Source: Phascolarctobacterium sp. ET69
Lineage (GTDB): Bacteria; Bacillota; Negativicutes; Acidaminococcales; Acidaminococcaceae
Direction: 5' to 3'
Assembly: GCF_023336935.1 (NCBI RefSeq)
Contig: NZ_JAMBLR010000007.1
Coordinates: forward strand, 1-64,000
Length of the DNA: 64,000 bases
Made by a program: the position numbers and the translations under genes. Numbering within the stretch: the first letter of the stretch is position 1; each line of letters begins with the position of its first letter. This document shows positions 1 to 64,000 of this stretch, piece by piece. Under the pieces are notes generated by a model, which saw nothing but the letters and a program-made list of their open reading frames with translations, had not been told where the DNA came from and did not search any database.

Positions 1-8
1 GGCAAAGC

Positions 9-45
9 ACCTGTACCGTTATGGTATGGGTGTTTTATTTTTTAT
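9..45 (+). terminator. Rho-independent terminator of the gene left of the window
   Basis: CACC-tg-TACC pairs with GGTA-tg-GGTG around a short loop and is followed by a T-rich tract. It probably ends a gene that lies outside the window. A second weaker hairpin (GCTCAT 85-90 with ATGAGC 99-104, then T-rich) follows. The rest of 1-253 is AT-rich and shows no coding potential. Confidence 0.55.
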
Positions 46-253
46 AACTTTTTTAATATTATTCTAATTTACATATCCTGTAGGGCTCATATATAAACAT
101 GAGCTTTATTTTTATTCATTTAATCTTTCTAAAGCGTTTTGCAGTATATTAAAATGCTATTTTGTTAGCATAAAACAACTGTAAATTTTGTTGCAAATAT
201 TGTGGCTAAAAAGTGAAGTTGACATAAATTTTTCGCAAATTTCCTTAATTCGC

Positions 254-282
254 TTGACTTACTACTTTTATCCATTTAATAT
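254..282 (+). promoter_or_regulatory. Sigma-70-type promoter of the MFS gene
   Basis: TTGACT at 254-259, a 17-nt spacer, then TAATAT at 277-282. It lies about 80 nt upstream of the MFS start codon. A TTGACA at 219-224 lacks a good -10 partner at the right distance. Confidence 0.6.
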
Positions 283-362
283 AAATACCAATAACCCTTG
301 TATACATATTAAATTAAAGGGTGCGGTAATTTTTATTTTATTGTAAAGGAGTTAAGGGAAAG

Positions 363-1619
363 ATGGAAAGAAAGACTATGACAAATTTTCGTTGGAAGGT
401 TGCCTGGCTTATTTTTGCAATCAGCTTTGTATCTTATATGGACAGAGTAAATTTGTCAGTTGCAACACCTGTAATTATGCAGGAATTTGGTTTTACTAAA
501 ATTGATATGGGTTTAATCCAGTCCTTCTTTTTTGCAGGGTATGCTTTATTTCAGGTTCCGGGCGGAATGATGGCTGAACGCTTTGGACATCGCTTAACCG
601 GTTCTCTGGCAGTTGTTTGGTGGTCTGTTTTTACAGCACTTACAGCCGTTGCAAGCGGTAAATTTTCCTTTGCAACCGTTCGTTTATTATTCGGCGTTGG
701 TGAAGCGCCTATTTATCCTGCTGCGGCTATTGCCGGTCACCGCTGGTTTAATAAAGGCGAAAAAGGCAAAGTAAGTTCTTTCATTTTAAATGGCTGCTTT
801 TTTGGCCCAGTTGTAGGGCCGGCCGTTACGGTAGCTTTAATGGCTGCTTTAGGTTGGAAAGCCGTATTTTGGCTGTTCGGTGTTATAGGTGTTCTGCTTG
901 GCGTATTGTGGTTTAAGTTTGTACCCGATAATCCTAAACAAAGCCCGTATGTTAATGAAGCTGAACTTGAACATATTAATGACGGACGCGAAAATACTGT
1001 TGAAGCAAAAGAAATTGCTCCATGGGGCAAATTATTAAAATCTTCTCAGTTTTGGTCCCTTGGTTTGCAGTTTATGATAACTGACTACATTATGTATGTA
1101 TTCTTGGCATGGCTGCCGCTTTATTTAATGGAAGTACACGGTTTTTCCCTTTCTAAAATGGGACTGTGGGCTGCTGCTCCGTGGCTTTCGCTGATGGCTG
1201 TGGTTTCCTGCTGCGGATATCTGTCCGATAAAGCTATTGCCGCCGGATTTTCTCAAAATCTTGTTAAAACTTCTACCGGTGCTGTAGGCATTTTGCTTTG
1301 TGCCTGCACTTTATTTATCGCAACAAGAACGGCAGACCCGATGATGAATGTTTTCTGGCTTTCGGTTGCGTTAGGTTCTTTGGGCTTAACAATGAGTGCT
1401 TCCTGGTCGAGCGTAATTTCTATGGGCGGCCGCTTTGCCGGTTCCGTTTCCGGCTGGATGAACTTTTGGGGTAATATAGGCGGTGTTTTGGCACCGAGCG
1501 TAACGGCATGGGTTGCAACTACTTATGGTTGGCAGGCAGCTTTGGCAGTAACCGCTGTTTCCGGCATTGCCGGTGCTGTATTGTGGCTTTTTGTTAAACC
1601 GGATAAAGCTATTGTATAA
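363..1619 (+). CDS. MFS transporter, anion:cation symporter (hexuronate/galactonate-like) family
   Basis: A 418-aa inner-membrane secondary transporter with about 12 predicted membrane segments. The N-terminal segment with YMDRVNLSVA and the following GYALFQVPGG are typical of the ACS branch of MFS (ExuT/GudP/DgoT-like), which takes up organic anions with protons. AAGGAG at 346-351 precedes ATG 363; an in-frame ATG at 378 is an alternative start. It stands alone behind its own promoter and ends in a terminator shared with the convergent LysR gene. The substrate is not readable from sequence; a sugar acid or dicarboxylate is the family-based guess. Confidence 0.85.
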   Translation: MERKTMTNFRWKVAWLIFAISFVSYMDRVNLSVATPVIMQEFGFTKIDMGLIQSFFFAGYALFQVPGGMMAERFGHRLTGSLAVVWWSVFTALTAVASGKFSFATVRLLFGVGEAPIYPAAAIAGHRWFNKGEKGKVSSFILNGCFFGPVVGPAVTVALMAALGWKAVFWLFGVIGVLLGVLWFKFVPDNPKQSPYVNEAELEHINDGRENTVEAKEIAPWGKLLKSSQFWSLGLQFMITDYIMYVFLAWLPLYLMEVHGFSLSKMGLWAAAPWLSLMAVVSCCGYLSDKAIAAGFSQNLVKTSTGAVGILLCACTLFIATRTADPMMNVFWLSVALGSLGLTMSASWSSVISMGGRFAGSVSGWMNFWGNIGGVLAPSVTAWVATTYGWQAALAVTAVSGIAGAVLWLFVKPDKAIV

Positions 1620-1630
1620 TTTAAAACTGA

Positions 1631-1674
1631 TAAAAGAGGATAACAGTCTGTTACAGGCTGCTATCCTCTTTTTT
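1631..1674. terminator. Bidirectional terminator between MFS and LysR genes
   Basis: The arms AAAAGAGGATA(a)CAG and CTG(c)TATCCTCTTTT form a long hairpin with A-tract on one side and T-tract on the other. It can therefore terminate both convergent genes. Confidence 0.8.
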
Positions 1675-2557
1675 ATGCATTTATTTCTTTTTTCAGGTAT
1701 TCCAGAAATTTTTGAGAGGCTTTGGAAAAAATCTGGTATTTTTTCCAGGCAATGCTTAAATTTACTTTTAAATCCGGTTTTAACGGAAGGAAGCACAGGC
1801 CGCTTCCTTCGCCGGTGTTAACAAGTTTATCTAACGATAATACATACCCAAAACCTTCTTCTGCCATAATAGCGGCGTTAAAAACAAGGTTATAGGTACA
1901 GGCAATATCAAAATGTATATTATGCTGCTGCCCCCATGATGTAAATTCCTGGTTAACTGCCTGGCGCGATACAATCAGCGGCAAACCTGCCAAATCGGAG
2001 GGCGTAATATAATCTTTTGCCGCCAGCGGTGCGTTTTTAGGCATAATAACACCCCAGGTATCATAAGCCGGAAGTTTTAAATAATCGTATTTATCAATAT
2101 CGCCTGCGGTAATAAAAATGCCGAAATCAAGCAAGCCTTTTTCCATGCGCTCGGAAACATCTTCGGCATTGCCGCTGTATAAATGGAAACGGATATCGGG
2201 GTAATCTTCCTTTAAGCGCACTGCCGTTCTCGCTATTATCCGCATGGCGTCGCTTTCCCCGCAGCCAATGTAAACATCGCCGCTGATGTCCTGCCCTTCC
2301 GCTAAAAATTCGGCTTCGGTTTTATCGGCAAGCGCTATAATTTCTTCAGCGCGTTTGCGCAGCCTCATACCGTCTTCCGTTAAAGCAATTTTGCGGTTGC
2401 GCTTACCGCGGATTAAAAGCTGTTTGCCAAGTTCTTCTTCTAAATCCATTAGCTGGCGCGATAAGGTTGGCTGGGTAATATGCAGAAAGTCTGCCGCATC
2501 GGAAATGCGTTCTTCGCGGGCGACGGCAAGGAAATAGCGCAGAACCCTTAATTCCAT
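1673..2557 (-). CDS. LysR-family transcriptional regulator
   Basis: A 294-aa LysR-type regulator. Residues 1-60 are the winged helix-turn-helix (MELRVLRYFLAVAREERISD, then the recognition helix ITQPTLSRQLMDLEEELG), followed by a periplasmic-binding-protein-like effector domain. It is transcribed away from the 2689-4799 redox operon. The intergenic region carries the palindrome TGAATC-tc-GATTCA (2613-2626) just upstream of that operon's promoter, so divergent control of the operon and of itself is likely. The effector is unknown. It is convergent with the MFS gene, which makes direct control of that gene less obvious. Confidence 0.9.
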   Translation of the reverse strand: MELRVLRYFLAVAREERISDAADFLHITQPTLSRQLMDLEEELGKQLLIRGKRNRKIALTEDGMRLRKRAEEIIALADKTEAEFLAEGQDISGDVYIGCGESDAMRIIARTAVRLKEDYPDIRFHLYSGNAEDVSERMEKGLLDFGIFITAGDIDKYDYLKLPAYDTWGVIMPKNAPLAAKDYITPSDLAGLPLIVSRQAVNQEFTSWGQQHNIHFDIACTYNLVFNAAIMAEEGFGYVLSLDKLVNTGEGSGLCFLPLKPDLKVNLSIAWKKYQIFSKASQKFLEYLKKEINA

Positions 2558-2612
2558 TTAAAACACCTCCCATTATAAAAATTATAAGTTGATATTATAT
2601 GCCCGTCAAGCA

Positions 2613-2665
2613 TGAATCTCGATTCAATATAGGTATTTGATAGCGAATTGCAGAAAGATTATACT
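2613..2665 (+). promoter_or_regulatory. Promoter and putative LysR operator of the redox operon
   Basis: TTGATA at 2637-2642, a 17-nt spacer and TATACT at 2660-2665 make a good sigma-70 promoter. The perfect inverted repeat TGAATC-tc-GATTCA at 2613-2626 sits 10 bp upstream of the -35, which is where an activating LysR dimer would bind. Operator identity is inferred from position only. Confidence 0.6.
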
Positions 2666-2688
2666 TATAAACAAAGGAGGCGGGTGCT

Positions 2689-2925
2689 TTGAAAAAAGAC
2701 GAAAGAGTTATTTTGGAAAGCATTTTAAAAGACTGCGGCTGTGCCAAAGAAATTATAGCTTCCTGCCTGCAAATTAAGGAAAAATATGGCGAACAGGAAA
2801 TTTTGCCTGTTTTGCAGCAAGAACGTTACCGCCTTTTGCAAAAAATTCATGGAGAACAACAAAAACTTGATATTTTGGATTATGTAATTTTTAAACTGAA
2901 ACAGGGTGGACTTAAAGATGTCTAA
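2689..2925 (+). CDS. Small hypothetical protein, first gene of redox operon
   Basis: A 78-aa, highly charged, probably helical protein with two close cysteines (CGC at residues 16-18) and a third at residue 26. It starts at TTG 2689, supported by AGGAGG at 2675-2680. Its stop overlaps the next start (ATG 2918 versus stop 2923-2925), so the two are translationally coupled. I do not recognise the family. Coupling to an FMN reductase suggests an accessory or regulatory role, but nothing in the sequence proves it. Confidence 0.7.
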   Translation: MKKDERVILESILKDCGCAKEIIASCLQIKEKYGEQEILPVLQQERYRLLQKIHGEQQKLDILDYVIFKLKQGGLKDV

Positions 2926-3457
2926 AAATATTTTGGTAATTTCGGCAAGTTTAAGAAACGGCAGCAATTCTGATATGCTGGCGGATGAATTTATGCGCGG
3001 AGCGTTGGAAAGCGGCAATAAAGCAGAAAAAATTACCTTGCGCGGCAAATGCATTAATTTTTGCAAAGGCTGCCTTGCCTGCCAGAAAACAGGCAAATGC
3101 GTTATTAACGATGATATGGCAGAAATTTTGCCCAAAATGCAGCAGGCAGATGTTATCTGTTTTGCTTCACCTGTGTATTTTTATGATATGTGCGGGCAGC
3201 TTAAAACATTTTTAGACCGTACCAATCCGCTTTTTCCGGCAGAATATAATTTTACGGATATTTACTTTTTAATTACTGCTGCCGATACTGAACAATCTGC
3301 TTCCGAAGGGCCGCTTAAAGGTATGCAGGGATGGATTGACTGCTTTGAAAATGCAGGCTTAAAAGGAGTAGTTTGCGGGCTTGGCGCGGAAAAACCGGGC
3401 GATGTAAAAAGTATGCCAGCCATGAATGAAGCGTACATGCTTGGTAAACAGGCTTAA
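2918..3457 (+). CDS. NADPH-dependent FMN reductase / iron-sulfur flavoprotein-like
   Basis: A 179-aa cytoplasmic flavodoxin-fold oxidoreductase. It opens with the FMN phosphate-binding pattern ISASLRNGSNSDMLA. A cysteine cluster follows (CINFCKGCLACQKTGKC), as in ISF-type flavoproteins, and then ASPVYFYDMCGQLKTFLDR, the usual flavin-contact region. ATG 2918 is preferred over the upstream in-frame GTG 2906 because AGGGTGGA lies 7 nt before it. Likely role: NAD(P)H-driven electron transfer or quinone/oxidant reduction. It belongs to the LysR-linked operon. Confidence 0.85.
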   Translation: MSKNILVISASLRNGSNSDMLADEFMRGALESGNKAEKITLRGKCINFCKGCLACQKTGKCVINDDMAEILPKMQQADVICFASPVYFYDMCGQLKTFLDRTNPLFPAEYNFTDIYFLITAADTEQSASEGPLKGMQGWIDCFENAGLKGVVCGLGAEKPGDVKSMPAMNEAYMLGKQA

Positions 3458-3467
3458 GGCAAATAAA

Positions 3468-3941
3468 ATGAAGAAAATAATTTTACTTTTAGTTTTGCTG
3501 GCTTTTGTTATTACAGGGTGTGCGTTTAATGCATCAGCAGGCAATAGCCCGGCTGATTGTTCGGCGGCACATGCCGCTGCCGGAGGGGAAGAAATGAAAC
3601 CGTTAAAAATAACGATTAATGGGCAAAAATTTACGGCAGAATTATATGATAATGAGGCTGCACAAAAATTTATGCAGCTGCTGCCGTTAAGTTTAACCAT
3701 GAAAGAGTTAAACAGTAATGAAAAGTATTGCTATCTTGACACGGCTTTGCCAACAAATGCACAAAAGCCGGGAAAAATTAATGCCGGGGATATTATGCTT
3801 TTCGGCAATGACTGCCTGGTTGTGTTTTATAAAAGCTTTAATACCAGTTATAGTTATACCAGAATTGGCAGAATAGAAAATACGGAACATCTGGCGAAAG
3901 CCGCAGGCAGCAGCAGTGCAAAAATTGAATTTAGTTTATAG
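3468..3941 (+). CDS. Cyclophilin-like fold lipoprotein
   Basis: A 157-aa predicted lipoprotein. It has the signal MKKIILLLVLLAFVITGC with the lipobox Cys at residue 18, then a low-complexity linker, then a domain of about 110 residues (ITINGQKFTAELYDN ... YCYLDT ... INAGDIMLFGNDCLVVFYK). That domain resembles the bacterial cyclophilin-like family often found beside flavin reductases. An upstream in-frame start at 3426 is rejected because it would bury the signal peptide. The protein is probably anchored in the envelope. Its biochemical function is unknown; this family lacks proven isomerase activity. Confidence 0.75.
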   Translation: MKKIILLLVLLAFVITGCAFNASAGNSPADCSAAHAAAGGEEMKPLKITINGQKFTAELYDNEAAQKFMQLLPLSLTMKELNSNEKYCYLDTALPTNAQKPGKINAGDIMLFGNDCLVVFYKSFNTSYSYTRIGRIENTEHLAKAAGSSSAKIEFSL

Positions 3942-3953
3942 CAGGGGGTAAAA

Positions 3954-4799
3954 ATGAATATTATTCAAAACCGCACAATGGATGAAGAACGTGCGTTATA
4001 TGGCTTACATAATGCAGACGTAGTGAACTGCGAATTTTCCGGACCGCTTGATGGGGAATCTGCATTGAAAGAATGCGGTAATATTAACATAAAAAACTGC
4101 CGGTTTTTGCTGCGCTATCCTTTATGGCACTTAAACGGCGGCAGTATGGAAAATTCGTTAATGACGGAAACCTGCCGTGCTGCAATGTGGTATGACAAAA
4201 ATTTTGTTATTGAAAGCACGGAAATAAACGGCATTAAAGCCGTACGCGAATGTGATGATGTAACGATAAAAGACTGTAAAATAAATTCTGAAGAGTTCGG
4301 CTGGTTCTGCCGCAGAATGAAGATTGAAAACTGCGGACTTGTTTCCGTTTATCCGTTTTTGCAATGCCGCAATCTGGAAATTATCGGACTGAAGATGCAG
4401 GGCAAATATTCTTTTCAGTATGCAGAAAACGTAACTATAAAAAATTCCGTACTCGATACTAAAGACGCCTTCTGGCACAGCAAAAACGTAACCGTTACCG
4501 ACAGCATTATTAAAGGCGAATACCTTGCCTGGTATTCAGAGAATCTGCATCTTATACGCTGCAAAATAATTGGCACACAGCCTTTATGCTATGCCAAAGG
4601 GCTGGTTATGGAAGATTGTGAAATGCAGGATTGTGATTTGGCTTTTGAATACAGTGACGTAAAAGCCAGCATTAAAGGAACGGTGGAAAGCGTAAAAAAT
4701 CCGCTCAGCGGGTATATACATGCCGGACGGATTGGCAAAATTATTATTGACGAGCATTGTGCTAAAAATGCCGGATGTGAGATAAAAACATTAAAATAA
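3954..4799 (+). CDS. DUF3737-like right-handed beta-helix protein
   Basis: A 281-aa protein made of short repeating units such as NVTIKNSVLDTKDAFWHSKNV and NLEIIGLKMQG. This is the periodicity of a parallel beta-helix and matches my recollection of DUF3737. There is no signal peptide. It ends the operon with the FMN reductase and the cyclophilin-like lipoprotein, a neighbourhood common in anaerobic Firmicutes. Function is unknown; the fold suggests a binding or scaffold protein more than an enzyme. A strong bidirectional hairpin follows. Confidence 0.75.
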   Translation: MNIIQNRTMDEERALYGLHNADVVNCEFSGPLDGESALKECGNINIKNCRFLLRYPLWHLNGGSMENSLMTETCRAAMWYDKNFVIESTEINGIKAVRECDDVTIKDCKINSEEFGWFCRRMKIENCGLVSVYPFLQCRNLEIIGLKMQGKYSFQYAENVTIKNSVLDTKDAFWHSKNVTVTDSIIKGEYLAWYSENLHLIRCKIIGTQPLCYAKGLVMEDCEMQDCDLAFEYSDVKASIKGTVESVKNPLSGYIHAGRIGKIIIDEHCAKNAGCEIKTLK

Positions 4800-4815
4800 A
4801 AATATTAAAAAATAA

Positions 4816-4865
4816 AAACAGGGTTTGCTGCAAACGTAAAATAATGCAGTGAACCCTGTTTTTTA
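4816..4865. terminator. Terminator between DUF3737 gene and Fe-S protein gene
   Basis: AACAGGGTTTGCTGCA pairs with TGCAGTGAACCCTGTT and is followed by T residues. The A-rich flank on the left lets it work for both convergent genes. Confidence 0.75.
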
Positions 4866-5957
4866 TTATACCGGCGGCAGAATTTCTGCTTCTAGTTCTT
4901 TTAAGGTTTTCTTTTCAAGATTATCAAAAAAATACTGCCGTTTGGGATGCAGCCCTAATGATTTGCTGACAGCAAGATTATACTGCGCGCCTTTTTCAAA
5001 ATCTGTTGAAATATAAGTTGTTTTGTCTTTTATACTATCGAAAAGATGCTGCCCATTGGTTGTATTAATAAGCACCAGCGTAATGCCTTTGTCATCATCA
5101 AATTCCGGAAATTGTTTGTCAACGCCCCAATAATCGGCAATGGTTATATCTGCAAGGCTGCGTTTATTGTTAAATGCGCAGTCGGCGCAGCTTGGGCGGA
5201 TGCTGACGTTGTTTAAAAACAGGCGCATATATGTTTCGCGGCGTTTGGATGAACCCATACAGTGATTTTCCGTTAAAAATAAAGTTTTGCCCCGTTTCCA
5301 GCCATCGGCTTTATCGCGGAATTTAACCTGCGTTACGGCTTCGCCGGTATCTGCGGCAATTTCTGTCAGGTATTTGTTATACACTTTGGCGCTTGGTACG
5401 CCATGGCACACAACGTCAACCGTCAGTAAATTTGTGTAATCTTTCAGTAAAAATCCTTTCAGTCCGGCAATCTGGCAGGGCGTGCCGCTGAACAGAACTT
5501 TTTTGCCGCCGGCAAGTAATGTGCGTACCTGCTTAAAAATACCGTTCATATTGCTTTGCACATATTTGGAGCCGCGCAGTTTGAAAAGTTCGCCGGTATT
5601 TGTAATGCTGGTATGGCAAACCTGAAAAGCATCGTCGAGCTCTGCCCCGAAAACCGTACCGCCGCTTTGTAAGACAGCGTTGGCAAACAGCGTAAACATG
5701 CCGCCGCTGGAACTGGTGTAACGTATGCCGTCATCACAATTTTTGGCTCCGTAAACATTTAAAATTGTATGCTGGGCCGGTTTATGCAGCAAAGGGCAAA
5801 CCTTTTCACACAAACCGCAGTTAATGCAAAGGTTTTCATTTATTTCAGGGTAATAAAAACCTTCGCTGTCTGCTGTCATGGCAATGCAGCCTTTAGGGCA
5901 GATAGATGCGCACGCTGTACAGCCACAGCAATCGTGTTTGGAAATTAGTTTGAGCAT
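4866..5957 (-). CDS. F420H2-dehydrogenase/hydrogenase beta-like Fe-S protein
   Basis: A 363-aa protein with two N-terminal [4Fe-4S] ferredoxin motifs (C10-C13-C16-C20P and C44-C47-C50-C54P). The FrhB/FpoF-type N- and C-terminal domains follow (SSGGMFT, RGSKYVQS, FSGTPCQIAGL, CHGVPS, ADCAF). Such proteins move electrons between ferredoxin and flavin partners; stand-alone copies also sit beside polysaccharide pyruvyl-transferases, but no such gene is here. It is monocistronic or shares a transcript with the upstream membrane-protein gene (51-nt gap). Substrate unknown. Confidence 0.8.
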   Translation of the reverse strand: MLKLISKHDCCGCTACASICPKGCIAMTADSEGFYYPEINENLCINCGLCEKVCPLLHKPAQHTILNVYGAKNCDDGIRYTSSSGGMFTLFANAVLQSGGTVFGAELDDAFQVCHTSITNTGELFKLRGSKYVQSNMNGIFKQVRTLLAGGKKVLFSGTPCQIAGLKGFLLKDYTNLLTVDVVCHGVPSAKVYNKYLTEIAADTGEAVTQVKFRDKADGWKRGKTLFLTENHCMGSSKRRETYMRLFLNNVSIRPSCADCAFNNKRSLADITIADYWGVDKQFPEFDDDKGITLVLINTTNGQHLFDSIKDKTTYISTDFEKGAQYNLAVSKSLGLHPKRQYFFDNLEKKTLKELEAEILPPV

Positions 5958-6008
5958 GTAAACACCTTCTTTTTATTAAAATTTTATATAGGAAAAAAGG
6001 TCATTTTA

Positions 6009-6461
6009 TTATTTGTCGGAAAAAATGTAATATCTTATGGCGGATATAGTAAGCAGCCAAAAATTAAGAAAAATATATATCGAAAGAAAAACCCAAAGAA
6101 AAGAGCCTACTTTTATTACAGCTAATTCGTTGCTTTGGGCAAATACCGAAAAATCAAAGTAATAGCTTTGGATAATAAACGAAATGCCCCATTGTACGGC
6201 ATAAGCGGCCATCTTTTTGATGGCAGGATTTTTCTTCAGTTTGGAGCTTATCAGCCTGCCGGTTGCGTAAAGCAGCAGGCTATAGGCTGCTATGGCGGCA
6301 AGAATCAGCAGAGAGTATAGGCTGCCGTACATCAGGCCGTATGTTTTGGTTAACTCCAGGGCAGTAAGGCAGAAATGAAAAAGTAAAATTAAGCCGGCCA
6401 TTATGTAGACAAATGGATAAAAGAAGTAGTAAAACGGGCTTTTTATTTTGTCTTTCTGCAT
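6009..6461 (-). CDS. Hypothetical multi-pass membrane protein
   Basis: A 150-aa protein with four likely membrane helices (about residues 13-35, 43-66, 83-105 and 120-145) and a basic N-terminus. I do not recognise the family. It lies 17 nt downstream of the LysR gene on the same strand and is likely co-transcribed with it. It could be a partner of the adjacent Fe-S protein or an unrelated integral membrane protein. Confidence 0.6.
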   Translation of the reverse strand: MQKDKIKSPFYYFFYPFVYIMAGLILLFHFCLTALELTKTYGLMYGSLYSLLILAAIAAYSLLLYATGRLISSKLKKNPAIKKMAAYAVQWGISFIIQSYYFDFSVFAQSNELAVIKVGSFLWVFLSIYIFLNFWLLTISAIRYYIFSDK

Positions 6462-6478
6462 GGCAAATGCTCCTTATG

Positions 6479-7360
6479 TCAAAAATTCTCTAAAAAGAAA
6501 TTAACAAAAGTTTTGGCAACGGTTGAAAGAGGCCTGCCTTTAACAACAGAGAGTGTCTTTTCAACAAATAAACGCTCGTCCTCAATTTGTTTCGGCACCA
6601 GGCAGGGGTCAAACAATTCATATTTTTCGGCGGGGACTATGGCGACGCCGATATTTTGAGTTGCCCAGGCAATGGTAGAAAGTTTGGTTGTATTAATGCT
6701 TAATACCTGCGGCAAAAGGCGCGAATCGCTGCAGGTGTTTAAAAACAGCGTGCTGCACCCGCGCGACAGGCATAACGGCACATCTTCCAAATCGTCAAGC
6801 AGAATATGCGGCTTATTGCCGTTAAGGTATGGGCTGTCCTTATGAAAAAGTGCAATTAAACGGTCACGCTTGCGGTAAATGGTTTCAAAACGGTTAATCT
6901 GCAAAAGCGGTGCGTTGGCAATGCCTATTTCTGTTTTGCCGTCCAAAAGCTGCTGCGTTTGTTCGTCAATAGGCACTTCGTACAACTCGTAATTTATTTG
7001 CGGGTACTGGCGTGAAAAACGGCTTAAATAATTTTTAATGAAGGAAATTGACATTGACGGCGACAGGCTGAGGCGCAGTGTGCCCGAAAAACCGCCAGCG
7101 CAGTCGGCAATTTCTTTAATAATATTATCTTCTGTGGAGCAGATATATTTTGCCTTGTTGTATAAAATGCAGCCTGCTTCGGTAAGTTCAACCGTATGGC
7201 CTCCGCGCTTTAAATTAAGCAGCGGTGTGCCGAATTTTTTTTGCAGTGTTTTAAGCTGGTTGCTTAATGCAGGCTGGGCCACTGCAACACGTTTTGCTGC
7301 GGCGGATATGCTGCCGGCTTCTACTATGGCGATAAAGTTGCGGTAATATTCTATATTCAT
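6479..7360 (-). CDS. LysR-family regulator, likely controller of the CoA-transferase/mutase/PrpD operon
   Basis: A 293-aa LysR-type regulator. Its N-terminal HTH (MNIEYYRNFIAIVEAGSISA; AVAQPALSNQLKTLQKKFG) is followed by a substrate-binding-like domain. It is divergent from the operon that starts at 7643, and the 282-bp gap holds a 14-bp perfect palindrome (7485-7498). By family precedent it would activate the divergent operon when bound to a pathway intermediate, probably a carboxylate or its CoA ester. The ligand cannot be read from the sequence. Confidence 0.9.
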   Translation of the reverse strand: MNIEYYRNFIAIVEAGSISAAAKRVAVAQPALSNQLKTLQKKFGTPLLNLKRGGHTVELTEAGCILYNKAKYICSTEDNIIKEIADCAGGFSGTLRLSLSPSMSISFIKNYLSRFSRQYPQINYELYEVPIDEQTQQLLDGKTEIGIANAPLLQINRFETIYRKRDRLIALFHKDSPYLNGNKPHILLDDLEDVPLCLSRGCSTLFLNTCSDSRLLPQVLSINTTKLSTIAWATQNIGVAIVPAEKYELFDPCLVPKQIEDERLFVEKTLSVVKGRPLSTVAKTFVNFFLENF

Positions 7361-7642
7361 AAAAACTCCTTTAAATTTTGTCTGTTTAGATTATACTACA
7401 AATCTAAAAATATATAAAGATATGATAAAATCAGCTAAGTTATATAATAAAATTTTATATGTTTGCGATAGTTTAGTGGCTTTCGGCTTTTAAAAGCCTT
7501 TTATTAAAGTGTTTTTTATTAAAAGCCAGGAAAACATATAAATAAAAATTATATTTATTGCAATAAAACGGTATTTTACATTATATGCTTTTACGCTTAC
7601 ACTATAATTAAGGTATAAGTTGTTACGAAAGAAGGGGGTAAA
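7361..7642. promoter_or_regulatory. Divergent regulatory region between LysR and CoA-transferase genes
   Basis: An AT-rich 282-bp gap with no coding potential. It holds the perfect palindrome GGCTTTTAAAAGCC (7485-7498), two near-copies of TTTTATTAAA just after it, and TATAAT within CACTATAATTAAGG near 7602-7607. The latter has no convincing -35, as expected for an activator-dependent promoter. SD AAGGGGG precedes ATG 7643. Confidence 0.45.
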
Positions 7643-9145
7643 ATGTTAGGTACAGACAGGCTGCGCAGCACAGCATTGTTTGAAAAAATTACAACGCCGG
7701 AACAGGCAGCTGCGCTTATTGAAGATGGCATGAATGTCGGTGTCGGCGGTTTTACGCCATCGGGTTATCCTAAAAAAACAACAATGGCGCTGGCAAAAGC
7801 CATAAAAAACGGCAAAAAATGCCGCATTAATATCTGGAGCGGCGCTTCGGTAGGCCCGGAAATTGAAGAAGAACTTGCTGCTGTGGGCGGCGTTAAAAGT
7901 AGAATGCCCTACTATGCGGCTTCCAATAAATCTATGCGGGCAGGTATTAACGGCGGACAGATTGATTATGTAGATTTACATTTAAGCCATTTTGCCCAGC
8001 AGGTAGATTACGGCTTTTTCGGTAATGTTGATGTGGCAATTGTTGAAGCAGCCGCTGTAAACGCCGACGGAAGCATTGTGCTCGGCCCGGGCGTTGGCAA
8101 CATACCCATGTTTGTAAAGCATGCCAAAAAAGTAATCGTTGAAGTTAACACAACAATTCCTTTAAGCATGGAAGGCATGCACGATATTTATATTTGCGCC
8201 AAACCGCCGCACAGAACGGAAATACCGATTTACCATGTCGGTGACAGAATCGGCTCACCGTATTTGGAATGCGGCCTTGATAAAATTGCCTGCATTGTTG
8301 AATCGGATATTGTTGACCATGTACGCAATTTGAATCCGCCTGATGAAAACAGTATAAAAATAGCAGGCTTTCTGGTTGAATTTTTGGAACACGAACAAAA
8401 ATACGGGCGTCTGCCGCAGGAGATGCTGCCCATACAGTCCGGCGTAGGCAGTATTGCCAATGCTGTTTTAATGGGGCTGTCCCAGTCAAAATACGAAAAT
8501 TTGAAAATGTATTCCGAAATTTTGCAGGACGCGGTATTCAGCCTTATCAAAATAGGCAAGGTATCACAGGCATCAGGCTGCGCTTTTACGCCGTCGCCTA
8601 ATGTATGGCAGATGTATAAGGAAAATCCTGATTTATATCGTAAAAGCATAGTGCTGCGCCCTCTTGATATAAGCAATAACCCGGAAATTATCCGCCGTTT
8701 GGGCGTTATTTCCATTAATACTCCGCTTGAATTTGATATTTACGGGCAGGCAAATTCCACACATGTTATGGGTGCCAGTATGATGAACGGCATCGGCGGC
8801 AGCGGCGATTACATGCGCAACGGTTATTTAACCATTTTCTGTACACCGTCAACGGCCAAAAAAGGCAGTATTTCTAGCGTTGTGCCAATGGTAACGCATG
8901 CCGACCATACCGAGCATGACACCATGGTGTTTATTACCGAACAGGGCATTGCCGATATCCGCGGCCTGCCGCCTGTTAAACGCGCCAAACTGATTATTGA
9001 AAAATGTGCCCATCCCGATTATCGGGCGCAGCTTTTGGAATATTTGCAGCAGGCGCAAAGAAAAAACGCCCATATGCCTGTGGATTTAACGCATGCGTTT
9101 GATATGCAGGCTCATTACGAAAAATACGGAACAATGAAAATATAA
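7643..9145 (+). CDS. Acetyl-CoA hydrolase/transferase-family CoA-transferase (succinate CoA-transferase type)
   Basis: A 500-aa class I CoA-transferase of the Cat1/ScpC/AarC group, which moves CoA between succinyl-CoA, acetyl-CoA or propionyl-CoA and a free acid. Visible motifs are [12 protein letters not shown] near the N-terminus, GVGSIANAV (267-275), the catalytic-type Glu292 in SEILQDAVF, and [15 protein letters not shown] plus [15 protein letters not shown] near the C-terminus. Length fits the family. It is the first gene of a three-gene operon with a mutase-like protein 11 nt downstream. It may activate the acid used by that mutase, or close a succinate-to-propionate cycle. Which acids it prefers is unknown. 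Confidence 0.88.
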
Positions 9146-9156
9146 GGAGGATTACC

Positions 9157-10806
9157 ATGGATAAAGAAAAATTGCAGCAGGGATTAAATGAATATGAAGC
9201 TAAGGTTGCCAAAGCTACGGCAAAATTTCCGGAACGCAAAAATTTTGAAGCGCAGCGTTTGTACACGCCTCTTGATATAGAAGATTTTGATTATGGCGAA
9301 AAACTTGGTTTTCCCGGGCAATATCCGTTTACACGCGGCGTACAGCCTACAATGTACCGCGGCCGCCTGTGGACCATGCGTGCCTACGCCGGTTTTGCCA
9401 CGGCCGAAGAAACCAACGCGCGTTATAAATATTTGCTGGAGGCCGGGCAGACAGGGCTTTCTGTTGCCATGGACCTGCCGACGCAGATTGGCCTTGACAG
9501 TGACCACGAGCTCAGCCACGGCGAAGTAGGCAAAGTTGGCGTAGCCATTGATTCGCTTGCCGATATGGAAGCACTGTTTGACGGTATTCCCCTGGATAAG
9601 GTAAGCACATCCATGACGATTAACGGGCCTGCGGCAGTGCTTTTGGCAATGTATGTTGCCGTTGCGGAAAAACAGGGCGTTAAGCCGGAAGCATTAAAGG
9701 GCACAATCCAAAACGATATTCTGAAAGAATACATTGCCCGCGGCACTTATATTTTCCCACCGCGCCCTTCCATGCGCCTTATTACCGATACTTTTGAATA
9801 CTGCTCTAAAAATATTCCCAAATGGAATACAATCAGCGTCGGTGCTTACCACATCCGCGAGGCCGGTGCTTCAGAAGTGCAGGAAATTGCTTTTGCGTTT
9901 GCTAACGCCATGGCGTATATTGACGCGGCTATTAAAGCAGGGCAAAAGGTTGATGATTTTGCGCCCGGCATCAGCTGGATTTTTACAGCCGGGCTTGATT
10001 TCTTCGGCGAAGTTGCCAAATTCCGCGCAGCGCGCCGCCTGTGGGCACGCATTATGAAGGAACGTTATGGGGCATCCGTGCCGAAAGCCCAGATGCTGCG
10101 CGTACATGTGCATACGGCCGGCAGCGTGCTTACGGCGCAGCAGCCTTTAAACAACGTGGTGCGCATTACCTGGCAGGCGCTTAGCGCAGTGCTTGGCGGC
10201 ATACAGTCCATGGCATGCTGCGCTTATGACGAAGCAATTGCGCTGCCTACGGAAGAAAGCGCAACGCTTGCCTTGCGCACGCAGCAGCTTCTGGCTTACG
10301 AAAGCGGAGTTACCGATACCATTGACCCGCTGGCTGGTTCCTACTACATTGAAACTTTAACCGATAAAATTGAAAAAGAAGCTTATGACTACATTGATAA
10401 AATAGACCGTATGGGCGGTGCCGTTGCTGCTATCGAGCAGGGCTATATGCAGCAGGAAATGGCGGCACATGCTTACGAATACCAGCATGAGGTAGAGCTT
10501 GGCAAACGCACCGTTATCGGCGTTAATAAATTTAATGACAGAAAAAAACTTGCGGAACAGGATGTGCTTACGGCAGATTTAAGCGTTGGCGAACGGCAGA
10601 TTGCACGTCTTGAAAAGATGAAAGCCGCGCGCGATAACGAAGCCGTTAAAGCAGCGCTTGAAAAACTGCGCGAAGCAGCCAAAGGCACGGAAAATTTAAT
10701 GCCTTACTTAATTGATGCCGTTAAAACTTATGCAACACTGGGTGAAATTTGCGGCGTGCTGCGCGAAGAATTCGGAGAATATAAACAAAGCGGCAGTATG
10801 TTTTAA
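9157..10806 (+). CDS. Methylmalonyl-CoA-mutase-like large subunit with altered pocket motifs
   Basis: A 549-aa TIM-barrel substrate subunit of an adenosylcobalamin-dependent acyl-CoA mutase. Family motifs are clear: [16 protein letters not shown] (58-80 region), [35 protein letters not shown] (231-238). Residues matching methylmalonyl-CoA mutase Tyr89 (Y78), Arg207 (R207) and His244 (H232) are kept, suggesting a carboxylated acyl-CoA. Odd points: the usual FAPR is FAPG (G271), the HxQ motif is H317-V-H319, and QSLHTN is QSMACC (350-355). There is no B12-binding domain and no small subunit with DxHxxG in the window. AAGGAGG precedes ATG 9157. It may be a true methylmalonyl-CoA mutase subunit or a mutase with another substrate. 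Confidence 0.85.
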
Positions 10807-10825
10807 ACAAGGCGGGTGAACAGCG

Positions 10826-12190
10826 ATGAATGAAACTGCTCAGCTTGCAAAATTTACGGCGGAAATGGAATTTGACAAATTGCCTCCGCAGGCAGTACTG
10901 ATGGCTAAACAATGCCTGCTGGACTGGCTTGGTGTTGCGCTGCGCGGAGCGCACGAAGAACCTGCCCGCATTTTGCGCGAAACTGCTTTAAAAATGTGCG
11001 GCACAGGGGAAAGCACGGTGTTTGATGGCGGCAGCAGGCGTGTTGACCCCGTAAGCGCCGCCCTTGTTAATGGCGCTGCCTCACATACGCTTGATTTTGA
11101 CGATTTGCACAATCCTTCTATTATACACTTGGCAACGGTTGTAATACCGGCAGCCGTTGCCGTGGCGGAAGCCTGCCATAAAAGCGGCAAAGCCCTGCTT
11201 ACGGCAATCTGTGCCGGGTATGAAGCCGGGGCGCGTGCCGGTGAAGCCATTATACCGGAATCTTATTTTTACTGGCATACAACAGGCACTGCAGGAATTT
11301 TCGGCAGTGCCGCGGCGTCAGCATCACTTTTGGGACTTGATGCACAGCAGACAAATATGTGTCTCGGCAGTGCCGGAACGCAGGCCGCAGGCTTGTGGGA
11401 ATTTTTAAAAGAAGGGGCAATGAGCAAAGCCCTTCACGCCGGGCGTGCCGCCAGTGCCGGTGTTTTTTCGGCATATCTTGCGCAGAGCGGATTTACAGCT
11501 GCCAGCAAAATTCTAGAGGGTGAAAAGGGCTTCTGCCCGGCTCTTTCCGAAGCGCCTAGAATAGAAAAAATTACGCAGAACCTTTCTTACGGTGACTTAA
11601 AAATTCAGCACAATTCCTTTAAGCCCTACGCCTGCTGCAAACATGCTCATGCGGCGGTTTACGGTGCGCAAACCTTGCGCAGCAGTCACGGCATAAAGCC
11701 GGAAGATATTGGCTGCGTGGAAATCAGAGTAAATAATATAACCGATTTTCTTATTAATAATCCTGCGCCGCAGAATGTTTACGGATGTAAATTCAGCATA
11801 CAGTATTGTGTGGCGGCGGCGCTTGTTTACGGCAAGGCAGGCGTTGACGAATTTAATGCACAGGCGCGCAGCAGTACTGTTATGCAGAAAATAATGGATA
11901 AAATTTCAGTAGTAAAAGATGAAAAACAGGAACTGCTGAACAGGGAAAATCCTGCAAAACTTGCTTCGGAAATTATTATAAAAATGAAAGACGGTGCAAA
12001 ATACCAAATGCAGGTTGATTACCCAAAAGGTGACCCGGATAACCCTATGACATGGGATGAAAGCAATGCTAAATTTATTGCACTTGCAGAACCTGTTTGC
12101 GGATGCCGGAAAGCCGAAAAATTGAGCGCATATATAAAAAATATTGAAGAAATAAGCGATATAACGGCAGAATTTAAGAAAATTTTTTAA
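10826..12190 (+). CDS. MmgE/PrpD-family protein (2-methylcitrate dehydratase / cis-aconitate decarboxylase fold)
   Basis: A 454-aa MmgE/PrpD protein. The family's conserved polar positions are present: LDFDD (89-93), His101, WHTTGTAG, SKALHAGRAA and KPYACCKHAHA. Known members include 2-methylcitrate dehydratase, cis-aconitate decarboxylase (IRG1/CAD) and iminodisuccinate epimerase, all acting on di- or tricarboxylates. It starts 19 nt after the mutase gene and is the last gene of the operon. No prpB/prpC or aconitase-like partner is present, so a classical methylcitrate cycle is not indicated. Specific activity unknown. Confidence 0.85.
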   Translation: MNETAQLAKFTAEMEFDKLPPQAVLMAKQCLLDWLGVALRGAHEEPARILRETALKMCGTGESTVFDGGSRRVDPVSAALVNGAASHTLDFDDLHNPSIIHLATVVIPAAVAVAEACHKSGKALLTAICAGYEAGARAGEAIIPESYFYWHTTGTAGIFGSAAASASLLGLDAQQTNMCLGSAGTQAAGLWEFLKEGAMSKALHAGRAASAGVFSAYLAQSGFTAASKILEGEKGFCPALSEAPRIEKITQNLSYGDLKIQHNSFKPYACCKHAHAAVYGAQTLRSSHGIKPEDIGCVEIRVNNITDFLINNPAPQNVYGCKFSIQYCVAAALVYGKAGVDEFNAQARSSTVMQKIMDKISVVKDEKQELLNRENPAKLASEIIIKMKDGAKYQMQVDYPKGDPDNPMTWDESNAKFIALAEPVCGCRKAEKLSAYIKNIEEISDITAEFKKIF

Positions 12191-12200
12191 CAAATAATAA

Positions 12201-12246
12201 AAAATAACAGCTTGTCATTATTAAAAACGGCAGGCTGTTATTTTTT
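12201..12246 (+). terminator. Terminator of the CoA-transferase/mutase/PrpD operon
   Basis: AAAATAACAGC pairs with GCTGTTATTTT around a loop of about 20 nt, and the 3' arm runs into T residues. Confidence 0.7.
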
Positions 12247-12374
12247 ACGCAGCGGATTTATTATATTTAATATAATAAAAATTATATTAAATATTAAAAG
12301 AAAAGGATGTTTCGCAAAAATTACTTTATTTTGCATAAAATATAAAAATTTAATAGATAAATGGACAAAAATAG

Positions 12375-12391
12375 TGTATAATATTTATACA
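12375..12391. promoter_or_regulatory. 17-bp palindrome over the probable promoter of the XRE gene
   Basis: TGTATAA-TAT-TTATACA is a perfect inverted repeat that contains a TATAAT -10 hexamer, about 90 nt upstream of the XRE regulator gene. Autoregulation by that protein is the simplest reading. Confidence 0.45.
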
Positions 12392-12479
12392 GTTAAAAAC
12401 GGAGTTTAGATTTTTGTAGTTTTAACAAAATCTGCCGGGTTGTTACAAAAAAGTCAATGGATACAAAGGGGGATTTGTT

Positions 12480-12815
12480 ATGTCTGTAAAGAGAGTTATA
12501 GACAACAAAAAAATCGGTGCCAATATCAGGCTGGCGCGTGTAAAAAAAATGATGAGCCAGTCCGAACTTGCAAAACTTCTTGGTGTAACACAGACACATA
12601 TGAGTAATCTGGAACGCGGACGCTGCGGCATTACTGTAACTATGCTTAACGAACTGACAAACATTTTTGAAGTAGAAACCGATGCACTTTTATATGGTAC
12701 CCCCGGGACCCATTCGGATACAAGCCTTGCAGGTGTTGTTAAAAACGGCGGAATAGAAAATTACACCCTTGGCGATTTAATTAAAGCGGCAAAACTTTTG
12801 GATGGATGCGAATAA
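12480..12815 (+). CDS. XRE-family HTH transcriptional regulator
   Basis: A 111-aa protein with an N-terminal Cro/CI-type helix-turn-helix (IGANIRLARVKKMMSQSELAKLLGVTQTHMSNLERGRCG) and a short C-terminal tail without a recognisable sensor domain. AAAGGGGG lies before ATG 12480. It is monocistronic, bounded by a palindrome-overlapped promoter and a bidirectional terminator. Targets are unknown; nothing nearby looks like a prophage or toxin partner for it. Confidence 0.85.
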   Translation: MSVKRVIDNKKIGANIRLARVKKMMSQSELAKLLGVTQTHMSNLERGRCGITVTMLNELTNIFEVETDALLYGTPGTHSDTSLAGVVKNGGIENYTLGDLIKAAKLLDGCE

Positions 12816-12858
12816 AAAATACCGGCACCTGCTTTAATGCAGATGCCGGTATTTTTTA
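12813..12858. terminator. Bidirectional terminator, XRE gene and 75-aa membrane protein
   Basis: AAAAAATACCGGCA pairs with TGCCGGTATTTTTT around a loop. It serves both convergent genes. Confidence 0.85.
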
Positions 12859-13083
12859 CTGCTTGTCTTTCGGGTTTAAAAAGTTATTCCAGTTATAAGC
12901 AAAAATTCCCCCGCCTATAACTGCAAAACCGCATGATAAGCGCAAAGCGTAATTGTCAAATCCGAACATATCTAAAATAGTATAGCATAATAAACCAACC
13001 ACCAGCATTACAACCGGCAGCGTTATTAAAAACATCGTTGCTCCAAAACCTTTGGTCATGCGTTTAAAAAAATCTTCAAACAT
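12856..13083 (-). CDS. Small membrane protein, hypothetical
   Basis: A 75-aa protein with two hydrophobic segments (about residues 15-38 and 45-64), an amphipathic N-terminus (MFEDFFKRMTKGFGA) and a charged C-terminal tail. I do not recognise the family. It is transcribed on its own towards the terminator shared with the XRE gene. Confidence 0.6.
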   Translation of the reverse strand: MFEDFFKRMTKGFGATMFLITLPVVMLVVGLLCYTILDMFGFDNYALRLSCGFAVIGGGIFAYNWNNFLNPKDKQ

Positions 13084-13207
13084 AATGTTACCGCCTTAAA
13101 AGTATTTTATAATTATTATACTTGAGCAGCCGCTAAAAGCAAAGTTTTTTATTATCATAAGTATGTTATAATAAAATTAAACTTAAATACGAAAGGAACT
13201 TACAGTT

Positions 13208-14023
13208 ATGAAAATAAAACTTATTGCCAGTGATATGGATGATACACTTTTAAATAATAACAGAGAAATTTCTCCGCGCAATGAAGCTGCCATAAAAAAA
13301 GCTATCGAAAGCGGAATTGTTTTTACGCTTGCTTCCGGGCGTATGTATTGCTCAATGCAGCCGTATGCGCAGAAACTTGGCCTTGATGTGCCGCTGGTAT
13401 CGTATAACGGCGCACTGGTTAAAGGTGCGCTCAGCGGAAAGGTTTATGTAAATAGTCCGCTTAAATTGCAGACGGCGCTCGATTTATTGCAGTACGTTAA
13501 AGAAAACGGGCATTATGTACAGGTTTATATGGGCGATAAATTATATGTAAAAGAAGAAAACGAATATTCGCGTATGTACGCTAAAATTTCCGGTATTCAG
13601 GCTGTAGCGATAGGCGAAGAAATTTACAGCATTAAAGAAGCTCCGAACAAACTGCTTTTAATGACGGCAGCCGAAAATTTTGAAGCGACATGGAAAGACG
13701 TGGAAGAAAAGTTTAAAGGGCGTGTAGACGTAACAAGTTCCAAAGATAATTACCTTGAACTTATGGAACCGGGCGTTAATAAATGGCAGGCGGTAAAAAG
13801 CCTGGCGGAAAGTTTCGGCATTAAGCCGGAAGAAATTATGTGCATCGGCGACAGCAATAACGATTTAAGCATGATTAAAAACGCCGGCATTGGTGTGGCC
13901 GTTGCAAATGCCAAACCGCAGGTGCAGAAATATGCCAAAATGGTTACGGCAAGCAACGATAACGATGGTGTAGCCCTTGCGATTGAAAATATTTTAACGG
14001 CGCAGATTAACGTGCCGGAGTGA
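13208..14023 (+). CDS. Cof-type HAD hydrolase (sugar-phosphate phosphatase family)
   Basis: A 271-aa haloacid-dehalogenase-superfamily phosphatase. Motif I is DMDDTLL (residues 9-15), motif II is TLASGR, and motif IV is GDSNNDLSMI near residue 217. The inserted C2B-type cap is typical of the Cof/YidA group, which dephosphorylates sugar phosphates and FMN-like metabolites. GAAAGGAAC precedes ATG 13208, and an extended -10 (TGTTATAAT, TATAAT at 13167-13172) probably drives it. Substrate unknown. Confidence 0.88.
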   Translation: MKIKLIASDMDDTLLNNNREISPRNEAAIKKAIESGIVFTLASGRMYCSMQPYAQKLGLDVPLVSYNGALVKGALSGKVYVNSPLKLQTALDLLQYVKENGHYVQVYMGDKLYVKEENEYSRMYAKISGIQAVAIGEEIYSIKEAPNKLLLMTAAENFEATWKDVEEKFKGRVDVTSSKDNYLELMEPGVNKWQAVKSLAESFGIKPEEIMCIGDSNNDLSMIKNAGIGVAVANAKPQVQKYAKMVTASNDNDGVALAIENILTAQINVPE

Positions 14024-14072
14024 AGAAAAAATAAAATTGGCTAAATTTTTGTAAAATTTAAACATTTATAAC

Positions 14073-14101
14073 TTGCGCTTTTGAGATTTATGAGTTAAAA
14101 T
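14073..14101 (+). promoter_or_regulatory. Promoter of ompM copy 1
   Basis: TTGCGC at 14073-14078, a 17-nt spacer and TAAAAT at 14096-14101. The transcript would have a leader of about 190 nt before the ompM start. Confidence 0.6.
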
Positions 14102-14195
14102 AATATTAAGTTGAGTGAGACTGAGGAGTCGCTCAATCGGTGTTTATTGTTTATAAACCGCTGAGGATGAAAAATGTTGAAGTAAGCAATGAGCA

Positions 14196-14298
14196 GAGTA
14201 GAGGAAACCAGGAGACTCGCACGAAGCAGTTGCCAAAAAGACAGGATTTATCCGCAGGCGTTTTATAAAAATAAAATGTTCCTGAGGAGGAATAAAAA
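14196..14298 (+). promoter_or_regulatory. Conserved ompM leader, copy 1
   Basis: These 103 nt directly before the start codon match 16504-16606 at 100 of 103 positions, with no indels. The shared part can form GAGT/ACTC (14196-14199 with 14215-14218), and GCAAT (14186-14190) can pair with GTTGC (14229-14233). It ends with the ribosome-binding site TGAGGAGGAA. Such conservation outside coding sequence suggests a structured, regulated or stabilising 5' UTR, or recent gene conversion. Confidence 0.6.
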
Positions 14299-15564
14299 AT
14301 GAAAAAATCTTTAGTACTTGCAATGGCTATGGCTCTCGGTGTAACTGCATCCGCATATGCAGCTAACCCGTTCAGCGATGTACCGGCTGGCCACTGGGCT
14401 TATGACGCAGTTAACAAACTGGCAGCAGAAGGCGTAGTAGACGGTTATCCTGATGGCACCTACGGCGGCGACAAACTGATGACCCGTTATGAAATGGCAC
14501 AGATTGTAGCAAAAGCTATGGCAAAAGGCGCAAACGTAGACAAACTGGCAGCAGAATTTGCTGATGAACTGGACAGCCTTGGTGTTCGCGTAGCTAACCT
14601 TGAAAAGAAAGCTGACAACGTAAAAATCACCGGTCAGATCCGTGCTTCCTATGGCGATTCTGAAGAACGCGGTAACTATGGTAAACTCCGTACCCGTCTG
14701 TTCATCAATGGCCAGGTAAACGAAGATTGGAGCTACACTGCCCGTTTGCAGAATGAACAGGATTATACTAACAATGCAGCAGAAGATGATGATGTAAACC
14801 TGAACTGGGCATATGTATCCGGTCGTGTTGGTGGCGTTAAACTTGATGCTGGCCGTTTGAACTTTAAACCCCATACCGGTCAAGTTCTTGATGCTGAATT
14901 TGACGGTGCAAAACTTGCTTATGGCGATAAAGTTAAAATCACCGGCTTTGTAGGCAAAGCTGATGGTAGCGATGTTTATACCAAAGATGAATTTGAGAAA
15001 GCTACTGATCCCGATTGGAGTGCTGGCGATGGCAAGAGCGACTTCGGTCTGTATGATTCCGAAGACCGTCTGTATGCTGTTGACGTTACCGGCAAAATCG
15101 GTGTAGTTGATGCTTATGCAACTTACTATAAAGTTGATAATGGTTGGGATCAGGATCTTTGGAACGTAGGTGTAGCATTCCCTGTTGTTAAAGATTTGAA
15201 ACTCGTTGCTGAATATATGTATGGTTCTGCTGACGAAGATGAAGGACTGGATAACAGCGGTTATGTAGCAGGTTTGGCATATAAAGGCGCTAAAGCTTCT
15301 AAAGTTGGTAGCTGGGGCATTTATGCTAACTACTATGATATGCCTGCACTTACCTACCTTGATAACACCAACAACACCTATACCAATGGTTTGATGAAAG
15401 CTTGGCATAATGATGCTGCTGATGGTTTCCAAGGTTATGAAGTAGGTGCTAACGTAACTCTTGCTAAAAACATTGTAGCAGCTGTTAAATACTATGACCT
15501 CGAAGCTCGCGATAAAGGCGGCGACGATCAGGCAATCTGGTCCGAAGTTGTATTCACTTTCTAA
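14299..15564 (+). CDS. ompM: OmpM-type SLH-domain outer-membrane porin, copy 1
   Basis: A 421-aa outer-membrane protein of the Negativicutes OmpM type. Residues 1-21 are a signal peptide ending AYA. Residues 23-80 are an SLH domain (NPFSDVPAGHWAYDAVNKLA; GYPDGTYGG; TRYEMAQIV) that binds modified peptidoglycan. Residues 80-105 are a coiled-coil tether. The rest is a porin-like beta-barrel ending in an aromatic residue (WSEVVFTF). It tethers the outer membrane to the wall and admits solutes. The first 118 residues are identical to the copy at 16607; the barrels differ strongly. A 12-bp-stem terminator follows. Confidence 0.92.
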   Translation: MKKSLVLAMAMALGVTASAYAANPFSDVPAGHWAYDAVNKLAAEGVVDGYPDGTYGGDKLMTRYEMAQIVAKAMAKGANVDKLAAEFADELDSLGVRVANLEKKADNVKITGQIRASYGDSEERGNYGKLRTRLFINGQVNEDWSYTARLQNEQDYTNNAAEDDDVNLNWAYVSGRVGGVKLDAGRLNFKPHTGQVLDAEFDGAKLAYGDKVKITGFVGKADGSDVYTKDEFEKATDPDWSAGDGKSDFGLYDSEDRLYAVDVTGKIGVVDAYATYYKVDNGWDQDLWNVGVAFPVVKDLKLVAEYMYGSADEDEGLDNSGYVAGLAYKGAKASKVGSWGIYANYYDMPALTYLDNTNNTYTNGLMKAWHNDAADGFQGYEVGANVTLAKNIVAAVKYYDLEARDKGGDDQAIWSEVVFTF

Positions 15565-15599
15565 TCTTAGCCTTACAACAGCTTAATATTAGAATAACT

Positions 15600-15629
15600 A
15601 AAGCGGATGGCTTATGCCATCCGCTTTTC
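15600..15629 (+). terminator. Terminator of ompM copy 1
   Basis: AAAGCGGATGGC and GCCATCCGCTTT form a 12-bp stem with loop TTAT, then T residues. The same hairpin follows copy 2 at 17890. Confidence 0.9.
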
Positions 15630-15731
15630 TGCATTTATGCGAAGTAACAGATAAATCAACTTGTGTTTTATGTGCAATATATTGCATAAAATGTGCAAAT
15701 GCATTAAAATATATTCAAGGAGGTGTTTGAA

Positions 15732-16010
15732 ATGAATGGAAGTACAACTAATATTACTATTCGTATGGATGCAAATTTAAAAGTACAGGCAGAAGCTTTA
15801 TTTAATGAGCTTGGTATGAATTTAAGCACTGCATTTAATATTTTTGTCCGTCAATCTCTGCGTGAAGGGGCTATTCCTTTTAAAATTCATCTTGAAAGGC
15901 CGAATGCCGAAACTATTGCCGCTATGGAAGAAGCTAAACGAATTGCAAATGACCCTTCTGTAAAAGGATATACTGATATTAATGAACTTTTTGCGGAGCT
16001 TGAAAAGTGA
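15732..16010 (+). CDS. RelB/DinJ-family antitoxin
   Basis: A 92-aa type II antitoxin. The N-terminal ribbon-helix-helix (NITIRMDANLKVQAEALFNELGMNLSTAFNIFVRQSLR) would dimerise and bind its own promoter. The C-terminal half would wrap the toxin. ATG 15732 is chosen because AAGGAGGT ends 7 nt before it; an in-frame GTG at 15723 overlaps that SD. The stop overlaps the toxin's GTG start by 4 nt. The region is visibly more AT-rich than the flanking ompM genes, hinting at acquisition. Confidence 0.88.
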   Translation: MNGSTTNITIRMDANLKVQAEALFNELGMNLSTAFNIFVRQSLREGAIPFKIHLERPNAETIAAMEEAKRIANDPSVKGYTDINELFAELEK

Positions 16011-16324
16011 ATAAAATTTATAATGATGAAACTTGTGCAAATTTAAAATACACTGTTAAAAATACTGCTAAATTTAAGAAAGATTTAAAGCTTGCCATAA
16101 AACGCGGATATAAAATTGAATTATTAAAAGAAATTGTATATAAATTAGCTAATGGAGAAGAATTGCCGCCTGTTAACAGAGACCATGAATTAAGTGGAAA
16201 TTGGGTTGGTTATAGAGAATGTCATATACAGCCAGATTGGTTATTAATATATTATACTGAAAATGATGTTTTGGTATTGACTCTGGCAAGAACCGGTACG
16301 CATAGTGATTTATTCAAAGAGTAA
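16007..16324 (+). CDS. YafQ/RelE-family mRNA interferase toxin
   Basis: A 105-aa RelE-superfamily toxin of the YafQ branch, which cleaves mRNA on the ribosome. The residues used by E. coli YafQ have counterparts here: His60 (RDHEL), His73 (ECHIQPDW), Asp77, Trp78, His99 and Phe103. The C-terminal block ARTGTHSDLF is canonical. The N-terminus is about 10-14 residues longer than usual (MNKIYNDETCANLKY), an effect of the GTG start inside the antitoxin stop. Active by motif inspection. It sits with its antitoxin between two ompM genes. Confidence 0.87.
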   Translation: MNKIYNDETCANLKYTVKNTAKFKKDLKLAIKRGYKIELLKEIVYKLANGEELPPVNRDHELSGNWVGYRECHIQPDWLLIYYTENDVLVLTLARTGTHSDLFKE

Positions 16325-16395
16325 GTTTGTCTTTGTAACTATTTTAACACTTAGAGTCAGCTCTAAAATTTTTTAGATTTTTTCATTAAAAATTA

Positions 16396-16424
16396 TTGTC
16401 ATAATTGTGAACATAGTGTATAAT
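16396..16424 (+). promoter_or_regulatory. Promoter of ompM copy 2
   Basis: TTGTCA at 16396-16401, a 17-nt spacer and a perfect TATAAT at 16419-16424. It is stronger by consensus than the promoter of copy 1. Confidence 0.75.
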
Positions 16425-16492
16425 GCAACACATATTGAGGACAATAATTTACATAAGTTTATAATACCTTGCCGATAAATGCTGTTTGAGGA

Positions 16493-16606
16493 GGCAACTT
16501 TTGGAGTAGAGGAAACCAGGATACTCGCACGAAGCAGTTGCCAAAAATACAGAATTTATCCGCAGGCGTTTTATAAAAATAAAATGTTCCTGAGGAGGAA
16601 TAAAAA
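16493..16606 (+). promoter_or_regulatory. Conserved ompM leader, copy 2
   Basis: From 16504 it is the counterpart of 14196-14298. Here GGCAACT (16493-16499) can pair perfectly with AGTTGCC (16536-16542), enclosing the GAGT/ACTC helix (16504-16507 with 16523-16526). Copy 1 has a different upstream strand (GCAAT) that still pairs with the same downstream bases, which hints at a maintained helix. Confidence 0.6.
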
Positions 16607-17854
16607 ATGAAAAAATCTTTAGTACTTGCAATGGCTATGGCTCTTGGCGTAACTGCATCCGCATATGCAGCTAACCCGTTCAGCGATGTACCGGCTGGCC
16701 ACTGGGCTTATGACGCAGTAAACAAACTGGCAGCAGAAGGCGTAGTAGACGGTTATCCTGACGGCACCTACGGCGGCGACAAACTGATGACCCGTTATGA
16801 AATGGCACAGATTGTAGCAAAAGCTATGGCTAAAGGCGCAAACGTAGACAAACTGGCAGCAGAATTTGCTGACGAACTGGACAGCCTCGGCGTACGCGTA
16901 GCTAACCTTGAAAAGAAAGCTGACAACGTAAAAATTACCGGTCAGATCCGTGCTTCTTACAAAGATGTAAGTGGTGATAAGAAAGACAATAATATGCGTC
17001 TGCGTTCCCGTTTGTTTGTAAACGGTACAATTAATGATGATTGGACTTATACCGGACGTTTCCATAATGAACAGTATGTAAACGGTAATGATGGCAAAGG
17101 TTCTGCAGCTGAAGATGACCTTGATTTTAACTGGGCATTTGTATCCGGTCGTGTTGGCGGCGTTAAAATGGATGCAGGCCGTATGGATTTTACCTATGCT
17201 GATGTAGTCGATGTACGCGGCGACGGTGTTAAGCTTGCTTATGGTGATGATGTAAAAGTTACCGGCTGGGTATTTAAAGGCAATAGTGATATTGATATGT
17301 TGTCTGATGACCGTGTATATGTAGCAGGTGTAGAAACTTCTTTTGGTGCAGTTGATACTGCTGTAAGATATTACAGAGCAGATACTGAATTCGATAACGA
17401 AATTGTGGAAGTTGCTCTTTCTGGAGAAGTTGCCAAAGATCTTGTTTTGAGAGCATCCTGGTTCAATGGTACAGCTGATGACAAAGCAGAAACTTTAGCC
17501 CAAAAAGATGTTGATACCAATGGCTATCTGGTAGGTCTTGCTTATGGCGGTGCTAAAGCTTCTGAAGTAGGTTCTTGGGGCGTATACGCTAACTATAGCG
17601 ACCGTCCGTTTGCAACCTATCTGCTGCCGACAAACCTGAGCGGTTATGCGGATGCTCCGTATGCTTACAATGCTGATGGAACTTATTCTGTAAATGATGC
17701 CGCAGCAGCTGACGGTTATAAAGGCTTTGAAGTAGGTGCAAACGTTACACTTGCTAAAAACATTGTAGCAGCTGTTAAATATTTCGATTTGGAAGAACGT
17801 GAAGGAAGCAAAGATGCTCAGACTTTGTGGTCTGAAGTTGTATTCACTTTCTAA
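16607..17854 (+). CDS. ompM: OmpM-type SLH-domain outer-membrane porin, copy 2
   Basis: A 415-aa paralogue of the protein at 14299. The signal peptide, SLH domain, coiled coil and first barrel strand (residues 1-118) are identical in amino-acid sequence, with only scattered synonymous changes in the DNA. The barrel is clearly diverged in loops and length but keeps shared anchors (RLRSRLFVNG, NWAFVSGRVGGVK, VGANVTLAKNIVAAVKY) and the terminal WSEVVFTF. It has its own strong promoter and an identical terminator. The two copies probably give different pore or surface-loop properties; which is expressed when is unknown. Confidence 0.92.
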   Translation: MKKSLVLAMAMALGVTASAYAANPFSDVPAGHWAYDAVNKLAAEGVVDGYPDGTYGGDKLMTRYEMAQIVAKAMAKGANVDKLAAEFADELDSLGVRVANLEKKADNVKITGQIRASYKDVSGDKKDNNMRLRSRLFVNGTINDDWTYTGRFHNEQYVNGNDGKGSAAEDDLDFNWAFVSGRVGGVKMDAGRMDFTYADVVDVRGDGVKLAYGDDVKVTGWVFKGNSDIDMLSDDRVYVAGVETSFGAVDTAVRYYRADTEFDNEIVEVALSGEVAKDLVLRASWFNGTADDKAETLAQKDVDTNGYLVGLAYGGAKASEVGSWGVYANYSDRPFATYLLPTNLSGYADAPYAYNADGTYSVNDAAAADGYKGFEVGANVTLAKNIVAAVKYFDLEEREGSKDAQTLWSEVVFTF

Positions 17855-17889
17855 TATCAACCTTACAGCAGCTTAATATTAGAATATTT

Positions 17890-17919
17890 AAAGCGGATGG
17901 CTTATGCCATCCGCTTTTT
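17890..17919 (+). terminator. Terminator of ompM copy 2
   Basis: The 12-bp stem and TTAT loop are identical to 15600-15627, followed by TTTTT. About 200 nt of AT-rich sequence without features separates it from the convergent acyltransferase gene. Confidence 0.9.
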
Positions 17920-18117
17920 GTCATGCTTTGCAGTATTGTGCAAAGTATCGTTCTTAAGGTTTATGATTTTTGATCCTTGAGTAAAATTTTTTAATAAAAT
18001 CGTTTTTTTATAAATTTTGGCACATGAGATAAAACTCGGATTTCAGGATTTTTGTTTTTAATTCTCCAAAATGTACAGTTATAAATTTCGATTATAAATT
18101 ACAATAATTCGTTTAAT

Positions 18118-18855
18118 TTATAACCTAAAATAAATCCATAATAAAACAATAATTATAGGCTGATGAATCAGATATGCCGCTAAAGAGTGGCGGCCTAAAA
18201 GTGATAGTGGTTTGCAGTTGAATTTGAAAATATTATTTTTGCTTATAGATTTTTGTACGCAGTAATAAATAAAATATCCGGCGGTGTACATAAAAATCCA
18301 CGGCAGCAGCGGAAAGTAATCTGCTGAATGAAAGCTCTGCGGAGGCAAGCCGATATAAGCAGTAAAATTATTGGCATAAAAATCCGTTGGCAAAATATAT
18401 TGCCAGCTGCCGATACCAATAGTGCCGTGAATAATGTTTTTGGTGGCAAAAAACATCCCAATGCTTATAATAAAACCTGCAACTGGCGGAATGAACCGCA
18501 ATATTTTAGCAAGCGGCAGCATAATAAGCATTGCTGAACCGATAAAGGACAGTATGCCAAAAGTAATAATGCTGCTTTTGCTGAAAAAATATGTACATAT
18601 AAAAATAAGAAGAGCGCAGCTTAAAACAACCAGGCTGCGCTTTAAATGTTTTTTGGATAATGCCCAGCATAATCCGGAAAGAATAATAAACAGTGATGCG
18701 CCACTTTGCTGCCATAAATAAGTATGAAATGACGGAAACCAGCTGATTTTATAATGAAAAATATTCGCCATGCTCCACAGAGTATGGTAAACAAACATAT
18801 TAATCAGCGCAAAGCCGCGCAGAGTATCTATTAAATGATAACGGTCAGTTTTCAT
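18118..18855 (-). CDS. Heparan-alpha-glucosaminide N-acetyltransferase-like (DUF1624) membrane protein
   Basis: A 245-aa integral membrane protein with about seven to eight helices. The N-terminal YHLIDTLRGFALINMFVYH carries the D-x-x-R-G signature of membrane acyltransferases of the HGSNAT/DUF1624 type. Late GRHSLAAYLIHQPIIIVLLW is also typical. ATG 18855 is preferred over an upstream TTG (18903) because it overlaps the stop of a 33-aa gene by 11 nt, implying coupling. It likely acylates a cell-envelope glycan; donor and acceptor unknown. Confidence 0.8.
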   Translation of the reverse strand: MKTDRYHLIDTLRGFALINMFVYHTLWSMANIFHYKISWFPSFHTYLWQQSGASLFIILSGLCWALSKKHLKRSLVVLSCALLIFICTYFFSKSSIITFGILSFIGSAMLIMLPLAKILRFIPPVAGFIISIGMFFATKNIIHGTIGIGSWQYILPTDFYANNFTAYIGLPPQSFHSADYFPLLPWIFMYTAGYFIYYCVQKSISKNNIFKFNCKPLSLLGRHSLAAYLIHQPIIIVLLWIYFRL

Positions 18856-18946
18856 TAACACTTTGATTTTCCCTGCGTTTTTTGCGCAGCAGGCAGTAAG
18901 CAATAAAGGCTAAAACGAGCAGTATGAGCCATGACGATTTTTTCAT
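18845..18946 (-). CDS. 33-aa single-pass membrane small protein
   Basis: A short open frame: MKKSSWLILLVLAFIAYCLL followed by the basic stretch RKKRRE and the tail NQSVNEN. It has one membrane helix with a positive-inside C-terminal flank. AGGAGG (minus strand, 18955-18960) is 8 nt from ATG 18946, an ideal spacing. Its stop lies inside the start of the acyltransferase gene (11-nt overlap). The RBS and coupling argue that it is translated. Probable role: subunit or regulator of the acyltransferase, or simply a coupling leader. Confidence 0.65.
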   Translation of the reverse strand: MKKSSWLILLVLAFIAYCLLRKKRRENQSVNEN

Positions 18947-19028
18947 AATGGATGCCTCCTTTAGTGTTGCTTTATGGTTTTAGTATATCACTTTTGTGCC
19001 GCAAAAGAAAATAAAAACTGACATAAAT

Positions 19029-19056
19029 TTGCCATAGTTTGCGTTTAATATATATT
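19029..19056 (+). promoter_or_regulatory. Possible promoter of the macAB operon
   Basis: TTGCCA at 19029-19034, a 16-nt spacer and TATATT at 19051-19056. A TATAAT at about 19078 without a clear -35 is an alternative. Confidence 0.4.
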
Positions 19057-19128
19057 TAAGAACAAAGCTGAAAATGTTATAATTTAATTAGTGAAAGCTA
19101 ATTGAAAATTATAAGGAGGGGTGCTGGA

Positions 19129-20184
19129 ATGAAGTTTATCAGAAACAATAAATATGTAATAGGATTTTTGGTTATTCTTTTGGCAATTTGTTATGCCGGT
19201 TATTCGTATTACCAGAGCATTACGCAGGTTGAAACAACCGTAAAAACAGCTAAAGTTGAATACGGCACTTTGAAGGACAGTATTTCGGCAACCGGCAGCT
19301 TAAGCGCTGTTGACAATGTCGATATCAGTTCTAAAATTACCGGCAGAATTGTGGAAGTGCTGGTAGAAGAAAATCAGCACGTAGAAGCAGGTCAGGTGCT
19401 GGTAAAACTGGATGCCACGGCTTTGGAAGCTACCGCGCGCCAGATGAAGGCACGCCTTGACAATGCCGAACTTACTTATAACCGTTATACGGCACTTTTG
19501 GCTCAGGGCGCAATTTCGCGCAGCGATTATGATTTGGCGGAATCCGATTATATCGTGGCCAAAGCTAATTATGACCAGGCAGTTTCCGATGTTAACGATA
19601 CCGTTATTACTTCTCCTATTGCCGGTTACATCATTGGCGAGCCTACTCCTGTCGGCCAGACTATCAGCTCCGGTATCAGTGAACCGCAGGTAATTATGTC
19701 GGTGGCTAACCTTGACGATATGCAGATTGACACTTTGGTTGACGAATCTGACATAGGGCGTGTAAAAGTAGGGCAGACTGTTGAATTTACGGTTGACGCT
19801 TATCCGGAAGAAACCTTTACCGGCACGGTACGCCTTATTTCCCGCTCTGCCGTTACGGAAGATAATGTTATTTATTACACCGTTTATGTTGATGTTGCCA
19901 ACCCGGAAGGCAAACTTTTGCCTACAATGACGGCAAGGACGAATATTATTATTCAGCAGCAGGATAATACTTTAATGGTTCCTCCTAACTGCATTTATTA
20001 TGACGGTGACCGCCGTTATGTAAAGGTATATGACGAGGCATCTAAAACTTCGCGTGATGTTGATGTAACAGTCGGTTTGACGGGCGAGGACAGCATAGCC
20101 GTTACCGGCGATATAAAAGAGGGCGACGTGCTTTTGGTTAAACAGCGTGCCACCCAGCAGAACAATATGAGAGGGCCGATTTAA
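19129..20184 (+). CDS. macA: MacA-type periplasmic adaptor of an ABC efflux pump
   Basis: A 351-aa membrane-fusion protein. It has an N-terminal membrane anchor (residues about 8-27), then a lipoyl/barrel-sandwich half (ISATGSLSAVDNVDISSKITGRI), a helical hairpin (about 95-160), the second lipoyl half (TSPIAGYIIGEPTPVGQTIS) and beta-barrel domains. It bridges the MacB transporter to an outer-membrane channel. ATG 19129 is chosen over an earlier start because AAGGAGGGG sits just before it. It is first in a macA-ATPase-permease operon. No TolC-like gene is nearby. Confidence 0.88.
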   Translation: MKFIRNNKYVIGFLVILLAICYAGYSYYQSITQVETTVKTAKVEYGTLKDSISATGSLSAVDNVDISSKITGRIVEVLVEENQHVEAGQVLVKLDATALEATARQMKARLDNAELTYNRYTALLAQGAISRSDYDLAESDYIVAKANYDQAVSDVNDTVITSPIAGYIIGEPTPVGQTISSGISEPQVIMSVANLDDMQIDTLVDESDIGRVKVGQTVEFTVDAYPEETFTGTVRLISRSAVTEDNVIYYTVYVDVANPEGKLLPTMTARTNIIIQQQDNTLMVPPNCIYYDGDRRYVKVYDEASKTSRDVDVTVGLTGEDSIAVTGDIKEGDVLLVKQRATQQNNMRGPI

Positions 20185-20206
20185 CAGGCCGTGAAAGAGG
20201 CAGGAC

Positions 20207-20890
20207 ATGGCAGAAGTAATCAGGCTTGTAGATATAGTAAAATCTTATATAATGGGCGACAGCGTTGTGCATGCGCTTGACCACGTTAACGTGCAGATAG
20301 GTGAAGGCGAATTTACCTCTATCATGGGGCCGAGCGGCAGCGGGAAATCAACAATGATGAATATTCTCGGCTGCCTTGACAGGCCTACCAGCGGGCATTA
20401 TTTTCTGCGCGGGCGCGATATTGCCGGTTACAATGATGATGAACTGGCGCATACGCGCAATGCGGAAATAGGCTTTGTATTTCAGAATTTTAATTTGCTG
20501 CCCAAACTTACGGCACAGGTTAATGTGGCGCTGCCGCTGGTTTATGCCGGTATAAACGAAGAAGAACGTATGGTGCGTGCTGCCCGCGCTCTGGAATCGG
20601 TTGGGCTTGGCAACAGGCTTGACCATAAACCCAATGAAATGAGCGGCGGTCAGCGCCAGCGTGTGGCTATTGCCCGTGCGCTGGTTAATAATCCGGCCAT
20701 TATTATGGCGGACGAACCTACCGGCAACCTTGATACGAAATCAAGTTATGAAATTATGGATATTTTTAAAGCTATGAATGATGAGGGCAAAACCATTGTT
20801 ATGGTTACGCACGAACCGGATATTGCCCAGCAGACCAAACGTATTTTGGTTATGCGCGACGGCAAACTCGTCAGTGACGAGTGGAGGTGA
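20207..20890 (+). CDS. MacB-type ABC transporter ATP-binding protein
   Basis: A 227-aa ABC ATPase of the LolD/MacB (FtsE-like) class. Walker A is GPSGSGKST (about 42-50), the signature is MSGGQRQRVAIARAL, Walker B is IIMADEPTGNLD and the switch is MVTHEP. It energises the permease encoded 6 nt downstream to push peptides, lipids or antibiotics through the MacA adaptor. It is encoded separately from the permease, whereas E. coli MacB is a fusion. Confidence 0.92.
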   Translation: MAEVIRLVDIVKSYIMGDSVVHALDHVNVQIGEGEFTSIMGPSGSGKSTMMNILGCLDRPTSGHYFLRGRDIAGYNDDELAHTRNAEIGFVFQNFNLLPKLTAQVNVALPLVYAGINEEERMVRAARALESVGLGNRLDHKPNEMSGGQRQRVAIARALVNNPAIIMADEPTGNLDTKSSYEIMDIFKAMNDEGKTIVMVTHEPDIAQQTKRILVMRDGKLVSDEWR

Positions 20891-20896
20891 CGGCAG

Positions 20897-22111
20897 ATGT
20901 TTAACGAATCCATTAAAATGGCGCTTGACGGTATGCTTACCAACAAACTGCGTACATTTTTAACGCTTTTGGGCATTATTATCGGCGTCGGTGCTGTTAT
21001 AGCCATGGTAAGCCTTGGCTTTGGCGTGAAGGAACAGATAAAAAGCAATATTTCCAGCCTTGGCAGCAACCTTTTAATTGTAATGAGCGGTGGGCGCACG
21101 CCGAGCGGCGCACGTTTGCCGATGGGCGAAGGCGCCAGGCTTACTGCCGAAGACGCCGAGGCAATAGAAAAGCAGATTGACGGCATTGCGCACGTAGCTC
21201 CTGCGGTTTCGCGTTCTTACCAGCTTGTTGCCGGCAACCAGAACTGGACGACAAGTGTTGAAGGCACTACGCCAAATATTCTCGATATCCGCAACTATCA
21301 GCTTGAGGACGGGCGCAATTTAAACCAGCGTGATATTACGAGCCGTGACCGTGTCTGCGTTATTGGGCAGACTATTGTAGATAATTTATTCCCGGACGGC
21401 GACGCTGTTGGCAAAACCGTGCGCATTAATAAGGCGCCGTTTAAGGTTGTCGGCGTTTTGCAGACGAAAGGCCAGTCCTCCAGCGGACAGGACCAGGATG
21501 ATGTGGTATTTATTCCGCTTACAACGGCGCAGAACCGTATGATGGGCATTACTTACATCAGCCGCATTACCATTCAGGCAGAGAATGAAAATGTTGTTGA
21601 CCAGGTTCAGGCGGATGTGGAAGCGCTCCTGCGCGTACGCCATAAAATTCAGGATGATGAGTATGATGATTTTACGGTGCGCAATCTGGCGGCGTTAATG
21701 GATACCATGATGGAAACGGCAAATACCATTACCATGCTTTTGGGCTGCATAGCGGCAATCAGCCTTCTGGTAGGCGGCATTGGCATTATGAATATTATGC
21801 TGGTTTCGGTTACGGAGCGTACTCGTGAAATCGGTATCCGCAAGGCGTTAGGCGCAACGTATGATAATATTTTGCTGCAGTTTTTAATTGAAGCGATGGT
21901 TATAGGTATTGTCGGCGGTACGCTGGGCGTACTGCTTGGCGTAGGCGCTTCTTATGCCATCAGTTATTTTGCGGGGTGGATGACGATAATTTCCGTACCT
22001 GTAATTTTAATAGCGGTACTGTTTTCGGTCGGCATAGGCCTGTTCTTTGGCATTTACCCGGCGCGCAAGGCTGCGCTGCTCGACCCGATTGAGGCACTGC
22101 GCTATGAATAA
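20897..22111 (+). CDS. MacB-type ABC transporter permease (FtsX-like)
   Basis: A 404-aa permease. It has one N-terminal membrane helix (LRTFLTLLGIIIGVGAVIAMVSLG), a MacB periplasmic core domain (about 45-240) and three C-terminal helices in the FtsX-like domain (ISLLVGGIGIMNIMLVSVTERTREIGIRKALG). It is the mechanotransmission subunit of the MacA-ATPase-permease tripartite system. Its last codons overlap the start of a small membrane-protein gene by 8 nt. Confidence 0.92.
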   Translation: MFNESIKMALDGMLTNKLRTFLTLLGIIIGVGAVIAMVSLGFGVKEQIKSNISSLGSNLLIVMSGGRTPSGARLPMGEGARLTAEDAEAIEKQIDGIAHVAPAVSRSYQLVAGNQNWTTSVEGTTPNILDIRNYQLEDGRNLNQRDITSRDRVCVIGQTIVDNLFPDGDAVGKTVRINKAPFKVVGVLQTKGQSSSGQDQDDVVFIPLTTAQNRMMGITYISRITIQAENENVVDQVQADVEALLRVRHKIQDDEYDDFTVRNLAALMDTMMETANTITMLLGCIAAISLLVGGIGIMNIMLVSVTERTREIGIRKALGATYDNILLQFLIEAMVIGIVGGTLGVLLGVGASYAISYFAGWMTIISVPVILIAVLFSVGIGLFFGIYPARKAALLDPIEALRYE

Positions 22112-22286
22112 CGGCAAAGATAAAAAGCATAAAACTACATATAAAGAAGTTTTAATGGCCTTCTATGAATATCTTAGAAGGCCTAAAACTGTTTTTGATA
22201 TTAAAGACCGGCTGAAAGCTTTAATTTTTTTTGCAATAATTATCTGGATATTAGAAGAAATTGCTCAATTTTTTGCCAAGATGTGA
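22104..22286 (+). CDS. 60-aa membrane protein coupled to the MacB permease gene
   Basis: A 60-aa protein: a basic N-terminus (MNNGKDKKHKTTYKEVL), a middle linker and one C-terminal hydrophobic helix (ALIFFAIIIWILEEIAQFF). ATG 22104 lies inside the permease gene and overlaps its end by 8 nt, which implies coupling. I do not recognise a family. It might be an accessory subunit of the efflux system. Confidence 0.6.
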   Translation: MNNGKDKKHKTTYKEVLMAFYEYLRRPKTVFDIKDRLKALIFFAIIIWILEEIAQFFAKM

Positions 22287-22330
22287 TATAATTACTTGAT
22301 AGATATGTTTTATTTTGGAGGAAAGCAGCT

Positions 22331-22936
22331 GTGACAGTAAAAAAGCTGGGCATTATCGGCGGGTCTTTTGACCCTGTTCATAAAGGGCATTTGAGCAGCG
22401 CGGAATTTGTGTACCAGACCCTTAATCTGGATAAGGTAATTTTTGTGCCGGCCTTTATTGCACCGCATAAAATAGGGCTGGAGTTTGCTCCGGCAGCAGA
22501 CCGTTACCGCATGACGGAACTGGCAGTACAGGATTACCCTTATTTTGATGTCAGCGATGTAGAGTTAAAACGCAGCGGCATTTCCTATACTTATGATACG
22601 GTGCTGGAATTAAAAAAGCAGTATCCGGGATATGAGCTGTATTTTATTGTTGGTGCGGATTCCGTGCCTCAGCTTAATACATGGAACCATATTTATGAAT
22701 TACTGAATGAAGTTACGTTTGTTGCCGTGGCAAGGCCGGGTTATGCCAAAGCCTTTGCCCGTGCGCGTGAATATTTCGGCGGGCTTGGCGAAGAAAAAAT
22801 TATGCTTTTAAAAATGCCTGAGCAACCCGTATCGTCAACGGAAATACGCGAGTGCATAAAAAACGGCGAAAGCATTGACGGCATGGTGCCGGAAGCGGTG
22901 CGTGACTATATTTTAGAGAAGGGTTTATACCGTTAA
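22331..22936 (+). CDS. nadD: Nicotinate-nucleotide adenylyltransferase
   Basis: A 201-aa nucleotidyltransferase that adenylates nicotinate mononucleotide in NAD synthesis. It shows GGSFDPVHKGHL (the HxGH motif), FVPAFIAPHK, GADSVPQLNTW and the late VSSTEIRECI. It uses GTG 22331 with TTGGAGGAAAG upstream. An extended -10 (TGATATAAT, TATAAT at 22287-22292) probably starts transcription here. It begins the nadD-yqeK-LCP-rsfS-cvfB cluster, an order widely conserved in Firmicutes. Confidence 0.95.
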   Translation: MTVKKLGIIGGSFDPVHKGHLSSAEFVYQTLNLDKVIFVPAFIAPHKIGLEFAPAADRYRMTELAVQDYPYFDVSDVELKRSGISYTYDTVLELKKQYPGYELYFIVGADSVPQLNTWNHIYELLNEVTFVAVARPGYAKAFARAREYFGGLGEEKIMLLKMPEQPVSSTEIRECIKNGESIDGMVPEAVRDYILEKGLYR

Positions 22937-22957
22937 GCGGAAGGAAGGAAACAATAA

Positions 22958-23530
22958 ATGCTTACAATTCAGGAAATGAAGGATATGCTGGAAAAAGCAT
23001 TGCCGCCCAAACGTTTTAAACATTCGCTCGGCGTTTACGAAACGGCGCTGAAAATGGCAGAGCATTACGGCATGCCGCAGGAAAAAGTTGCCGTTGCCGC
23101 ACTTTTGCATGATTGCGGGCGTGAAGTGCCGACCGATAAACAGGTTGAAAAAGCCGAAGAACTTGGCATGGAAGTTGATTATGTGGAACGCCGCCAGCCG
23201 ATTTTGCTGCATGCAAAAATGGGCGCTTATTTTGCGGAACATAAATACGGCATAACCGACCCGGAAATTTTGGAAGCAATCAGGCTGCACAGCACCGGTG
23301 CTCCCGATATGACGGAGCTGGATATGGTTGTATACCTGGCAGACCTGATTGAGCCGGGCAGGGATTTTGACGGCGTGGAAAAACTGCGTAAGGTTTGCTT
23401 TGAAAATCTGGAAAAAGCCATGGTTAAATCTTACGCCAATACCATTGAATATTTGCTGGACAATAAACTTTTAATTCACCCGGACTGCATTTTTGGATAT
23501 AACCAGCTGATTGTAAAATTAAAAAAGTAA
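22958..23530 (+). CDS. yqeK: YqeK-type HD-domain hydrolase (symmetrical Ap4A hydrolase family)
   Basis: A 190-aa HD-superfamily phosphohydrolase. The metal ligands appear as KHSLGVYETAL, ALLHDCGRE (HD), LLHAKMG, RLHSTG and YLADLIEPGR. Bacterial YqeK cleaves diadenosine tetraphosphate to two ADP. It lies 21 nt after nadD and before the LCP gene, the standard setting of this family. Confidence 0.92.
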   Translation: MLTIQEMKDMLEKALPPKRFKHSLGVYETALKMAEHYGMPQEKVAVAALLHDCGREVPTDKQVEKAEELGMEVDYVERRQPILLHAKMGAYFAEHKYGITDPEILEAIRLHSTGAPDMTELDMVVYLADLIEPGRDFDGVEKLRKVCFENLEKAMVKSYANTIEYLLDNKLLIHPDCIFGYNQLIVKLKK

Positions 23531-23551
23531 ACTTGCTGTTAGGAGATTTTT

Positions 23552-24622
23552 ATGGCTTTAGAAGAAGATAACCTTCCGCAGCGCCCGCACCGCAAACGCA
23601 GGCTGAGATGGGGAAGGCTGGTATTTTTTATAGTGCTGCTGGCCGCTGTTGTAACAGCAGGTTTTTGGGGCGCGGTATGGTGCTATGATAATCTTATTGC
23701 ACCGCCCAAGGTGGATGTTGTTGGTGCCGACAGCAAAATAACGGCGGATGAAACGCTTAACAGCCGCATTAACGTATTGCTTCTGGGCATTGACGACGGC
23801 GACAGCGAAGCGGCAGAAAGCGAACCGAAGCGTACAGACGCCATGATGCTGGCAAGTTTCGACCCCGAAGGCAACGAGGTGGCGCTTGTATCCATGCCGC
23901 GCGATACCATGGTGCAGATACCCGGGCACAAAGGGTATGATAAAATCAACGCAGCGTATGCTTACGGCGGCGTAATGCTTGCCAAGCAAACCGTTGCCAA
24001 TCTTTTGCGCGTGCCTATTCACTATTATGTGCTTGTAGACTGGCGCGCGTTTAAAGAATCAATCGACATTATCGGCGGCGTTGATTTATACGTTGACAAG
24101 GATATGTACTACGAAGACCCTTACGCCGACCTTGTAATTGACATCAAGCACGGCTACCAGCATTTAAACGGTGAGCTTGCCGGGCAGTATGTGCGTTTCC
24201 GAAAGGATGAGCTTGGCGATATCGGACGCGTGCAGCGCCAGCAGAAATTTATGATGGCACTGGCGGCGCAGATTTTTAATATTGATACCGTTACCAAAAT
24301 ACCGGCGCTGTTTTCTACGGTAGACCGCCATGTGGAAACCGATATGGATACCATAACGATGATTAAGGCTGCCAACACCTTTAAACTTTTTGGCGACCAG
24401 AATTTAAAAAGCTGCATGCTTTACGGCGATTTTTATGATGCGCCCGACGGTATAAGCTATTGGCGTACTTCGCAGCAGCAGGTTGAAAGAACTTTGGATG
24501 AACTTGGTATTCCCTATATGAAAGACGAAGGGGAAACCGAAAGCCGTACAGCAGATAATGCCGGACCGGCAGAAGAAAACATAAAAAATAATGACAACAC
24601 AGCAAAGGAGGCTGAACAATGA
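23552..24622 (+). CDS. LytR-CpsA-Psr (LCP) family protein
   Basis: A 356-aa envelope protein. A basic N-terminus is followed by one membrane helix (about residues 24-46) and an extracytoplasmic LCP domain containing LLGIDDG, RTDAMMLASFD, SMPRDTMVQIPG, KINAAYAYGG and YVRFRKDELGDIGRVQRQQKFM. LCP enzymes transfer glycopolymers from lipid carriers to peptidoglycan. The C-terminal tail is acidic and disordered. Its stop overlaps the rsfS start (ATGA). In a diderm Firmicute the acceptor polymer is unclear. Confidence 0.9.
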   Translation: MALEEDNLPQRPHRKRRLRWGRLVFFIVLLAAVVTAGFWGAVWCYDNLIAPPKVDVVGADSKITADETLNSRINVLLLGIDDGDSEAAESEPKRTDAMMLASFDPEGNEVALVSMPRDTMVQIPGHKGYDKINAAYAYGGVMLAKQTVANLLRVPIHYYVLVDWRAFKESIDIIGGVDLYVDKDMYYEDPYADLVIDIKHGYQHLNGELAGQYVRFRKDELGDIGRVQRQQKFMMALAAQIFNIDTVTKIPALFSTVDRHVETDMDTITMIKAANTFKLFGDQNLKSCMLYGDFYDAPDGISYWRTSQQQVERTLDELGIPYMKDEGETESRTADNAGPAEENIKNNDNTAKEAEQ

Positions 24623-24981
24623 ATTTAACCCCTCAGCAGGTAGCACGCAAAATCGCTGCCGCAGCATCTGACAAAAAGGCAAGGGATATTTTGCTTTTAA
24701 ACATGGAAAACCTTTCGCCCTTGACAGATTATTTTATTATTGCCAGCGCAGATAACGTAACGCTTGTTAAAGCTGTTGCCGACAATATTGAAGAAAAACT
24801 GGCAGAAGAAGGTATTCTGCCTTCCCATACAGAAGGATATGCCGAAGGCCGCTGGATTTTAATGGATTACGGCGACTGCGTGGCGCATATCTTTTTAGAA
24901 GAAGACCGCGATTTTTATAATTTGGAACAGTTGTGGGCAGACGCTCCTTCGGAATCTTTTGCGGAGGAAGAAAATGAATAA
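24619..24981 (+). CDS. rsfS: Ribosomal silencing factor RsfS
   Basis: A 120-aa protein of the RsfS/Iojap family, which binds ribosomal protein L14 and blocks subunit joining under starvation. Typical blocks are KARDILLLNMENLSPLTDYFIIASADN, HTEGYAEGRWILMDYGDCVAHIF and FYNLEQLWADAP. AAGGAGG precedes ATG 24619, and there is a 4-nt overlap with the LCP gene. Confidence 0.95.
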   Translation: MNLTPQQVARKIAAAASDKKARDILLLNMENLSPLTDYFIIASADNVTLVKAVADNIEEKLAEEGILPSHTEGYAEGRWILMDYGDCVAHIFLEEDRDFYNLEQLWADAPSESFAEEENE

Positions 24982-25870
24982 AGTGCAGCCGCATGCCAAA
25001 TACCGTCCCGGTGATGTAGTAACTTTAAAAGCGGTGCGTGCTTCTGAAATGGGTGTATTTTTGGACGCAGGCACCGGCAATACCGACGACGATATTTTAC
25101 TGCATAAATTGCAGCAGGAAACCGAGGTAAAGGTTGGCGATTCCGTTAAGGTTTACCTGTATCTCGACCCGCACGGACGCCTTACCGCCAGCATGAAACT
25201 GCCCAAAATGCGTGAAGGGCAGCTTGGCTATGTTAAAGTTTTAAGCGTTACGCGCGACGGTGGTTTTGTCGATATCGGAGCAGAGCGCGGCGTATTTTTG
25301 CCGTACAGCCAGATGCGCGGGCATGTGTCGCCGGGGCAGCTTGTATGGGTTAAGCTGTACCGCGATAAAACAGGCCGTCAGGCTGTAAGCATGCGCGTGG
25401 ACAAGGAAATGCAGAAGGCATCCAAACCGGCCTCCGGCATTAAAGTCGGCGATACCGTAACAGGCACGATTTATAATATTTTGCCGGAAGGATTTTTTAT
25501 ATTTACCAACCAGCGCTTTTTAGGCTTCCTGCACCGCAGCGAAGTGCCCGGCGGCAGGCTTGATTTCGGGCAGGAAATTACCGCCCGTGTGGCTTATGTC
25601 CGTGCCGACGGCAGGCTGAACCTTTCCATGCGCCAGCAGAAGGAACATGCCATGGTTGCCGATGCGGAAGATATTTTAAGCTTTTTAAAGAAACGCGGCG
25701 GCAAAATGCCTTACTGCGACGATACGCCAATGGAAATTATTAAAGAAAAGTTCGGCATCAGCAAGGCTGCGTTTAAACGTGCCCTGGGGCGTCTTTTGCG
25801 TCAGGGGCTGATCCGTCAGGAAGAAGGCTGGACGATTTTGCTGGAAAATCCTGAGGAAAATAAAAAATGA
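24974..25870 (+). CDS. CvfB-like S1 RNA-binding protein
   Basis: A 298-aa protein of the CvfB (conserved virulence factor B/YitL) family. Several S1-type OB folds are visible (GYVKVLSVTRDGGFVDIGAERGVFLP; GTIYNILPEGFFIFTNQRFLGFLHRSE), followed by a C-terminal winged-helix segment (MPYCDDTPMEIIKEKFGISKAAFKRALGRLLRQGLI). It probably binds RNA and affects gene expression. ATG 24974 (GGAGGAAG before it) is preferred to an upstream in-frame start. It overlaps rsfS by 8 nt and the next TSUP gene by 4 nt. Confidence 0.88.
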   Translation: MNKVQPHAKYRPGDVVTLKAVRASEMGVFLDAGTGNTDDDILLHKLQQETEVKVGDSVKVYLYLDPHGRLTASMKLPKMREGQLGYVKVLSVTRDGGFVDIGAERGVFLPYSQMRGHVSPGQLVWVKLYRDKTGRQAVSMRVDKEMQKASKPASGIKVGDTVTGTIYNILPEGFFIFTNQRFLGFLHRSEVPGGRLDFGQEITARVAYVRADGRLNLSMRQQKEHAMVADAEDILSFLKKRGGKMPYCDDTPMEIIKEKFGISKAAFKRALGRLLRQGLIRQEEGWTILLENPEENKK

Positions 25871-26613
25871 CAGACATACTGCTTATTGTTTTTGTTTCAA
25901 TAAGTGTATTTATGGCGTCTTTATTCAGCACTGTTACCGGGTTCGGTTTTGCTCTGGTGGCAGTGCCATTTTTAATGCCTGTTTTGGGTGCGCATGAAAC
26001 GGTTGTATTTATAATTTTTGGCACCTGCCTTGTAAAAATGATTGTGCTGTGGAATACGCGCAAACATTTTGAATGGCATACTGTGGCAGTAACCGTTGCA
26101 GGCAGTGTGCTCGGCAGCCTGCCGGGAAGTTATTTGTTAAATGCCATATCACCGGCATATTTGCAGATTTTGCTGGGAACCGTGCTTGTAATTGTACTTT
26201 TTATGATGGGCATGCACTTTGATTTAAGCGTTAAAAATAAAACTGTTGGGCGTATAACGGCAGGCTTTTTAAGCGGTTTTTCCGCTGCAACAACAAGCAT
26301 CAGCGGCCCGCCGGTTGCCTTGTATTTTTTAACCGAAGGGCGTGATAAGCTTGTAACGCGTGCCAACATGTGCTGGATTTTTGCCTTCGGCAATATTGGT
26401 ACCATGTTTTCACTGGCTCTTTCGGGCAGCAGCATCAGCGGCGATTTAATGCTGCTGGCGGCTTATTTTACTTTGCCTATGCTTTTGGGCACATGGATTG
26501 GTGAACGCTGTTTTTATAAAATCAATCAGCATTTGTTTATAAGGCTTACGCAGATTTTTATTGTTATCGGCGCCTGCACGGCGTTATACCGCGGCATAAC
26601 GGCTTTATTGTAA
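25867..26613 (+). CDS. TSUP-family (TauE/SafE) membrane transporter, copy 1
   Basis: A 248-aa integral membrane protein with about eight helices arranged as two repeats. TVTGFGFALVAVPFLMPVLG and SGFSAATTSISGPPVALYFL are the two half-site motifs of the TauE/SafE sulfite-exporter family, which moves sulfonates, sulfite or other organic anions. Its start overlaps the cvfB stop (ATGA). A close paralogue of the same length follows at 26653. Confidence 0.88.
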   Translation: MTDILLIVFVSISVFMASLFSTVTGFGFALVAVPFLMPVLGAHETVVFIIFGTCLVKMIVLWNTRKHFEWHTVAVTVAGSVLGSLPGSYLLNAISPAYLQILLGTVLVIVLFMMGMHFDLSVKNKTVGRITAGFLSGFSAATTSISGPPVALYFLTEGRDKLVTRANMCWIFAFGNIGTMFSLALSGSSISGDLMLLAAYFTLPMLLGTWIGERCFYKINQHLFIRLTQIFIVIGACTALYRGITALL

Positions 26614-26652
26614 AATTTACGCATAATAAAAGGCAAAAGAAGGAGGCTGAAA

Positions 26653-27399
26653 ATTACGGATATATTGTTTGTTTTATATATTTCTGTAAGTGTTTTTATA
26701 GCTTCTTTGTTTTTTGCCGTTACAGGCTTTACGCTTTCTTTGGTGGCAGTGCCGTTTTTAATGCCGGTTTTAGGGCCTAAAGAAACCGTGGTGTTTATTA
26801 TTTTTGGTACGTTTCTTGCCAAAGTTGTGGCGCTGTGGAATACGCGCCGCGATTTTGAGTGGCATACGGTTTTGGTAACCGTTTTCGGCAGTATTATGGG
26901 CAGCATTCCCGGCGGTTACGTTTTAAATGCCATACCGGCGGCGTATTTACAAATTTTACTGGGCATAATGCTGCTTGCCGTAATGCTTTTAATGGGCAGA
27001 AAATTTAAAATTAACATACAGAATAAAACTGCCGGGCGCATTGCCGCAGGGTTTATAAGCGGTTTTTCGGCGGCAATGACGAGTATCAGCGGCCCGCCGG
27101 TGGCGCTGTACTTTTTGGCAGAAGGGCGTGATAAAACGGTAACGCGCGCCAATATGTGCTGGATTTTTGCCTTTGGCAGTCTTGGTACAATGGCATCGCT
27201 GTTGGCAGCAGGAAGTTTCATCAGTGCGGATTTAATGCTGCTTGCAGTTTATGCTGCACTGCCGCTGCTTTTAGGCATGTGGCTGGGTGAGCGCTGCTTT
27301 CATAAAATTAACCAGCGTTTATTTATACGGCTCAGCAAAGGCTTTGTCGTTATCGGTGCCTGCACGGCATTATACCGCGGCATAACGGCGCTTATGTAA
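26653..27399 (+). CDS. TSUP-family transporter, copy 2, probable ATT start
   Basis: A 248-aa paralogue of the preceding transporter, with motifs AVTGFTLSLVAVPFLMPVLG and SGFSAAMTSISGPPVALYFL. AGGAGG (26641-26646) is 6 nt from ATT 26653. The codons ATT ACG GAT ATA TTG align with ATG ACA GAC ATA CTG of copy 1, so an ATT start gives the same N-terminus and exactly the same length. The next possible start, TTG 26665, is 18 nt from the SD and would remove four residues. ATT initiation is rare and would mean low or regulated translation. Confidence 0.8.
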   Translation: MTDILFVLYISVSVFIASLFFAVTGFTLSLVAVPFLMPVLGPKETVVFIIFGTFLAKVVALWNTRRDFEWHTVLVTVFGSIMGSIPGGYVLNAIPAAYLQILLGIMLLAVMLLMGRKFKINIQNKTAGRIAAGFISGFSAAMTSISGPPVALYFLAEGRDKTVTRANMCWIFAFGSLGTMASLLAAGSFISADLMLLAVYAALPLLLGMWLGERCFHKINQRLFIRLSKGFVVIGACTALYRGITALM

Positions 27400-27466
27400 A
27401 TTGCTGTAACATTGTTTACAAAATAATTTGCGCAAAAAATATTTTTGCCAAAATTTGTATTTTTGC

Positions 27467-27495
27467 TTGACGGCTTTATTCCGGCAGGTTAAAAT
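27467..27495 (+). promoter_or_regulatory. Promoter of the aromatic amino acid operon
   Basis: TTGACG at 27467-27472, a 17-nt spacer and TAAAAT at 27490-27495. Transcription would start near 27502, giving a leader of about 275 nt that contains a leader peptide and a terminator. Confidence 0.75.
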
Positions 27496-27529
27496 TACAA
27501 CATCAAATAACTTTAAGGTGTGTGTATTT

Positions 27530-27682
27530 ATGGAACAGATTTGGCAGCAAAATGCTAAAAGTGCATACTTTTTCGGCTTTAGCCAGGGCTATTTTTACTT
27601 TAGCGCTGGCCGTTTTGCATGCTCAAAATCTCATAGAAGTTATACCGTAAACAGATGCCTTGACTTCAGCAGTTGGCTGTAA
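27530..27682 (+). CDS. Phe/Tyr-rich leader peptide of the aro operon
   Basis: A 50-aa peptide gene beginning MEQIWQQNAKSA. Residues 13-29 contain Tyr13, Phe14, Phe15, Phe17, Tyr21, Phe22, Tyr23, Phe24 and Phe29. In all, 13 of 50 residues are aromatic (7 Phe, 4 Tyr, 2 Trp). TAAGGTG lies upstream of ATG 27530. It ends 18 nt before a terminator hairpin and sits in the leader of the DAHP-synthase operon. This is the arrangement of classical amino-acid attenuation: ribosome stalling at Phe/Tyr codons would stop terminator formation. An in-frame upstream start near 27428 lies before the promoter and is not credible. Confidence 0.78.
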   Translation: MEQIWQQNAKSAYFFGFSQGYFYFSAGRFACSKSHRSYTVNRCLDFSSWL

Positions 27683-27700
27683 ATTAAACAAGTTTTTGTA

Positions 27701-27732
27701 ATCAGGCTCTCTTACGAGGCCTGATTTTTTTT
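27701..27732 (+). terminator. Attenuator terminator of the aro operon
   Basis: ATCAGGC-t-CTC (27701-27711) pairs with GAGGCCTGAT (27716-27725): a 10-bp stem with one bulged T and a TTAC loop, followed by eight T residues. It lies between the leader peptide and aroF. GCCTtGA (27657-27663), at the end of the leader peptide gene, can pair with TCAGGC in the 5' arm and may be part of an antiterminator. Confidence 0.85.
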
Positions 27733-27777
27733 ATAGGTTTAATCAAAAATTCAAATATTATTAAAGGGGAGAGAAAT

Positions 27778-28791
27778 ATGGTAATTGTAATGAAACCCGG
27801 CACGCCGGAACAAGAATGGAAAAAAATTAAGGAAAACCTTGAAGGCAGAGGCTATCAGATTAATGAAATCGTCGGCAGCGGCCAGACTATTTTAGGCGTT
27901 ATCGGCGATACCAGCGCGCTGGATATGAACATGTTGAAGGTTAACGAATGCGTCGATAAGGTAATGCGCGTTCAGGAACCTTTTAAACGTGCCAACCGCA
28001 GCTTCCACCCGGAAGACAGCGTTATTGACGTTAGCGGCGTAAAAATAGGCGGGCGCAAGCTGGCGGTTATTGCCGGCCCGTGTTCAGTTGAAAATGAAAA
28101 GCAGATTGTCGGCGTTGCCAAATCCGTAAAACTTGCCGGTGCAACATTGCTGCGCGGCGGTGCTTTCAAACCGCGTACATCGCCATACTCTTTCCAGGGA
28201 TTAAAAGAAGAAGGGCTTGACCTTTTAAAAATAGCACGTAAAGAAACCGGGCTGCCGATTGTAACGGAAATTATGTCCGCCAGAATGCTGGAACGCTTTG
28301 TTGAAGACGTTGATTTGATTCAGGTTGGCGCACGCAATATGCAGAACTTTGAGCTTTTAAAAGAACTTGGCAGAACCAACGTGCCGGTGCTGTTAAAACG
28401 CGGCCTTTCCGCAACTATTGAAGAATGGCTGATGGCGGCAGAATACATTATGGCAGGCGGCAACGACAACGTAATTTTGTGCGAGCGCGGCATCCGCACA
28501 TTTGAAACCTACACCCGCAATACGCTTGATTTGAGCGCAATTCCGGCAGTTAAAAAATTAAGCCATCTGCCGGTTATTGTAGACCCGAGCCATGCAGCAG
28601 GTTTGTGGTGGATGGTTGAGCCAATGGCAAAAGCTGCTGTTGCAGCAGGCGCAGACGGTTTAATAATTGAAGTACACAATGACCCGGAACACGCTTTGTG
28701 CGATGGTGCGCAGTCGCTTAAACCGGAACGTTTCGCACGTTTGATGGGCGAACTGAGCGGCATTGCCAAGATTGTGGGCAGAGAACTGTAA
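27778..28791 (+). CDS. aroF: 3-deoxy-7-phosphoheptulonate (DAHP) synthase
   Basis: A 337-aa enzyme that condenses phosphoenolpyruvate with erythrose 4-phosphate, the first step of the shikimate pathway. Residues 1-70 form a ferredoxin-like regulatory domain, as in type I-beta enzymes. The catalytic barrel has IAGPCSVENEKQI, LRGGAFKPRTSPYSFQG, QVGARNMQNFELL, LLKRG and IVDPSHAAG. It is the first gene of a nine-gene operon and has SD GGGGAGAG. Expression is probably set by the leader attenuator. Confidence 0.95.
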   Translation: MVIVMKPGTPEQEWKKIKENLEGRGYQINEIVGSGQTILGVIGDTSALDMNMLKVNECVDKVMRVQEPFKRANRSFHPEDSVIDVSGVKIGGRKLAVIAGPCSVENEKQIVGVAKSVKLAGATLLRGGAFKPRTSPYSFQGLKEEGLDLLKIARKETGLPIVTEIMSARMLERFVEDVDLIQVGARNMQNFELLKELGRTNVPVLLKRGLSATIEEWLMAAEYIMAGGNDNVILCERGIRTFETYTRNTLDLSAIPAVKKLSHLPVIVDPSHAAGLWWMVEPMAKAAVAAGADGLIIEVHNDPEHALCDGAQSLKPERFARLMGELSGIAKIVGREL

Positions 28792-28845
28792 AATGCAGTA
28801 TAATTGGTAGTATGGAAGGATAGAAGGATAGAAGGAGTGACTTTA

Positions 28846-29718
28846 GTGGACGCAGGCTTTTGCAGCAGATTGCAGGAACAATGCTTTGCCATTATCGGCA
28901 TGGGACTGATAGGAGGTTCTTATGCCAAAGCGTTAAGGCGGCTGGGTGTAAAAAACATTACCGGCGTTGATGTTAATAAAAATGTTTTGCAGCAGGCACT
29001 GGCAGACGGAGTTATAGACCGCGCTTATGAAAATGCCGGGGCTTATCTGGCTGAGGCAGATGTAATAATCTGCTGCATCTACCCCAAGGCGGTTACGGAA
29101 TTTTTGCGGCAGGCAGCGCCGTTTATAAAAAAGGGCGCAGTAATAACGGATGTATCGGGCAGAAAGGGCAGCCTGCCTTATGAGGCGCAGCAGCTTGTGC
29201 CGGAGGGTGCGGAATTTATTTCCGGCCATCCGATGGCGGGGCGCCAGGGCAATGGTTATGATATGTCGCAGGCGGAAATTTTTAACGGGGCCAATTACAT
29301 TGTTGTTCCTACCCCTGCAAACAGTAAAGCGGCAGTTAACTGGCTGAAAAATTTTGCGCTTTGCCTTGGCTGCGGCCATGTGGAAGAAATAACGCCTGAA
29401 AGCCACGATAAAATTATTGCCTATACCAGCAATCTGCCGCATGCAGCTGCGGCGGCGCTTATTAACAGCGACAGGTTCAGCGGGCAGAGCTGCTGGTTTA
29501 TTGGCGGCGGTTTCCGTGATGTAACGCGCATTGCCGATATTAACGCAAACTTGTGGAGCGATTTGTTTTTGGAAAACCGCGAAAATGTTTTAAGCGAACT
29601 GGAAAATTTTAGAACGCAAATTGAAACGCTGCAGAAGCTGATTAACGAAAATAACCGTGAAGGTTTGCAGGAGTTTTTGCAAAAGGCAGCCTGCCACAGG
29701 AAGGAAATTGTTTTATGA
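28846..29718 (+). CDS. tyrA: Prephenate dehydrogenase
   Basis: A 290-aa NAD(P)-dependent enzyme that oxidatively decarboxylates prephenate to 4-hydroxyphenylpyruvate for tyrosine. The Rossmann motif IIGMGLIGGSYAKAL, the SGHPMAGRQGNGYD segment and TSNLPHAAAAAL are characteristic. It lacks a C-terminal ACT domain. GTG 28846 is chosen because GAAGGAG ends 8 nt before it; upstream in-frame codons overlap short GGATAGAA repeats. It overlaps aroB by 4 nt. Confidence 0.92.
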   Translation: MDAGFCSRLQEQCFAIIGMGLIGGSYAKALRRLGVKNITGVDVNKNVLQQALADGVIDRAYENAGAYLAEADVIICCIYPKAVTEFLRQAAPFIKKGAVITDVSGRKGSLPYEAQQLVPEGAEFISGHPMAGRQGNGYDMSQAEIFNGANYIVVPTPANSKAAVNWLKNFALCLGCGHVEEITPESHDKIIAYTSNLPHAAAAALINSDRFSGQSCWFIGGGFRDVTRIADINANLWSDLFLENRENVLSELENFRTQIETLQKLINENNREGLQEFLQKAACHRKEIVL

Positions 29719-30782
29719 GCATTATCAGGGTGAATTTGGGTGCAAAATCCTATAATATAGAAATTGCCGCAGGGCTTTTGGACACTGCCGGAGAAAAAAT
29801 CCGCAGCATCAGCAAGGCGCAGCGCGCTGCCGTTATCAGCGACAGCAATGTTGATGCGCTTTATGGAAAACGCTTGCAGGCGGCGCTTGCAGGCAGCGGC
29901 TTTAAAGTAACGCGCATTGTTTTTCCTGCCGGGGAAAAAAGCAAATGCTTGGCTGAACTTGCCAAAATTTATGACAGGCTTGCGGAAGCAGGCATTACCC
30001 GCAGCGACCTTGTAGTTGCGCTTGGCGGCGGTGTTACGGGTGACCTTGGCGGCTTTGCTGCGGCAACATTTCTGCGCGGCGTTGATTATGTGCAGATTCC
30101 TACATCGCTGCTGGCACAGATTGACAGCAGTGTGGGCGGCAAAGTAGCGGTTGATTTGCCTGCCGGCAAGAACCTTGTAGGTAATTTTTATCAGCCTAAG
30201 CTGGTGCTTATTGATACTATGCTTTTAAAAACTTTGCCGGTGCGCTTTTTGCACGACGGGCTTGCGGAAGCAATTAAGTATGGCTGCATACGCGACAGGG
30301 CTTTGTTTGAAAAAATTGCCGCTATGCGTGACGATGATGAACTTTTGGAAAACATCGGCGGCATTGTGGAACGCTGCTGCGCAATAAAAGCAGAAATTGT
30401 TGAGCATGACGAGTTTGATACCGGTGAGCGTATGGTACTTAATTTTGGGCATACCATAGGGCATGCGGTGGAAAAATGCAGTAATTACGAAAGCTTTACC
30501 CATGGCGAAGCCGTTGGCATAGGCATGCTGCTGTTAACAAGGCAGACGGAACTGTTTGGCTTGACGGAAAGAGAAACTGCGGCGGCAATTTATGATGTGC
30601 TGAAAAAATATAATTTGCCTGTTGATGCTGATTACGGTAATGAAGAACTTTTGAAGGCTGCGGGTATGGATAAAAAGAAAAGCGGCAGCAGCATTACACT
30701 GGTTATTTTAAAAAATATCGGCACGAGTTTTTTGCAGAAAACAAACTGGCAGGATTTGCCTGAATATATTAAACGGGGTTAA
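29715..30782 (+). CDS. aroB: 3-dehydroquinate synthase
   Basis: A 355-aa NAD+- and metal-dependent enzyme that cyclises DAHP to 3-dehydroquinate. NAD site: ALGGGVTGDLGGFAAATFLRG. Substrate and metal region: QIPTSLLAQIDSSVGGKVAVDLPAGKNLVG, with NFGHTIGHAVE and THGEAVGIGM supplying metal ligands. Full length. The start overlaps the tyrA stop (ATGA), so the two are coupled. Confidence 0.95.
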   Translation: MSIIRVNLGAKSYNIEIAAGLLDTAGEKIRSISKAQRAAVISDSNVDALYGKRLQAALAGSGFKVTRIVFPAGEKSKCLAELAKIYDRLAEAGITRSDLVVALGGGVTGDLGGFAAATFLRGVDYVQIPTSLLAQIDSSVGGKVAVDLPAGKNLVGNFYQPKLVLIDTMLLKTLPVRFLHDGLAEAIKYGCIRDRALFEKIAAMRDDDELLENIGGIVERCCAIKAEIVEHDEFDTGERMVLNFGHTIGHAVEKCSNYESFTHGEAVGIGMLLLTRQTELFGLTERETAAAIYDVLKKYNLPVDADYGNEELLKAAGMDKKKSGSSITLVILKNIGTSFLQKTNWQDLPEYIKRG

Positions 30783-30784
30783 AG

Positions 30785-32080
30785 ATGGCTAAGGTTAAAA
30801 TATATCCGGGGGCGTTAAGCGGAATTGTAAATGTGCCTTCTTCCAAAAGCATGGGGCACCGCGAAATTATCTGTGCCGCGCTGGCACAGGGCATAAGCGT
30901 TATAGACAATATAAGCATGTCGGATGATATAAAGGCAACACTGCGCTGTTTAAAAGCGCTTGGTGTACAGTCGGAACTTACAGCAAGCCGGTTTAAAGGG
31001 CGCAGTGCCGTTAAAATTTACGGTGAAGGCACGGTAAGAGCTACTGGTGATGAATGTGACTGCGGTGAATCGGGGTCTACCCTGCGCTTTTTGCTGCCGC
31101 TTGGCGCGTTGTGCGGGGCGCCTGTTACTTTTACAGGCGCGGGGCGCTTGGGAGAACGCCCTCTGAAACCGTATTACGATATTTTTGATATACAGGGCGT
31201 TAAATACGCACCGGCACAGGGGCTGCCAGTAACAGTTGAGGGCAGGCTGCACAGCGGCAAATTTACTTTGCCCGGCAATGTAAGTTCGCAGTTTATCAGC
31301 GGTTTGCTGTTTGCGCTGCCGCTGCTTGAAGGCGATTCGGAAATTATTATTACCACGCCGCTGGAATCCCAGAGTTATGTTGATTTAACGCTTTCCGCAT
31401 TAAAAAAATACGGCATAAAGGTTGTAAACAATAATTATAAAACATTTACCGTGCCCGGCGGGCAAAAATATCAATGCCGCAGCGCCGTTGTAGAAGGCGA
31501 CTGGTCGCAGGCTGCGTTCTGGCTTGCTGCCGGGTGCCTTAACGGAAATATTATCTGCGCTGGTGCGGAAGCAGCTTCTTTGCAGGGCGACAGGGCAGTA
31601 AAAGATATTTTGCAGGCGATGGGCGGCAAAATATCCGCAGCTGACGGCGGGCTTTTGGCAGAAACAAGCCGCCTGCACGGCACTGTTATTGATGCCGCTG
31701 ACTGCCCGGACATAATTCCGGTGCTGACCGTGGCTGCTGCTGTGGCGAAAGAAACTACGGAAATTATTAACGCCGGGCGTTTGCGCATTAAAGAATGTGA
31801 CCGCCTGCACGCCATTAGTGAAGAACTTAATAAGTTAGGCGCAGATATTGAAGAAAAAGCCGAAAGCCTTATCGTTCACGGCAAGCCGGAAGGGTTGCGC
31901 GGCGGCGTTGTTTCTGCATGGAATGACCACCGCATAGCCATGAGCATGGCAGTGGCAAGCCTTGTCTGCCGTGAGCCGGTAATTATTGAAGGCAGCGAAA
32001 GCGTAAAAAAATCATATCCCACCTTTTGGCAGGATTTTTCCTGCTTGGGCGGCAAATATGAGCAGGGAGAAAATTTATGA
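30785..32080 (+). CDS. aroA: 3-phosphoshikimate 1-carboxyvinyltransferase (EPSP synthase)
   Basis: A 431-aa enzyme that joins shikimate 3-phosphate and phosphoenolpyruvate. N-terminal VPSSKSMGHREIICAAL, CGESGSTLRFLLPLGAL and GRLGERPLKPYYD are its substrate-binding segments. C-terminal DWSQAAFWLAAG, PDIIPVLTVAAA, LRIKECDRLHAI and WNDHRIAMSMAVA complete the active site. It overlaps aroC by 4 nt. Confidence 0.95.
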   Translation: MAKVKIYPGALSGIVNVPSSKSMGHREIICAALAQGISVIDNISMSDDIKATLRCLKALGVQSELTASRFKGRSAVKIYGEGTVRATGDECDCGESGSTLRFLLPLGALCGAPVTFTGAGRLGERPLKPYYDIFDIQGVKYAPAQGLPVTVEGRLHSGKFTLPGNVSSQFISGLLFALPLLEGDSEIIITTPLESQSYVDLTLSALKKYGIKVVNNNYKTFTVPGGQKYQCRSAVVEGDWSQAAFWLAAGCLNGNIICAGAEAASLQGDRAVKDILQAMGGKISAADGGLLAETSRLHGTVIDAADCPDIIPVLTVAAAVAKETTEIINAGRLRIKECDRLHAISEELNKLGADIEEKAESLIVHGKPEGLRGGVVSAWNDHRIAMSMAVASLVCREPVIIEGSESVKKSYPTFWQDFSCLGGKYEQGENL

Positions 32081-33162
32081 CGGCAACTTTGGGTGAAAAA
32101 ATAAAACTTACTATTTTCGGTGAATCGCACGGGCTTGGCATAGGCTGTGTAATAGACGGTTTGCCGCCGGGATTTGCAATAGACCTTGACGCTGTAAAAA
32201 AAGAAATGCAGCGCCGTGCACCGGGAAAAAGCCCGCTTGCAACAGCGCGGAATGAGAAAGACGCTTTTATAATTGAAAGCGGTTTTTTTGAAGGCAGAAC
32301 AACAGGCACGCCGTTATGCGTTTTAATACCCAACAGCGACCAGCACAGCGGCGATTACAGTAAACTTAAAAATGTGATGCGGCCGGGGCATGCCGATTAC
32401 AGCGGCAAAGTAAAATATAACGGCTTTAATGATTACCGCGGCGGGGGGCATTTTTCCGGAAGATTGACCGCTCCTTTGGTTTTTATGGGTGCCGTAGCCA
32501 AGCAAATTCTGGCGAAGCGTGGCATTTACGTTGGCGCGCATATAGTAGCAGTTGCAGGCGTAAAAGATACGCCGTTTAATCCGCTTGGCGAAAGAGCGGA
32601 TACTTTTTCGGAATTGGCGCAGAAAACTTTTCCGGTGCTGGATGACGCTGCCGGAAACGAAATGCAGCAGCTGATTTTAGCTGCCAAACAAAGCTGTGAT
32701 TCGGTTGGCGGCGTAATTGAGTGCATGGCAATAAACTTGCCTGCCGGTATCGGTGCGCCGTTTTTCGATTCGCTGGAAAGCCGCTTGGCACATGCCTTGT
32801 TCAGTGTGCCTGCTGTTAAAGGCATAGAATTTGGCAAAGGTTTTGCGCTGGCACAGATGCCGGGCAGCGAAGCCAATGACCAGATGTATTATGATAACGG
32901 CATGGTAAAAACCTACACCAATAATAACGGCGGCATTACCGGCGGTATTACCAACGGCATGCCGGTGCTGTTTAAGGCGGCCGTAAAGCCTACGCCGAGC
33001 ATTGCCAAAGTGCAGAAAACGGTTGATTTAAGTACGGAAAGCAATACGGAACTGGTAATTACAGGAAGGCACGACCCCTGTATTGTGCAGCGCGCCGTGC
33101 CTGTAATTGAAGGTGTTGCCGCCTGGGTGATTTTGGATATGCTGCTGGCAGGAGAGAAATAA
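32077..33162 (+). CDS. aroC: Chorismate synthase
   Basis: A 361-aa FMN-dependent enzyme that makes chorismate from EPSP. Signatures: GESHGLGIGCVIDGLPPG, RRAPGKSPLATARNEKD, RPGHADYSGKVKY, RGGGHFSGRLTAPLVFMGA and the late FKAAVKPTPSIAK plus GRHDPCIVQRAVPV. Full length. It is coupled to aroA through an ATGA overlap and followed after 1 nt by pheA. Confidence 0.95.
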   Translation: MTATLGEKIKLTIFGESHGLGIGCVIDGLPPGFAIDLDAVKKEMQRRAPGKSPLATARNEKDAFIIESGFFEGRTTGTPLCVLIPNSDQHSGDYSKLKNVMRPGHADYSGKVKYNGFNDYRGGGHFSGRLTAPLVFMGAVAKQILAKRGIYVGAHIVAVAGVKDTPFNPLGERADTFSELAQKTFPVLDDAAGNEMQQLILAAKQSCDSVGGVIECMAINLPAGIGAPFFDSLESRLAHALFSVPAVKGIEFGKGFALAQMPGSEANDQMYYDNGMVKTYTNNNGGITGGITNGMPVLFKAAVKPTPSIAKVQKTVDLSTESNTELVITGRHDPCIVQRAVPVIEGVAAWVILDMLLAGEK

Positions 33163-33163
33163 A

Positions 33164-34294
33164 ATGACAGAAAAACTTGATTTGGAAGCCATCCGCCGGG
33201 AAATAGACGAAGCCGACAGTAATTTAATAAACGCTTTTGAACGGCGTTTGCAGGCAGTGCTGCGGGTTGCCGAATACAAAAAGCAAAATAACCTGCCTGT
33301 GCGCGACAGGGCAAGAGAGCTGAAGGTAATAGAAAAAGCACAGGGCAAGCTCCGCAACAAAAATTACGCTCCGGCAGTAGCCGGATTGATGGAAGAAATT
33401 ATGGCCATTGCCCGCAAAATGGAAGAACAGCAGATAAGTGCTGAACCGGTAGAAACAGTACCGCTTGAAGTAGGCTGTTTTGGCGTGGAGGGTTCTTACA
33501 GCCATAAAGCTATGGAAGAATATTTTGCGGGAAAGAATATTAACAGGCATTACTATTCCGTGTTTGAAGACGTGGTAAAAGCCGTAAAAAACGGTGAAAT
33601 CCGTTATGGCGTTCTGCCGGTTGAAAATTCTTCTACCGGCGGCATTACGGAAGTTTATGACCTTGTGCGCCGCTATAACTGCCATATTACCGGTGAAAAA
33701 TGCGTAAAGATAGAGCATAATTTAATGGCTCTGCCGGGGGCTGTTCTCAGCGGAATTACCGAGGTATATTCGCACCCGCAGGGGTTTGCCCAGTGCAAGG
33801 ATTTTTTTACGGAATATCCGCAGATGAAATTAATTCCGTATTACAGCACGTCTAAAAGTGCAGAAGCCGTTAAAGAAAGCGGCAGCCTTCATAAAGCAGC
33901 CGTTGCAGGCAAACAGGCTGCCGAGTTGTACGGCTTGCAGATTTTAGCTGCCAATATTAACTATAACGGCAATAACACCACACGTTTTATTATTATTGCC
34001 AATGAAGCGGAACACAGTGCCGATGCCGATAAAATTACACTTGTAATAGCAGTTAAGCATGAGCCCGGTTCGCTGTACCGTGTATTGGGGTATTTTTACC
34101 ACAGCGGCTTAAACCTTACCAATTTGGAATCGCGCCCGATTGAGGGTAAGTCGTGGGAATATTTTTTCCATATTGATTTGGTGGGCAACCTTGCCGATAC
34201 CAATGTGCAGGAAACAGTGCGTATGCTGAAAGATAACTGCGCGTATTTTAAAATTTTAGGCAACTACCGCAGCGATATGGGACGGGAGAGATAG
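33164..34294 (+). CDS. pheA: Bifunctional chorismate mutase / prephenate dehydratase
   Basis: A 376-aa enzyme of phenylalanine synthesis. Residues 1-90 are an AroQ-class chorismate mutase (LEAIRREIDEADSNLINAFERRLQ; VAEYKKQNNLPV). Residues 100-280 are a prephenate dehydratase domain (GVEGSYSHKAMEEYF; GVLPVENSSTGGITEVYDL; YSHPQGFAQC; NNTTRFIII). Residues 290-370 are an ACT domain (HEPGSLYRVLGYFYHSGLNLTNLESRP), the usual site of Phe feedback. ESRP is intact, so allosteric inhibition is expected. Confidence 0.95.
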   Translation: MTEKLDLEAIRREIDEADSNLINAFERRLQAVLRVAEYKKQNNLPVRDRARELKVIEKAQGKLRNKNYAPAVAGLMEEIMAIARKMEEQQISAEPVETVPLEVGCFGVEGSYSHKAMEEYFAGKNINRHYYSVFEDVVKAVKNGEIRYGVLPVENSSTGGITEVYDLVRRYNCHITGEKCVKIEHNLMALPGAVLSGITEVYSHPQGFAQCKDFFTEYPQMKLIPYYSTSKSAEAVKESGSLHKAAVAGKQAAELYGLQILAANINYNGNNTTRFIIIANEAEHSADADKITLVIAVKHEPGSLYRVLGYFYHSGLNLTNLESRPIEGKSWEYFFHIDLVGNLADTNVQETVRMLKDNCAYFKILGNYRSDMGRER

Positions 34295-34296
34295 TG

Positions 34297-35115
34297 ATGC
34301 AGCATTTTGGCTTATTGGGAGCAAAACTTGGGCACAGCCTGTCGCCGCAAATACACGGAATGATTTTTGAAGAACTGGATATTGCTGCGGATTATAAGCT
34401 GCTGGAACTTCCGGCAGAAGCATTAAAAACAGCTGTGCCGGAACTAGCGCAAAGATATACAGGCGTTAATGTAACTATTCCGCATAAAATAGAAGTCATG
34501 CCGTTTCTGGATAGTATATCTGCTGAAGCAGCAGCTATTGGCGCCGTAAATACCATTAGCTTTAATAACGGCAAAAGCTGCGGATATAATACCGACTGGC
34601 TCGGTTTTGGCATGATGCTGGAATATTACGGCATTAAAACAGAAGGCAAAAAAGCAGCCGTACTCGGCATTGGCGGCGCTTCGCGCGCAGTGGTGCAGTA
34701 CCTTGCAAAAAGCAGGGCAAAGGAAATTTTGCTGGTGTCAAGAAATCCGCAGGCAATTCCGCAGCAGGTTGTAGAAATCTGCGGTAATATCAAAACACGC
34801 TGTTTGAGTTATGAGGAACTTGCCGGAGAAACGGGCGATATTATTATTAACTGTACGCCGGTAGGGATGTACCCCAAAACAGGGGTAAGCCCCGTAACGG
34901 AAGCCGTTATTAAAAATTTCGGCGCGGCGGCAGATTTAATTTATAATCCTGCCGAAACCGAATTTTTGCGTATGGCACGTGCCTGCGGAAAAACAGCCGT
35001 AAACGGGCTTTTAATGCTGGCGGCGCAGGCCGTGGCAGCGCAGGAAATTTGGCAGCAGCGCAAACTGGGTACTGATTTGGCAGTGAAAATTATGCAGAGG
35101 CTGGCAGAAAAATAA
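34297..35115 (+). CDS. aroE: Shikimate dehydrogenase
   Basis: A 272-aa NADP-dependent enzyme that reduces 3-dehydroshikimate. LGAKLGHSLSPQIHGMIF binds shikimate, GVNVTIPHKIEV holds the catalytic Lys, and YNTDWLGF and VLGIGGASRAVVQYL form the cofactor domain. ATG 34297 is preferred to GTG 34294 because GGGAGAG lies 6 nt before it. It abuts pheA and overlaps aroK by 1 nt. Confidence 0.94.
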   Translation: MQHFGLLGAKLGHSLSPQIHGMIFEELDIAADYKLLELPAEALKTAVPELAQRYTGVNVTIPHKIEVMPFLDSISAEAAAIGAVNTISFNNGKSCGYNTDWLGFGMMLEYYGIKTEGKKAAVLGIGGASRAVVQYLAKSRAKEILLVSRNPQAIPQQVVEICGNIKTRCLSYEELAGETGDIIINCTPVGMYPKTGVSPVTEAVIKNFGAAADLIYNPAETEFLRMARACGKTAVNGLLMLAAQAVAAQEIWQQRKLGTDLAVKIMQRLAEK

Positions 35116-35615
35116 TGAAAAATATAGTTTTAATTGGTATGCCCGGCTGCGGAAAAACAACGCTGGGCAAACTTTTGGCAGCAAAGCTTAAAATGGAATT
35201 TTATGACGCCGACGACGTTTTGGAGCAGCGGGAGCCTTACAGCATTAAAGAGTTTTTTGCCCAGGGTGAAGAAGTTTTCCGCGAAGCTGAGCAGAGGACT
35301 GCTGAATTTTTGGCGTGTAAAGAAAACTGCGTTATTGCGGCAGGCGGCGGAGTTGTAAAAAAAGAGGCAAGTATGGCTGCTTATGGCAAAAACGGCATTA
35401 TAGTTTTTATAGACCGCCCGGCGGACGCTATTGTAAATGATGTTGAAATTAAAACGCGGCCGCTTTTGGCTGCCGGAACGCAGCGGGTTTATGAGCTTTA
35501 TGATGAAAGAATAGAACTTTACAGAAAATATGCCGCTTACATTGTAAAAAATGCAGACAGCATAGAAAATGTGTTGAGCCAGCTTGTAAAAATTGCCGGG
35601 GAGATGAAAAAATGA
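35115..35615 (+). CDS. aroK: Shikimate kinase
   Basis: A 166-aa P-loop kinase that phosphorylates shikimate. Walker A is GMPGCGKTTLG (8-18), DADD holds the Mg/shikimate Asp, the GEEVFREAE Arg is the shikimate contact, and AAGGGVV is the second substrate loop. Its start overlaps the aroE stop (TAATG), and it overlaps aroQ by 4 nt. Confidence 0.94.
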   Translation: MKNIVLIGMPGCGKTTLGKLLAAKLKMEFYDADDVLEQREPYSIKEFFAQGEEVFREAEQRTAEFLACKENCVIAAGGGVVKKEASMAAYGKNGIIVFIDRPADAIVNDVEIKTRPLLAAGTQRVYELYDERIELYRKYAAYIVKNADSIENVLSQLVKIAGEMKK

Positions 35616-36052
35616 AAAATATTTTGGTAATTAACGGGCCTAACATAAATTTGCTGGGTATCCGCGAAAAAAACGTATATGGCGCCAAAGATTACGCCGA
35701 TTTGTGTGCTTTTATTTTGCAGCAGGCAGAAGAAATTGGGGTTAATGTTAAAATCTGCCAGAGCAATTACGAAGGTGAGCTGGTAGGTTTTATTCAGGAC
35801 GCATACGGAAAATATGACGGCATTGTTATTAATCCTGCCGCATATACCCATTACAGCGTGGCAATTTTGGATGCCTTAAAAGGCGTGGCGCTGCCCGCTA
35901 TTGAGGTGCATTTAAGCAATGTGCATGCGCGTGAGGAGTTCCGCCATAAATCTGTAACAGCTCCAGCCTGCCTGGGGCAGATTTGCGGGCTTGGCTTTAT
36001 GGGTTATGCCCTTGCCATGCGTGCACTGGCTGCTTTGTTGGAAAATAAATGA
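35612..36052 (+). CDS. aroQ: 3-dehydroquinate dehydratase, type II
   Basis: A 146-aa dodecameric type II dehydroquinase. NGPNINLLGIRE, CQSNYEGELVGFIQDA, NPAAYTHYSVAILDAL and EVHLSNVHAREEFRHKSV carry the catalytic Tyr, Asn, His and Arg. It closes the pathway set in this operon: all seven steps from DAHP to chorismate plus both prephenate branches are encoded here. Confidence 0.95.
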   Translation: MKNILVINGPNINLLGIREKNVYGAKDYADLCAFILQQAEEIGVNVKICQSNYEGELVGFIQDAYGKYDGIVINPAAYTHYSVAILDALKGVALPAIEVHLSNVHAREEFRHKSVTAPACLGQICGLGFMGYALAMRALAALLENK

Positions 36053-36080
36053 CAGGTTAATTATTTAATAACTGAACAGC

Positions 36081-36231
36081 AGCAAAACAGCCAATACTGT
36101 TTCAGCAATACAAAAATGCTGCGGCTCCTCCGCTAACGGTCAGGCTTCGCAGCTGACCTTGCGGCATAAAGCGTAATTATTTTAGCCGCCGCAGTTTTTG
36201 TTTATTGCTTTACAGTACAGGCTGTTTTGCT
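36081..36231. repeat. 151-bp long imperfect palindrome (MITE-like or structured RNA)
   Basis: The outer arms AGCAAAACAGCC (36081-36092) and GGCTGTTTTGCT (36220-36231) are perfect inverted repeats. Moving inward, TACTGT/ACAGTA, AGCAATA/TATTGCT, CAAAAA/TTTTTG and CTGCGGC/GCCGCAG keep pairing, with small bulges. The centre holds a second hairpin, CCGC..GGTCAG/CTGACC..GCGG. It lies between the convergent aroQ and RND genes. It may be a miniature mobile repeat, a large bidirectional terminator or a stable RNA; it has no coding potential. Confidence 0.6.
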
Positions 36232-36254
36232 TTTTGTAAGACTGATAATAAAAC

Positions 36255-36278
36255 AGGAGCACTATACCTTATAAGTAC
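36255..36278. terminator. Terminator of the RND operon (and possibly aro read-through)
   Basis: AGGAGCACT pairs with AGTGCTCCT, a 9-bp perfect stem. The flank is T-rich to the right and carries AATAAAA to the left. Confidence 0.6.
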
Positions 36279-36295
36279 AGTGCTCCTTTATAATT

Positions 36296-39200
36296 TCAGG
36301 GCTTTGTTATTTTAAACATTAAAGAATAAATTACAGGCAGTACAACAAGCGTCAGCAGGGTTGCACCAGTCAACCCGCAGGCAATTGCTATTGCCATGGA
36401 TTCCCAAAACGGATTGGTAAACATTGGCACAAGGCCAAGCACCGTTGTAAGAGCCGCGAGCATAATGGGGCGGAAACGCACTATGGCGGATTCCAAAACA
36501 GCTTCATAAGGCGGCATGCCTGCTTCGAGATGCTGGTCAATCTGGTCGAGCAGCACAACCGAATTGCGTATGATAATGCCCGTCAGTGCCAAAATACCAA
36601 GTTCCGCTAAAAAACCAAGAGATGAACCGAACAGCAAAAGGCCAATCATAACGCCTATAACGCCCATTGGCGCCGTGCAGGCAATTACAATCATTTTGCG
36701 CACATCTTTAAGCTGCATAATCAGCAGGATTATCATAACGATAAACATGGCAGGCACAGGCTCTATTAAATAGTTAAGTGCTTTATTGCTGTTTTCCAAA
36801 GGTCCGCCGATATCAATGGCAACACCCGGCGGAAGTTCTTCGCGCAGAGGCGCAAGGGAATCATAAATTTGCTGTGCAACATCGTTATCGGTATAGCCTT
36901 CGCTGATACCTGCATTAACAGTAACTGTCGGCAGAAGGTTACGCCGCCAGATCATATTGTCTTCGGCTTCGTAGCTGATGTTTGCCACCTGTTCCAATGA
37001 TACGCTGCCGCCCGGAGTCGGTATGGTCAGCATCCTTAAATCTGAAAGTTTTTCGCGGTCGCTTTCAGGCAGTCGGAAAACGATATCAATAGCCTGGTCG
37101 CCTTCGTAATACTGTGCTACGGTATAGCCGGAAAGTTCTGCCTGCAAAGCCATGGATACAGTCTGGCGGTCAATACCCATCTGGCGCAGCTTGTCGTTGT
37201 CAATTTCTACTTTTAACGCGCCCGTTTTTTCCATCCAGTTAAATCTGGTCATGATAACAGCAGGATGTTTTTCCATTTCTTCGCGTACTTTTTGTGCATA
37301 CCTTTTGGCAAGTTCATCCGTCGGTGCGGAAACGCGCAGCATAACCGGATATTCGGACGGAGGCCCAAGGGAGATGGATTTGCTGTAAGTTAAAACCTCC
37401 GGATATTTTTGGTTAATAAGTGCGGAAACCTTTTGCGAAACACGTTCTTTGGCTTTTACGTCTTTTGCCAGAATGACAAGCTGTGCGTAATTTTCGCGCG
37501 GCTGTACTGGCTCTGCAACAAGCACAAAACGCGGTGCGCTTTCGCCGATATAGGTAGCTACACTTGCAATATCGGGGTCATCTTTAATTTCTGATGTAAT
37601 TTTAAGGGCAATTTCTTCGGTTGTTTTAATGCTCGTGCCTTCCGGCAGGTTAAGTTCGGTTAAAAGTTCCGGACGTACGGAAGGAGGAAAGAACTCTTTG
37701 TTGATGAATTTGCTTAAAAAGAGCGAGCCGAAGAAAATGCCTATAGTTACGGCAATTACCGTTAAACGGTGTGCCAGCGACCATGTAAGCAGGCTGCGGA
37801 ATTTTTGGTAAAACGGAGTTGTATATGCGCTGCCTTCGGCAATTTTTTTCGGGTGAACCCATTCGTAACCCAATACAGGCGCTACCGTTGCCGATACAAC
37901 CCATGAAAGCATCAGCGCCAGGCTGATAACGGTAAACAGGCTGCCTGCAAATTCGCCAACGCTGCCGCGCGAAAAATATATCGGCGTAAAACCTACGCAG
38001 GTTATAATTGTACCGGTCAAAAGCGGAAACGCGCAGGTTTCAAAAGCATAAGCCGCCGCGCGTTTGCGTTCCCAGCCTTCGGCAAGTTTTATTTCCATCA
38101 GTTCCACAACAACAATGGCATCATCAACCAGCATGCCAAGGGCCACAATTAAAGCCCCAAGCGATACTTTGTGCAGGTCAATGCCAAGTGCATACATGCC
38201 GATAAAAGTGCCGAGCAGTACAAGCGGAATACATACGGAAATAACATAGCCGCAGCGTTTGCCAAGGCTGAACAGGCTTACTGCCAGAACTATAATAACG
38301 GCTTCCTTTAAGCTCTGGGTAAATTCATCTATAGAGTTTTTAACAACTTCCGGCTGATTGGCTACCTGGTGCAGTTCAAAGCCCAGCGGCAGCCTGCTTT
38401 CTATTTGCGCTACGGTTTTGGCAAGGTTTTCGCCCAGGCGGATATTGTTGCCGCCGTCTTCCATGGAAATGGAAATGCCGATGGCAGGCTGTCCGTTAAA
38501 ATAAATTTTGGGCTCGGGAGGGTCGGCATAACCGCGGGTAACTTTGGCAATGTCATCAAGGCGGAAAATGCGCCCGTTGGCATTAACCGGGATGCTGCCG
38601 ATTTCTTTCAGTGTATCCGGCAAGCCGGTAAGGCGCATGTAAACATTGTTGTCCGTGCTTTCTGCCATACCGGCAGGCACAACTGCGGACTGCGATTTTA
38701 TGGCGCTTGCAAGCGTATCAAGCGAAATGCCAAGCTGTGAAAGTTTATCGTTGGATACTTCCAGATAAATTTTTTCCGGCTGCACGCCGATAAGTTCAAC
38801 TTTTTTTACATCGGGCACGGTATAAAAAATGCGTTTAATTTCTTCGGCTTCTTTACGCATATCTTCGTAGCCGAAGCTTTCGGAGGTGATTGCGTATATA
38901 TTGCCGTATACATCGTCGAAACGGTCGTTAAAATAAGGCCCGTAAACGCCTTCCGGCAGGTCGGTTTTAATATCGTTTACAATATTGCGCAGTTCCAGCC
39001 AGTGGCTGCGTACCTTATCGGTTGGAACATGCTCTTTAAGGTAAACGTTAACAACGCACTGCCCTGGGCGCGAATAACTTGTAATAAAATCAATATCCGG
39101 CAGGGTCTGGGCTTCTTTTTCAATTTTATCTGTAACCTGCATTTCCATTTCTTTGGCTGTTGCGCCGGGCCATGCAGCCGATATAACCATTTGCTTAACT

Positions 39201-39331
39201 GTATATACCGGGTCTTCCGAGCGGCCGAGAATGTTATAGGAATAAATACCGGCAACAAGGCAAAGAAACATGAAAAAATAAATTATCTGTTTATGTTCAA
39301 TAGACCATGAAGCGAGATTGCCGTTTTTCAT
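36296..39331 (-). CDS. RND-family efflux permease
   Basis: A 1011-aa proton-driven resistance-nodulation-division pump. It has an N-terminal helix, large periplasmic loops and two sets of six membrane helices. The proton-relay motif GMLVDDAIVVVELMEIKLAEG (TM4) with its Asp pair is intact, as are the TM10-12 segments (GILALTGIIIRNSVVLLDQI; RPIMLAALTTVLGLVPM). It works with the adaptor encoded directly upstream (1-nt overlap, TAATG). Substrates are unknown; length and motifs fit the drug/hydrophobic efflux branch. No outer-membrane factor gene is in the window. Confidence 0.93.
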   Translation of the reverse strand: MKNGNLASWSIEHKQIIYFFMFLCLVAGIYSYNILGRSEDPVYTVKQMVISAAWPGATAKEMEMQVTDKIEKEAQTLPDIDFITSYSRPGQCVVNVYLKEHVPTDKVRSHWLELRNIVNDIKTDLPEGVYGPYFNDRFDDVYGNIYAITSESFGYEDMRKEAEEIKRIFYTVPDVKKVELIGVQPEKIYLEVSNDKLSQLGISLDTLASAIKSQSAVVPAGMAESTDNNVYMRLTGLPDTLKEIGSIPVNANGRIFRLDDIAKVTRGYADPPEPKIYFNGQPAIGISISMEDGGNNIRLGENLAKTVAQIESRLPLGFELHQVANQPEVVKNSIDEFTQSLKEAVIIVLAVSLFSLGKRCGYVISVCIPLVLLGTFIGMYALGIDLHKVSLGALIVALGMLVDDAIVVVELMEIKLAEGWERKRAAAYAFETCAFPLLTGTIITCVGFTPIYFSRGSVGEFAGSLFTVISLALMLSWVVSATVAPVLGYEWVHPKKIAEGSAYTTPFYQKFRSLLTWSLAHRLTVIAVTIGIFFGSLFLSKFINKEFFPPSVRPELLTELNLPEGTSIKTTEEIALKITSEIKDDPDIASVATYIGESAPRFVLVAEPVQPRENYAQLVILAKDVKAKERVSQKVSALINQKYPEVLTYSKSISLGPPSEYPVMLRVSAPTDELAKRYAQKVREEMEKHPAVIMTRFNWMEKTGALKVEIDNDKLRQMGIDRQTVSMALQAELSGYTVAQYYEGDQAIDIVFRLPESDREKLSDLRMLTIPTPGGSVSLEQVANISYEAEDNMIWRRNLLPTVTVNAGISEGYTDNDVAQQIYDSLAPLREELPPGVAIDIGGPLENSNKALNYLIEPVPAMFIVMIILLIMQLKDVRKMIVIACTAPMGVIGVMIGLLLFGSSLGFLAELGILALTGIIIRNSVVLLDQIDQHLEAGMPPYEAVLESAIVRFRPIMLAALTTVLGLVPMFTNPFWESMAIAIACGLTGATLLTLVVLPVIYSLMFKITKP

Positions 39332-40440
39332 TATTCCTCACCTTCCAGCCGCACTTCCTGATTGGCAGATAATTTTGTTGTACCGCCTGTTACTACTATG
39401 TCGCCTTTTTGCAGGCCGTTTGTAATTTTAACGCTGTTGTTTTCGTAACCGGCAATTTCTACCGGCACAAGGGTTACGTGGTTATCTTTTACTATCCATA
39501 CCTGAGGCGTGTTTTCGGTTTGATAAATTGCAGATTTCGGGAGAGTTACAATATCAGATGTGCCGCCGGTGAAACTTACTTTGGCTGTCATGCCAAGCTT
39601 TGCTTGCGGCGGCATATTGTTAATGCTTACTTTTACTTCGTAAGTACGGGTGGCAGGGTCTGCCATAGGCGCAATTTCTCTTATCTGCCCTTCGGCAGTA
39701 ATGTTTTGCAGCGCCCAGAAATCTATAACTGCGCTCTGGCCGGGGTGAATTGAAGCAAGTTTATTTTCGGGGATATAGATATGCACTTCTTTTTCGCCGG
39801 ACTGCACAACGGTTATTACAGGCGTACCGGCAGCAGCAACCTGCCCAACTTCGCCGGTAACGGAGGATACAACACCGTCGTGGTCGCTTGTTAAGCGCGT
39901 GTAATTAAGCTGGTTCAGTGCCGCCTGATATTGCGCTTTGGCCTGATTTAACGCCGCCTGCTGTGCTTCAAGCTGGGTGTTGTACTGGTCAAGCGTTGCT
40001 TTGCTTACGGCGCCCTGCGTATATAAAGTTCTGTAACGCTGGGCGTTATCAGAAGCAAGCAGAAAGTTTGCCGAAGCGGCGCTTACGGCAGCTCTTGCGG
40101 AATTAACACTTTCGTTAACGTCGCGCGGGTCGATTTCCATTAAAACATCACCGGCTTTTACGGTATCGCCAAGGTTGGCCTGGCGCCTGACTATTTTGCC
40201 GGTAACCTGAAAGGCAAGGTTGCTTTCATAGCGTCCGCGTACTTCTCCGGGGTAAACATCATAGTTGCTGCCTGTTTGTGTTCCTACCGTAACTGTGCGC
40301 ACATAAGGAATTGTTTTTTGCGGAACTTCGCTGCCTTTAAAATGGGTAAAAGCAAAATAAATTAAACAAATGCCCAAAACTGCGCCAAGATAATACCACT
40401 GCTTTTTGGTTAAGTGCATGTTTTCCAGAAAATTTTTCAT
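39331..40440 (-). CDS. RND efflux periplasmic adaptor (membrane fusion protein)
   Basis: A 369-aa adaptor. It has a signal anchor (residues about 15-30), lipoyl half-motifs (GRYESNLAFQVTGKIVRRQANLGDTVKAGDVLMEIDPRD split around a helical hairpin), then a barrel and a membrane-proximal domain. The helical part is Ala/Gln-rich (QLEAQQAALNQAKAQYQAALNQL). GGGAGG precedes ATG 40440. A perfect palindrome in the promoter (40474-40493) suggests control by a TetR-type repressor, whose gene is not adjacent. Confidence 0.9.
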   Translation of the reverse strand: MKNFLENMHLTKKQWYYLGAVLGICLIYFAFTHFKGSEVPQKTIPYVRTVTVGTQTGSNYDVYPGEVRGRYESNLAFQVTGKIVRRQANLGDTVKAGDVLMEIDPRDVNESVNSARAAVSAASANFLLASDNAQRYRTLYTQGAVSKATLDQYNTQLEAQQAALNQAKAQYQAALNQLNYTRLTSDHDGVVSSVTGEVGQVAAAGTPVITVVQSGEKEVHIYIPENKLASIHPGQSAVIDFWALQNITAEGQIREIAPMADPATRTYEVKVSINNMPPQAKLGMTAKVSFTGGTSDIVTLPKSAIYQTENTPQVWIVKDNHVTLVPVEIAGYENNSVKITNGLQKGDIVVTGGTTKLSANQEVRLEGEE

Positions 40441-40473
40441 TTATAACAATCCTCCCGAAAATGGAATCAGATT

Positions 40474-40496
40474 AATCAATCGTTTGATTGATTATA
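40474..40496 (-). promoter_or_regulatory. TetR-type operator over the RND promoter
   Basis: AATCAATC-gttt-GATTGATT (40474-40493) is a perfect 8-bp inverted repeat with a 4-bp spacer. It overlaps a minus-strand TATAAT (40491-40496) 34 nt upstream of the adaptor ATG. Size, symmetry and place fit a TetR/AcrR operator. Confidence 0.6.
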
Positions 40497-40654
40497 ACTT
40501 CGCTAAATAAATATAAAATCCTGCCGGACAGTATAAAATTTTGTAAAAAAAGATAAAAAATAGTTTTGGCGTAAAAACAGGCCGCGAAATTATGCTGGCA
40601 CAGTGTAATAAAATAGTGTATTATAAATTAAGATTGCAAAAAGGCAGGTGCGTT

Positions 40655-41848
40655 ATGGATTTTACTGTAATAATACTTGTGTTTATAATAATTTTACAGC
40701 TGGCGATAATTTTTATGCTGTACCGCAGCCGTGCCGGTGCTGTTGATGAAAAAGATCTTGCTGAACTTGTGCGGCATTTTGAAGCAACCGAACGGCGCAT
40801 GTATGAAGGCCTGCGCGATTTGCGCAGCGAACAGGCAACTCTTGCCCGTGCAGCGCGTATGGAAAACCAGTCTGCGGCAGACCGCTTATCGGAACAGTTG
40901 GACAAGCGGTTTGACAGAATAGGCGAGAGTACCGAAAAAAATTTAGAGCAGATACGCATTATTGTGGATGAAAAGTTAAATTCTACTTTGGAACGCAGGC
41001 TTGGCGAAAGTTTCAGCCTTGTAAGCCGCAGGCTTGAAGAAGTACACCGCGGGCTTGGTGAAATGCAGAGCCTTGCCGGCGGAATAGGCGATTTAAAACG
41101 CATTTTAAGCAATGTTAAAAACCGCGGCATCTGGGGCGAAATGCAGCTGAAAATACTTTTGCAGGATATGCTGGCGCCGGAGCAGTATGCCGAAAATGTT
41201 GCCGTAAAGCCGGGCGCTTCCGAGCGGGTGGAATTTGCCCTTAAATTGCCGGGAAAAAGCGAACAGACCGTATGGCTGCCGGTAGACGCCAAGTTTCCGC
41301 AGGAAGATTACCAGAGGCTTTTGGCGGCGCGTGAAAATGCCGATGCCGCAGCGGCGGAAACAGCGTTAAAGCAGCTTGAAAAACGCTTTAAAAGCGAAGC
41401 TGCCGATATTAACAGTAAATATATCTGCCCGCCTTACAGCACTGATTTTGCGGTTATGTACCTGCCGACAGAAGGGCTTTTTGCTGAAGCGGTAAACATT
41501 ACCGGGCTGCTGGAAGAACTGCAGCGCAAATACCGTGTCTGTGTTGCAGGGCCTACAACTCTGGCGGCACTTTTAAACAGCTTGCAGGTTGGTTTCCGCA
41601 CTTTGGCCATAGAAAAACGTACCGGTGAAGTATGGCGCATTATTGCAGGAGTTAAGCAGGATTTTGCCGTGTTTGCAGCGCTGCTTGACAAAACACGCAA
41701 AAAATTGCAGGAAGCAAGCGGGCATATTGAAGCTGCTGAACGCCGCAGCCGTGTAATTAATAAAAAACTTTATGAAGCGGAAAGTTTTGAAACAGATTTG
41801 AAGATGCCGGAACAAAATGAAAATGACTTGTTCAGCGATAAAAATTAA
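40655..41848 (+). CDS. rmuC: RmuC-family DNA recombination protein
   Basis: A 397-aa protein. It has an N-terminal membrane helix (MDFTVIILVFIIILQLAIIFMLY), a long coiled coil (about 35-160) and the RmuC nuclease-like domain (NRGIWGEMQLKILLQDMLAPEQY; WLPVDAKFPQEDYQRLL; YLPTEGLFAEAV; GPTTLAALLNSLQVGFRTLAIEK). RmuC limits inversion and rearrangement at short inverted repeats in E. coli. ATG 40655 is chosen over a start 63 nt upstream because AAGGCAGGT precedes it. Confidence 0.9.
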   Translation: MDFTVIILVFIIILQLAIIFMLYRSRAGAVDEKDLAELVRHFEATERRMYEGLRDLRSEQATLARAARMENQSAADRLSEQLDKRFDRIGESTEKNLEQIRIIVDEKLNSTLERRLGESFSLVSRRLEEVHRGLGEMQSLAGGIGDLKRILSNVKNRGIWGEMQLKILLQDMLAPEQYAENVAVKPGASERVEFALKLPGKSEQTVWLPVDAKFPQEDYQRLLAARENADAAAAETALKQLEKRFKSEAADINSKYICPPYSTDFAVMYLPTEGLFAEAVNITGLLEELQRKYRVCVAGPTTLAALLNSLQVGFRTLAIEKRTGEVWRIIAGVKQDFAVFAALLDKTRKKLQEASGHIEAAERRSRVINKKLYEAESFETDLKMPEQNENDLFSDKN

Positions 41849-41906
41849 TTTTAAATACGCTTAAAATAATTTTTAAATGTTTTAGAGAAGCAATGACGCA
41901 CAAAAA

Positions 41907-41936
41907 TAAAAAGGCAGCCTTAAAAGCTGCCTTTTT
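41907..41936. terminator. Bidirectional terminator, rmuC and mscS
   Basis: AAAAAGGCAGC pairs with GCTGCCTTTTT around CTTAAAA. Confidence 0.85.
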
Positions 41937-41946
41937 ATTTTTGTAT

Positions 41947-43017
41947 TCAGTTGTTTTTGGTTTCGGTTTTAAGCGGCGTTTCAAAATAAACGCTGGTGCT
42001 CGGGAAAGCACAGGAAGCGCCGTTTTCTTCCAGTATTTTCATAATATCAAGGTTAATCTGCTCGCGGGCAGCCAAAAAGCCTTTGGTATCGCTGGCTTTG
42101 GTGTAACATACAATAAAAATGTTCAGGCTGCTGTCTGCATAATCGCGGAAGTAAACCATAACCGTGTCGCTGTAAACAAGCTCACTGTTTGTAAGGTAGG
42201 TGCGTATATTTTCTACCAGTTTTTGCATCTGGTCATGCGTTGTATCGTAGGTAACACCCAGCAAAAACTCAATGCGGCGTTTTTCGCGCTTGGTGTAGTT
42301 AATAATTGGCGTGTTGGAAAGCAGTGAGTTTGGAACATACACAAGTTCCTGCGGAAAAGTGCGTATGCAGGTGCTGCGGAAGGTAATTTTTTCAACGGTG
42401 CCTTCCACGCCGTTGGCAGAAATCCAGTCGCCTACTTTAAAGGGTTTGTCAACAATAATTACAAAGCTGCCGAATACGTTTGCCAAAGCATCTTTGGCGG
42501 CAAAGGCAAGTGCTAAAGAGCCGATACTTAAACTTGCCAGAAGGCCGCTCATGTCGTAATTCCATTCCTTGGCAATCATTAAGGTGGCAATAACAACAAT
42601 TAAAATGCGGAACATTGTGGAGAGAATGTTGGCAAGAGAATCCTCGATATTAATTTCGGCGCGTGTTAAAATTTTCAGTGCAATGCCGTGCGTAATGTCG
42701 CTGATATTGTAAATGCCCCAAAAGATGGCAATAATAAAGCTGCTGCGCAGGAATTTATCAATGGCAGGATGGTCGGTAACAAAAGTAATGGGCGAGCAGT
42801 TTAAGGCAGCATAAACGCCGAGGATAAAAAGAAAAATATGTATTGGTTTGGCGAAAGCGTCTAAAATATCGCCGCCGTACTCAAAAGACATTTTGTTGTT
42901 TAAAAGCTGCAAAAAACGGAGAATTACGGTACGGTAAAGATATCTTATCAGCATAAAACCGCAGAAAACCAGAAACGGCTTTGCCCACGGCGTTAAAATT
43001 TCAATAATTTGTTCCAT
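41947..43017 (-). CDS. MscS-family mechanosensitive channel
   Basis: A 356-aa small-conductance mechanosensitive channel with about five membrane helices. The pore-lining TM3 and beta-domain motif is LAFAAKDALANVFGSFVIIVDKPFKVGDWI. VPNSLLSNTPIINYTKR and a C-terminal alpha/beta domain follow. It releases solutes on hypo-osmotic shock. ATG 43017 (AAAGGAGC before it) is used; an earlier in-frame start adds only six residues. Confidence 0.9.
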   Translation of the reverse strand: MEQIIEILTPWAKPFLVFCGFMLIRYLYRTVILRFLQLLNNKMSFEYGGDILDAFAKPIHIFLFILGVYAALNCSPITFVTDHPAIDKFLRSSFIIAIFWGIYNISDITHGIALKILTRAEINIEDSLANILSTMFRILIVVIATLMIAKEWNYDMSGLLASLSIGSLALAFAAKDALANVFGSFVIIVDKPFKVGDWISANGVEGTVEKITFRSTCIRTFPQELVYVPNSLLSNTPIINYTKREKRRIEFLLGVTYDTTHDQMQKLVENIRTYLTNSELVYSDTVMVYFRDYADSSLNIFIVCYTKASDTKGFLAAREQINLDIMKILEENGASCAFPSTSVYFETPLKTETKNN

Positions 43018-43155
43018 ATAAGCTCCTTTTAACAAGTTTATTTATAAATATTTTATCATTTTGGCAGATTAAAAACAATAATTCACAAAAGTTACAAATA
43101 AAGCAGTGCGGATTATGTTATAATATTGGCAGTAATTAACATAAGGAGGCAGGGT

Positions 43156-43668
43156 ATGGAATATTTCTTGGAAGCATTGGCAGCAGCCTTTATCGTTATC
43201 GTGGGGCCGCTTTTAACTCTGGTTGGGCTGCCCGGCAATACGCTGATGCTTTTGGCAGGGATAGGATTTGCCTGTTTTGATGAAGCAAAATATTTTGACG
43301 GACGTATTTTGTCTGCATTGGTGCTGATTTATGTTTTTGGTGAATTATGGGAATTTATAGTATCGTTTTTCGGTATCCGCAGGCATAAATTGCCGTGGAG
43401 CGTGGTAGGGCTTATCGGCATCGGCACGTTTATTGGTGCAGTGCTCGGCACGGGCGTATTCCCTGTGTTCGGCAGCGTGCTTGGCGGCGCCATGGGTTCG
43501 TTTGTAATGGCGTTTGTTTATGAGTATTCGCAAACGATGGACTGCGACGATGCGTTTGAACTGGCGTGGAAGGCGGCAAAGCTGCAATTTATTGCGATTA
43601 TAGGCAAGGTTGTTGCGGCAGCGGCAATGGCGATACTGCTTGTAAAACAAATTTTTTTAAATACTTAA
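43156..43668 (+). CDS. DUF456-family membrane protein
   Basis: A 170-aa integral membrane protein with four to five helices. LPGNTLMLLAGIGFACFDEAKYFDGRIL and GTFIGAVLGTGVFPVFGSVLGGAMGSFVMAFVYEY (glycine-rich) are typical of DUF456. Function is unknown. It starts at ATG 43156, where AAGGAGG is ideally placed, downstream of an extended -10 (TGTTATAAT, TATAAT at 43119-43124). The glyoxalase gene follows 10 nt later, so the three genes to 45032 may form an operon. Confidence 0.8.
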   Translation: MEYFLEALAAAFIVIVGPLLTLVGLPGNTLMLLAGIGFACFDEAKYFDGRILSALVLIYVFGELWEFIVSFFGIRRHKLPWSVVGLIGIGTFIGAVLGTGVFPVFGSVLGGAMGSFVMAFVYEYSQTMDCDDAFELAWKAAKLQFIAIIGKVVAAAAMAILLVKQIFLNT

Positions 43669-43678
43669 GGAGGGTATA

Positions 43679-44050
43679 ATGAATTTTAAGTTTATACACA
43701 ATAATTTTAACGTGCTCGATTTAGAAAAAAGCCTGGAGTTTTATGAAAAAGCGCTTGGGCTGAAAGAAGTTAAAAGAATGAATGCAGAGGACGGCAGCTT
43801 TATTCTTGTGTATCTTGGCGATGGGCAGACTCCGCATCAGCTTGAACTGACCTGGCTGCGTGACCGCAAAGAACCCTATAACTTAGGCGAAAACGAATTC
43901 CATCTCGCTTTTGGCGTTGATGATTACGAAGCTGCACATGCCAAACATAAAGAAATGGGCTGCATTGTTTATGAAAATCCGGAAATGGGCATTTATTTTA
44001 TTACCGACCCGGATAACTACTGGCTGGAGATTGTGCCTTTAAATAAGTAA
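43679..44050 (+). CDS. gloA: Lactoylglutathione lyase / glyoxalase I-type VOC protein
   Basis: A 123-aa vicinal-oxygen-chelate protein. HNNFNVLDLEKSLEFYEKALGL carries the first metal His, and later HQLELTWLRDR, FHLAFGVDDYEAAHAKHKEMG and FITDPDNYWLEIVPL provide the other ligands. The length is that of the short clostridial/Negativicutes glyoxalase I. It probably detoxifies methylglyoxal. It is followed 13 nt later by a 2-hydroxyacid dehydrogenase, a sensible partner for lactate/glyoxal chemistry. Confidence 0.85.
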   Translation: MNFKFIHNNFNVLDLEKSLEFYEKALGLKEVKRMNAEDGSFILVYLGDGQTPHQLELTWLRDRKEPYNLGENEFHLAFGVDDYEAAHAKHKEMGCIVYENPEMGIYFITDPDNYWLEIVPLNK

Positions 44051-44063
44051 GGGACGTGAAAGT

Positions 44064-45032
44064 ATGGCAGAATTAAAAAACATGACTGTTGTTACCAGCG
44101 GCAAACTGCGTAAAACGGCGTATGACCTGCTGGACGCCAATACCAATCTTTTGGCGTGGAAGGAAAGCGGCCGCACTCCGGCGGATGTTTTTGACGGCTG
44201 GCTGGCACAGGCAGATGCTTTATATTCTATTGGCAATATAAAAATTAACGGCGCATTGCTTGACAAAGCGCCTAATTTAAAAGTAATCGCACAGGCTTCC
44301 GTGGGTTACGATAATATTGACGTTGCGGAATGCAATGCCCGCGGCATACGTGTTGGCAATACTCCGCGCGTTCTTTCTCCTGCCGTGGCAGATTTGGCTT
44401 ACGGGCTTATAATTGACAGTGCGCGCAAAATAGCGCGCGGTTGGCAGCATGTTGCAAGCGGCAAATGGGGCGAGCGCAAGGGCCTTGGCTTTGGCGTGGA
44501 CCTTGCAGGCAAAACTTTGGGTATTGTAGGCATGGGCGATATAGGCAGCAGGGTGGTAAAACGTGCTTTGGCAAGCGATATGCGCGTTATTTACCATAAC
44601 CGGCACCGCCGCAGTGATGATGCCGCATTGGGGGCTGCATATGTAAGCTTTGAAGAACTGCTGCAAACATCTGATTTTGTACTTGTTACCGTGCCGCTTA
44701 CTAAGGAAACGGAAGGCATGTTTGGCAAAAAGCAGTTTGAAGCCATGAAGCAGGGTGCTCGTTTTATTAATATTGCCAGAGGCAAAATTGTGGATACGGA
44801 AGCGCTTTATGATGCGCTGAGCAGCGGGCATATTGCTTATGCCGCGCTTGACGTTACCGACCCCGAACCATTGCCCGGTACGCATAAACTGCTGACGCTT
44901 GATAATATTACGGTTACGCCGCATATTGCAAGTTCAACAGTTGAAACGCGAGATGCTATGGCAAAGCTGGCAGCGGAAAATATTCTGGCAGGATTAAACG
45001 GAGAACCGATGCCTGCGGAAGTAAAAGCATAA
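44064..45032 (+). CDS. D-2-hydroxyacid dehydrogenase (glyoxylate/hydroxypyruvate reductase type)
   Basis: A 322-aa NAD(P)-dependent dehydrogenase. The Rossmann motif is GIVGMGDIGSRVVKRAL. Catalytic segments are FINIARGKIVDTEALYDAL (Arg), DVTDPEPLPG (Glu) and TPHIASSTVETRDAM (His). It reduces 2-oxoacids such as glyoxylate or hydroxypyruvate. Substrate is not determined by sequence alone. It has SD GGGACGTGAAAG and belongs to a probable operon with the glyoxalase. Confidence 0.9.
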   Translation: MAELKNMTVVTSGKLRKTAYDLLDANTNLLAWKESGRTPADVFDGWLAQADALYSIGNIKINGALLDKAPNLKVIAQASVGYDNIDVAECNARGIRVGNTPRVLSPAVADLAYGLIIDSARKIARGWQHVASGKWGERKGLGFGVDLAGKTLGIVGMGDIGSRVVKRALASDMRVIYHNRHRRSDDAALGAAYVSFEELLQTSDFVLVTVPLTKETEGMFGKKQFEAMKQGARFINIARGKIVDTEALYDALSSGHIAYAALDVTDPEPLPGTHKLLTLDNITVTPHIASSTVETRDAMAKLAAENILAGLNGEPMPAEVKA

Positions 45033-45046
45033 AGCAATAAAGGCAA

Positions 45047-45083
45047 TAAAAAACACGAAGCAGATTAATGCTTCGTGTTTTTA
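45047..45083. terminator. Bidirectional terminator after the hydroxyacid dehydrogenase gene
   Basis: AAAAAACACGAAGCA pairs with TGCTTCGTGTTTTT around GATTAA. Confidence 0.88.
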
Positions 45084-45085
45084 GT

Positions 45086-46126
45086 TTATTTTGGCAGTTC
45101 AGTTAAGTAATCAAACGATGAACCGTCGTCAAAAGCTACATTTGTTAAATAAGCATTCCATTTTACTTTGCTTAAATCGCTGCTGATAACCGTGGCGTCT
45201 TCTTTTACATACGGGTTAAGTTCAAAATCGAATTTATATAATTTGCTGCTGCCGTTTTTTAAAACTGCATTGCTGGCAAAGCTGCCGCTGTAAAAAATTT
45301 TGCCGTCATCATCGTAAAGCTCCAGCATACCGGCTATATAATTAACGTTTTTGTCGGAGGTGTTGGTAAGGTTTACTTCGGTTTCAAGCATGCGGATAAT
45401 GGCTGAATAGTGTACGGAAGTAATTTGCAGCAGTTTTTTATCAAGTTTAACGTTGGCATCAATTTGTCCGGCAATCGGCTTGTTTAATTCTGCAAGCTTT
45501 GCCTTAACGGCTTCTTCACGTTCTTTCATAAAATCTTGCAAATTGGTTATTTCCTGCAAGCGCCACAAACCGTCGTCAAGCTGCTGCATTTTTATTTTTA
45601 AAATAAAATCCCTGCTTAATTTTTCATCGCGCAGTTTAATGCTTACAATGGCATTGCCGTCGTTGATATCGGTATTTTCTACACCTTCATATTTTAAGGA
45701 GCCAAAACCGGTACGGCTTTTTAAATTATCTACAATTTCCGCTCCGTTTTCGTTGCCGGCGGGAATTGATTTCTGCACTTCGGCGTCGCCTTCAGGCTTG
45801 TCGCCGTGAATAATGTAGCTGCGGGTTTCGCTTGTTAAAAGCGGAACTGCCAGGCCTTTAATGCCCTTTACAATGGCAACGATAATAGGATTGGCATCTT
45901 TGTCGGAACCGAAGGTAACGGCAACAACATCGTCATATGCTTTGCTGTACAGATTATCCATATCGACATGCTTTTCAAAAGTTTTTAAATCATGCTGGCG
46001 TACTGCATCGGCTATAAGCGCAATGGAATGCTGCGGTGTTTTCAGCCAGTAAAAAAAATACCAGCCGCTTGTTAAAATTGCAAGCGCCGCCAGTACGGCA
46101 ACAATTTTTTTAAATTTATTCTTCAA
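45086..46126 (-). CDS. DUF2939-like membrane-anchored protein
   Basis: A 346-aa protein with one N-terminal membrane helix (about 8-28). The LIADAVRQHDLKTFEKHVDMDNLYSKAYDD segment matches the start of DUF2939. A C-terminal beta-rich domain (YSAIIRMLETEVNLTNTSDKNVNYIAGMLELYDDDGK) resembles the FxLYD/telomeric-repeat-like fold of exported proteins. It probably sits in the periplasm. Function unknown. It is monocistronic with AGGAGGG upstream. Confidence 0.7.
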   Translation of the reverse strand: MKNKFKKIVAVLAALAILTSGWYFFYWLKTPQHSIALIADAVRQHDLKTFEKHVDMDNLYSKAYDDVVAVTFGSDKDANPIIVAIVKGIKGLAVPLLTSETRSYIIHGDKPEGDAEVQKSIPAGNENGAEIVDNLKSRTGFGSLKYEGVENTDINDGNAIVSIKLRDEKLSRDFILKIKMQQLDDGLWRLQEITNLQDFMKEREEAVKAKLAELNKPIAGQIDANVKLDKKLLQITSVHYSAIIRMLETEVNLTNTSDKNVNYIAGMLELYDDDGKIFYSGSFASNAVLKNGSSKLYKFDFELNPYVKEDATVISSDLSKVKWNAYLTNVAFDDGSSFDYLTELPK

Positions 46127-46283
46127 AAAAGACCCTCCTAAATAAAAACTTTTAGTCCTGAAAATATTATACTACTAAAGTATGCTAATGCAATATTTTT
46201 GTGAAATTATTTGAAGTCTAAAATGTTAATTTTATAAAGTAATTAAGAAGAATGAATGAGTACATAATTAGAGTTAATAAAAT

Positions 46284-46310
46284 AAAAAAGAGCCGTTATA
46301 AAACGGCTCT
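46284..46310 (-). terminator. Terminator of tRNA-Pro
   Basis: AGAGCCGTT pairs with AACGGCTCT; on the minus strand the stem is followed by TTTTTT. It lies 12 nt past the tRNA 3' end. Confidence 0.85.
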
Positions 46311-46322
46311 AAATTTTTTAGT

Positions 46323-46399
46323 TGGTCGGGGCGGCGAGATTCGAACTCACGGCCTCTTGTACCCGAAACAAGCGCGCTACCAAACTGCGCCACGCCCCG
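46323..46399 (-). tRNA. tRNA-Pro (anticodon CGG)
   Basis: A full cloverleaf on the minus strand. Acceptor CGGGGCG pairs with CGCCCCG. The D arm has GCGC..GCGC, the anticodon stem CTTGT/ACAAG encloses TTCGGGT (anticodon CGG), and the T arm contains GTTCGAATC. CCA is encoded. Confidence 0.96.
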
Positions 46400-46475
46400 A
46401 CAGTGTGCTAATTACTGCAACAAAATGTATTATAGATAATAAGTGAGAAAATGTCAATACTTTTTTTAAAAATTT

Positions 46476-46811
46476 TTAACCTTCAACTACAACGCGGATG
46501 AATTTTACGTTGAATGCTTCGGCAATATGCGGCAGGCATTCGCGTTCAATGTTCGTGCGGTGCAGTTCGCTTTCGGCAACAATCATAATTCTGTCGCCGC
46601 TGAGGTTTATATTGTGTACCTTACTGATAAGACGTTTAAAATCATCTTCGCCGAGCTTTTCCCTTAATTTGGCAAGTCCTTCCATAAGGTACGGTTTTTC
46701 TTTAGACATACGTAATTCCAAAGGCGAAAAGGGAACGGTAACAACTTTGGCATCCCTTGCCAAAACAAAATCTTCTTCATGTTCGCCCGGTACTACCAGA
46801 TCATCTCTCAT
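46476..46811 (-). CDS. Hypothetical protein with a DnaA-N-like C-terminal half
   Basis: A 111-aa cytoplasmic protein. Residues 50-108 (LGEDDFKRLISKVHNINLSGDRIMIVAESELHRTNIERECLPHIAEAFNV in pattern) loosely recall the helix-strand order of the DnaA N-terminal domain, which mediates protein-protein contacts. The resemblance is weak and by eye only. AAAGGAGG precedes ATG 46811. It lies just upstream of tRNA-Pro on the same strand. Function unknown. Confidence 0.65.
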   Translation of the reverse strand: MRDDLVVPGEHEEDFVLARDAKVVTVPFSPLELRMSKEKPYLMEGLAKLREKLGEDDFKRLISKVHNINLSGDRIMIVAESELHRTNIERECLPHIAEAFNVKFIRVVVEG

Positions 46812-46944
46812 TGTTCTTCCTCCTTTTGCTTTACTAATTAATTATAGTTTATTGTTTTAACGTAGTCAAGAGCATGGAATTTGACAAATTTATCTGAAAC
46901 AAGATAAAATATTGCATCTAAAATTTAAAACTGGAGTTGATGTA

Positions 46945-47376
46945 ATGAGTTTTTTGAACGAGTTTAAAGATTTTGCCATGCGCGGGAATGTTATGGATAT
47001 GGCAATAGGTGTTGTAATAGGCGGAGCGTTTGGGCAGATTACCACCTCGCTGGTAAATAATATAATTATGCCGCCGCTCGGCATGCTTATCGGCAAGATA
47101 GATTTTTCCAATTTATTCATAGCGCTGGACGGCAAGGATTATCCTTCGCTTAAAGCTGCGGCCGACGCAGGCGCTGCCGTTCTTTCGTACGGTGTATTTA
47201 TTAATACCGTAATTAACTTTTTAATAATTGCTTTGGCCGTTTTCATCGTTGTAAAACAAATTAACCGTTTCAGGCCCAAAGCCGCACCGTCACCGGCTCC
47301 GCGCCTGTGCCCATACTGCCGCCAGCCCGTGGCTGATGACGCTACCCGCTGCCCGCACTGTACTTCTTCTTTATAA
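46945..47376 (+). CDS. mscL: Large-conductance mechanosensitive channel with C-terminal zinc ribbon
   Basis: A 143-aa MscL. TM1 is [34 protein letters not shown] and TM2 is [25 protein letters not shown] short zinc ribbon (CPYC ... CPHC) replaces the usual helical bundle tail after a proline/alanine linker. It acts as an emergency osmotic valve in the inner membrane. ATG 46945 with GGAG upstream is preferred over an upstream TTG. The ribbon could be a redox or metal-dependent gate or an assembly element; this is inference. Confidence 0.92.
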
Positions 47377-47379
47377 AAT

Positions 47380-47436
47380 TTGCCAATAACCGCATTAAGT
47401 TGTATAATACATATTATGGCTTAATGCGATTTTTTA
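47380..47436 (+). promoter_or_regulatory. tyrS promoter nested with the mscL terminator
   Basis: TTGCCA (47380-47385), a 17-nt spacer and TATAAT (47403-47408) form a strong promoter. The terminator stem CGCATTAAG (47391-47399) / CTTAATGCG (47420-47428), followed by a T tract, overlaps it, so the -10 lies in the terminator loop. The hairpin ends mscL transcripts, while tyrS transcripts would start inside it near 47415. Confidence 0.65.
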
Positions 47437-47460
47437 TATATTTAGACTGGAGGTAGATTG

Positions 47461-48681
47461 ATGTCTGTTTATGACGTTCTTGCTGAACGCGGCTTTTTGA
47501 AACAGGTTTCGCATGAAGAAGAAATCCGTGAACTTCTTGAAAAGGAGAAAATCACGTTTTATATTGGCTTTGACCCGACAGCTGACAGCCTGCATGTCGG
47601 CCACTTTATTGCTTTAATGGCAATGAGCCATATGCAGAAGGCAGGGCACCGCCCGATTGTGCTTTTGGGCGGCGGTACCGGCATGGTTGGCGACCCGAGC
47701 GGTAAGGATGAAATGCGCAAAATGCTTACGCCGGAATTTATTGCCCATAACATTGCCTGCTTTAAAAAGCAAATGTCACGCTTTATTGATTTTTCGGATG
47801 ATAAGGCAATAATGGTTAATAATGCCGACTGGCTGCTTGACCTTAATTACATTAAACTTCTGCGTGAAGTTGGCGTACATTTTTCCGTTAACAGAATGCT
47901 GACGGCAGAATGTTTTAAAAAACGCCTGGAGCGCGGGTTGTCCTTCTTTGAATTTAACTATATGATTATGCAGGCTTATGATTTCTGGACGCTGAACAAA
48001 AAATACGGCTGCATAATGGAAATGGGCGGCGATGACCAGTGGTCCAACATGTTGGCCGGTGTGGAACTTATCCGCCGCAAGGAACAGAAACCTGCTTTCT
48101 GCATGACCTGCAAGCTTTTAACTACAAGCGACGGCAGAAAAATGGGCAAAACGGAAAAAGGCGCTTTATGGCTCGACCCGGAAAAAACATCTCCGTATGA
48201 TTTTTACCAGTACTGGCGTAATGTTGACGACAGCGACGTGGAAAACTGCCTCGCACTTTTAACATTTTTACCCATGGACGAAGTACGCCGCCTTGGCAGC
48301 CTGAAAGATTCTGCAATTAACGAGGCTAAAAAAGTTCTTGCTTATGAAGTTACCAAACTTGTTCATGGCGAAGAAGAAGCCGAAAAAGCCAAACAGGCTG
48401 CTGAAGCGTTGTTCGGCGGCGGCGGTGCCATGACTGATGTGCCTACCGTTAACCTGACGGCAGAACAGGCAAATGCCAAACTGATAGATGTGCTTACGGC
48501 AGCAAAGGTATTTTCCAGCAAACGCGAAGCACGCCAGATGGTGCAGCAGGGAGGCCTGTATATTGGCGATACTGCTGTAAGTGATGCGGAAATGCAGCTC
48601 AGCCCGGAAATGTTTGACGCCGATAAGAGCCTCTTGGTACGCAAAGGCAAAAAGAAATATTACCGTTTACTTATTGATTGA
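47461..48681 (+). CDS. tyrS: Tyrosine--tRNA ligase
   Basis: A 406-aa class I aminoacyl-tRNA synthetase that charges tRNA-Tyr. [18 protein letters not shown] holds the HIGH-like [22 protein letters not shown] binds the substrate, [14 protein letters not shown] is the KMSKS loop, and a C-terminal S4 domain ([22 protein letters not shown]) binds tRNA. ATG 47461 with GGAGGTAG before it is chosen over TTG 47458. No T-box leader was found upstream. Confidence 0.96.
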
Positions 48682-48699
48682 TGCAGTTTGACAATAAAA

Positions 48700-48735
48700 T
48701 AAATTAAGGCTGCTTTAAAATGCAGCCTTAATTTT
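48700..48735 (+). terminator. Terminator of tyrS
   Basis: AAATTAAGGCTGC pairs with GCAGCCTTAATTT and is followed by T residues. Confidence 0.85.
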
Positions 48736-48753
48736 TGAAAACTTGGAGACCTT

Positions 48754-50073
48754 ATGAAACAAAAACTTACTTTTATGGAAATATTGCCAATCGGCCTGAT
48801 GCTTTTTGCTTCGTTCTTCGGTGCCGGCAATTTAATTTTCCCGCCGGCGCTGGGACAGTCGGCAGGCGTTAACTTTTTGCCGGCAGCGGCCGGTTTTTGT
48901 ACAACCGGCGTAGGCATTCCGCTTTTGGGCATTATTGCCATTGGCCTTTTGCGCGCTTCTAACCCGGAAGCACTGGCTTTGCCGGTACATCCCAAATTTG
49001 CCAAGGCGCTTATTGTTGTAACGGTACTTACAATCGGACCGTTTTTTGCAATTCCGCGTACTGGCGCAGTATCTTTTGATGTAGGCATTTTGCCGTTTAT
49101 TTCCGCAGAAAATTATGATTTGGGACTGGCATTATATTCTCTGTTCTTTTTTGTGGTAACGTATTTTCTTTCCGTTAATCCTTCCAAAATTGTAGACTGG
49201 GTAGGCAAAATTTTAACGCCGCTGCTTTTAATCAGCATTGCCATTCTGGTTGTGCAGGTATTTATGAATCCTATGGGCGAACCTCAGCAGGCCGGCGGTT
49301 ATTATGCTTCCATGCCGTACTTGAAGGGCTTCCAAGAAGGCTATTATACAATGGACCTTTTGGCAACGATGCTGTTCGGCACGGTTGTTATTGATTCCAT
49401 TAAGGTGCGCGGCATTTCCGAAGGCAGCGTGCTGACCCGTACCTGCATTATGGCCGGCATTATTGCGGCTGTGCTGTTGGCGGCAATTTATGTTTCGCTT
49501 ACTTATACCGGCGCAACAAGCGTGTCTGTGTTTGGCGTATCCGATAACGGCGCAATAGCGCTTTCGAGCATTGCCAATTATTATATGGGCACTGCCGGCA
49601 ATGTGGTTTTGTGCCTGATGATTTTCTTTGCCTGCCTTACAACAAGCATTGGCCTTACGGTATCGGCAGGTTCCTATCTGGAACAGGTGCTGAAATACAA
49701 AATGCAGTATCAGCGCATAGCTGCCATTATCTGCATCTTCAGCTTTGCGGTATCCAATGTTGGCTTAACCAAAATAATTTCCTTGTCGGTGCCGGTGCTG
49801 TGCCTGCTTTATCCTATTGTTATTGTGCTGGTAATGATGGCTTTTATGCCGGTTAAGCGTGCTTGCGTGTACCGTTCAACGCTGGCGTTTACAATAGTTT
49901 TTGCCATTATTGACGGCCTGAATGCAGCAGGTGTGCCGATGAAAACGGCAGAAGCGCTTTTTAAGGATGTAATACCGTTTTACAGCGCCGGTTTTGGCTG
50001 GTTTGTTCCTTCAATTGTCGGGCTGGTGGTTGGCATTTTGTACAGTGTGGCCGTTAAACCGGGTAAAAATTAA
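48754..50073 (+). CDS. brnQ: Branched-chain amino acid transporter BrnQ (LIVCS family)
   Basis: A 439-aa carrier with about 12 membrane helices that takes up Leu, Ile and Val with Na+ or H+. The N-terminal LPIGLMLFASFFGAGNLIFPPALGQSAG and the GPFFAIPRTGAVSFDVG segment are family signatures. It is monocistronic with TTGGAGA upstream. Together with AzlCD near 60-61 kb, the window covers both import and export of branched-chain amino acids. Confidence 0.93.
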   Translation: MKQKLTFMEILPIGLMLFASFFGAGNLIFPPALGQSAGVNFLPAAAGFCTTGVGIPLLGIIAIGLLRASNPEALALPVHPKFAKALIVVTVLTIGPFFAIPRTGAVSFDVGILPFISAENYDLGLALYSLFFFVVTYFLSVNPSKIVDWVGKILTPLLLISIAILVVQVFMNPMGEPQQAGGYYASMPYLKGFQEGYYTMDLLATMLFGTVVIDSIKVRGISEGSVLTRTCIMAGIIAAVLLAAIYVSLTYTGATSVSVFGVSDNGAIALSSIANYYMGTAGNVVLCLMIFFACLTTSIGLTVSAGSYLEQVLKYKMQYQRIAAIICIFSFAVSNVGLTKIISLSVPVLCLLYPIVIVLVMMAFMPVKRACVYRSTLAFTIVFAIIDGLNAAGVPMKTAEALFKDVIPFYSAGFGWFVPSIVGLVVGILYSVAVKPGKN

Positions 50074-50085
50074 AACTTAAAGTTT

Positions 50086-50120
50086 TCCGCAGTTGTAATC
50101 TTTGCAGCTGCGGATTTTTT
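50086..50120 (+). terminator. Terminator of brnQ
   Basis: TCCGCAG (50086-50092) pairs with CTGCGGA (50108-50114), then TTTTTT. Confidence 0.75.
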
Positions 50121-50190
50121 ATTTGTTTTGCCAAAAGGAATTTTTTACGCGGATGTGGTACAATAAAAGTAAATAATAAAAGGCTGCGGG

Positions 50191-51561
50191 GTGAAAGTAG
50201 TGTATATTACCAAACTTTATCTTGAAAATTTCCGCTGTTACGATAAATTTGAAATTGATTTTGACAAAGAGCTTACGGTTATTGTAGCCGAAAACGGACA
50301 GGGCAAAACCGCTATTCTTGATGCGGTTGCCATAGCTATGGGACCGTATTTGTCCTGCTTTTCGGACGGTAAGGCGCGTAATATTCACGAAACGGACGTG
50401 CGCCAGACTGTGGAAACGGCAAGCAAAAGCCAGCTGGAAATTTTGCGTATGAAAAGCCAGTATCCGGTTGTTATTGGCGCAGAAGGCGATGTTGAAGGCA
50501 GGCATATAAAATGGCAGCGTGAGCTGAACAACGCCAAGGGGCGCACCACTATGCAGCATGCAAAAATGCTGAGCAGTTATGGCAAACGTATGGTGGAAGC
50601 CCTGCGCGCGAAAGACGACAACGAAGTTGTGCTGCCGGTAATTGCTTATTATGGAACTGGGCGTATCTGGAAGGACAGCAAGCTGCGCAATACTATTAAA
50701 AATATTGATTTGGAGCGCAGCAGCGGCTATATGGATTGCCTGGAATCGACGTCATCTTACGCTAATTTTGGGCATTGGGTAAAATACGCCATTATGAGCG
50801 CGGTAGAGATAGAAAGAATTATTGCCGAAAAACATTTAACGGAGAAAAACCCTTACCGCGAAGTTTTTAAAGCCGTAGAGCAGGCTATTGTAACCTGTAT
50901 AGGCAGCATGGGCTGGACCGATATCGACTACAGCTTTGTAAGGCAGAATCTGGTGCTTAAACATAAAACGCGCGGCATTCTGCCGATAGAAGCACTTAGC
51001 GACGGTGCAAGAAGCGTTATCAGCATGGTTGCCGATTTAAGCTACCGCATGGTGCGGCTGAACCCTGATTTAGGCATTAATGCTGTTTTAAAAACTCCCG
51101 GCATCGTGCTTATTGACGAAGTGGATATGCACCTGCATCCTTCCTGGCAGCAGACTGTTTTATATGATTTGCGCAAGGCGTTTCCGCTGGTGCAGTTCAT
51201 TGTTACAACGCACAGCCCGCAGGTGCTTACAACGGTACCGCCTCAATCAATCCGCGCGCTGCGCTGGAACAACGATTTGATAGATATTTACCAGCCTGAT
51301 TTTTCGCTTGGCGCGGCAAGCTACCAGCTGCTGAAGGATATTCAGAATGTAGATGCAAGGCCGCAGTGCGTGCCGGTTGTAAAAGAATTAAAACGGTATC
51401 TTGATTTGGTGTCGGAAGACAAATGGGACTGCCCCGAAGCGCTTGAACTGCGCAAGAGCCTTGATAAATGGGCGGCAGGGCGCGAACCGGCGCTTTTGCG
51501 TGCGGATATGGATATAAGAATGCGTTCCTTCAGGAGAAAGCAGCATGAAAAGAATATTTAA
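50191..51561 (+). CDS. ptuA: PtuA-like AAA ATPase of a Septu-type defence module
   Basis: A 456-aa SMC/RecF-like ATPase. LYLENFRCYDKFEIDF opens the fold. Walker A is AENGQGKT (33-40). The signature-like LSDGARSVISM, Walker B with PGIVLIDEVDMHLHPSWQQ and the switch VTTHSPQVLTT follow. This is the ATPase type paired with HNH nucleases in Septu and in retron Ec78. The next gene encodes that HNH partner and overlaps it by 17 nt. Start is GTG 50191, or GTG 50200 three codons in. An extended -10 (TGGTACAAT) at about 50156-50164 may drive the pair. It is presumed to sense phage and gate the nuclease. Confidence 0.75.
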   Translation: MKVVYITKLYLENFRCYDKFEIDFDKELTVIVAENGQGKTAILDAVAIAMGPYLSCFSDGKARNIHETDVRQTVETASKSQLEILRMKSQYPVVIGAEGDVEGRHIKWQRELNNAKGRTTMQHAKMLSSYGKRMVEALRAKDDNEVVLPVIAYYGTGRIWKDSKLRNTIKNIDLERSSGYMDCLESTSSYANFGHWVKYAIMSAVEIERIIAEKHLTEKNPYREVFKAVEQAIVTCIGSMGWTDIDYSFVRQNLVLKHKTRGILPIEALSDGARSVISMVADLSYRMVRLNPDLGINAVLKTPGIVLIDEVDMHLHPSWQQTVLYDLRKAFPLVQFIVTTHSPQVLTTVPPQSIRALRWNNDLIDIYQPDFSLGAASYQLLKDIQNVDARPQCVPVVKELKRYLDLVSEDKWDCPEALELRKSLDKWAAGREPALLRADMDIRMRSFRRKQHEKNI

Positions 51562-52324
51562 GTCGCCGCAGGCACCGGAAGGGCTGCGGAAGTTTGCCGA
51601 AGAAAACCCGTATGAAACATGGGAACGCTTTCGCCGTGCAAACCGCCGCGGCTACCGCGAAGTAAAAAAACAGCTTTTAAAAGACCAGCACGGGCTTTGC
51701 GCCTACTGCGAAATTAATATTACTTTTGCCGATGAGGAAGGCGAGGTTGACGACTTCCGCGTGGAGCATTTTTATCCCAAAAGCGAGACGGATTTTGCCG
51801 TGCATAACTACCACCTTGACTGGCAGAATTTGCTGGGGGTTTGCCATGGCGGCAGCCAGCCGAATGTGGAAGATGCGGAGGAACGTTTTTCGAAGCGCAA
51901 AATAGACCGCAGCTGCGATGTGCCGAAAGGCGGCAAGCCTATTAACGAGCGTATTTTAAACCCGCTGGAAATACCGGCGGACGTGCGTATTTACCGTTAT
52001 GCCGCGCATACCGGGCGCATGATTGTTGATGAAGATACCTGCCCGCCGGAGCTGGTGCGCAAGGCACGAAATACTATCCGCGAACTGAACCTTAACGCAC
52101 CGCGTTTAATGCGTATGCGCCGCGAAGCCGTAATGATGCTGGAGGACGAAATAGAAAATGCCCTTGCGGCAGGCGAAGATATGGAAGAATTTTTAAATGT
52201 GCTTGCAGAAAGTTTCCTGCTGCCGGACGATAGCGGCAACTGTCAGGCGTTCTTTTCGTTAATACGCTGGTTTTTAGGCCCGGCTGCGGAAAATGTTTTA
52301 AGCAAATACGGTTATGCAATTTAA
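51545..52324 (+). CDS. ptuB: PtuB-like HNH endonuclease (TIGR02646-like)
   Basis: A 259-aa HNH nuclease. Its zinc/HNH core reads GLCAYCE (C52, C55), RVEHFYPKSE (H75), LDWQNLLGVCHGG (N95, C100, H101), then INPL-like RILNPLEIP. This is the arrangement of the HNH proteins of Septu and some retrons. ATG 51545 is preceded by AGGAGAAAG and lies inside the ptuA end. No reverse transcriptase or msr/msd lies nearby, so this is stand-alone Septu-like, not a retron. It would cut nucleic acid when released or activated by the ATPase. Confidence 0.78.
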   Translation: MKRIFKSPQAPEGLRKFAEENPYETWERFRRANRRGYREVKKQLLKDQHGLCAYCEINITFADEEGEVDDFRVEHFYPKSETDFAVHNYHLDWQNLLGVCHGGSQPNVEDAEERFSKRKIDRSCDVPKGGKPINERILNPLEIPADVRIYRYAAHTGRMIVDEDTCPPELVRKARNTIRELNLNAPRLMRMRREAVMMLEDEIENALAAGEDMEEFLNVLAESFLLPDDSGNCQAFFSLIRWFLGPAAENVLSKYGYAI

Positions 52325-52325
52325 T

Positions 52326-52357
52326 AAAATCCTGCTGCAACAGGCAGGATTTTTGTT
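52326..52357 (+). terminator. Terminator of the Septu-like operon
   Basis: AAAATCCTGC pairs with GCAGGATTTTT around a short loop. Confidence 0.8.
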
Positions 52358-52410
52358 TTAAAAATAGAAAATATATAAATCGTGAAAATATGCTGACGGG
52401 GAGAGATAAA

Positions 52411-53781
52411 ATGGAACTTAGTAAAAAAGCTTTTAAAGCATATGATATACGCGGTATTGTTCCGGGTGAGGTAAATGCCGAACTGGCTTACAGAGTTGGC
52501 CGTGTTTTTGCAGCCATGTTTGCTGCGGAAACCGCCGTTGTTGGGCATGACATCCGCCTGACGGGGCCGGAGCTTGCCAATGCCGTTGCAGATGGTCTGC
52601 GTGACGGCGGCTGCACCGTTTATGATATCGGCGAGTGCGGTACGGAGATGGTTTATTACGCTACGGCGCATTTAAATACCGACGGCGGTATTATGGTAAC
52701 TGCCAGCCATAACCCGGCTGATTACAACGGCATGAAGCTGGTGCGCAGCGGAGCAAGGCCTGTTTCTTCCGATACCGGACTGATGGATATCGGCAGAATG
52801 GCAACGGAAGAAGGAGAGTTTCCGCATCTTGTTGTTGCAGGCAAAGAACGCGGCAAACTGATAAAAAAAGACATTATGCCCGATTATATTGAGCATCTTT
52901 TAAGCTATATTGATGTAAAAAATCTTAAGCCGTTAAAGATTGTTGCCAATCCCGGCAACGGCGGCGCTGGCCCGGTGCTTGCCAAACTGGCGGAACATCT
53001 GCCGTTTGAATTTATAAAAATAAACGAAACTCCGGACGGAAGTTTCCCCAACGGCGTGCCGAACCCGCTTTTAGAGCATAACCGTGCCGTTACTGCCGAT
53101 AAGGTAGTTGCAGAAAAAGCAGACCTTGGCATTGCATGGGACGGCGATTTTGACCGTTGCTTCTTTTTTGACGAAAAGGGCGAATTTATAGAAGGCTATT
53201 ACATTGTAGGCCTTTTGGCGGCGGCGTTTTTGAAGAAACTGCCGGGCAGCAAAATTATGTATGACCCGCGGCTGACATGGAGCACGGAAGAAATTATTGC
53301 CGAAAAAGGCGGCGTGCCTGTGCGCTGCAAGAGCGGGCATGCTTTTATGAAAGAGTGCATGCGCTTAAATGACGTTGTATACGGCGGCGAAATGAGCGCC
53401 CACCATTATTTCCGTGATTTTTCGTACTGCGACAGCGGCATGCTGCCGTGGCTTCTGGTAACGGAGCTGATGTGCTGCGAAGGCAAAAAACTTTCGGAGC
53501 TTGTCGGCGAGAGAATGGAAAAATTCCCGTGCAGCGGTGAAATTAACCGCAAGGTTGAAAACAGCAAAGCCGTACTGGCCGCCATTGAAGAAAAATATGG
53601 CGACGGTAAAATTGACAAACTGGACGGGCTCAGCATTGAATATGACAACTGGCGCTTTAACGTAAGGGTTTCCAACACGGAACCGGTAATGCGCTTAAAT
53701 GTGGAAACACGCGGCGACAAAGAGCTTTTGAAAGAAAAAACCGAAGAAATTCTGGCCGTTATCGGCGGAGAAGAAGCATAA
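52411..53781 (+). CDS. Phosphomannomutase / phosphoglucomutase
   Basis: A 456-aa alpha-D-phosphohexomutase. The phosphoserine loop is VTASHNPADYNGMK, the metal loop is WDGDFDRCFFFDEKG, the sugar-specificity loop is GGEMSAHHYFRDF, and the C-terminal phosphate-binding loop is RVSNTEPVMRLNVETR. GEMSAHHYF suits enzymes acting on both mannose and glucose phosphates. It provides glucose 1-phosphate or mannose 1-phosphate for the galU and galE steps encoded next. GGGGAGAG precedes ATG 52411. Confidence 0.93.
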   Translation: MELSKKAFKAYDIRGIVPGEVNAELAYRVGRVFAAMFAAETAVVGHDIRLTGPELANAVADGLRDGGCTVYDIGECGTEMVYYATAHLNTDGGIMVTASHNPADYNGMKLVRSGARPVSSDTGLMDIGRMATEEGEFPHLVVAGKERGKLIKKDIMPDYIEHLLSYIDVKNLKPLKIVANPGNGGAGPVLAKLAEHLPFEFIKINETPDGSFPNGVPNPLLEHNRAVTADKVVAEKADLGIAWDGDFDRCFFFDEKGEFIEGYYIVGLLAAAFLKKLPGSKIMYDPRLTWSTEEIIAEKGGVPVRCKSGHAFMKECMRLNDVVYGGEMSAHHYFRDFSYCDSGMLPWLLVTELMCCEGKKLSELVGERMEKFPCSGEINRKVENSKAVLAAIEEKYGDGKIDKLDGLSIEYDNWRFNVRVSNTEPVMRLNVETRGDKELLKEKTEEILAVIGGEEA

Positions 53782-53793
53782 GGAGCGAATAAA

Positions 53794-54681
53794 ATGACAA
53801 CAATTAAACCTGTACGCAGGGCAGTAATACCGGCAGCCGGGCTTGGCACACGCTTTTTGCCGGCGACCAAAGCCACGCCGAAAGAAATGCTGCCGATAGT
53901 TGATAAGCCGACTATTCAGTATATTATCGAAGAAGCACTGGCTTCCGGCATTGAAGATATTATTATTATCAGCGGCAAGAGCAAACGCGCCATTGAGGAC
54001 CATTTTGACCGCAATATGGAACTGGAAATGAGCCTTGAAGCCTCCGGCAAGTTTGAACAGCTGGAAATGGTGCGCCGTATTTCGGAAATTAACCTGCATT
54101 ATATCCGCCAGAAAGAGCCGCGCGGACTTGGCCACGCTATTTTATGCGCACGCCGTTTTATCGGCGACGAGCCGTTTGCGGTGCTTTTGGGCGACGATGT
54201 TGTTGACAGCGAAAAACCAGCCTTAAAACAGCTTATAGATGTTTATGACCGCCGCGGCTTCAGTGTTTTGGGCGTACAGGAAGTTGCGCCGGAAAAAGTA
54301 TCCAGCTACGGCATTATTGACGGTGCGCCGACGGAAGAAGCACGCACTTATACCGTAAAAGATATGGTGGAAAAACCTGCGCAGGAAGAAGCGCCTTCAC
54401 GCCTGGCGGTTTTGGGGCGTTACATTATCACTCCTGAAATTTTTGACATTCTGGAAAATACGCCTCCGGGACGCGGAAATGAAATTCAGCTGACGGACGC
54501 ACTGCGCGTTTTGGCAAAACAGCAGCCGATGTATGCTTATAATTTTGAGGGCCGCCGTTATGATGTAGGCGACAAACAGGGATTTATTGAAGCAACTGTT
54601 GAATATGCTCTTAAACGCCCGGAAATGCGCGGCAAGCTGCTGGAATATTTAAAACATATTGTTGATGCAAACAAGGAGTAA
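53794..54681 (+). CDS. galU: UTP--glucose-1-phosphate uridylyltransferase
   Basis: A 295-aa nucleotidyltransferase that forms UDP-glucose. It contains [39 protein letters not shown] at the N-terminus, [13 protein letters not shown] for metal binding and [20 protein letters not shown]. It lies 12 nt after the phosphohexomutase gene and 4 nt before galE, consistent with an operon for LPS or S-layer glycan precursors. Confidence 0.95.
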
Positions 54682-54685
54682 CGGC

Positions 54686-55678
54686 ATGAATGTTTTGGTT
54701 ACAGGCGGCGCCGGTTATATCGGCTCGCATGTTGTTAATGTACTGAAAAAAGAACAGGGGTTTACTCCCATAGTATATGATAATTTTTCTACCGGGCATC
54801 CGGAAGCCGTAAGCGATGACGTGCAGCTTGTGGAAGGCGATATCCGTGATGTGCAGTTTTTAAAGCATATTATGGCGCAGTTTGAAATTGACGCCGTTAT
54901 TCATTTTGCGGCAAGCAGCCTTGTTGGCGAAAGCATGAGCGACCCGGCGAAATATTATGTAAACAACGTGGAAGGCTCGCTGCATTTATTGCAGGCCATG
55001 AAAGAAGCCGGTGTAGATTATATTGTATTTTCTTCAACGGCAGCGGTGTACGGCGAACCGGAAAAAACGCCGATTTGCGAAGATTTTCCGACTCAGCCTA
55101 CCAATGTTTACGGGCGCACAAAACTTGTTATTGAAGGCATGCTGAAAGATTATGCCATGGCGTATGATATGCGCTACGTTGCACTGCGTTATTTTAATGC
55201 TGCCGGTGCATCGCTTACGGCGGATATCGGCGAAGACCATCATCCGGAAACGCATTTAATTCCATTGATTTTAAAAACTGCCCAGGGTGTGCGCGACAAA
55301 GTAGCGATTTTCGGCACGGATTATCCGACTCCGGACGGAACATGCCTGCGCGATTACATTCATGTGGAAGATTTGGCAACTGCCCATGTATTGGCGCTTA
55401 AGCATCTGGTAAACGGCGGTGAAAGCAGAATTTACAATCTTGGCAGCGAAGAAGGCTTCAGCGTGCGTGAGATTATTGAAACTGCCAAAAAAGTAACCGG
55501 CGTTGATTTTACCGTAACTGAAGAAGCACGCCGCAGCGGCGACCCTGCCGTTCTGGTGGCAAGTTCTGCCAAAATAAAAGCGGAACTTGGCTGGCAGCCG
55601 CAGCACAGCACGGTTGAAGAAATTATCAAATCGGCATGGAAGTGGCATCAAAGTCATCCGTACGGCTATAACGGCTAA
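54686..55678 (+). CDS. galE: UDP-glucose 4-epimerase
   Basis: A 330-aa NAD-dependent SDR epimerase. GGAGYIGSHVVNVL binds NAD, HFAASSLVGESMSDPAKYY follows, and SSTAAVYGEP plus NVYGRTKLVIE form the Ser/Tyr-x-x-x-Lys-type catalytic set. ATG 54686 (AAGGAG upstream) is preferred over an earlier in-frame codon. It converts UDP-glucose to UDP-galactose for surface glycans. Confidence 0.94.
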   Translation: MNVLVTGGAGYIGSHVVNVLKKEQGFTPIVYDNFSTGHPEAVSDDVQLVEGDIRDVQFLKHIMAQFEIDAVIHFAASSLVGESMSDPAKYYVNNVEGSLHLLQAMKEAGVDYIVFSSTAAVYGEPEKTPICEDFPTQPTNVYGRTKLVIEGMLKDYAMAYDMRYVALRYFNAAGASLTADIGEDHHPETHLIPLILKTAQGVRDKVAIFGTDYPTPDGTCLRDYIHVEDLATAHVLALKHLVNGGESRIYNLGSEEGFSVREIIETAKKVTGVDFTVTEEARRSGDPAVLVASSAKIKAELGWQPQHSTVEEIIKSAWKWHQSHPYGYNG

Positions 55679-55692
55679 ATAAAATTACCTGC

Positions 55693-55731
55693 ATAACACA
55701 GGCATCTTAACGGTGCTTGTGTTATTTTTTG
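55693..55731 (+). terminator. Terminator of the sugar-nucleotide operon
   Basis: TAACACA-g-GCA pairs with TGC-t-TGTGTTA, then TTTTTT. Confidence 0.8.
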
Positions 55732-55797
55732 CTTTGCAGGCAGGTAAATTTTTGATATAATAGCAATTCGAGAACACAAGGAAACAGAGGATGTATT

Positions 55798-57750
55798 ATG
55801 CAGCTTGTTGTTGATAATTTGGCAAAAAGCTTCGGCGTAAAAACAATTTTTAAAAACGTCAGCTTTATGATAGATAAAGGTGAAAAAATCGGGCTTGTCG
55901 GTGTTAACGGCAGCGGCAAATCAACACTTTTGCACTGCCTGCTGCAAAATGGATACAGCGACAGCGGCAGCGTGCGCTTTGAAGCAGGCACGCGCGTCGG
56001 TTACGTGGAGCAGGGTTTCGGCAATATCGGCAGCGGCAGCCTGTGGCAGTTTATGATGAATTCCTGCCCTGAAATTCCTGAAATGCGCAGCCGCCTGCAA
56101 AAGCTGGAAGCACAGGCCGCAGATTTAAAACCGGGCGAAGAACTTGATAAAGTTCTTGATGAATATGCGTCTGTAACGCGCCGTTATGAATATATAGACG
56201 GTTACAATTACGAAACACGCATTAAAATAGTTTTAAACGGCCTTGGATTTACGGAAGAAGTATGGGATAAACCGGCGCAGAATTTTTCCGGCGGGCAGAA
56301 AACACGTATTCTTTTGGCTGCGGCGCTGGTAAAAAGCCCGGATTTTCTGATTCTGGACGAACCGACCAACCATCTGGATATCCGAATGACGGAATGGCTG
56401 GAAAAATATTTGCAGGATTTTAAGGGCGGTCTTTTAATCGTCAGCCATGACAGAAAGTTTTTGGATAATGTCGCTACCCGCATTTTGGAAATGGAAGGCG
56501 GGCATCTGCAGTCGTTTAAAGGCAATTACACCAAATACATGGCGCAGAAAGAAATACAGACGGCGACGCTGGAAGCTGCCTATGCTGCCCAGCAGGATTA
56601 TATTGCCAGAACGGAAGCCTACATCCGCCGTTTTAAGGCGGGCATAAAAAGCAAAATGGCACGTGGTCGCCAGTCGCAGCTTGACAGGCTGGAACGCATG
56701 GAAGCGCCGGTGCATAACGAAGAATTTGAGCTTAAACTGCCGCCTGCTCCGGAATCGGCCGAGCGCGTGCTGATTTTGGATGATTTAACGGTGGGCTACA
56801 AGGATAATGTGCTTGTAAAGGATATCAGCCTTGTGCTGCGCCGCGGCGAAAAAGCAGCTTTAATCGGGCCTAACGGCAGCGGCAAATCAACGCTTTTAAA
56901 AACCGTGCTTGGCGAAATAGCGCCGCTTAAAGGCAAAGCGCAAACAGGCAACCGTGTTAAAGTCGGTTATTTTTCGCAAAGTTATGAAAGGCTTGACGAA
57001 AAACAAACCGTGCTGGATAATTTTTTAACGGAATATGGCATGGATGACGGATATGCACGCTCTTTGCTGGGCGGTATGTTGTTTCATGGCGATGATGTTT
57101 TTAAAGAAATAGGAACGCTGTCCGGCGGACAAAAAGCAAGGCTGGTGCTGTTAAAACTGGTGCTTGACGGAGCTAATTTTTTAATTTTGGACGAGCCTAC
57201 CAACCATCTGGATATTTTGGCGCGCGAAACTCTGGAAGCTGCTCTGGAGGCCTTTGACGGCACGCTTCTGGTTGTAAGCCATGACCGCTACTTTATCGGT
57301 GAAATTGCCGGGCGCATCTGGGAAATTGAAAACCATACATTGCAGGATTACAAAGGCGATTATGAATATTACCTTGCAGAAAAGGAAAAACGTAAGGCTG
57401 CAGAACCTGTTCCGGCGGAACCGGTAAAAAAAGCTGCTGTACAAACAGTAAAAGAAGAACAGAAACCTGCACCGGCACAGGGCAAAAAGGCAAAGGCGCA
57501 GCGCCGTTACAGCCCCGAAGAACTTGCCAAACAGCTGCAAAAGGTGGAACTCAGCATACGCGAGCAGGAAGCCATGCTGGGCGTGCTTGAAAAACAAATG
57601 GCAGACCCTGCTAACCACGTGGATTTGGAACACAGCAAACACATTGCAGCCGAGCACGAAGCCATGCAGGCAGAAATTGACCGGCTAATGCAGCGCTGGG
57701 AAGAATTAATGCAGGCACAGGAGGAACTTGAAAATGCAGGCCAAAACTGA
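55798..57750 (+). CDS. ABC-F family ATPase
   Basis: A 650-aa soluble protein with two ABC domains. Walker A motifs are GVNGSGKST and GPNGSGKST, and the signatures are FSGGQKTR and LSGGQKAR. Walker B motifs end DEPTNHLD twice, and a linker of about 80 residues (ARTEAYIRRFKAGIKSKMARGRQSQLDRLERM) forms the P-site-tRNA interaction motif. A basic region and a C-terminal coiled coil (about 575-645) follow. ABC-F proteins act on the ribosome in translation or antibiotic protection. Housekeeping (Uup/YdiF-like) is more likely than resistance. It overlaps tadA by 17 nt. Confidence 0.93.
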   Translation: MQLVVDNLAKSFGVKTIFKNVSFMIDKGEKIGLVGVNGSGKSTLLHCLLQNGYSDSGSVRFEAGTRVGYVEQGFGNIGSGSLWQFMMNSCPEIPEMRSRLQKLEAQAADLKPGEELDKVLDEYASVTRRYEYIDGYNYETRIKIVLNGLGFTEEVWDKPAQNFSGGQKTRILLAAALVKSPDFLILDEPTNHLDIRMTEWLEKYLQDFKGGLLIVSHDRKFLDNVATRILEMEGGHLQSFKGNYTKYMAQKEIQTATLEAAYAAQQDYIARTEAYIRRFKAGIKSKMARGRQSQLDRLERMEAPVHNEEFELKLPPAPESAERVLILDDLTVGYKDNVLVKDISLVLRRGEKAALIGPNGSGKSTLLKTVLGEIAPLKGKAQTGNRVKVGYFSQSYERLDEKQTVLDNFLTEYGMDDGYARSLLGGMLFHGDDVFKEIGTLSGGQKARLVLLKLVLDGANFLILDEPTNHLDILARETLEAALEAFDGTLLVVSHDRYFIGEIAGRIWEIENHTLQDYKGDYEYYLAEKEKRKAAEPVPAEPVKKAAVQTVKEEQKPAPAQGKKAKAQRRYSPEELAKQLQKVELSIREQEAMLGVLEKQMADPANHVDLEHSKHIAAEHEAMQAEIDRLMQRWEELMQAQEELENAGQN

Positions 57751-58216
57751 CGAATACTATATGCAGCTTGCCATAGAAGAAGCAAAAAAAGCCGCAGAAC
57801 GCGGAGAAATACCTATTGGCGCAGTGCTTGTTGCAAACGGTGAAGTTATATCGGCAGCGCATAATATGCGCGAAACCTGGCATGACGCAACGGCTCATGC
57901 TGAAATGATTACCATTATTGAAGCCTGCGCTATTCTGGAACGCTGGCGTTTAAATGACGCAACGCTTTATGTAACACTGGAGCCGTGTCCGATGTGCGCC
58001 GGAGCTATTGTAAACAGCCGCCTGAAAAGGCTTGTTTACGGCTGCCTGGATTTTAAAGCAGGCGCTGCGGAATCTATTTTTAACATTGTAAGCAATACTA
58101 ACCTTAACCATGCTGTAGAAGTTACAAGCGGTGTTTGCGAAGAAGAATGTGCCGCTGTATTAAAGGATTTTTTTAAAAAGCGCCGTGAGGAAAACAAGCA
58201 GCAGAAACAAAAATAA
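57734..58216 (+). CDS. tadA: tRNA-specific adenosine deaminase TadA
   Basis: A 160-aa zinc deaminase that converts A34 to inosine in tRNA-Arg(ACG). HAEMITI supplies the zinc His and catalytic Glu, and EPCPMCAGAIVNSRLKRLVYG the two zinc Cys. ATG 57734 is chosen because AGGAGG ends 9 nt before it; an in-frame TTG lies 4 nt from the SD. It overlaps the ABC-F gene end. Confidence 0.95.
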   Translation: MQAKTDEYYMQLAIEEAKKAAERGEIPIGAVLVANGEVISAAHNMRETWHDATAHAEMITIIEACAILERWRLNDATLYVTLEPCPMCAGAIVNSRLKRLVYGCLDFKAGAAESIFNIVSNTNLNHAVEVTSGVCEEECAAVLKDFFKKRREENKQQKQK

Positions 58217-58225
58217 TTATGCCAC

Positions 58226-58254
58226 TTGGCAAAAAGTAAAATTAATAGTATAAT
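58226..58254 (+). promoter_or_regulatory. Promoter of tRNA-Ser
   Basis: TTGGCA at 58226-58231, a 17-nt spacer and TATAAT at 58249-58254, about 47 nt upstream of the tRNA. Confidence 0.7.
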
Positions 58255-58301
58255 AATATAGCTGGCTTTAAATAAAATTTACAGCCGGGCTAATTAAATA
58301 T

Positions 58302-58391
<90 letters not shown>

Positions 58392-58398
58392 AAATAAT

Positions 58399-58434
58399 GC
58401 ACATTTCAATTTCGTGTTGGAATGTGCTTTTTTA
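58399..58434 (+). terminator. Terminator of tRNA-Ser
   Basis: GCACATT pairs with AATGTGC around a loop of 15 nt, then TTTTTT. Confidence 0.8.
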
Positions 58435-58464
58435 TTTAGTTATTATTTTTATACAGATACGCAA

Positions 58465-58497
58465 AAGGCACAGCCGTTTATTATAGCTGTGCCTTAA
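58465..58497 (-). terminator. Terminator downstream of the truncated aldo/keto reductase
   Basis: AAGGCACAGC pairs with GCTGTGCCTT; on the minus strand the 3' arm ends in a T run. Confidence 0.65.
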
Positions 58498-58510
58498 GTT
58501 TATTTACCGT

Positions 58511-58945
58511 TTATTTTCTTTGCGGGTAAGCGTTGCTGTTTTCAAATTTGGCGGCAATAAAATCAAACGCTCCGTATTTGCGGCATTTTTCATATACATT
58601 AGTACCCATGTTATGCAAAAGGTAGTAATCAAAGTAATCAACGCCGCAGTTTGTACGTTGTTCATTAAAAATTGTTTCCAAATCTGCCGTATCTTTAAAA
58701 TCACGCAGCGGCATTTTTGTGGCAAGTTCAAAGGCGCTGCGCGGATGCCGCTCAACTAGCGCTTTGCGGACGGCTTTTTCACACTGGTAACCGTGATAGG
58801 TATAGGCCGTATCGAAATAGGTAAAACCAAAATTTAAATATGCGTCGAAAAGCTGTTCTGTTTTTGCAAAATCAAAAGAAGTAACGTCATCTGCATTTAA
58901 AAGCGGAAGGCGCATGCAGCCAAAACCAAACTGATATTTTTCCAT
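58511..58945 (-). pseudogene. Truncated aldo/keto reductase (N-terminal fragment)
   Basis: A 144-aa fragment. FGFGCMRLPLLN, FDTAYTYHGYQCEKAVRKAL and ELATKMPLRD are the start of the Fe-S-type aldo/keto reductases, and DYYLLHNMGTNVYEKCRKYGAFDFIAAK matches their middle. The family usually continues for more than 200 further residues, including a ferredoxin domain. Here the frame leaves the family pattern after FIAAK and stops a few codons later, with no matching sequence in the remaining 100 nt before the terminator. It is therefore probably a decayed gene, although SD AAAGGA before ATG 58945 is intact. Confidence 0.7.
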
Positions 58946-59030
58946 TTTCTTCATCCTTTCAACTGCTGCTTAATTTAATAAATTTTTATTTACTAAATTA
59001 TAACAAGTTAAACCGCGCTTTAAGCAAGCA

Positions 59031-59062
59031 AAACCCCTTCAAAATTTTTTGAAGGGGTTTGT
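59031..59062. terminator. Terminator of the DUF362 gene
   Basis: AAACCCCTTCAAAA pairs with TTTTGAAGGGGTTT. Nearly perfect palindrome. Confidence 0.75.
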
Positions 59063-59085
59063 ACGTTTGATTTCGAGTCAATCAC
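59061..59085 (-). repeat. Inverted 25-nt relic of the tRNA-Ser(CGA) anticodon region
   Basis: The reverse complement of these 25 nt matches tRNA-Ser positions 58326-58350 at 23 of 25 bases, covering the anticodon stem-loop and the start of the variable arm. There is no acceptor or T arm here, so it is not a tRNA gene. It may be an attachment-site remnant, a recombination scar or a tRNA-mimic in the 3' region of the DUF362 gene. Confidence 0.6.
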
Positions 59086-59090
59086 TTTAA

Positions 59091-60095
59091 TTATTCGGAT
59101 TTAAAAGGCACAACATCTTTTACGGCTTCTTCAAGTGTAATTTCTTTGTCGCCGTTGTCAATGTCAATCAGTTTATACTTATCGTTGCCCATGCCAAGTT
59201 CTTTCATATAAGTAAGCTGGCGCAGGCCGTGGCGCGTTTCCATACGCGTTACCAGCGCTTTGCGGTCAGTTTCTTTCATGGCGTAAATAAGGTCCACGCT
59301 TGCCTGGTCAATGGCTAAAATATCAAGCGAGGCGAGTATGCCGACATTAGGCGTTACAACGGGTTCTGCTGCTGTTCCTTCACAGTCGCACGAAACAGAC
59401 ATATTGCGCATTACATTAACAAAAGCAATATTTTTGCCGAAATGGTCAACTACTGCTTTGGAGGATTCCGTCATTCTTTCCATAAATTCTTCTTTGGCAA
59501 TATCCCATTGGTTGGTGGAACCAGGTGTGGTATGAATCATTGCTTTGCCGATACGTCCGTCGGCGCAGCCAATGCCAATATTTTTATCGCTGCCGCCAAA
59601 ACCGCCCTGAACATGCCCTTTAAAATGGGTTAAAACAAACAGAGAATCGTAATTCAGCAAGTTTTTGCCAACATGCATTTCGGTAAACCATTTGCCGTTT
59701 TTAACAGGCAAAACTGCAGTGCCGTTTTCGTCCATAATATCAACCGGGCAAAAATTCCAGCCGTTAAGGGCAATAGTGGCGCGGTGCTTTTCGGTGGTAT
59801 CACGCCCGCCTGCATAATAAGCATTGGTTTCAACTATTGCGGCTTCAGGCAAAGCCTTTTCAATTAAGTTTTTAACCCACGGGCGCGGAATAATGTTAGG
59901 CCCGTGCGGTTCGCCGGTATGCAGCTTAATTGCCGTTTTGCCGGTAAGATTTGCGCTGATGCGTTTAAAAATTTTCAGCAGGCCTTCGGCAGATAAATCT
60001 CTGGTAAAATAAACAACGGATTCAGCGCCGCTGCGTTCGGAGTAAGGAATGTAATGGTCGCCGCCAGTGCCGGGAACAGGTTTTGTTGTAGTCAT
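59091..60095 (-). CDS. DUF362 domain-containing protein
   Basis: A 334-aa protein with the DUF362 pattern (VYFTRDLSAEGLLKIFKRI; TAIKLHTGEPHG; VETNAYYAGGRDTTEKHRA; LTHFKGHVQGGFGGSDKNIGIGCADGRIGK). DUF362 proteins often carry ferredoxin-type clusters; the classical CxxCxxC motifs are absent in this copy. AAGGAGG precedes ATG 60095. Function is unknown; a role in redox or metallocofactor chemistry is a family guess. Its terminator abuts the tRNA-Ser relic. Confidence 0.8.
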   Translation of the reverse strand: MTTTKPVPGTGGDHYIPYSERSGAESVVYFTRDLSAEGLLKIFKRISANLTGKTAIKLHTGEPHGPNIIPRPWVKNLIEKALPEAAIVETNAYYAGGRDTTEKHRATIALNGWNFCPVDIMDENGTAVLPVKNGKWFTEMHVGKNLLNYDSLFVLTHFKGHVQGGFGGSDKNIGIGCADGRIGKAMIHTTPGSTNQWDIAKEEFMERMTESSKAVVDHFGKNIAFVNVMRNMSVSCDCEGTAAEPVVTPNVGILASLDILAIDQASVDLIYAMKETDRKALVTRMETRHGLRQLTYMKELGMGNDKYKLIDIDNGDKEITLEEAVKDVVPFKSE

Positions 60096-60183
60096 GGTAA
60101 AAACCTCCTTATTAATTTTACATTATTTTTAAATTTATTATTGTTTACAGCCGTAAGATAAAACGAACTATTGTTATTTATAC

Positions 60184-60212
60184 TTGACACAAAACTGCTG
60201 GTTGATTAGAAT
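60184..60212 (+). promoter_or_regulatory. Promoter of azlCD
   Basis: TTGACA at 60184-60189, a 17-nt spacer and TAGAAT at 60207-60212. The leader before azlC is about 108 nt and shows no clear riboswitch. Confidence 0.7.
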
Positions 60213-60326
60213 AATAACATAACGGCTTTATTATAAATAAACCTTTTCTTAAAAATATTATAACATTTTTAACGCCGGTTAAACGGCAGTTTTTGCTGAA
60301 ATATGCAATTTTATGGGAGTGTTACT

Positions 60327-61013
60327 TTGGACAGCGTTAAAATAAAAGCATTTAAAACAGCTTTTCCATATACTGTACCGATTGGTGCAAGTTTTATTTT
60401 TTTAGGGGCGTCGTACGGCTTTTTAATGGTGAGCAAGGGCTTTTCACCGTTATATCCGTTTTTTATGAGCCTGCTTATTTTCGCAGGTTCAGTAGAGTTC
60501 GTTTCGGTAACGATGCTGCTTGGCAGTTTTGAACCGGTAAGTGCCTTTTTGGCAGCGTTTATGCTTAACGCAAGGCATTTGTTTTATGCCGTTTCCATGC
60601 TCAGGCCATATAATGTGCCGGGGTGGAAAAAGCTGTATCTTATTTTTGGCATGTGCGATGAAAGCTTTGCCATAAACAGCATGATAAAAGTGCCCGACGG
60701 CGTTGACCGTTCCTGGTTTATGCTTTTTGTAACGATGCTGAACCATTTTTACTGGGTTGCGGGAGCAACCTTGAGCGCCGTTGTAGGCAGCGCCATTAAT
60801 TTTCCGTCCGAAGGTATCGAGTTTGTGCTGCCGGCGTTGTTTTTGGTTATTTTTGCCGAACAGTGGCTTAATGCAGACGCGCACGGTGCTGCGTTAACAG
60901 GCCTTGCTGCTTCGGTGTTGAGCCTGTTTGTTTTTGGCACGGAAAATTTTATGATACCTGCCATGCTTATGATGCTGCTTGTTTTTGCCGTTATTAAAAG
61001 GAGGGCACAGTGA
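60327..61013 (+). CDS. azlC: AzlC-family branched-chain amino acid exporter subunit
   Basis: A 228-aa membrane protein with about six to seven helices. TAFPYTVPIGASFIFLGASYGFLM, FAGSVEFVSVTML and LNARHLFYAVSM are the AzlC/YgaZ signature. With AzlD it exports branched-chain amino acids. TTG 60327 is chosen because GGGAGT lies 6 nt before it; ATG 60303 has no SD. Its stop overlaps the azlD start (TGATG). Confidence 0.9.
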   Translation: MDSVKIKAFKTAFPYTVPIGASFIFLGASYGFLMVSKGFSPLYPFFMSLLIFAGSVEFVSVTMLLGSFEPVSAFLAAFMLNARHLFYAVSMLRPYNVPGWKKLYLIFGMCDESFAINSMIKVPDGVDRSWFMLFVTMLNHFYWVAGATLSAVVGSAINFPSEGIEFVLPALFLVIFAEQWLNADAHGAALTGLAASVLSLFVFGTENFMIPAMLMMLLVFAVIKRRAQ

Positions 61014-61342
61014 TGACAATGACTGTTGGGCAGAGCATAATAATGATTGCCGCTATTATTTTGGCAACCGTGCTGACCCGTTTTTTGCCCTTTATTATTT
61101 TTGGCGGCGGGCGGCCGATACCCGATTTTGTTAATTATTTAGGCAAGGTTTTACCGTTTGCCGTTACGGGTATGCTTGTGGTTTACAGCTTAAAAGACGC
61201 TCCGTTTAATGCCTGGCACGGCCTGCCGGAATTTATTTGCGCAGCAATTACTTTAGCGCTGCATTTTTGGCGCCGCAGCATGCTTATAAGCATTGTTGGC
61301 GGAACAGTGGCCTATATGTTTTTAATACAAAAAATATTTTAA
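61013..61342 (+). CDS. azlD: AzlD-family branched-chain amino acid exporter subunit
   Basis: A 109-aa small membrane protein with three to four helices. TRFLPFIIFGGGRPIPDFVNYLGKVLPFAVTGMLVVY is typical of AzlD/YgaH. It is the obligatory small partner of AzlC. AGGAGGG precedes ATG 61013. Confidence 0.9.
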   Translation: MTMTVGQSIIMIAAIILATVLTRFLPFIIFGGGRPIPDFVNYLGKVLPFAVTGMLVVYSLKDAPFNAWHGLPEFICAAITLALHFWRRSMLISIVGGTVAYMFLIQKIF

Positions 61343-61431
61343 CTTAAAACCTCTGTTTAAAATTGTAAAACAGCAGTGGCAAAAATGCCAATGCTTAAAT
61401 TTTATGAACTATATACGGATAAGGCATGATA

Positions 61432-61472
61432 AAATCCTGTGGTTAGATGTTTGGCTGCCGCAGGATTTTTTT
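61432..61472 (+). terminator. Terminator of azlCD
   Basis: AAATCCTG (61432-61439) pairs with CAGGATTT (61461-61468), then T residues. Confidence 0.75.
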
Positions 61473-61509
61473 ATTACCTAAAGGCATGGCTGAACAGAAA
61501 AAATAAGCA

Positions 61510-61539
61510 TTAGACGCACAAAAACGGCTTTAATATAAT
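61510..61539 (+). promoter_or_regulatory. Promoter of the Tat-exported flavoprotein gene
   Basis: TTAGAC at 61510-61515, an 18-nt spacer and TATAAT at 61534-61539; the start codon lies 35 nt downstream of the -10. Confidence 0.5.
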
Positions 61540-61573
61540 GATAGTAAAGATATTCAGAACAGGAGGGGGGCTT

Positions 61574-62242
61574 ATGAACCGCAGAGAATTTTTAAAAATA
61601 AGCTGTTCAGGATTGATTACTTTATATTTAAGCGGCTGTGGGCTTAATATGCAAAGCGGACAAAATATAACATCGGCCGCAGAAACGGTTTCCGGTAAGG
61701 AAAATAGCAAGATGAAAATAACAGTAATTACCGGCAGCCCTCACAAAGCAGGTACATCCGCGCTTTTAGCCGATAAATTTATTGCCGGCGCAGAAAAGAA
61801 CGGGCATAAAGTTTTTCGCTTTAATTCCGCTTTTAAAAATATTCATGCCTGCACCGGCTGTGATGCCTGCGGTATGAGCGGGCCTTGCGTACATAAAGAT
61901 GATATAGAAACGGAAGCCATTCAAAAATTTATGGAAGCCGATGTTATAGCCTTGGTAAGCCCGGTATATTATTTTGCGCTGACGGCGCAGCTTAAAACGG
62001 TTATCGACAGATTTTATTCGCGAACGTACGATATAAACGGCAAACAGTCGGTACTGTTGGCAGCAGGCGGAAGTAATACGCCTTTAACAATGCGCAGCAT
62101 TGCAAAACATTATGAAACGCTGGCAGGATATATGCACTGGCAGGACAGAGGCAGGGTGCTTGCTCCGGGCTGCCCGACACGCGAAGCTATAGCCAAAACA
62201 GAATATCCGCAGAAAGCATTTGAACTTGGAATGAGCTTATAA
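61574..62242 (+). CDS. Tat-exported lipoprotein NAD(P)H-dependent FMN reductase
   Basis: A 222-aa protein. The N-terminus MNRREFLKISCSGLITLYLSGCG combines a twin-arginine motif (RREFLK) with a lipobox ending at Cys22. After a linker, a flavodoxin-like reductase starts at about residue 47 (MKITVITGSPHKAGTSALLADKF) with the cysteine cluster CTGCDACGMSGPC and SPVYYFALTAQLKTVIDRFYS. Tat export fits a cofactor-loaded protein. AGGAGGGGGG precedes ATG 61574. It is related to the cytoplasmic reductase at 2918. It is probably anchored outside the cytoplasm; electron donor there unknown. Confidence 0.82.
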   Translation: MNRREFLKISCSGLITLYLSGCGLNMQSGQNITSAAETVSGKENSKMKITVITGSPHKAGTSALLADKFIAGAEKNGHKVFRFNSAFKNIHACTGCDACGMSGPCVHKDDIETEAIQKFMEADVIALVSPVYYFALTAQLKTVIDRFYSRTYDINGKQSVLLAAGGSNTPLTMRSIAKHYETLAGYMHWQDRGRVLAPGCPTREAIAKTEYPQKAFELGMSL

Positions 62243-62256
62243 AATTGGCAAAAGAA

Positions 62257-62287
62257 AAAGCCTGTACATTTTTGTGTACAGGCTTCA
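62257..62287. terminator. Bidirectional terminator, flavoprotein gene and putP
   Basis: AAGCCTGTACA pairs with TGTACAGGCTT around TTTTTG. Confidence 0.85.
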
Positions 62288-62298
62288 TTAATTTTTAA

Positions 62299-63786
62299 TT
62301 ATAAATCGTTAATATGCTGTTCTGTTGCTTCAAAATCTTTAATAATGGAAGCCGAAGGCTGTTTATCAAGCAGGCTTACAATAAAGATTGCCAGGCAGGA
62401 AACCGCAAAGCCCGGGATAATTTCGTACAGCCCGGTATAGGCAAAACATTCCTTCCATAAAAGTACGGTACTGCCGCCAAAGAATACGCCGGCAACCGCG
62501 CCTTTAAGCGTGGTGCGTTTCCAGAACAGGCTGAACAGCATCAGCGGGCCGAAGGAAGCGCCGAACCCTGCCCAGGCGTATGCAACAAGGTCGAGTATAT
62601 AGTTGTTGGGGTTATAGGCCAGTGCCAGAGAGCAGGCTGAAACAAGAATAACGGCGATTCTGCTTACAAGCACCAGTTCTTTCTGGCTGGCGTTTTTGCG
62701 CAGCAGTGCCTGATAAAAGTCTGTGGAAATTGCAGATGCCGTAACCAGAAGCTGGCCGGAAGACGTACTCATAATTGCGCCTAAAATGGCCGATATAATG
62801 ATTGCAGCCATAAAAGAGTTGAAGAACTGTTCGTTAAGAACCATGAATACGGTTTCGGCGTTAACGCCGGTAAGTGCATCGCCTAAAACAACGCGGCCCA
62901 CGAGGCCAGAAGCAACGGCAAAGAACAGGGAGAAAATTACCCAAACCATGGCAATGCGTGTTGCCTGCGGAATTTCTTTAGCAGAGGTAATGCTCATAAA
63001 ACGTACGAGAATATGCGGTTGGCCGAAGTAGCCAAGACCCCAGCCGATAAGTGAAGCAATGGCGGTAAAGCTGAGCGTAAGGCCGGTAGCATCGGTAAAC
63101 ATATTAAAATAGTTGGGGTTTAATGCATGCAGGGAACTGATTGTTTCGGCAGGCCCGCCGGCAACCATGATGCCGGTAACAGGCACTACGATAATTGCAA
63201 AAAACATCAGCGTGCCCTGGAAAAAGTCGGTGCGGCAAACCGCAAGGTAACCGCCGGTAAAGGTGTAGAAAATTACAATACCCGCTGTAATAAGCAGCGA
63301 AGAAACGTAGGAAATATCAAAAACGGTGGTGAAAAGGCGGCCGCCCGCAACGAAACCGGACGCGGTATAAATTAAAAAGAAAATAAAAATGAAAACGGCA
63401 GATACAATACGCAGAATTTTGCTGGTATCGTTAAAACGGTTTTCAAAAAAGTCCGGCAGCGTAATGGAATCGTTGGCGATTTTGGTGTAAATACGCAGGC
63501 GCTGCGCAACAAAACGCCAGTTCAGCCATGTGCCGAGCGCAAGCCCGACAGCAATCCAGAAAGCGCTTACGCCAGCAACATAAGCATAACCCGGCAGGCC
63601 CATCAGCATCCAGCCGCTCATATCCGAGGCTTCCGCGCTCATTGCCGAAACCCACGGGCCGATTTTACGCCCGCCGAGCATATAGCTCTGCATGTCGCCT
63701 GTATCCTTCATATGGTAAAGCCCGATGGCAAACAGCACAATAAAATAAAGTGCATAGGCCAGAATACTGCCTAAATCCTGTTGCAT
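62299..63786 (-). CDS. putP: Sodium/proline symporter PutP
   Basis: A 495-aa member of the SSS family with about 13 membrane helices. AEASDMSGWMLMGLPGYAYVAG is the Na+/proline site of TM2, RFVAQRLRIYTKIANDSITLPDFFENRF follows, and TDFFQGTLMFFAIIVVP and SAILGAIMSTSSGQLLVTASAISTDFYQ (TM8, Na2 site) complete the family pattern. It imports proline with sodium. Monocistronic, with GGGGAGGAAT upstream. Confidence 0.94.
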   Translation of the reverse strand: MQQDLGSILAYALYFIVLFAIGLYHMKDTGDMQSYMLGGRKIGPWVSAMSAEASDMSGWMLMGLPGYAYVAGVSAFWIAVGLALGTWLNWRFVAQRLRIYTKIANDSITLPDFFENRFNDTSKILRIVSAVFIFIFFLIYTASGFVAGGRLFTTVFDISYVSSLLITAGIVIFYTFTGGYLAVCRTDFFQGTLMFFAIIVVPVTGIMVAGGPAETISSLHALNPNYFNMFTDATGLTLSFTAIASLIGWGLGYFGQPHILVRFMSITSAKEIPQATRIAMVWVIFSLFFAVASGLVGRVVLGDALTGVNAETVFMVLNEQFFNSFMAAIIISAILGAIMSTSSGQLLVTASAISTDFYQALLRKNASQKELVLVSRIAVILVSACSLALAYNPNNYILDLVAYAWAGFGASFGPLMLFSLFWKRTTLKGAVAGVFFGGSTVLLWKECFAYTGLYEIIPGFAVSCLAIFIVSLLDKQPSASIIKDFEATEQHINDL

Positions 63787-63889
63787 TAAAATTCCTCCCC
63801 ATGTATGGTTTATGTAAATAATATATTAATTATACACTTCTTTATTGCATTAAAGCAAGCAAAATCGTTGATTGTAAAATTATATGCGG

Positions 63890-63918
63890 TTGACTGTACC
63901 GTGACGGTGATATATAAT
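63890..63918 (+). promoter_or_regulatory. Strong promoter reading out of the window
   Basis: TTGACT at 63890-63895, a 17-nt spacer and TATAAT at 63913-63918. The spacer holds the inverted repeat ACCGT-g-ACGGT (63898-63908), a possible operator. The gene it serves lies beyond 64000; no open frame starts before the end. Confidence 0.65.
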
Positions 63919-64000
63919 ATTTAAGAAGTTTTGGCAGTTTTTGGACCGTGATAAATTTTTGCAGAGCTTGCTTCGTTTTGCAGTAGTGAAGATACCTGAA

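Follow-up and report, generated by a model that had tools for sequence, protein, structure and literature searches.

The question raised by this locus is how transcription of the aro operon of the gut bacterium Phascolarctobacterium sp. ET69 is controlled, and what part is played by the short Phe/Tyr-rich ORF and the terminator preceding its first gene, aroF. The DNA analysed (the window; 64,000 nt, positions 1–64,000 of contig NZ_JAMBLR010000007.1) had received a first-pass annotation proposing ribosome-mediated attenuation. Our preferred reading, with a probability of approximately 0.87, is that ribosome-mediated transcription attenuation of the trp/phe type operates in this region and would control the whole common aromatic pathway together with the Phe and Tyr branches in response to the availability of charged tRNA-Phe and tRNA-Tyr.

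Organization of the leader region and the aro operon

The features of the region are listed in Table 1. Nine genes of the same direction (aroF-tyrA-aroB-aroA-aroC-pheA-aroE-aroK-aroQ) are located 3′ of the terminator; model matches bear out the complete operon of the first-pass annotation, the assignments of tyrA, aroE and aroK being based on models that score below their curated cut-offs. AroF of an uncultured Phascolarctobacterium (L031) is 99% identical to the window protein. Two adjacent and similar membrane-protein genes (25867–26613 and 26665–27399), both matching Pfam TauE (sulfite exporter TauE/SafE family), lie directly 5′ of the leader.

Table 1. Features of the leader region and of the downstream operon (positions in the window)
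Feature	Position	Strand	Basis
Sigma-70-like promoter, TTGACG-17 bp-TAAAAT	27467..27495	+	consensus matches 10/12
Region 1, Shine-Dalgarno/start region, predicted partner of region 2 in ribosome-free RNA	27513..27533	+	MFE; species swap
Leader peptide ORF, 50 codons, product MEQIWQQNAKSAYFFGFSQGYFYFSAGRFACSKSHRSYTVNRCLDFSSWL	27530..27682	+	translation; in-frame length variation, 33/33 family leaders
Control codons, Phe/Tyr cluster, residues 13–29	27566..27616	+	translation, composition
P1 hairpin, loop with Phe/Tyr codons	27582..27610 (27582–27591 with 27601–27610, one G.G mismatch)	+	fold, recoding test
Region 2, antiterminator 5′ half (CGUAAACAGAUGCC...)	27646..27663	+	pairing tests
Region 3, terminator 5′ arm plus loop, antiterminator 3′ half	27702..27716	+	pairing tests
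Intrinsic terminator	27700..27732 (stem 27700–27726, U-run 27725–27732)	+	fold; stem covariation, 33 sequences
aroF, DAHP synthase	27778..28791	+	NF006421 and TIGR01361, above curated cut-offs
tyrA, prephenate dehydrogenase	28804..29718	+	prephenate dehydrogenase models, all below curated cut-offs
aroB	29715..30782	+	TIGR01357
aroA	30785..32080	+	TIGR01356
aroC	32077..33162	+	TIGR00033
pheA, chorismate mutase/prephenate dehydratase	33164..34294	+	NF008865 above cut-off; chorismate mutase domain below cut-off
aroE	34294..35115	+	TIGR00507, just under cut-off
aroK	35115..35615	+	shikimate kinase models, below cut-offs
aroQ, type II dehydroquinate dehydratase	35612..36052	+	TIGR01088

The promoter recognized by the first-pass annotation was confirmed as a promoter-like site, and the same -35 and -10 motifs were seen 5′ of the leader in all five congeners. 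A promoter scan of positions 27000–28200, which gave 5 sites compared to 2.4 (sd 2.0) in shuffled sequences, by itself proves little. The annotated 50-codon leader and its Phe/Tyr cluster were likewise upheld: when the 468 window ORFs of 30–90 codons were ranked by local Phe+Tyr density, this ORF, entered with a TTG start further upstream, came first, with 8 such residues in a stretch of 14. In 63 leaders (2782 residues) Phe accounts for 13.7% and Tyr for 10.8% of the residues, compared to 3.3% and 3.2% in the nine proteins of the operon.

A terminator with a U-run is indeed present before aroF, but it is not the plain 10-bp stem described at first: the sequence AATCAGGC-T-CTC-TTAC-GAG-GCCTGATT, followed by the U-run, forms 11 pairs with one bulge. 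A simple terminator scan of the window did not list it, probably because of this bulge. The window leader RNA as a whole is structured (MFE z -3.84 compared to shuffled sequences).

Conservation and distribution of the leader

A Phe/Tyr-rich ORF and a terminator are present 5′ of aroF in all five congeners. Comparison of the window ORF with those of four congeners (L005 was left out) revealed 9 synonymous and 23 non-synonymous codon differences, with none of the latter in residues 12–31. The absence of homologous leaders from related genomes had been named beforehand as the result that would speak against attenuation; leaders were found 5′ of aroF in 33 of the 37 genomes of the Acidaminococcaceae. 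Thirty were detected by the profile and three (G010, G023 and G033) by eye, the latter being short and missed by profile A2. The four leaderless assemblies (G015, G019, G029 and G034) contain no complete copy of this aroF. Alignment A1 comprises 33 of the 34 rows prepared (L112 was dropped by hand). The distance from the ATG to P1 varies between 70 and 85 nt and is identical modulo 3 in all 33 family leaders, while the motif varies by clade (APVFSFYFSTG or SQGYFYFSAG). Tandem aroF pairs occur in G006, G009, G011, G013, G018, G020–G022, G024, G030, G031 and G035, and the profile matches a leader only before the first gene of each pair.

The distribution of the leader was examined with profile A2, built from 36 leader peptides, at a threshold of E≤0.001 for the class searches. 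Among the Negativicutes 100 of 380 genomes gave matches, and among the Clostridia 41 of 291; these counts partly include the seed genomes of the profile. Two control groups were searched. The Spirochaetota gave matches in 3 of 198 genomes. None was found in the 198 genomes of the class of an Acholeplasmatales genome, a search that included no known positive and is hence weak as a negative. No aromatic gene was present in the 3-kb loci of the five marginal control-group matches. The diderm-Firmicute setting named in the first-pass annotation is too narrow, since the leader is not peculiar to one diderm genus and spans Negativicutes and Clostridia.

The downstream gene was examined for 85 of the 110 listed Negativicutes places and 42 of the 44 listed Clostridia places, and in 123 of these 127 the leader precedes an aromatic-pathway gene, mostly aroF. 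The four exceptions are decayed aroF pieces (G039), a gene for an ACT-domain protein preceded by the second leader of L149 (the ACT query came from this matched locus, so that the row is not independent, and it was counted as non-aromatic), a symporter gene (L230) and a locus, L157, in which no gene was recognised 3′ of the leader. Among 61 relatives, 39 matches were found at E≤5e-5: 37 just 5′ of aroF, one (G052:C6) before aroA and one before the decayed aroF pieces of G039. The downstream DNA of 89 places, including G052:C6 (47 Negativicutes and 42 Clostridia), was searched by tblastn; aroF was the next gene in 72 and another aromatic gene in 13. One locus scored as tyrA in this search (L196) reads as aroF, and the leader of L151 precedes pheA (Pfam PDT). 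The distance between leader and aroF is 88–428 nt (median 136, 72 places).

Where the pathway is split, leaders were found before aroK in Pelosinus (L147, G088), before aroA-aroC-aroK in G052 and G292, and before aroB, tyrA or pheA in other genomes. In Clostridium magnum one leader precedes aroK and a DAHP synthase gene, and another precedes a second copy of the latter; this gene is of a second kind, not found by tblastn with the window AroF.

Several loci deserve separate mention. In L230 (G549:C18:8400-10200) a leader-like match precedes a gene for a sodium:solute symporter (Pfam SSF), and either the transporter is under the same control or the match is due to chance. L142 (G039:C1:1818000-1825500) contains three leaders, two with identical peptides, among intact and decayed aroF copies, which suggests that leader and gene were recently duplicated together. 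Shorter or unrelated-looking Phe/Tyr-rich ORFs are located 5′ of aroF in Clostridia (L055, L080, L090, L093, L099, L101 and L104), and profile A2 finds no match to those of L080 and L090. Attenuation by a leader may have evolved repeatedly at aroF.

Alternative pairings and simulated states of the leader RNA

The partial antiterminator of the first-pass annotation (27657–27663) proved to be part of a longer pairing of 27646–27663 with 27702–27716 (2:3), in which, in the window, CGUAAACAGAUGCC (27646–27659) faces GGCUCUCUUACG (27705–27716). Two elements had not been noted before: the protector, in which region 2 pairs with region 1 (1:2), and P1, the hairpin carrying the control codons (27582–27610).

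Covariation was found in the terminator stem, where 40 cells of the 33-sequence alignment are changed on both sides, a value reached by none of 500 shuffles. The antiterminator is 84% paired across the family, with changes that are mostly one-sided, e.g. G-U exchanges; its letters differ in Clostridium and G039 (AAUGAGU with ACUCAUU or GCUCAUU) and also in Lachnospiraceae. A terminator was found by script in 58 of 63 leaders; the remaining five (L037, L039, L042, L123 and L126) are absent from all 2:3 counts, and in L037, L039 and L042 a hairpin and a T-run are visible by eye.

The most powerful test of the pairings was to swap regions between species in 39 representative leaders chosen by hand. 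Both 1:2 (z -10.7) and 2:3 (z -7.2) were species-matched at p 5e-5, the floor of the test, while the control pairings were flat (1:3, p 0.99; mid-ORF with region 2, p 0.07; region 1 with the terminator 3′ arm, p 0.17). Within the Acidaminococcaceae alone 1:2 again reached p 5e-5; 2:3 was not species-matched there (p 0.27, n = 19), plausibly because its sequence is nearly fixed in this family. An earlier 3:2 swap test was discarded as biased, region 2 having been selected for its fit to region 3, and the unselected test was used instead.

In the window alone the antiterminator is not significant (p 0.07 with dinucleotide shuffles, 0.099 with synonymous recoding), so that the case rests on comparison. 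In single-sequence tests 2:3 gave p<0.05 in 21 of 58 leaders, and in 15 of 58 under synonymous recoding. P1 is on average more stable than its synonymous recodings (mean z -1.17; p<0.05 in 15 of 63 leaders). Its covariation in one fixed register is mixed (75.7% paired, with a higher covariation score for a slide of +1), apparently because one clade shifts the helix, and was not used as proof.

These comparisons support two mutually exclusive pairings, predicted to join the start region with the leader 3′ end and the leader 3′ end with the terminator arm. Several components of an attenuator were found: a cluster of end-product codons, a terminator before the first gene, 2:3 exclusive with 3:4 (over all 39 representatives) and the protector 1:2 (weak in the window strain). 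Computation established the conserved ORF and its frame, the covarying terminator, the species-matched 1:2 and 2:3 pairings and the placement before aromatic genes; of these, frame, pairings and terminator fit the ribosome-mediated attenuation put forward in the first-pass annotation, a mechanism that the leader would carry out as follows.

We infer translation of the ORF, ribosome stalling, termination, the Phe/Tyr specificity and the role of P1. In ribosome-free RNA, region 2 would tend to pair with region 1, and the terminator can fold. An initiating ribosome would open 1:2. Stalling on the Phe/Tyr codons 13–29 would leave region 2 free to pair with the 5′ arm and loop of the terminator immediately upon their synthesis, and the resulting antiterminator would block the terminator and allow the operon to be transcribed. 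With ample Phe and Tyr, the ribosome would run on to the stop codon and cover region 2 or have passed it, and the terminator would end transcription. P1 probably times the ribosome and the polymerase.

Simulation of 44 leaders with the 3′ arm of the terminator unmade gave a mean P(2:3) of 0.79 for a Phe/Tyr stall, 0.35 for free RNA and 0.04 for a ribosome at the stop codon. The leaders were picked by hand, and their region 2 had been delimited by how well it matches region 3, a choice that works in favour of the stalled-state value. The best stall gave P(2:3) >0.5 in 41 of the 44; the other three (L120, L125 and L083) showed no antiterminator. With the complete terminator at equilibrium, the window sequence gave a terminator probability of 0.91–0.96 and an antiterminator probability of 0 at all nine ribosome positions tried. 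Since the terminator always wins at equilibrium in this strain, the decision must fall during transcription, i.e. be kinetic, as it is in classical trp attenuation.

The window copy has several peculiarities. Its free RNA shows a P(2:3) of 0.63, i.e. a weak protector. When three stalls were tried before the 3′ arm was made, the antiterminator was the MFE structure for codon 29 only; at stalls on codon 22 or 24 a hairpin (27636–27642 with 27660–27667) competes with region 2, a hairpin that sequence changed relative to the congeners (within 27636–27682) can form. The ORF, at 50 codons, exceeds those of the congeners (43–44) by six to seven and ends 18 nt past region 2, compared to 1–3 nt, so that region 2 may be only partly covered once the ribosome has reached the stop codon. 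Given the competing hairpin, the weak protector and the longer ORF, this copy may be less tightly regulated than those of its relatives.

Rival readings and relation to known regulators

Could the same data be explained without a ribosome that reads Phe and Tyr codons? The ORF might be incidental to an RNA-only element, i.e. a riboswitch or protein-binding attenuator sensing an aromatic compound directly. The leader RNA is certainly structured, as its MFE z indicates, and a candidate aromatic riboswitch has been reported 5′ of the aroFBC-tyrA operon of Enterococcus faecium (PMC4448216). However, an incidental ORF would leave unexplained why its frame is kept in 33 of 33 leaders despite changes in length, why the Phe/Tyr codons of the cluster are kept while other codons vary freely within the genus, and why Phe and Tyr make up 24.5% of the residues; moreover, no Rfam family, T-box included, matches at gathering score, and we regard this explanation as very unlikely. 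The opposite extreme, in which the ORF encodes a functional small protein or arose by chance before a constitutive terminator and the pairings are side effects of composition, draws on the weakness of the single-sequence pairing tests. The species-swap tests with their three negative controls, the consistent placement 5′ of aroF and the leaders that also front split aromatic operons speak against it, and we give it a very small probability.

The peptide itself might act, as in the arrest peptide TnaC, with the nascent chain stalling the ribosome upon sensing free Phe, Tyr or a related molecule rather than by codon-by-codon starvation. Residues other than Phe and Tyr do recur far apart (S-W-G-Y and S-A-G-Y-F) in both Negativicutes and Clostridia; they coincide, however, with the arms of P1, which is on average stronger than its synonymous recodings, so that their conservation can be explained at the RNA level, and the difference in motif between clades, described above, also speaks against a sensing peptide, which we consider scarcely probable. 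A broader proposal builds on the same residues: an old modular device of the aromatic regulon of Negativicutes and Clostridia, copied to each operon as the pathway was split, in which the conserved peptide (S-W-G-Y ... S-A-G-Y-F) would co-stall the ribosome, so that both tRNA charging and free aromatic amino acids would be read. This we hold to be improbable.

The mechanism of the preferred reading, ribosome-mediated attenuation, is classical (trp/phe). The trp and pheA attenuators of E. coli consist of a short ORF with codons for the end product, exclusive 1:2, 2:3 and 3:4 pairings and a terminator before the first structural gene, a plan that the aro leader shares; unlike them, it has mixed Phe and Tyr codons, places these in a hairpin of their own between regions 1 and 2, and fronts the whole common pathway, in Firmicutes. 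Rfam contains a Phe leader family, but at gathering score the enterobacterial Phe leader, like every other Rfam family, gave no match in the window. Permissive Rfam searching of 27380–27800 produced eight weak matches, the best of which (BTnc005, minus strand, E 3e-4, 26.8 bits compared to a gathering score of 174.8) was dismissed as chance. In 20 related loci the only match at gathering score was one T-box (L048, 1286–1521), away from aroF at 4001. Pfam and NCBIfam gave no family for the four leader peptides searched.

T-boxes sense tRNA charging and terminate transcription before amino-acid genes, as is predicted for the aro leader; unlike it, they have no ORF and bind the tRNA directly. The T-box (RF00230) has no match in the window at gathering score, and at least 11 matches elsewhere in the same genome; T-boxes are abundant in the genomes compared. 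TRAP-binding leaders are marked by spaced GAG/UAG triplets and an mtrB gene. Aromatic regulation in low-GC Gram-positive bacteria is the subject of a 2003 paper by Panina.

The nearest published counterpart found, compared by its description only, is uORFC-13-1 5′ of Acholeplasma aroF, an upstream ORF that has one or more Phe codons and is accompanied by a terminator; attenuation has been proposed for it (PMC8632094). Both combine a Phe-codon ORF with a terminator before aroF; the present family spans Negativicutes and Clostridia, whereas the 24 representatives of uORFC-13-1 are described only from Acholeplasma and environmental sequences (PMC8632094). In 120 genomes of the order to which an Acholeplasmatales genome belongs, profile A2 matched weakly twice (E 0.0018 and 0.0067), and the 3-kb loci of these two matches contain no aromatic gene. 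According to a report of 2010 (PMC2965389), regular leader peptides had until then been described in Proteobacteria and Actinobacteria only, Firmicutes having T-boxes. His leader peptides are described from Firmicutes, before his and hisS genes (PMC2965389, PMC9413887); they resemble the aro leader in using leader-peptide attenuation in place of T-boxes, and differ from it in their His codons and in the genes they front.

The literature searched, which left out many subscription papers, so that a prior description is possible, held no description of this leader family in Negativicutes or Clostridia. Judged from comparative sequence data, the leaders appear to form a new family within a known type of regulator, varied by its putative mixed Phe/Tyr sensing and its nested control-codon hairpin.

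Within the Negativicutes, aroF is preceded by a T-box in some genomes and by the Phe/Tyr leader in others. Outside the family, at least 12 of 32 aroF-like hits compared have a T-box 50–99 nt upstream, a figure that is indicative only, the hits having been picked by hand and the T-box positions taken from the matches listed. Such a T-box, <100 nt 5′ of the gene, was seen before aroF in G041, G044, G046, G047, G049, G051, G053, G055, G056, G058 and G059, and before the aroF-like hit G054:C5. G054 carries one aroF with a leader (C39) and this aroF-like hit (residues 72–337) with a T-box (C5). Since aroF is fronted by either sensor, and one genome has a copy with each, the interchange of two sensors of the same signal becomes directly open to study. 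With approximately 140 genomes behind it, the leader provides a conserved, searchable attenuator from which a small aromatic regulon can be predicted from sequence alone. Its recurrence in two bacterial classes suggests that a switch of this kind, which would activate aromatic genes when Phe or Tyr is short, is widespread.
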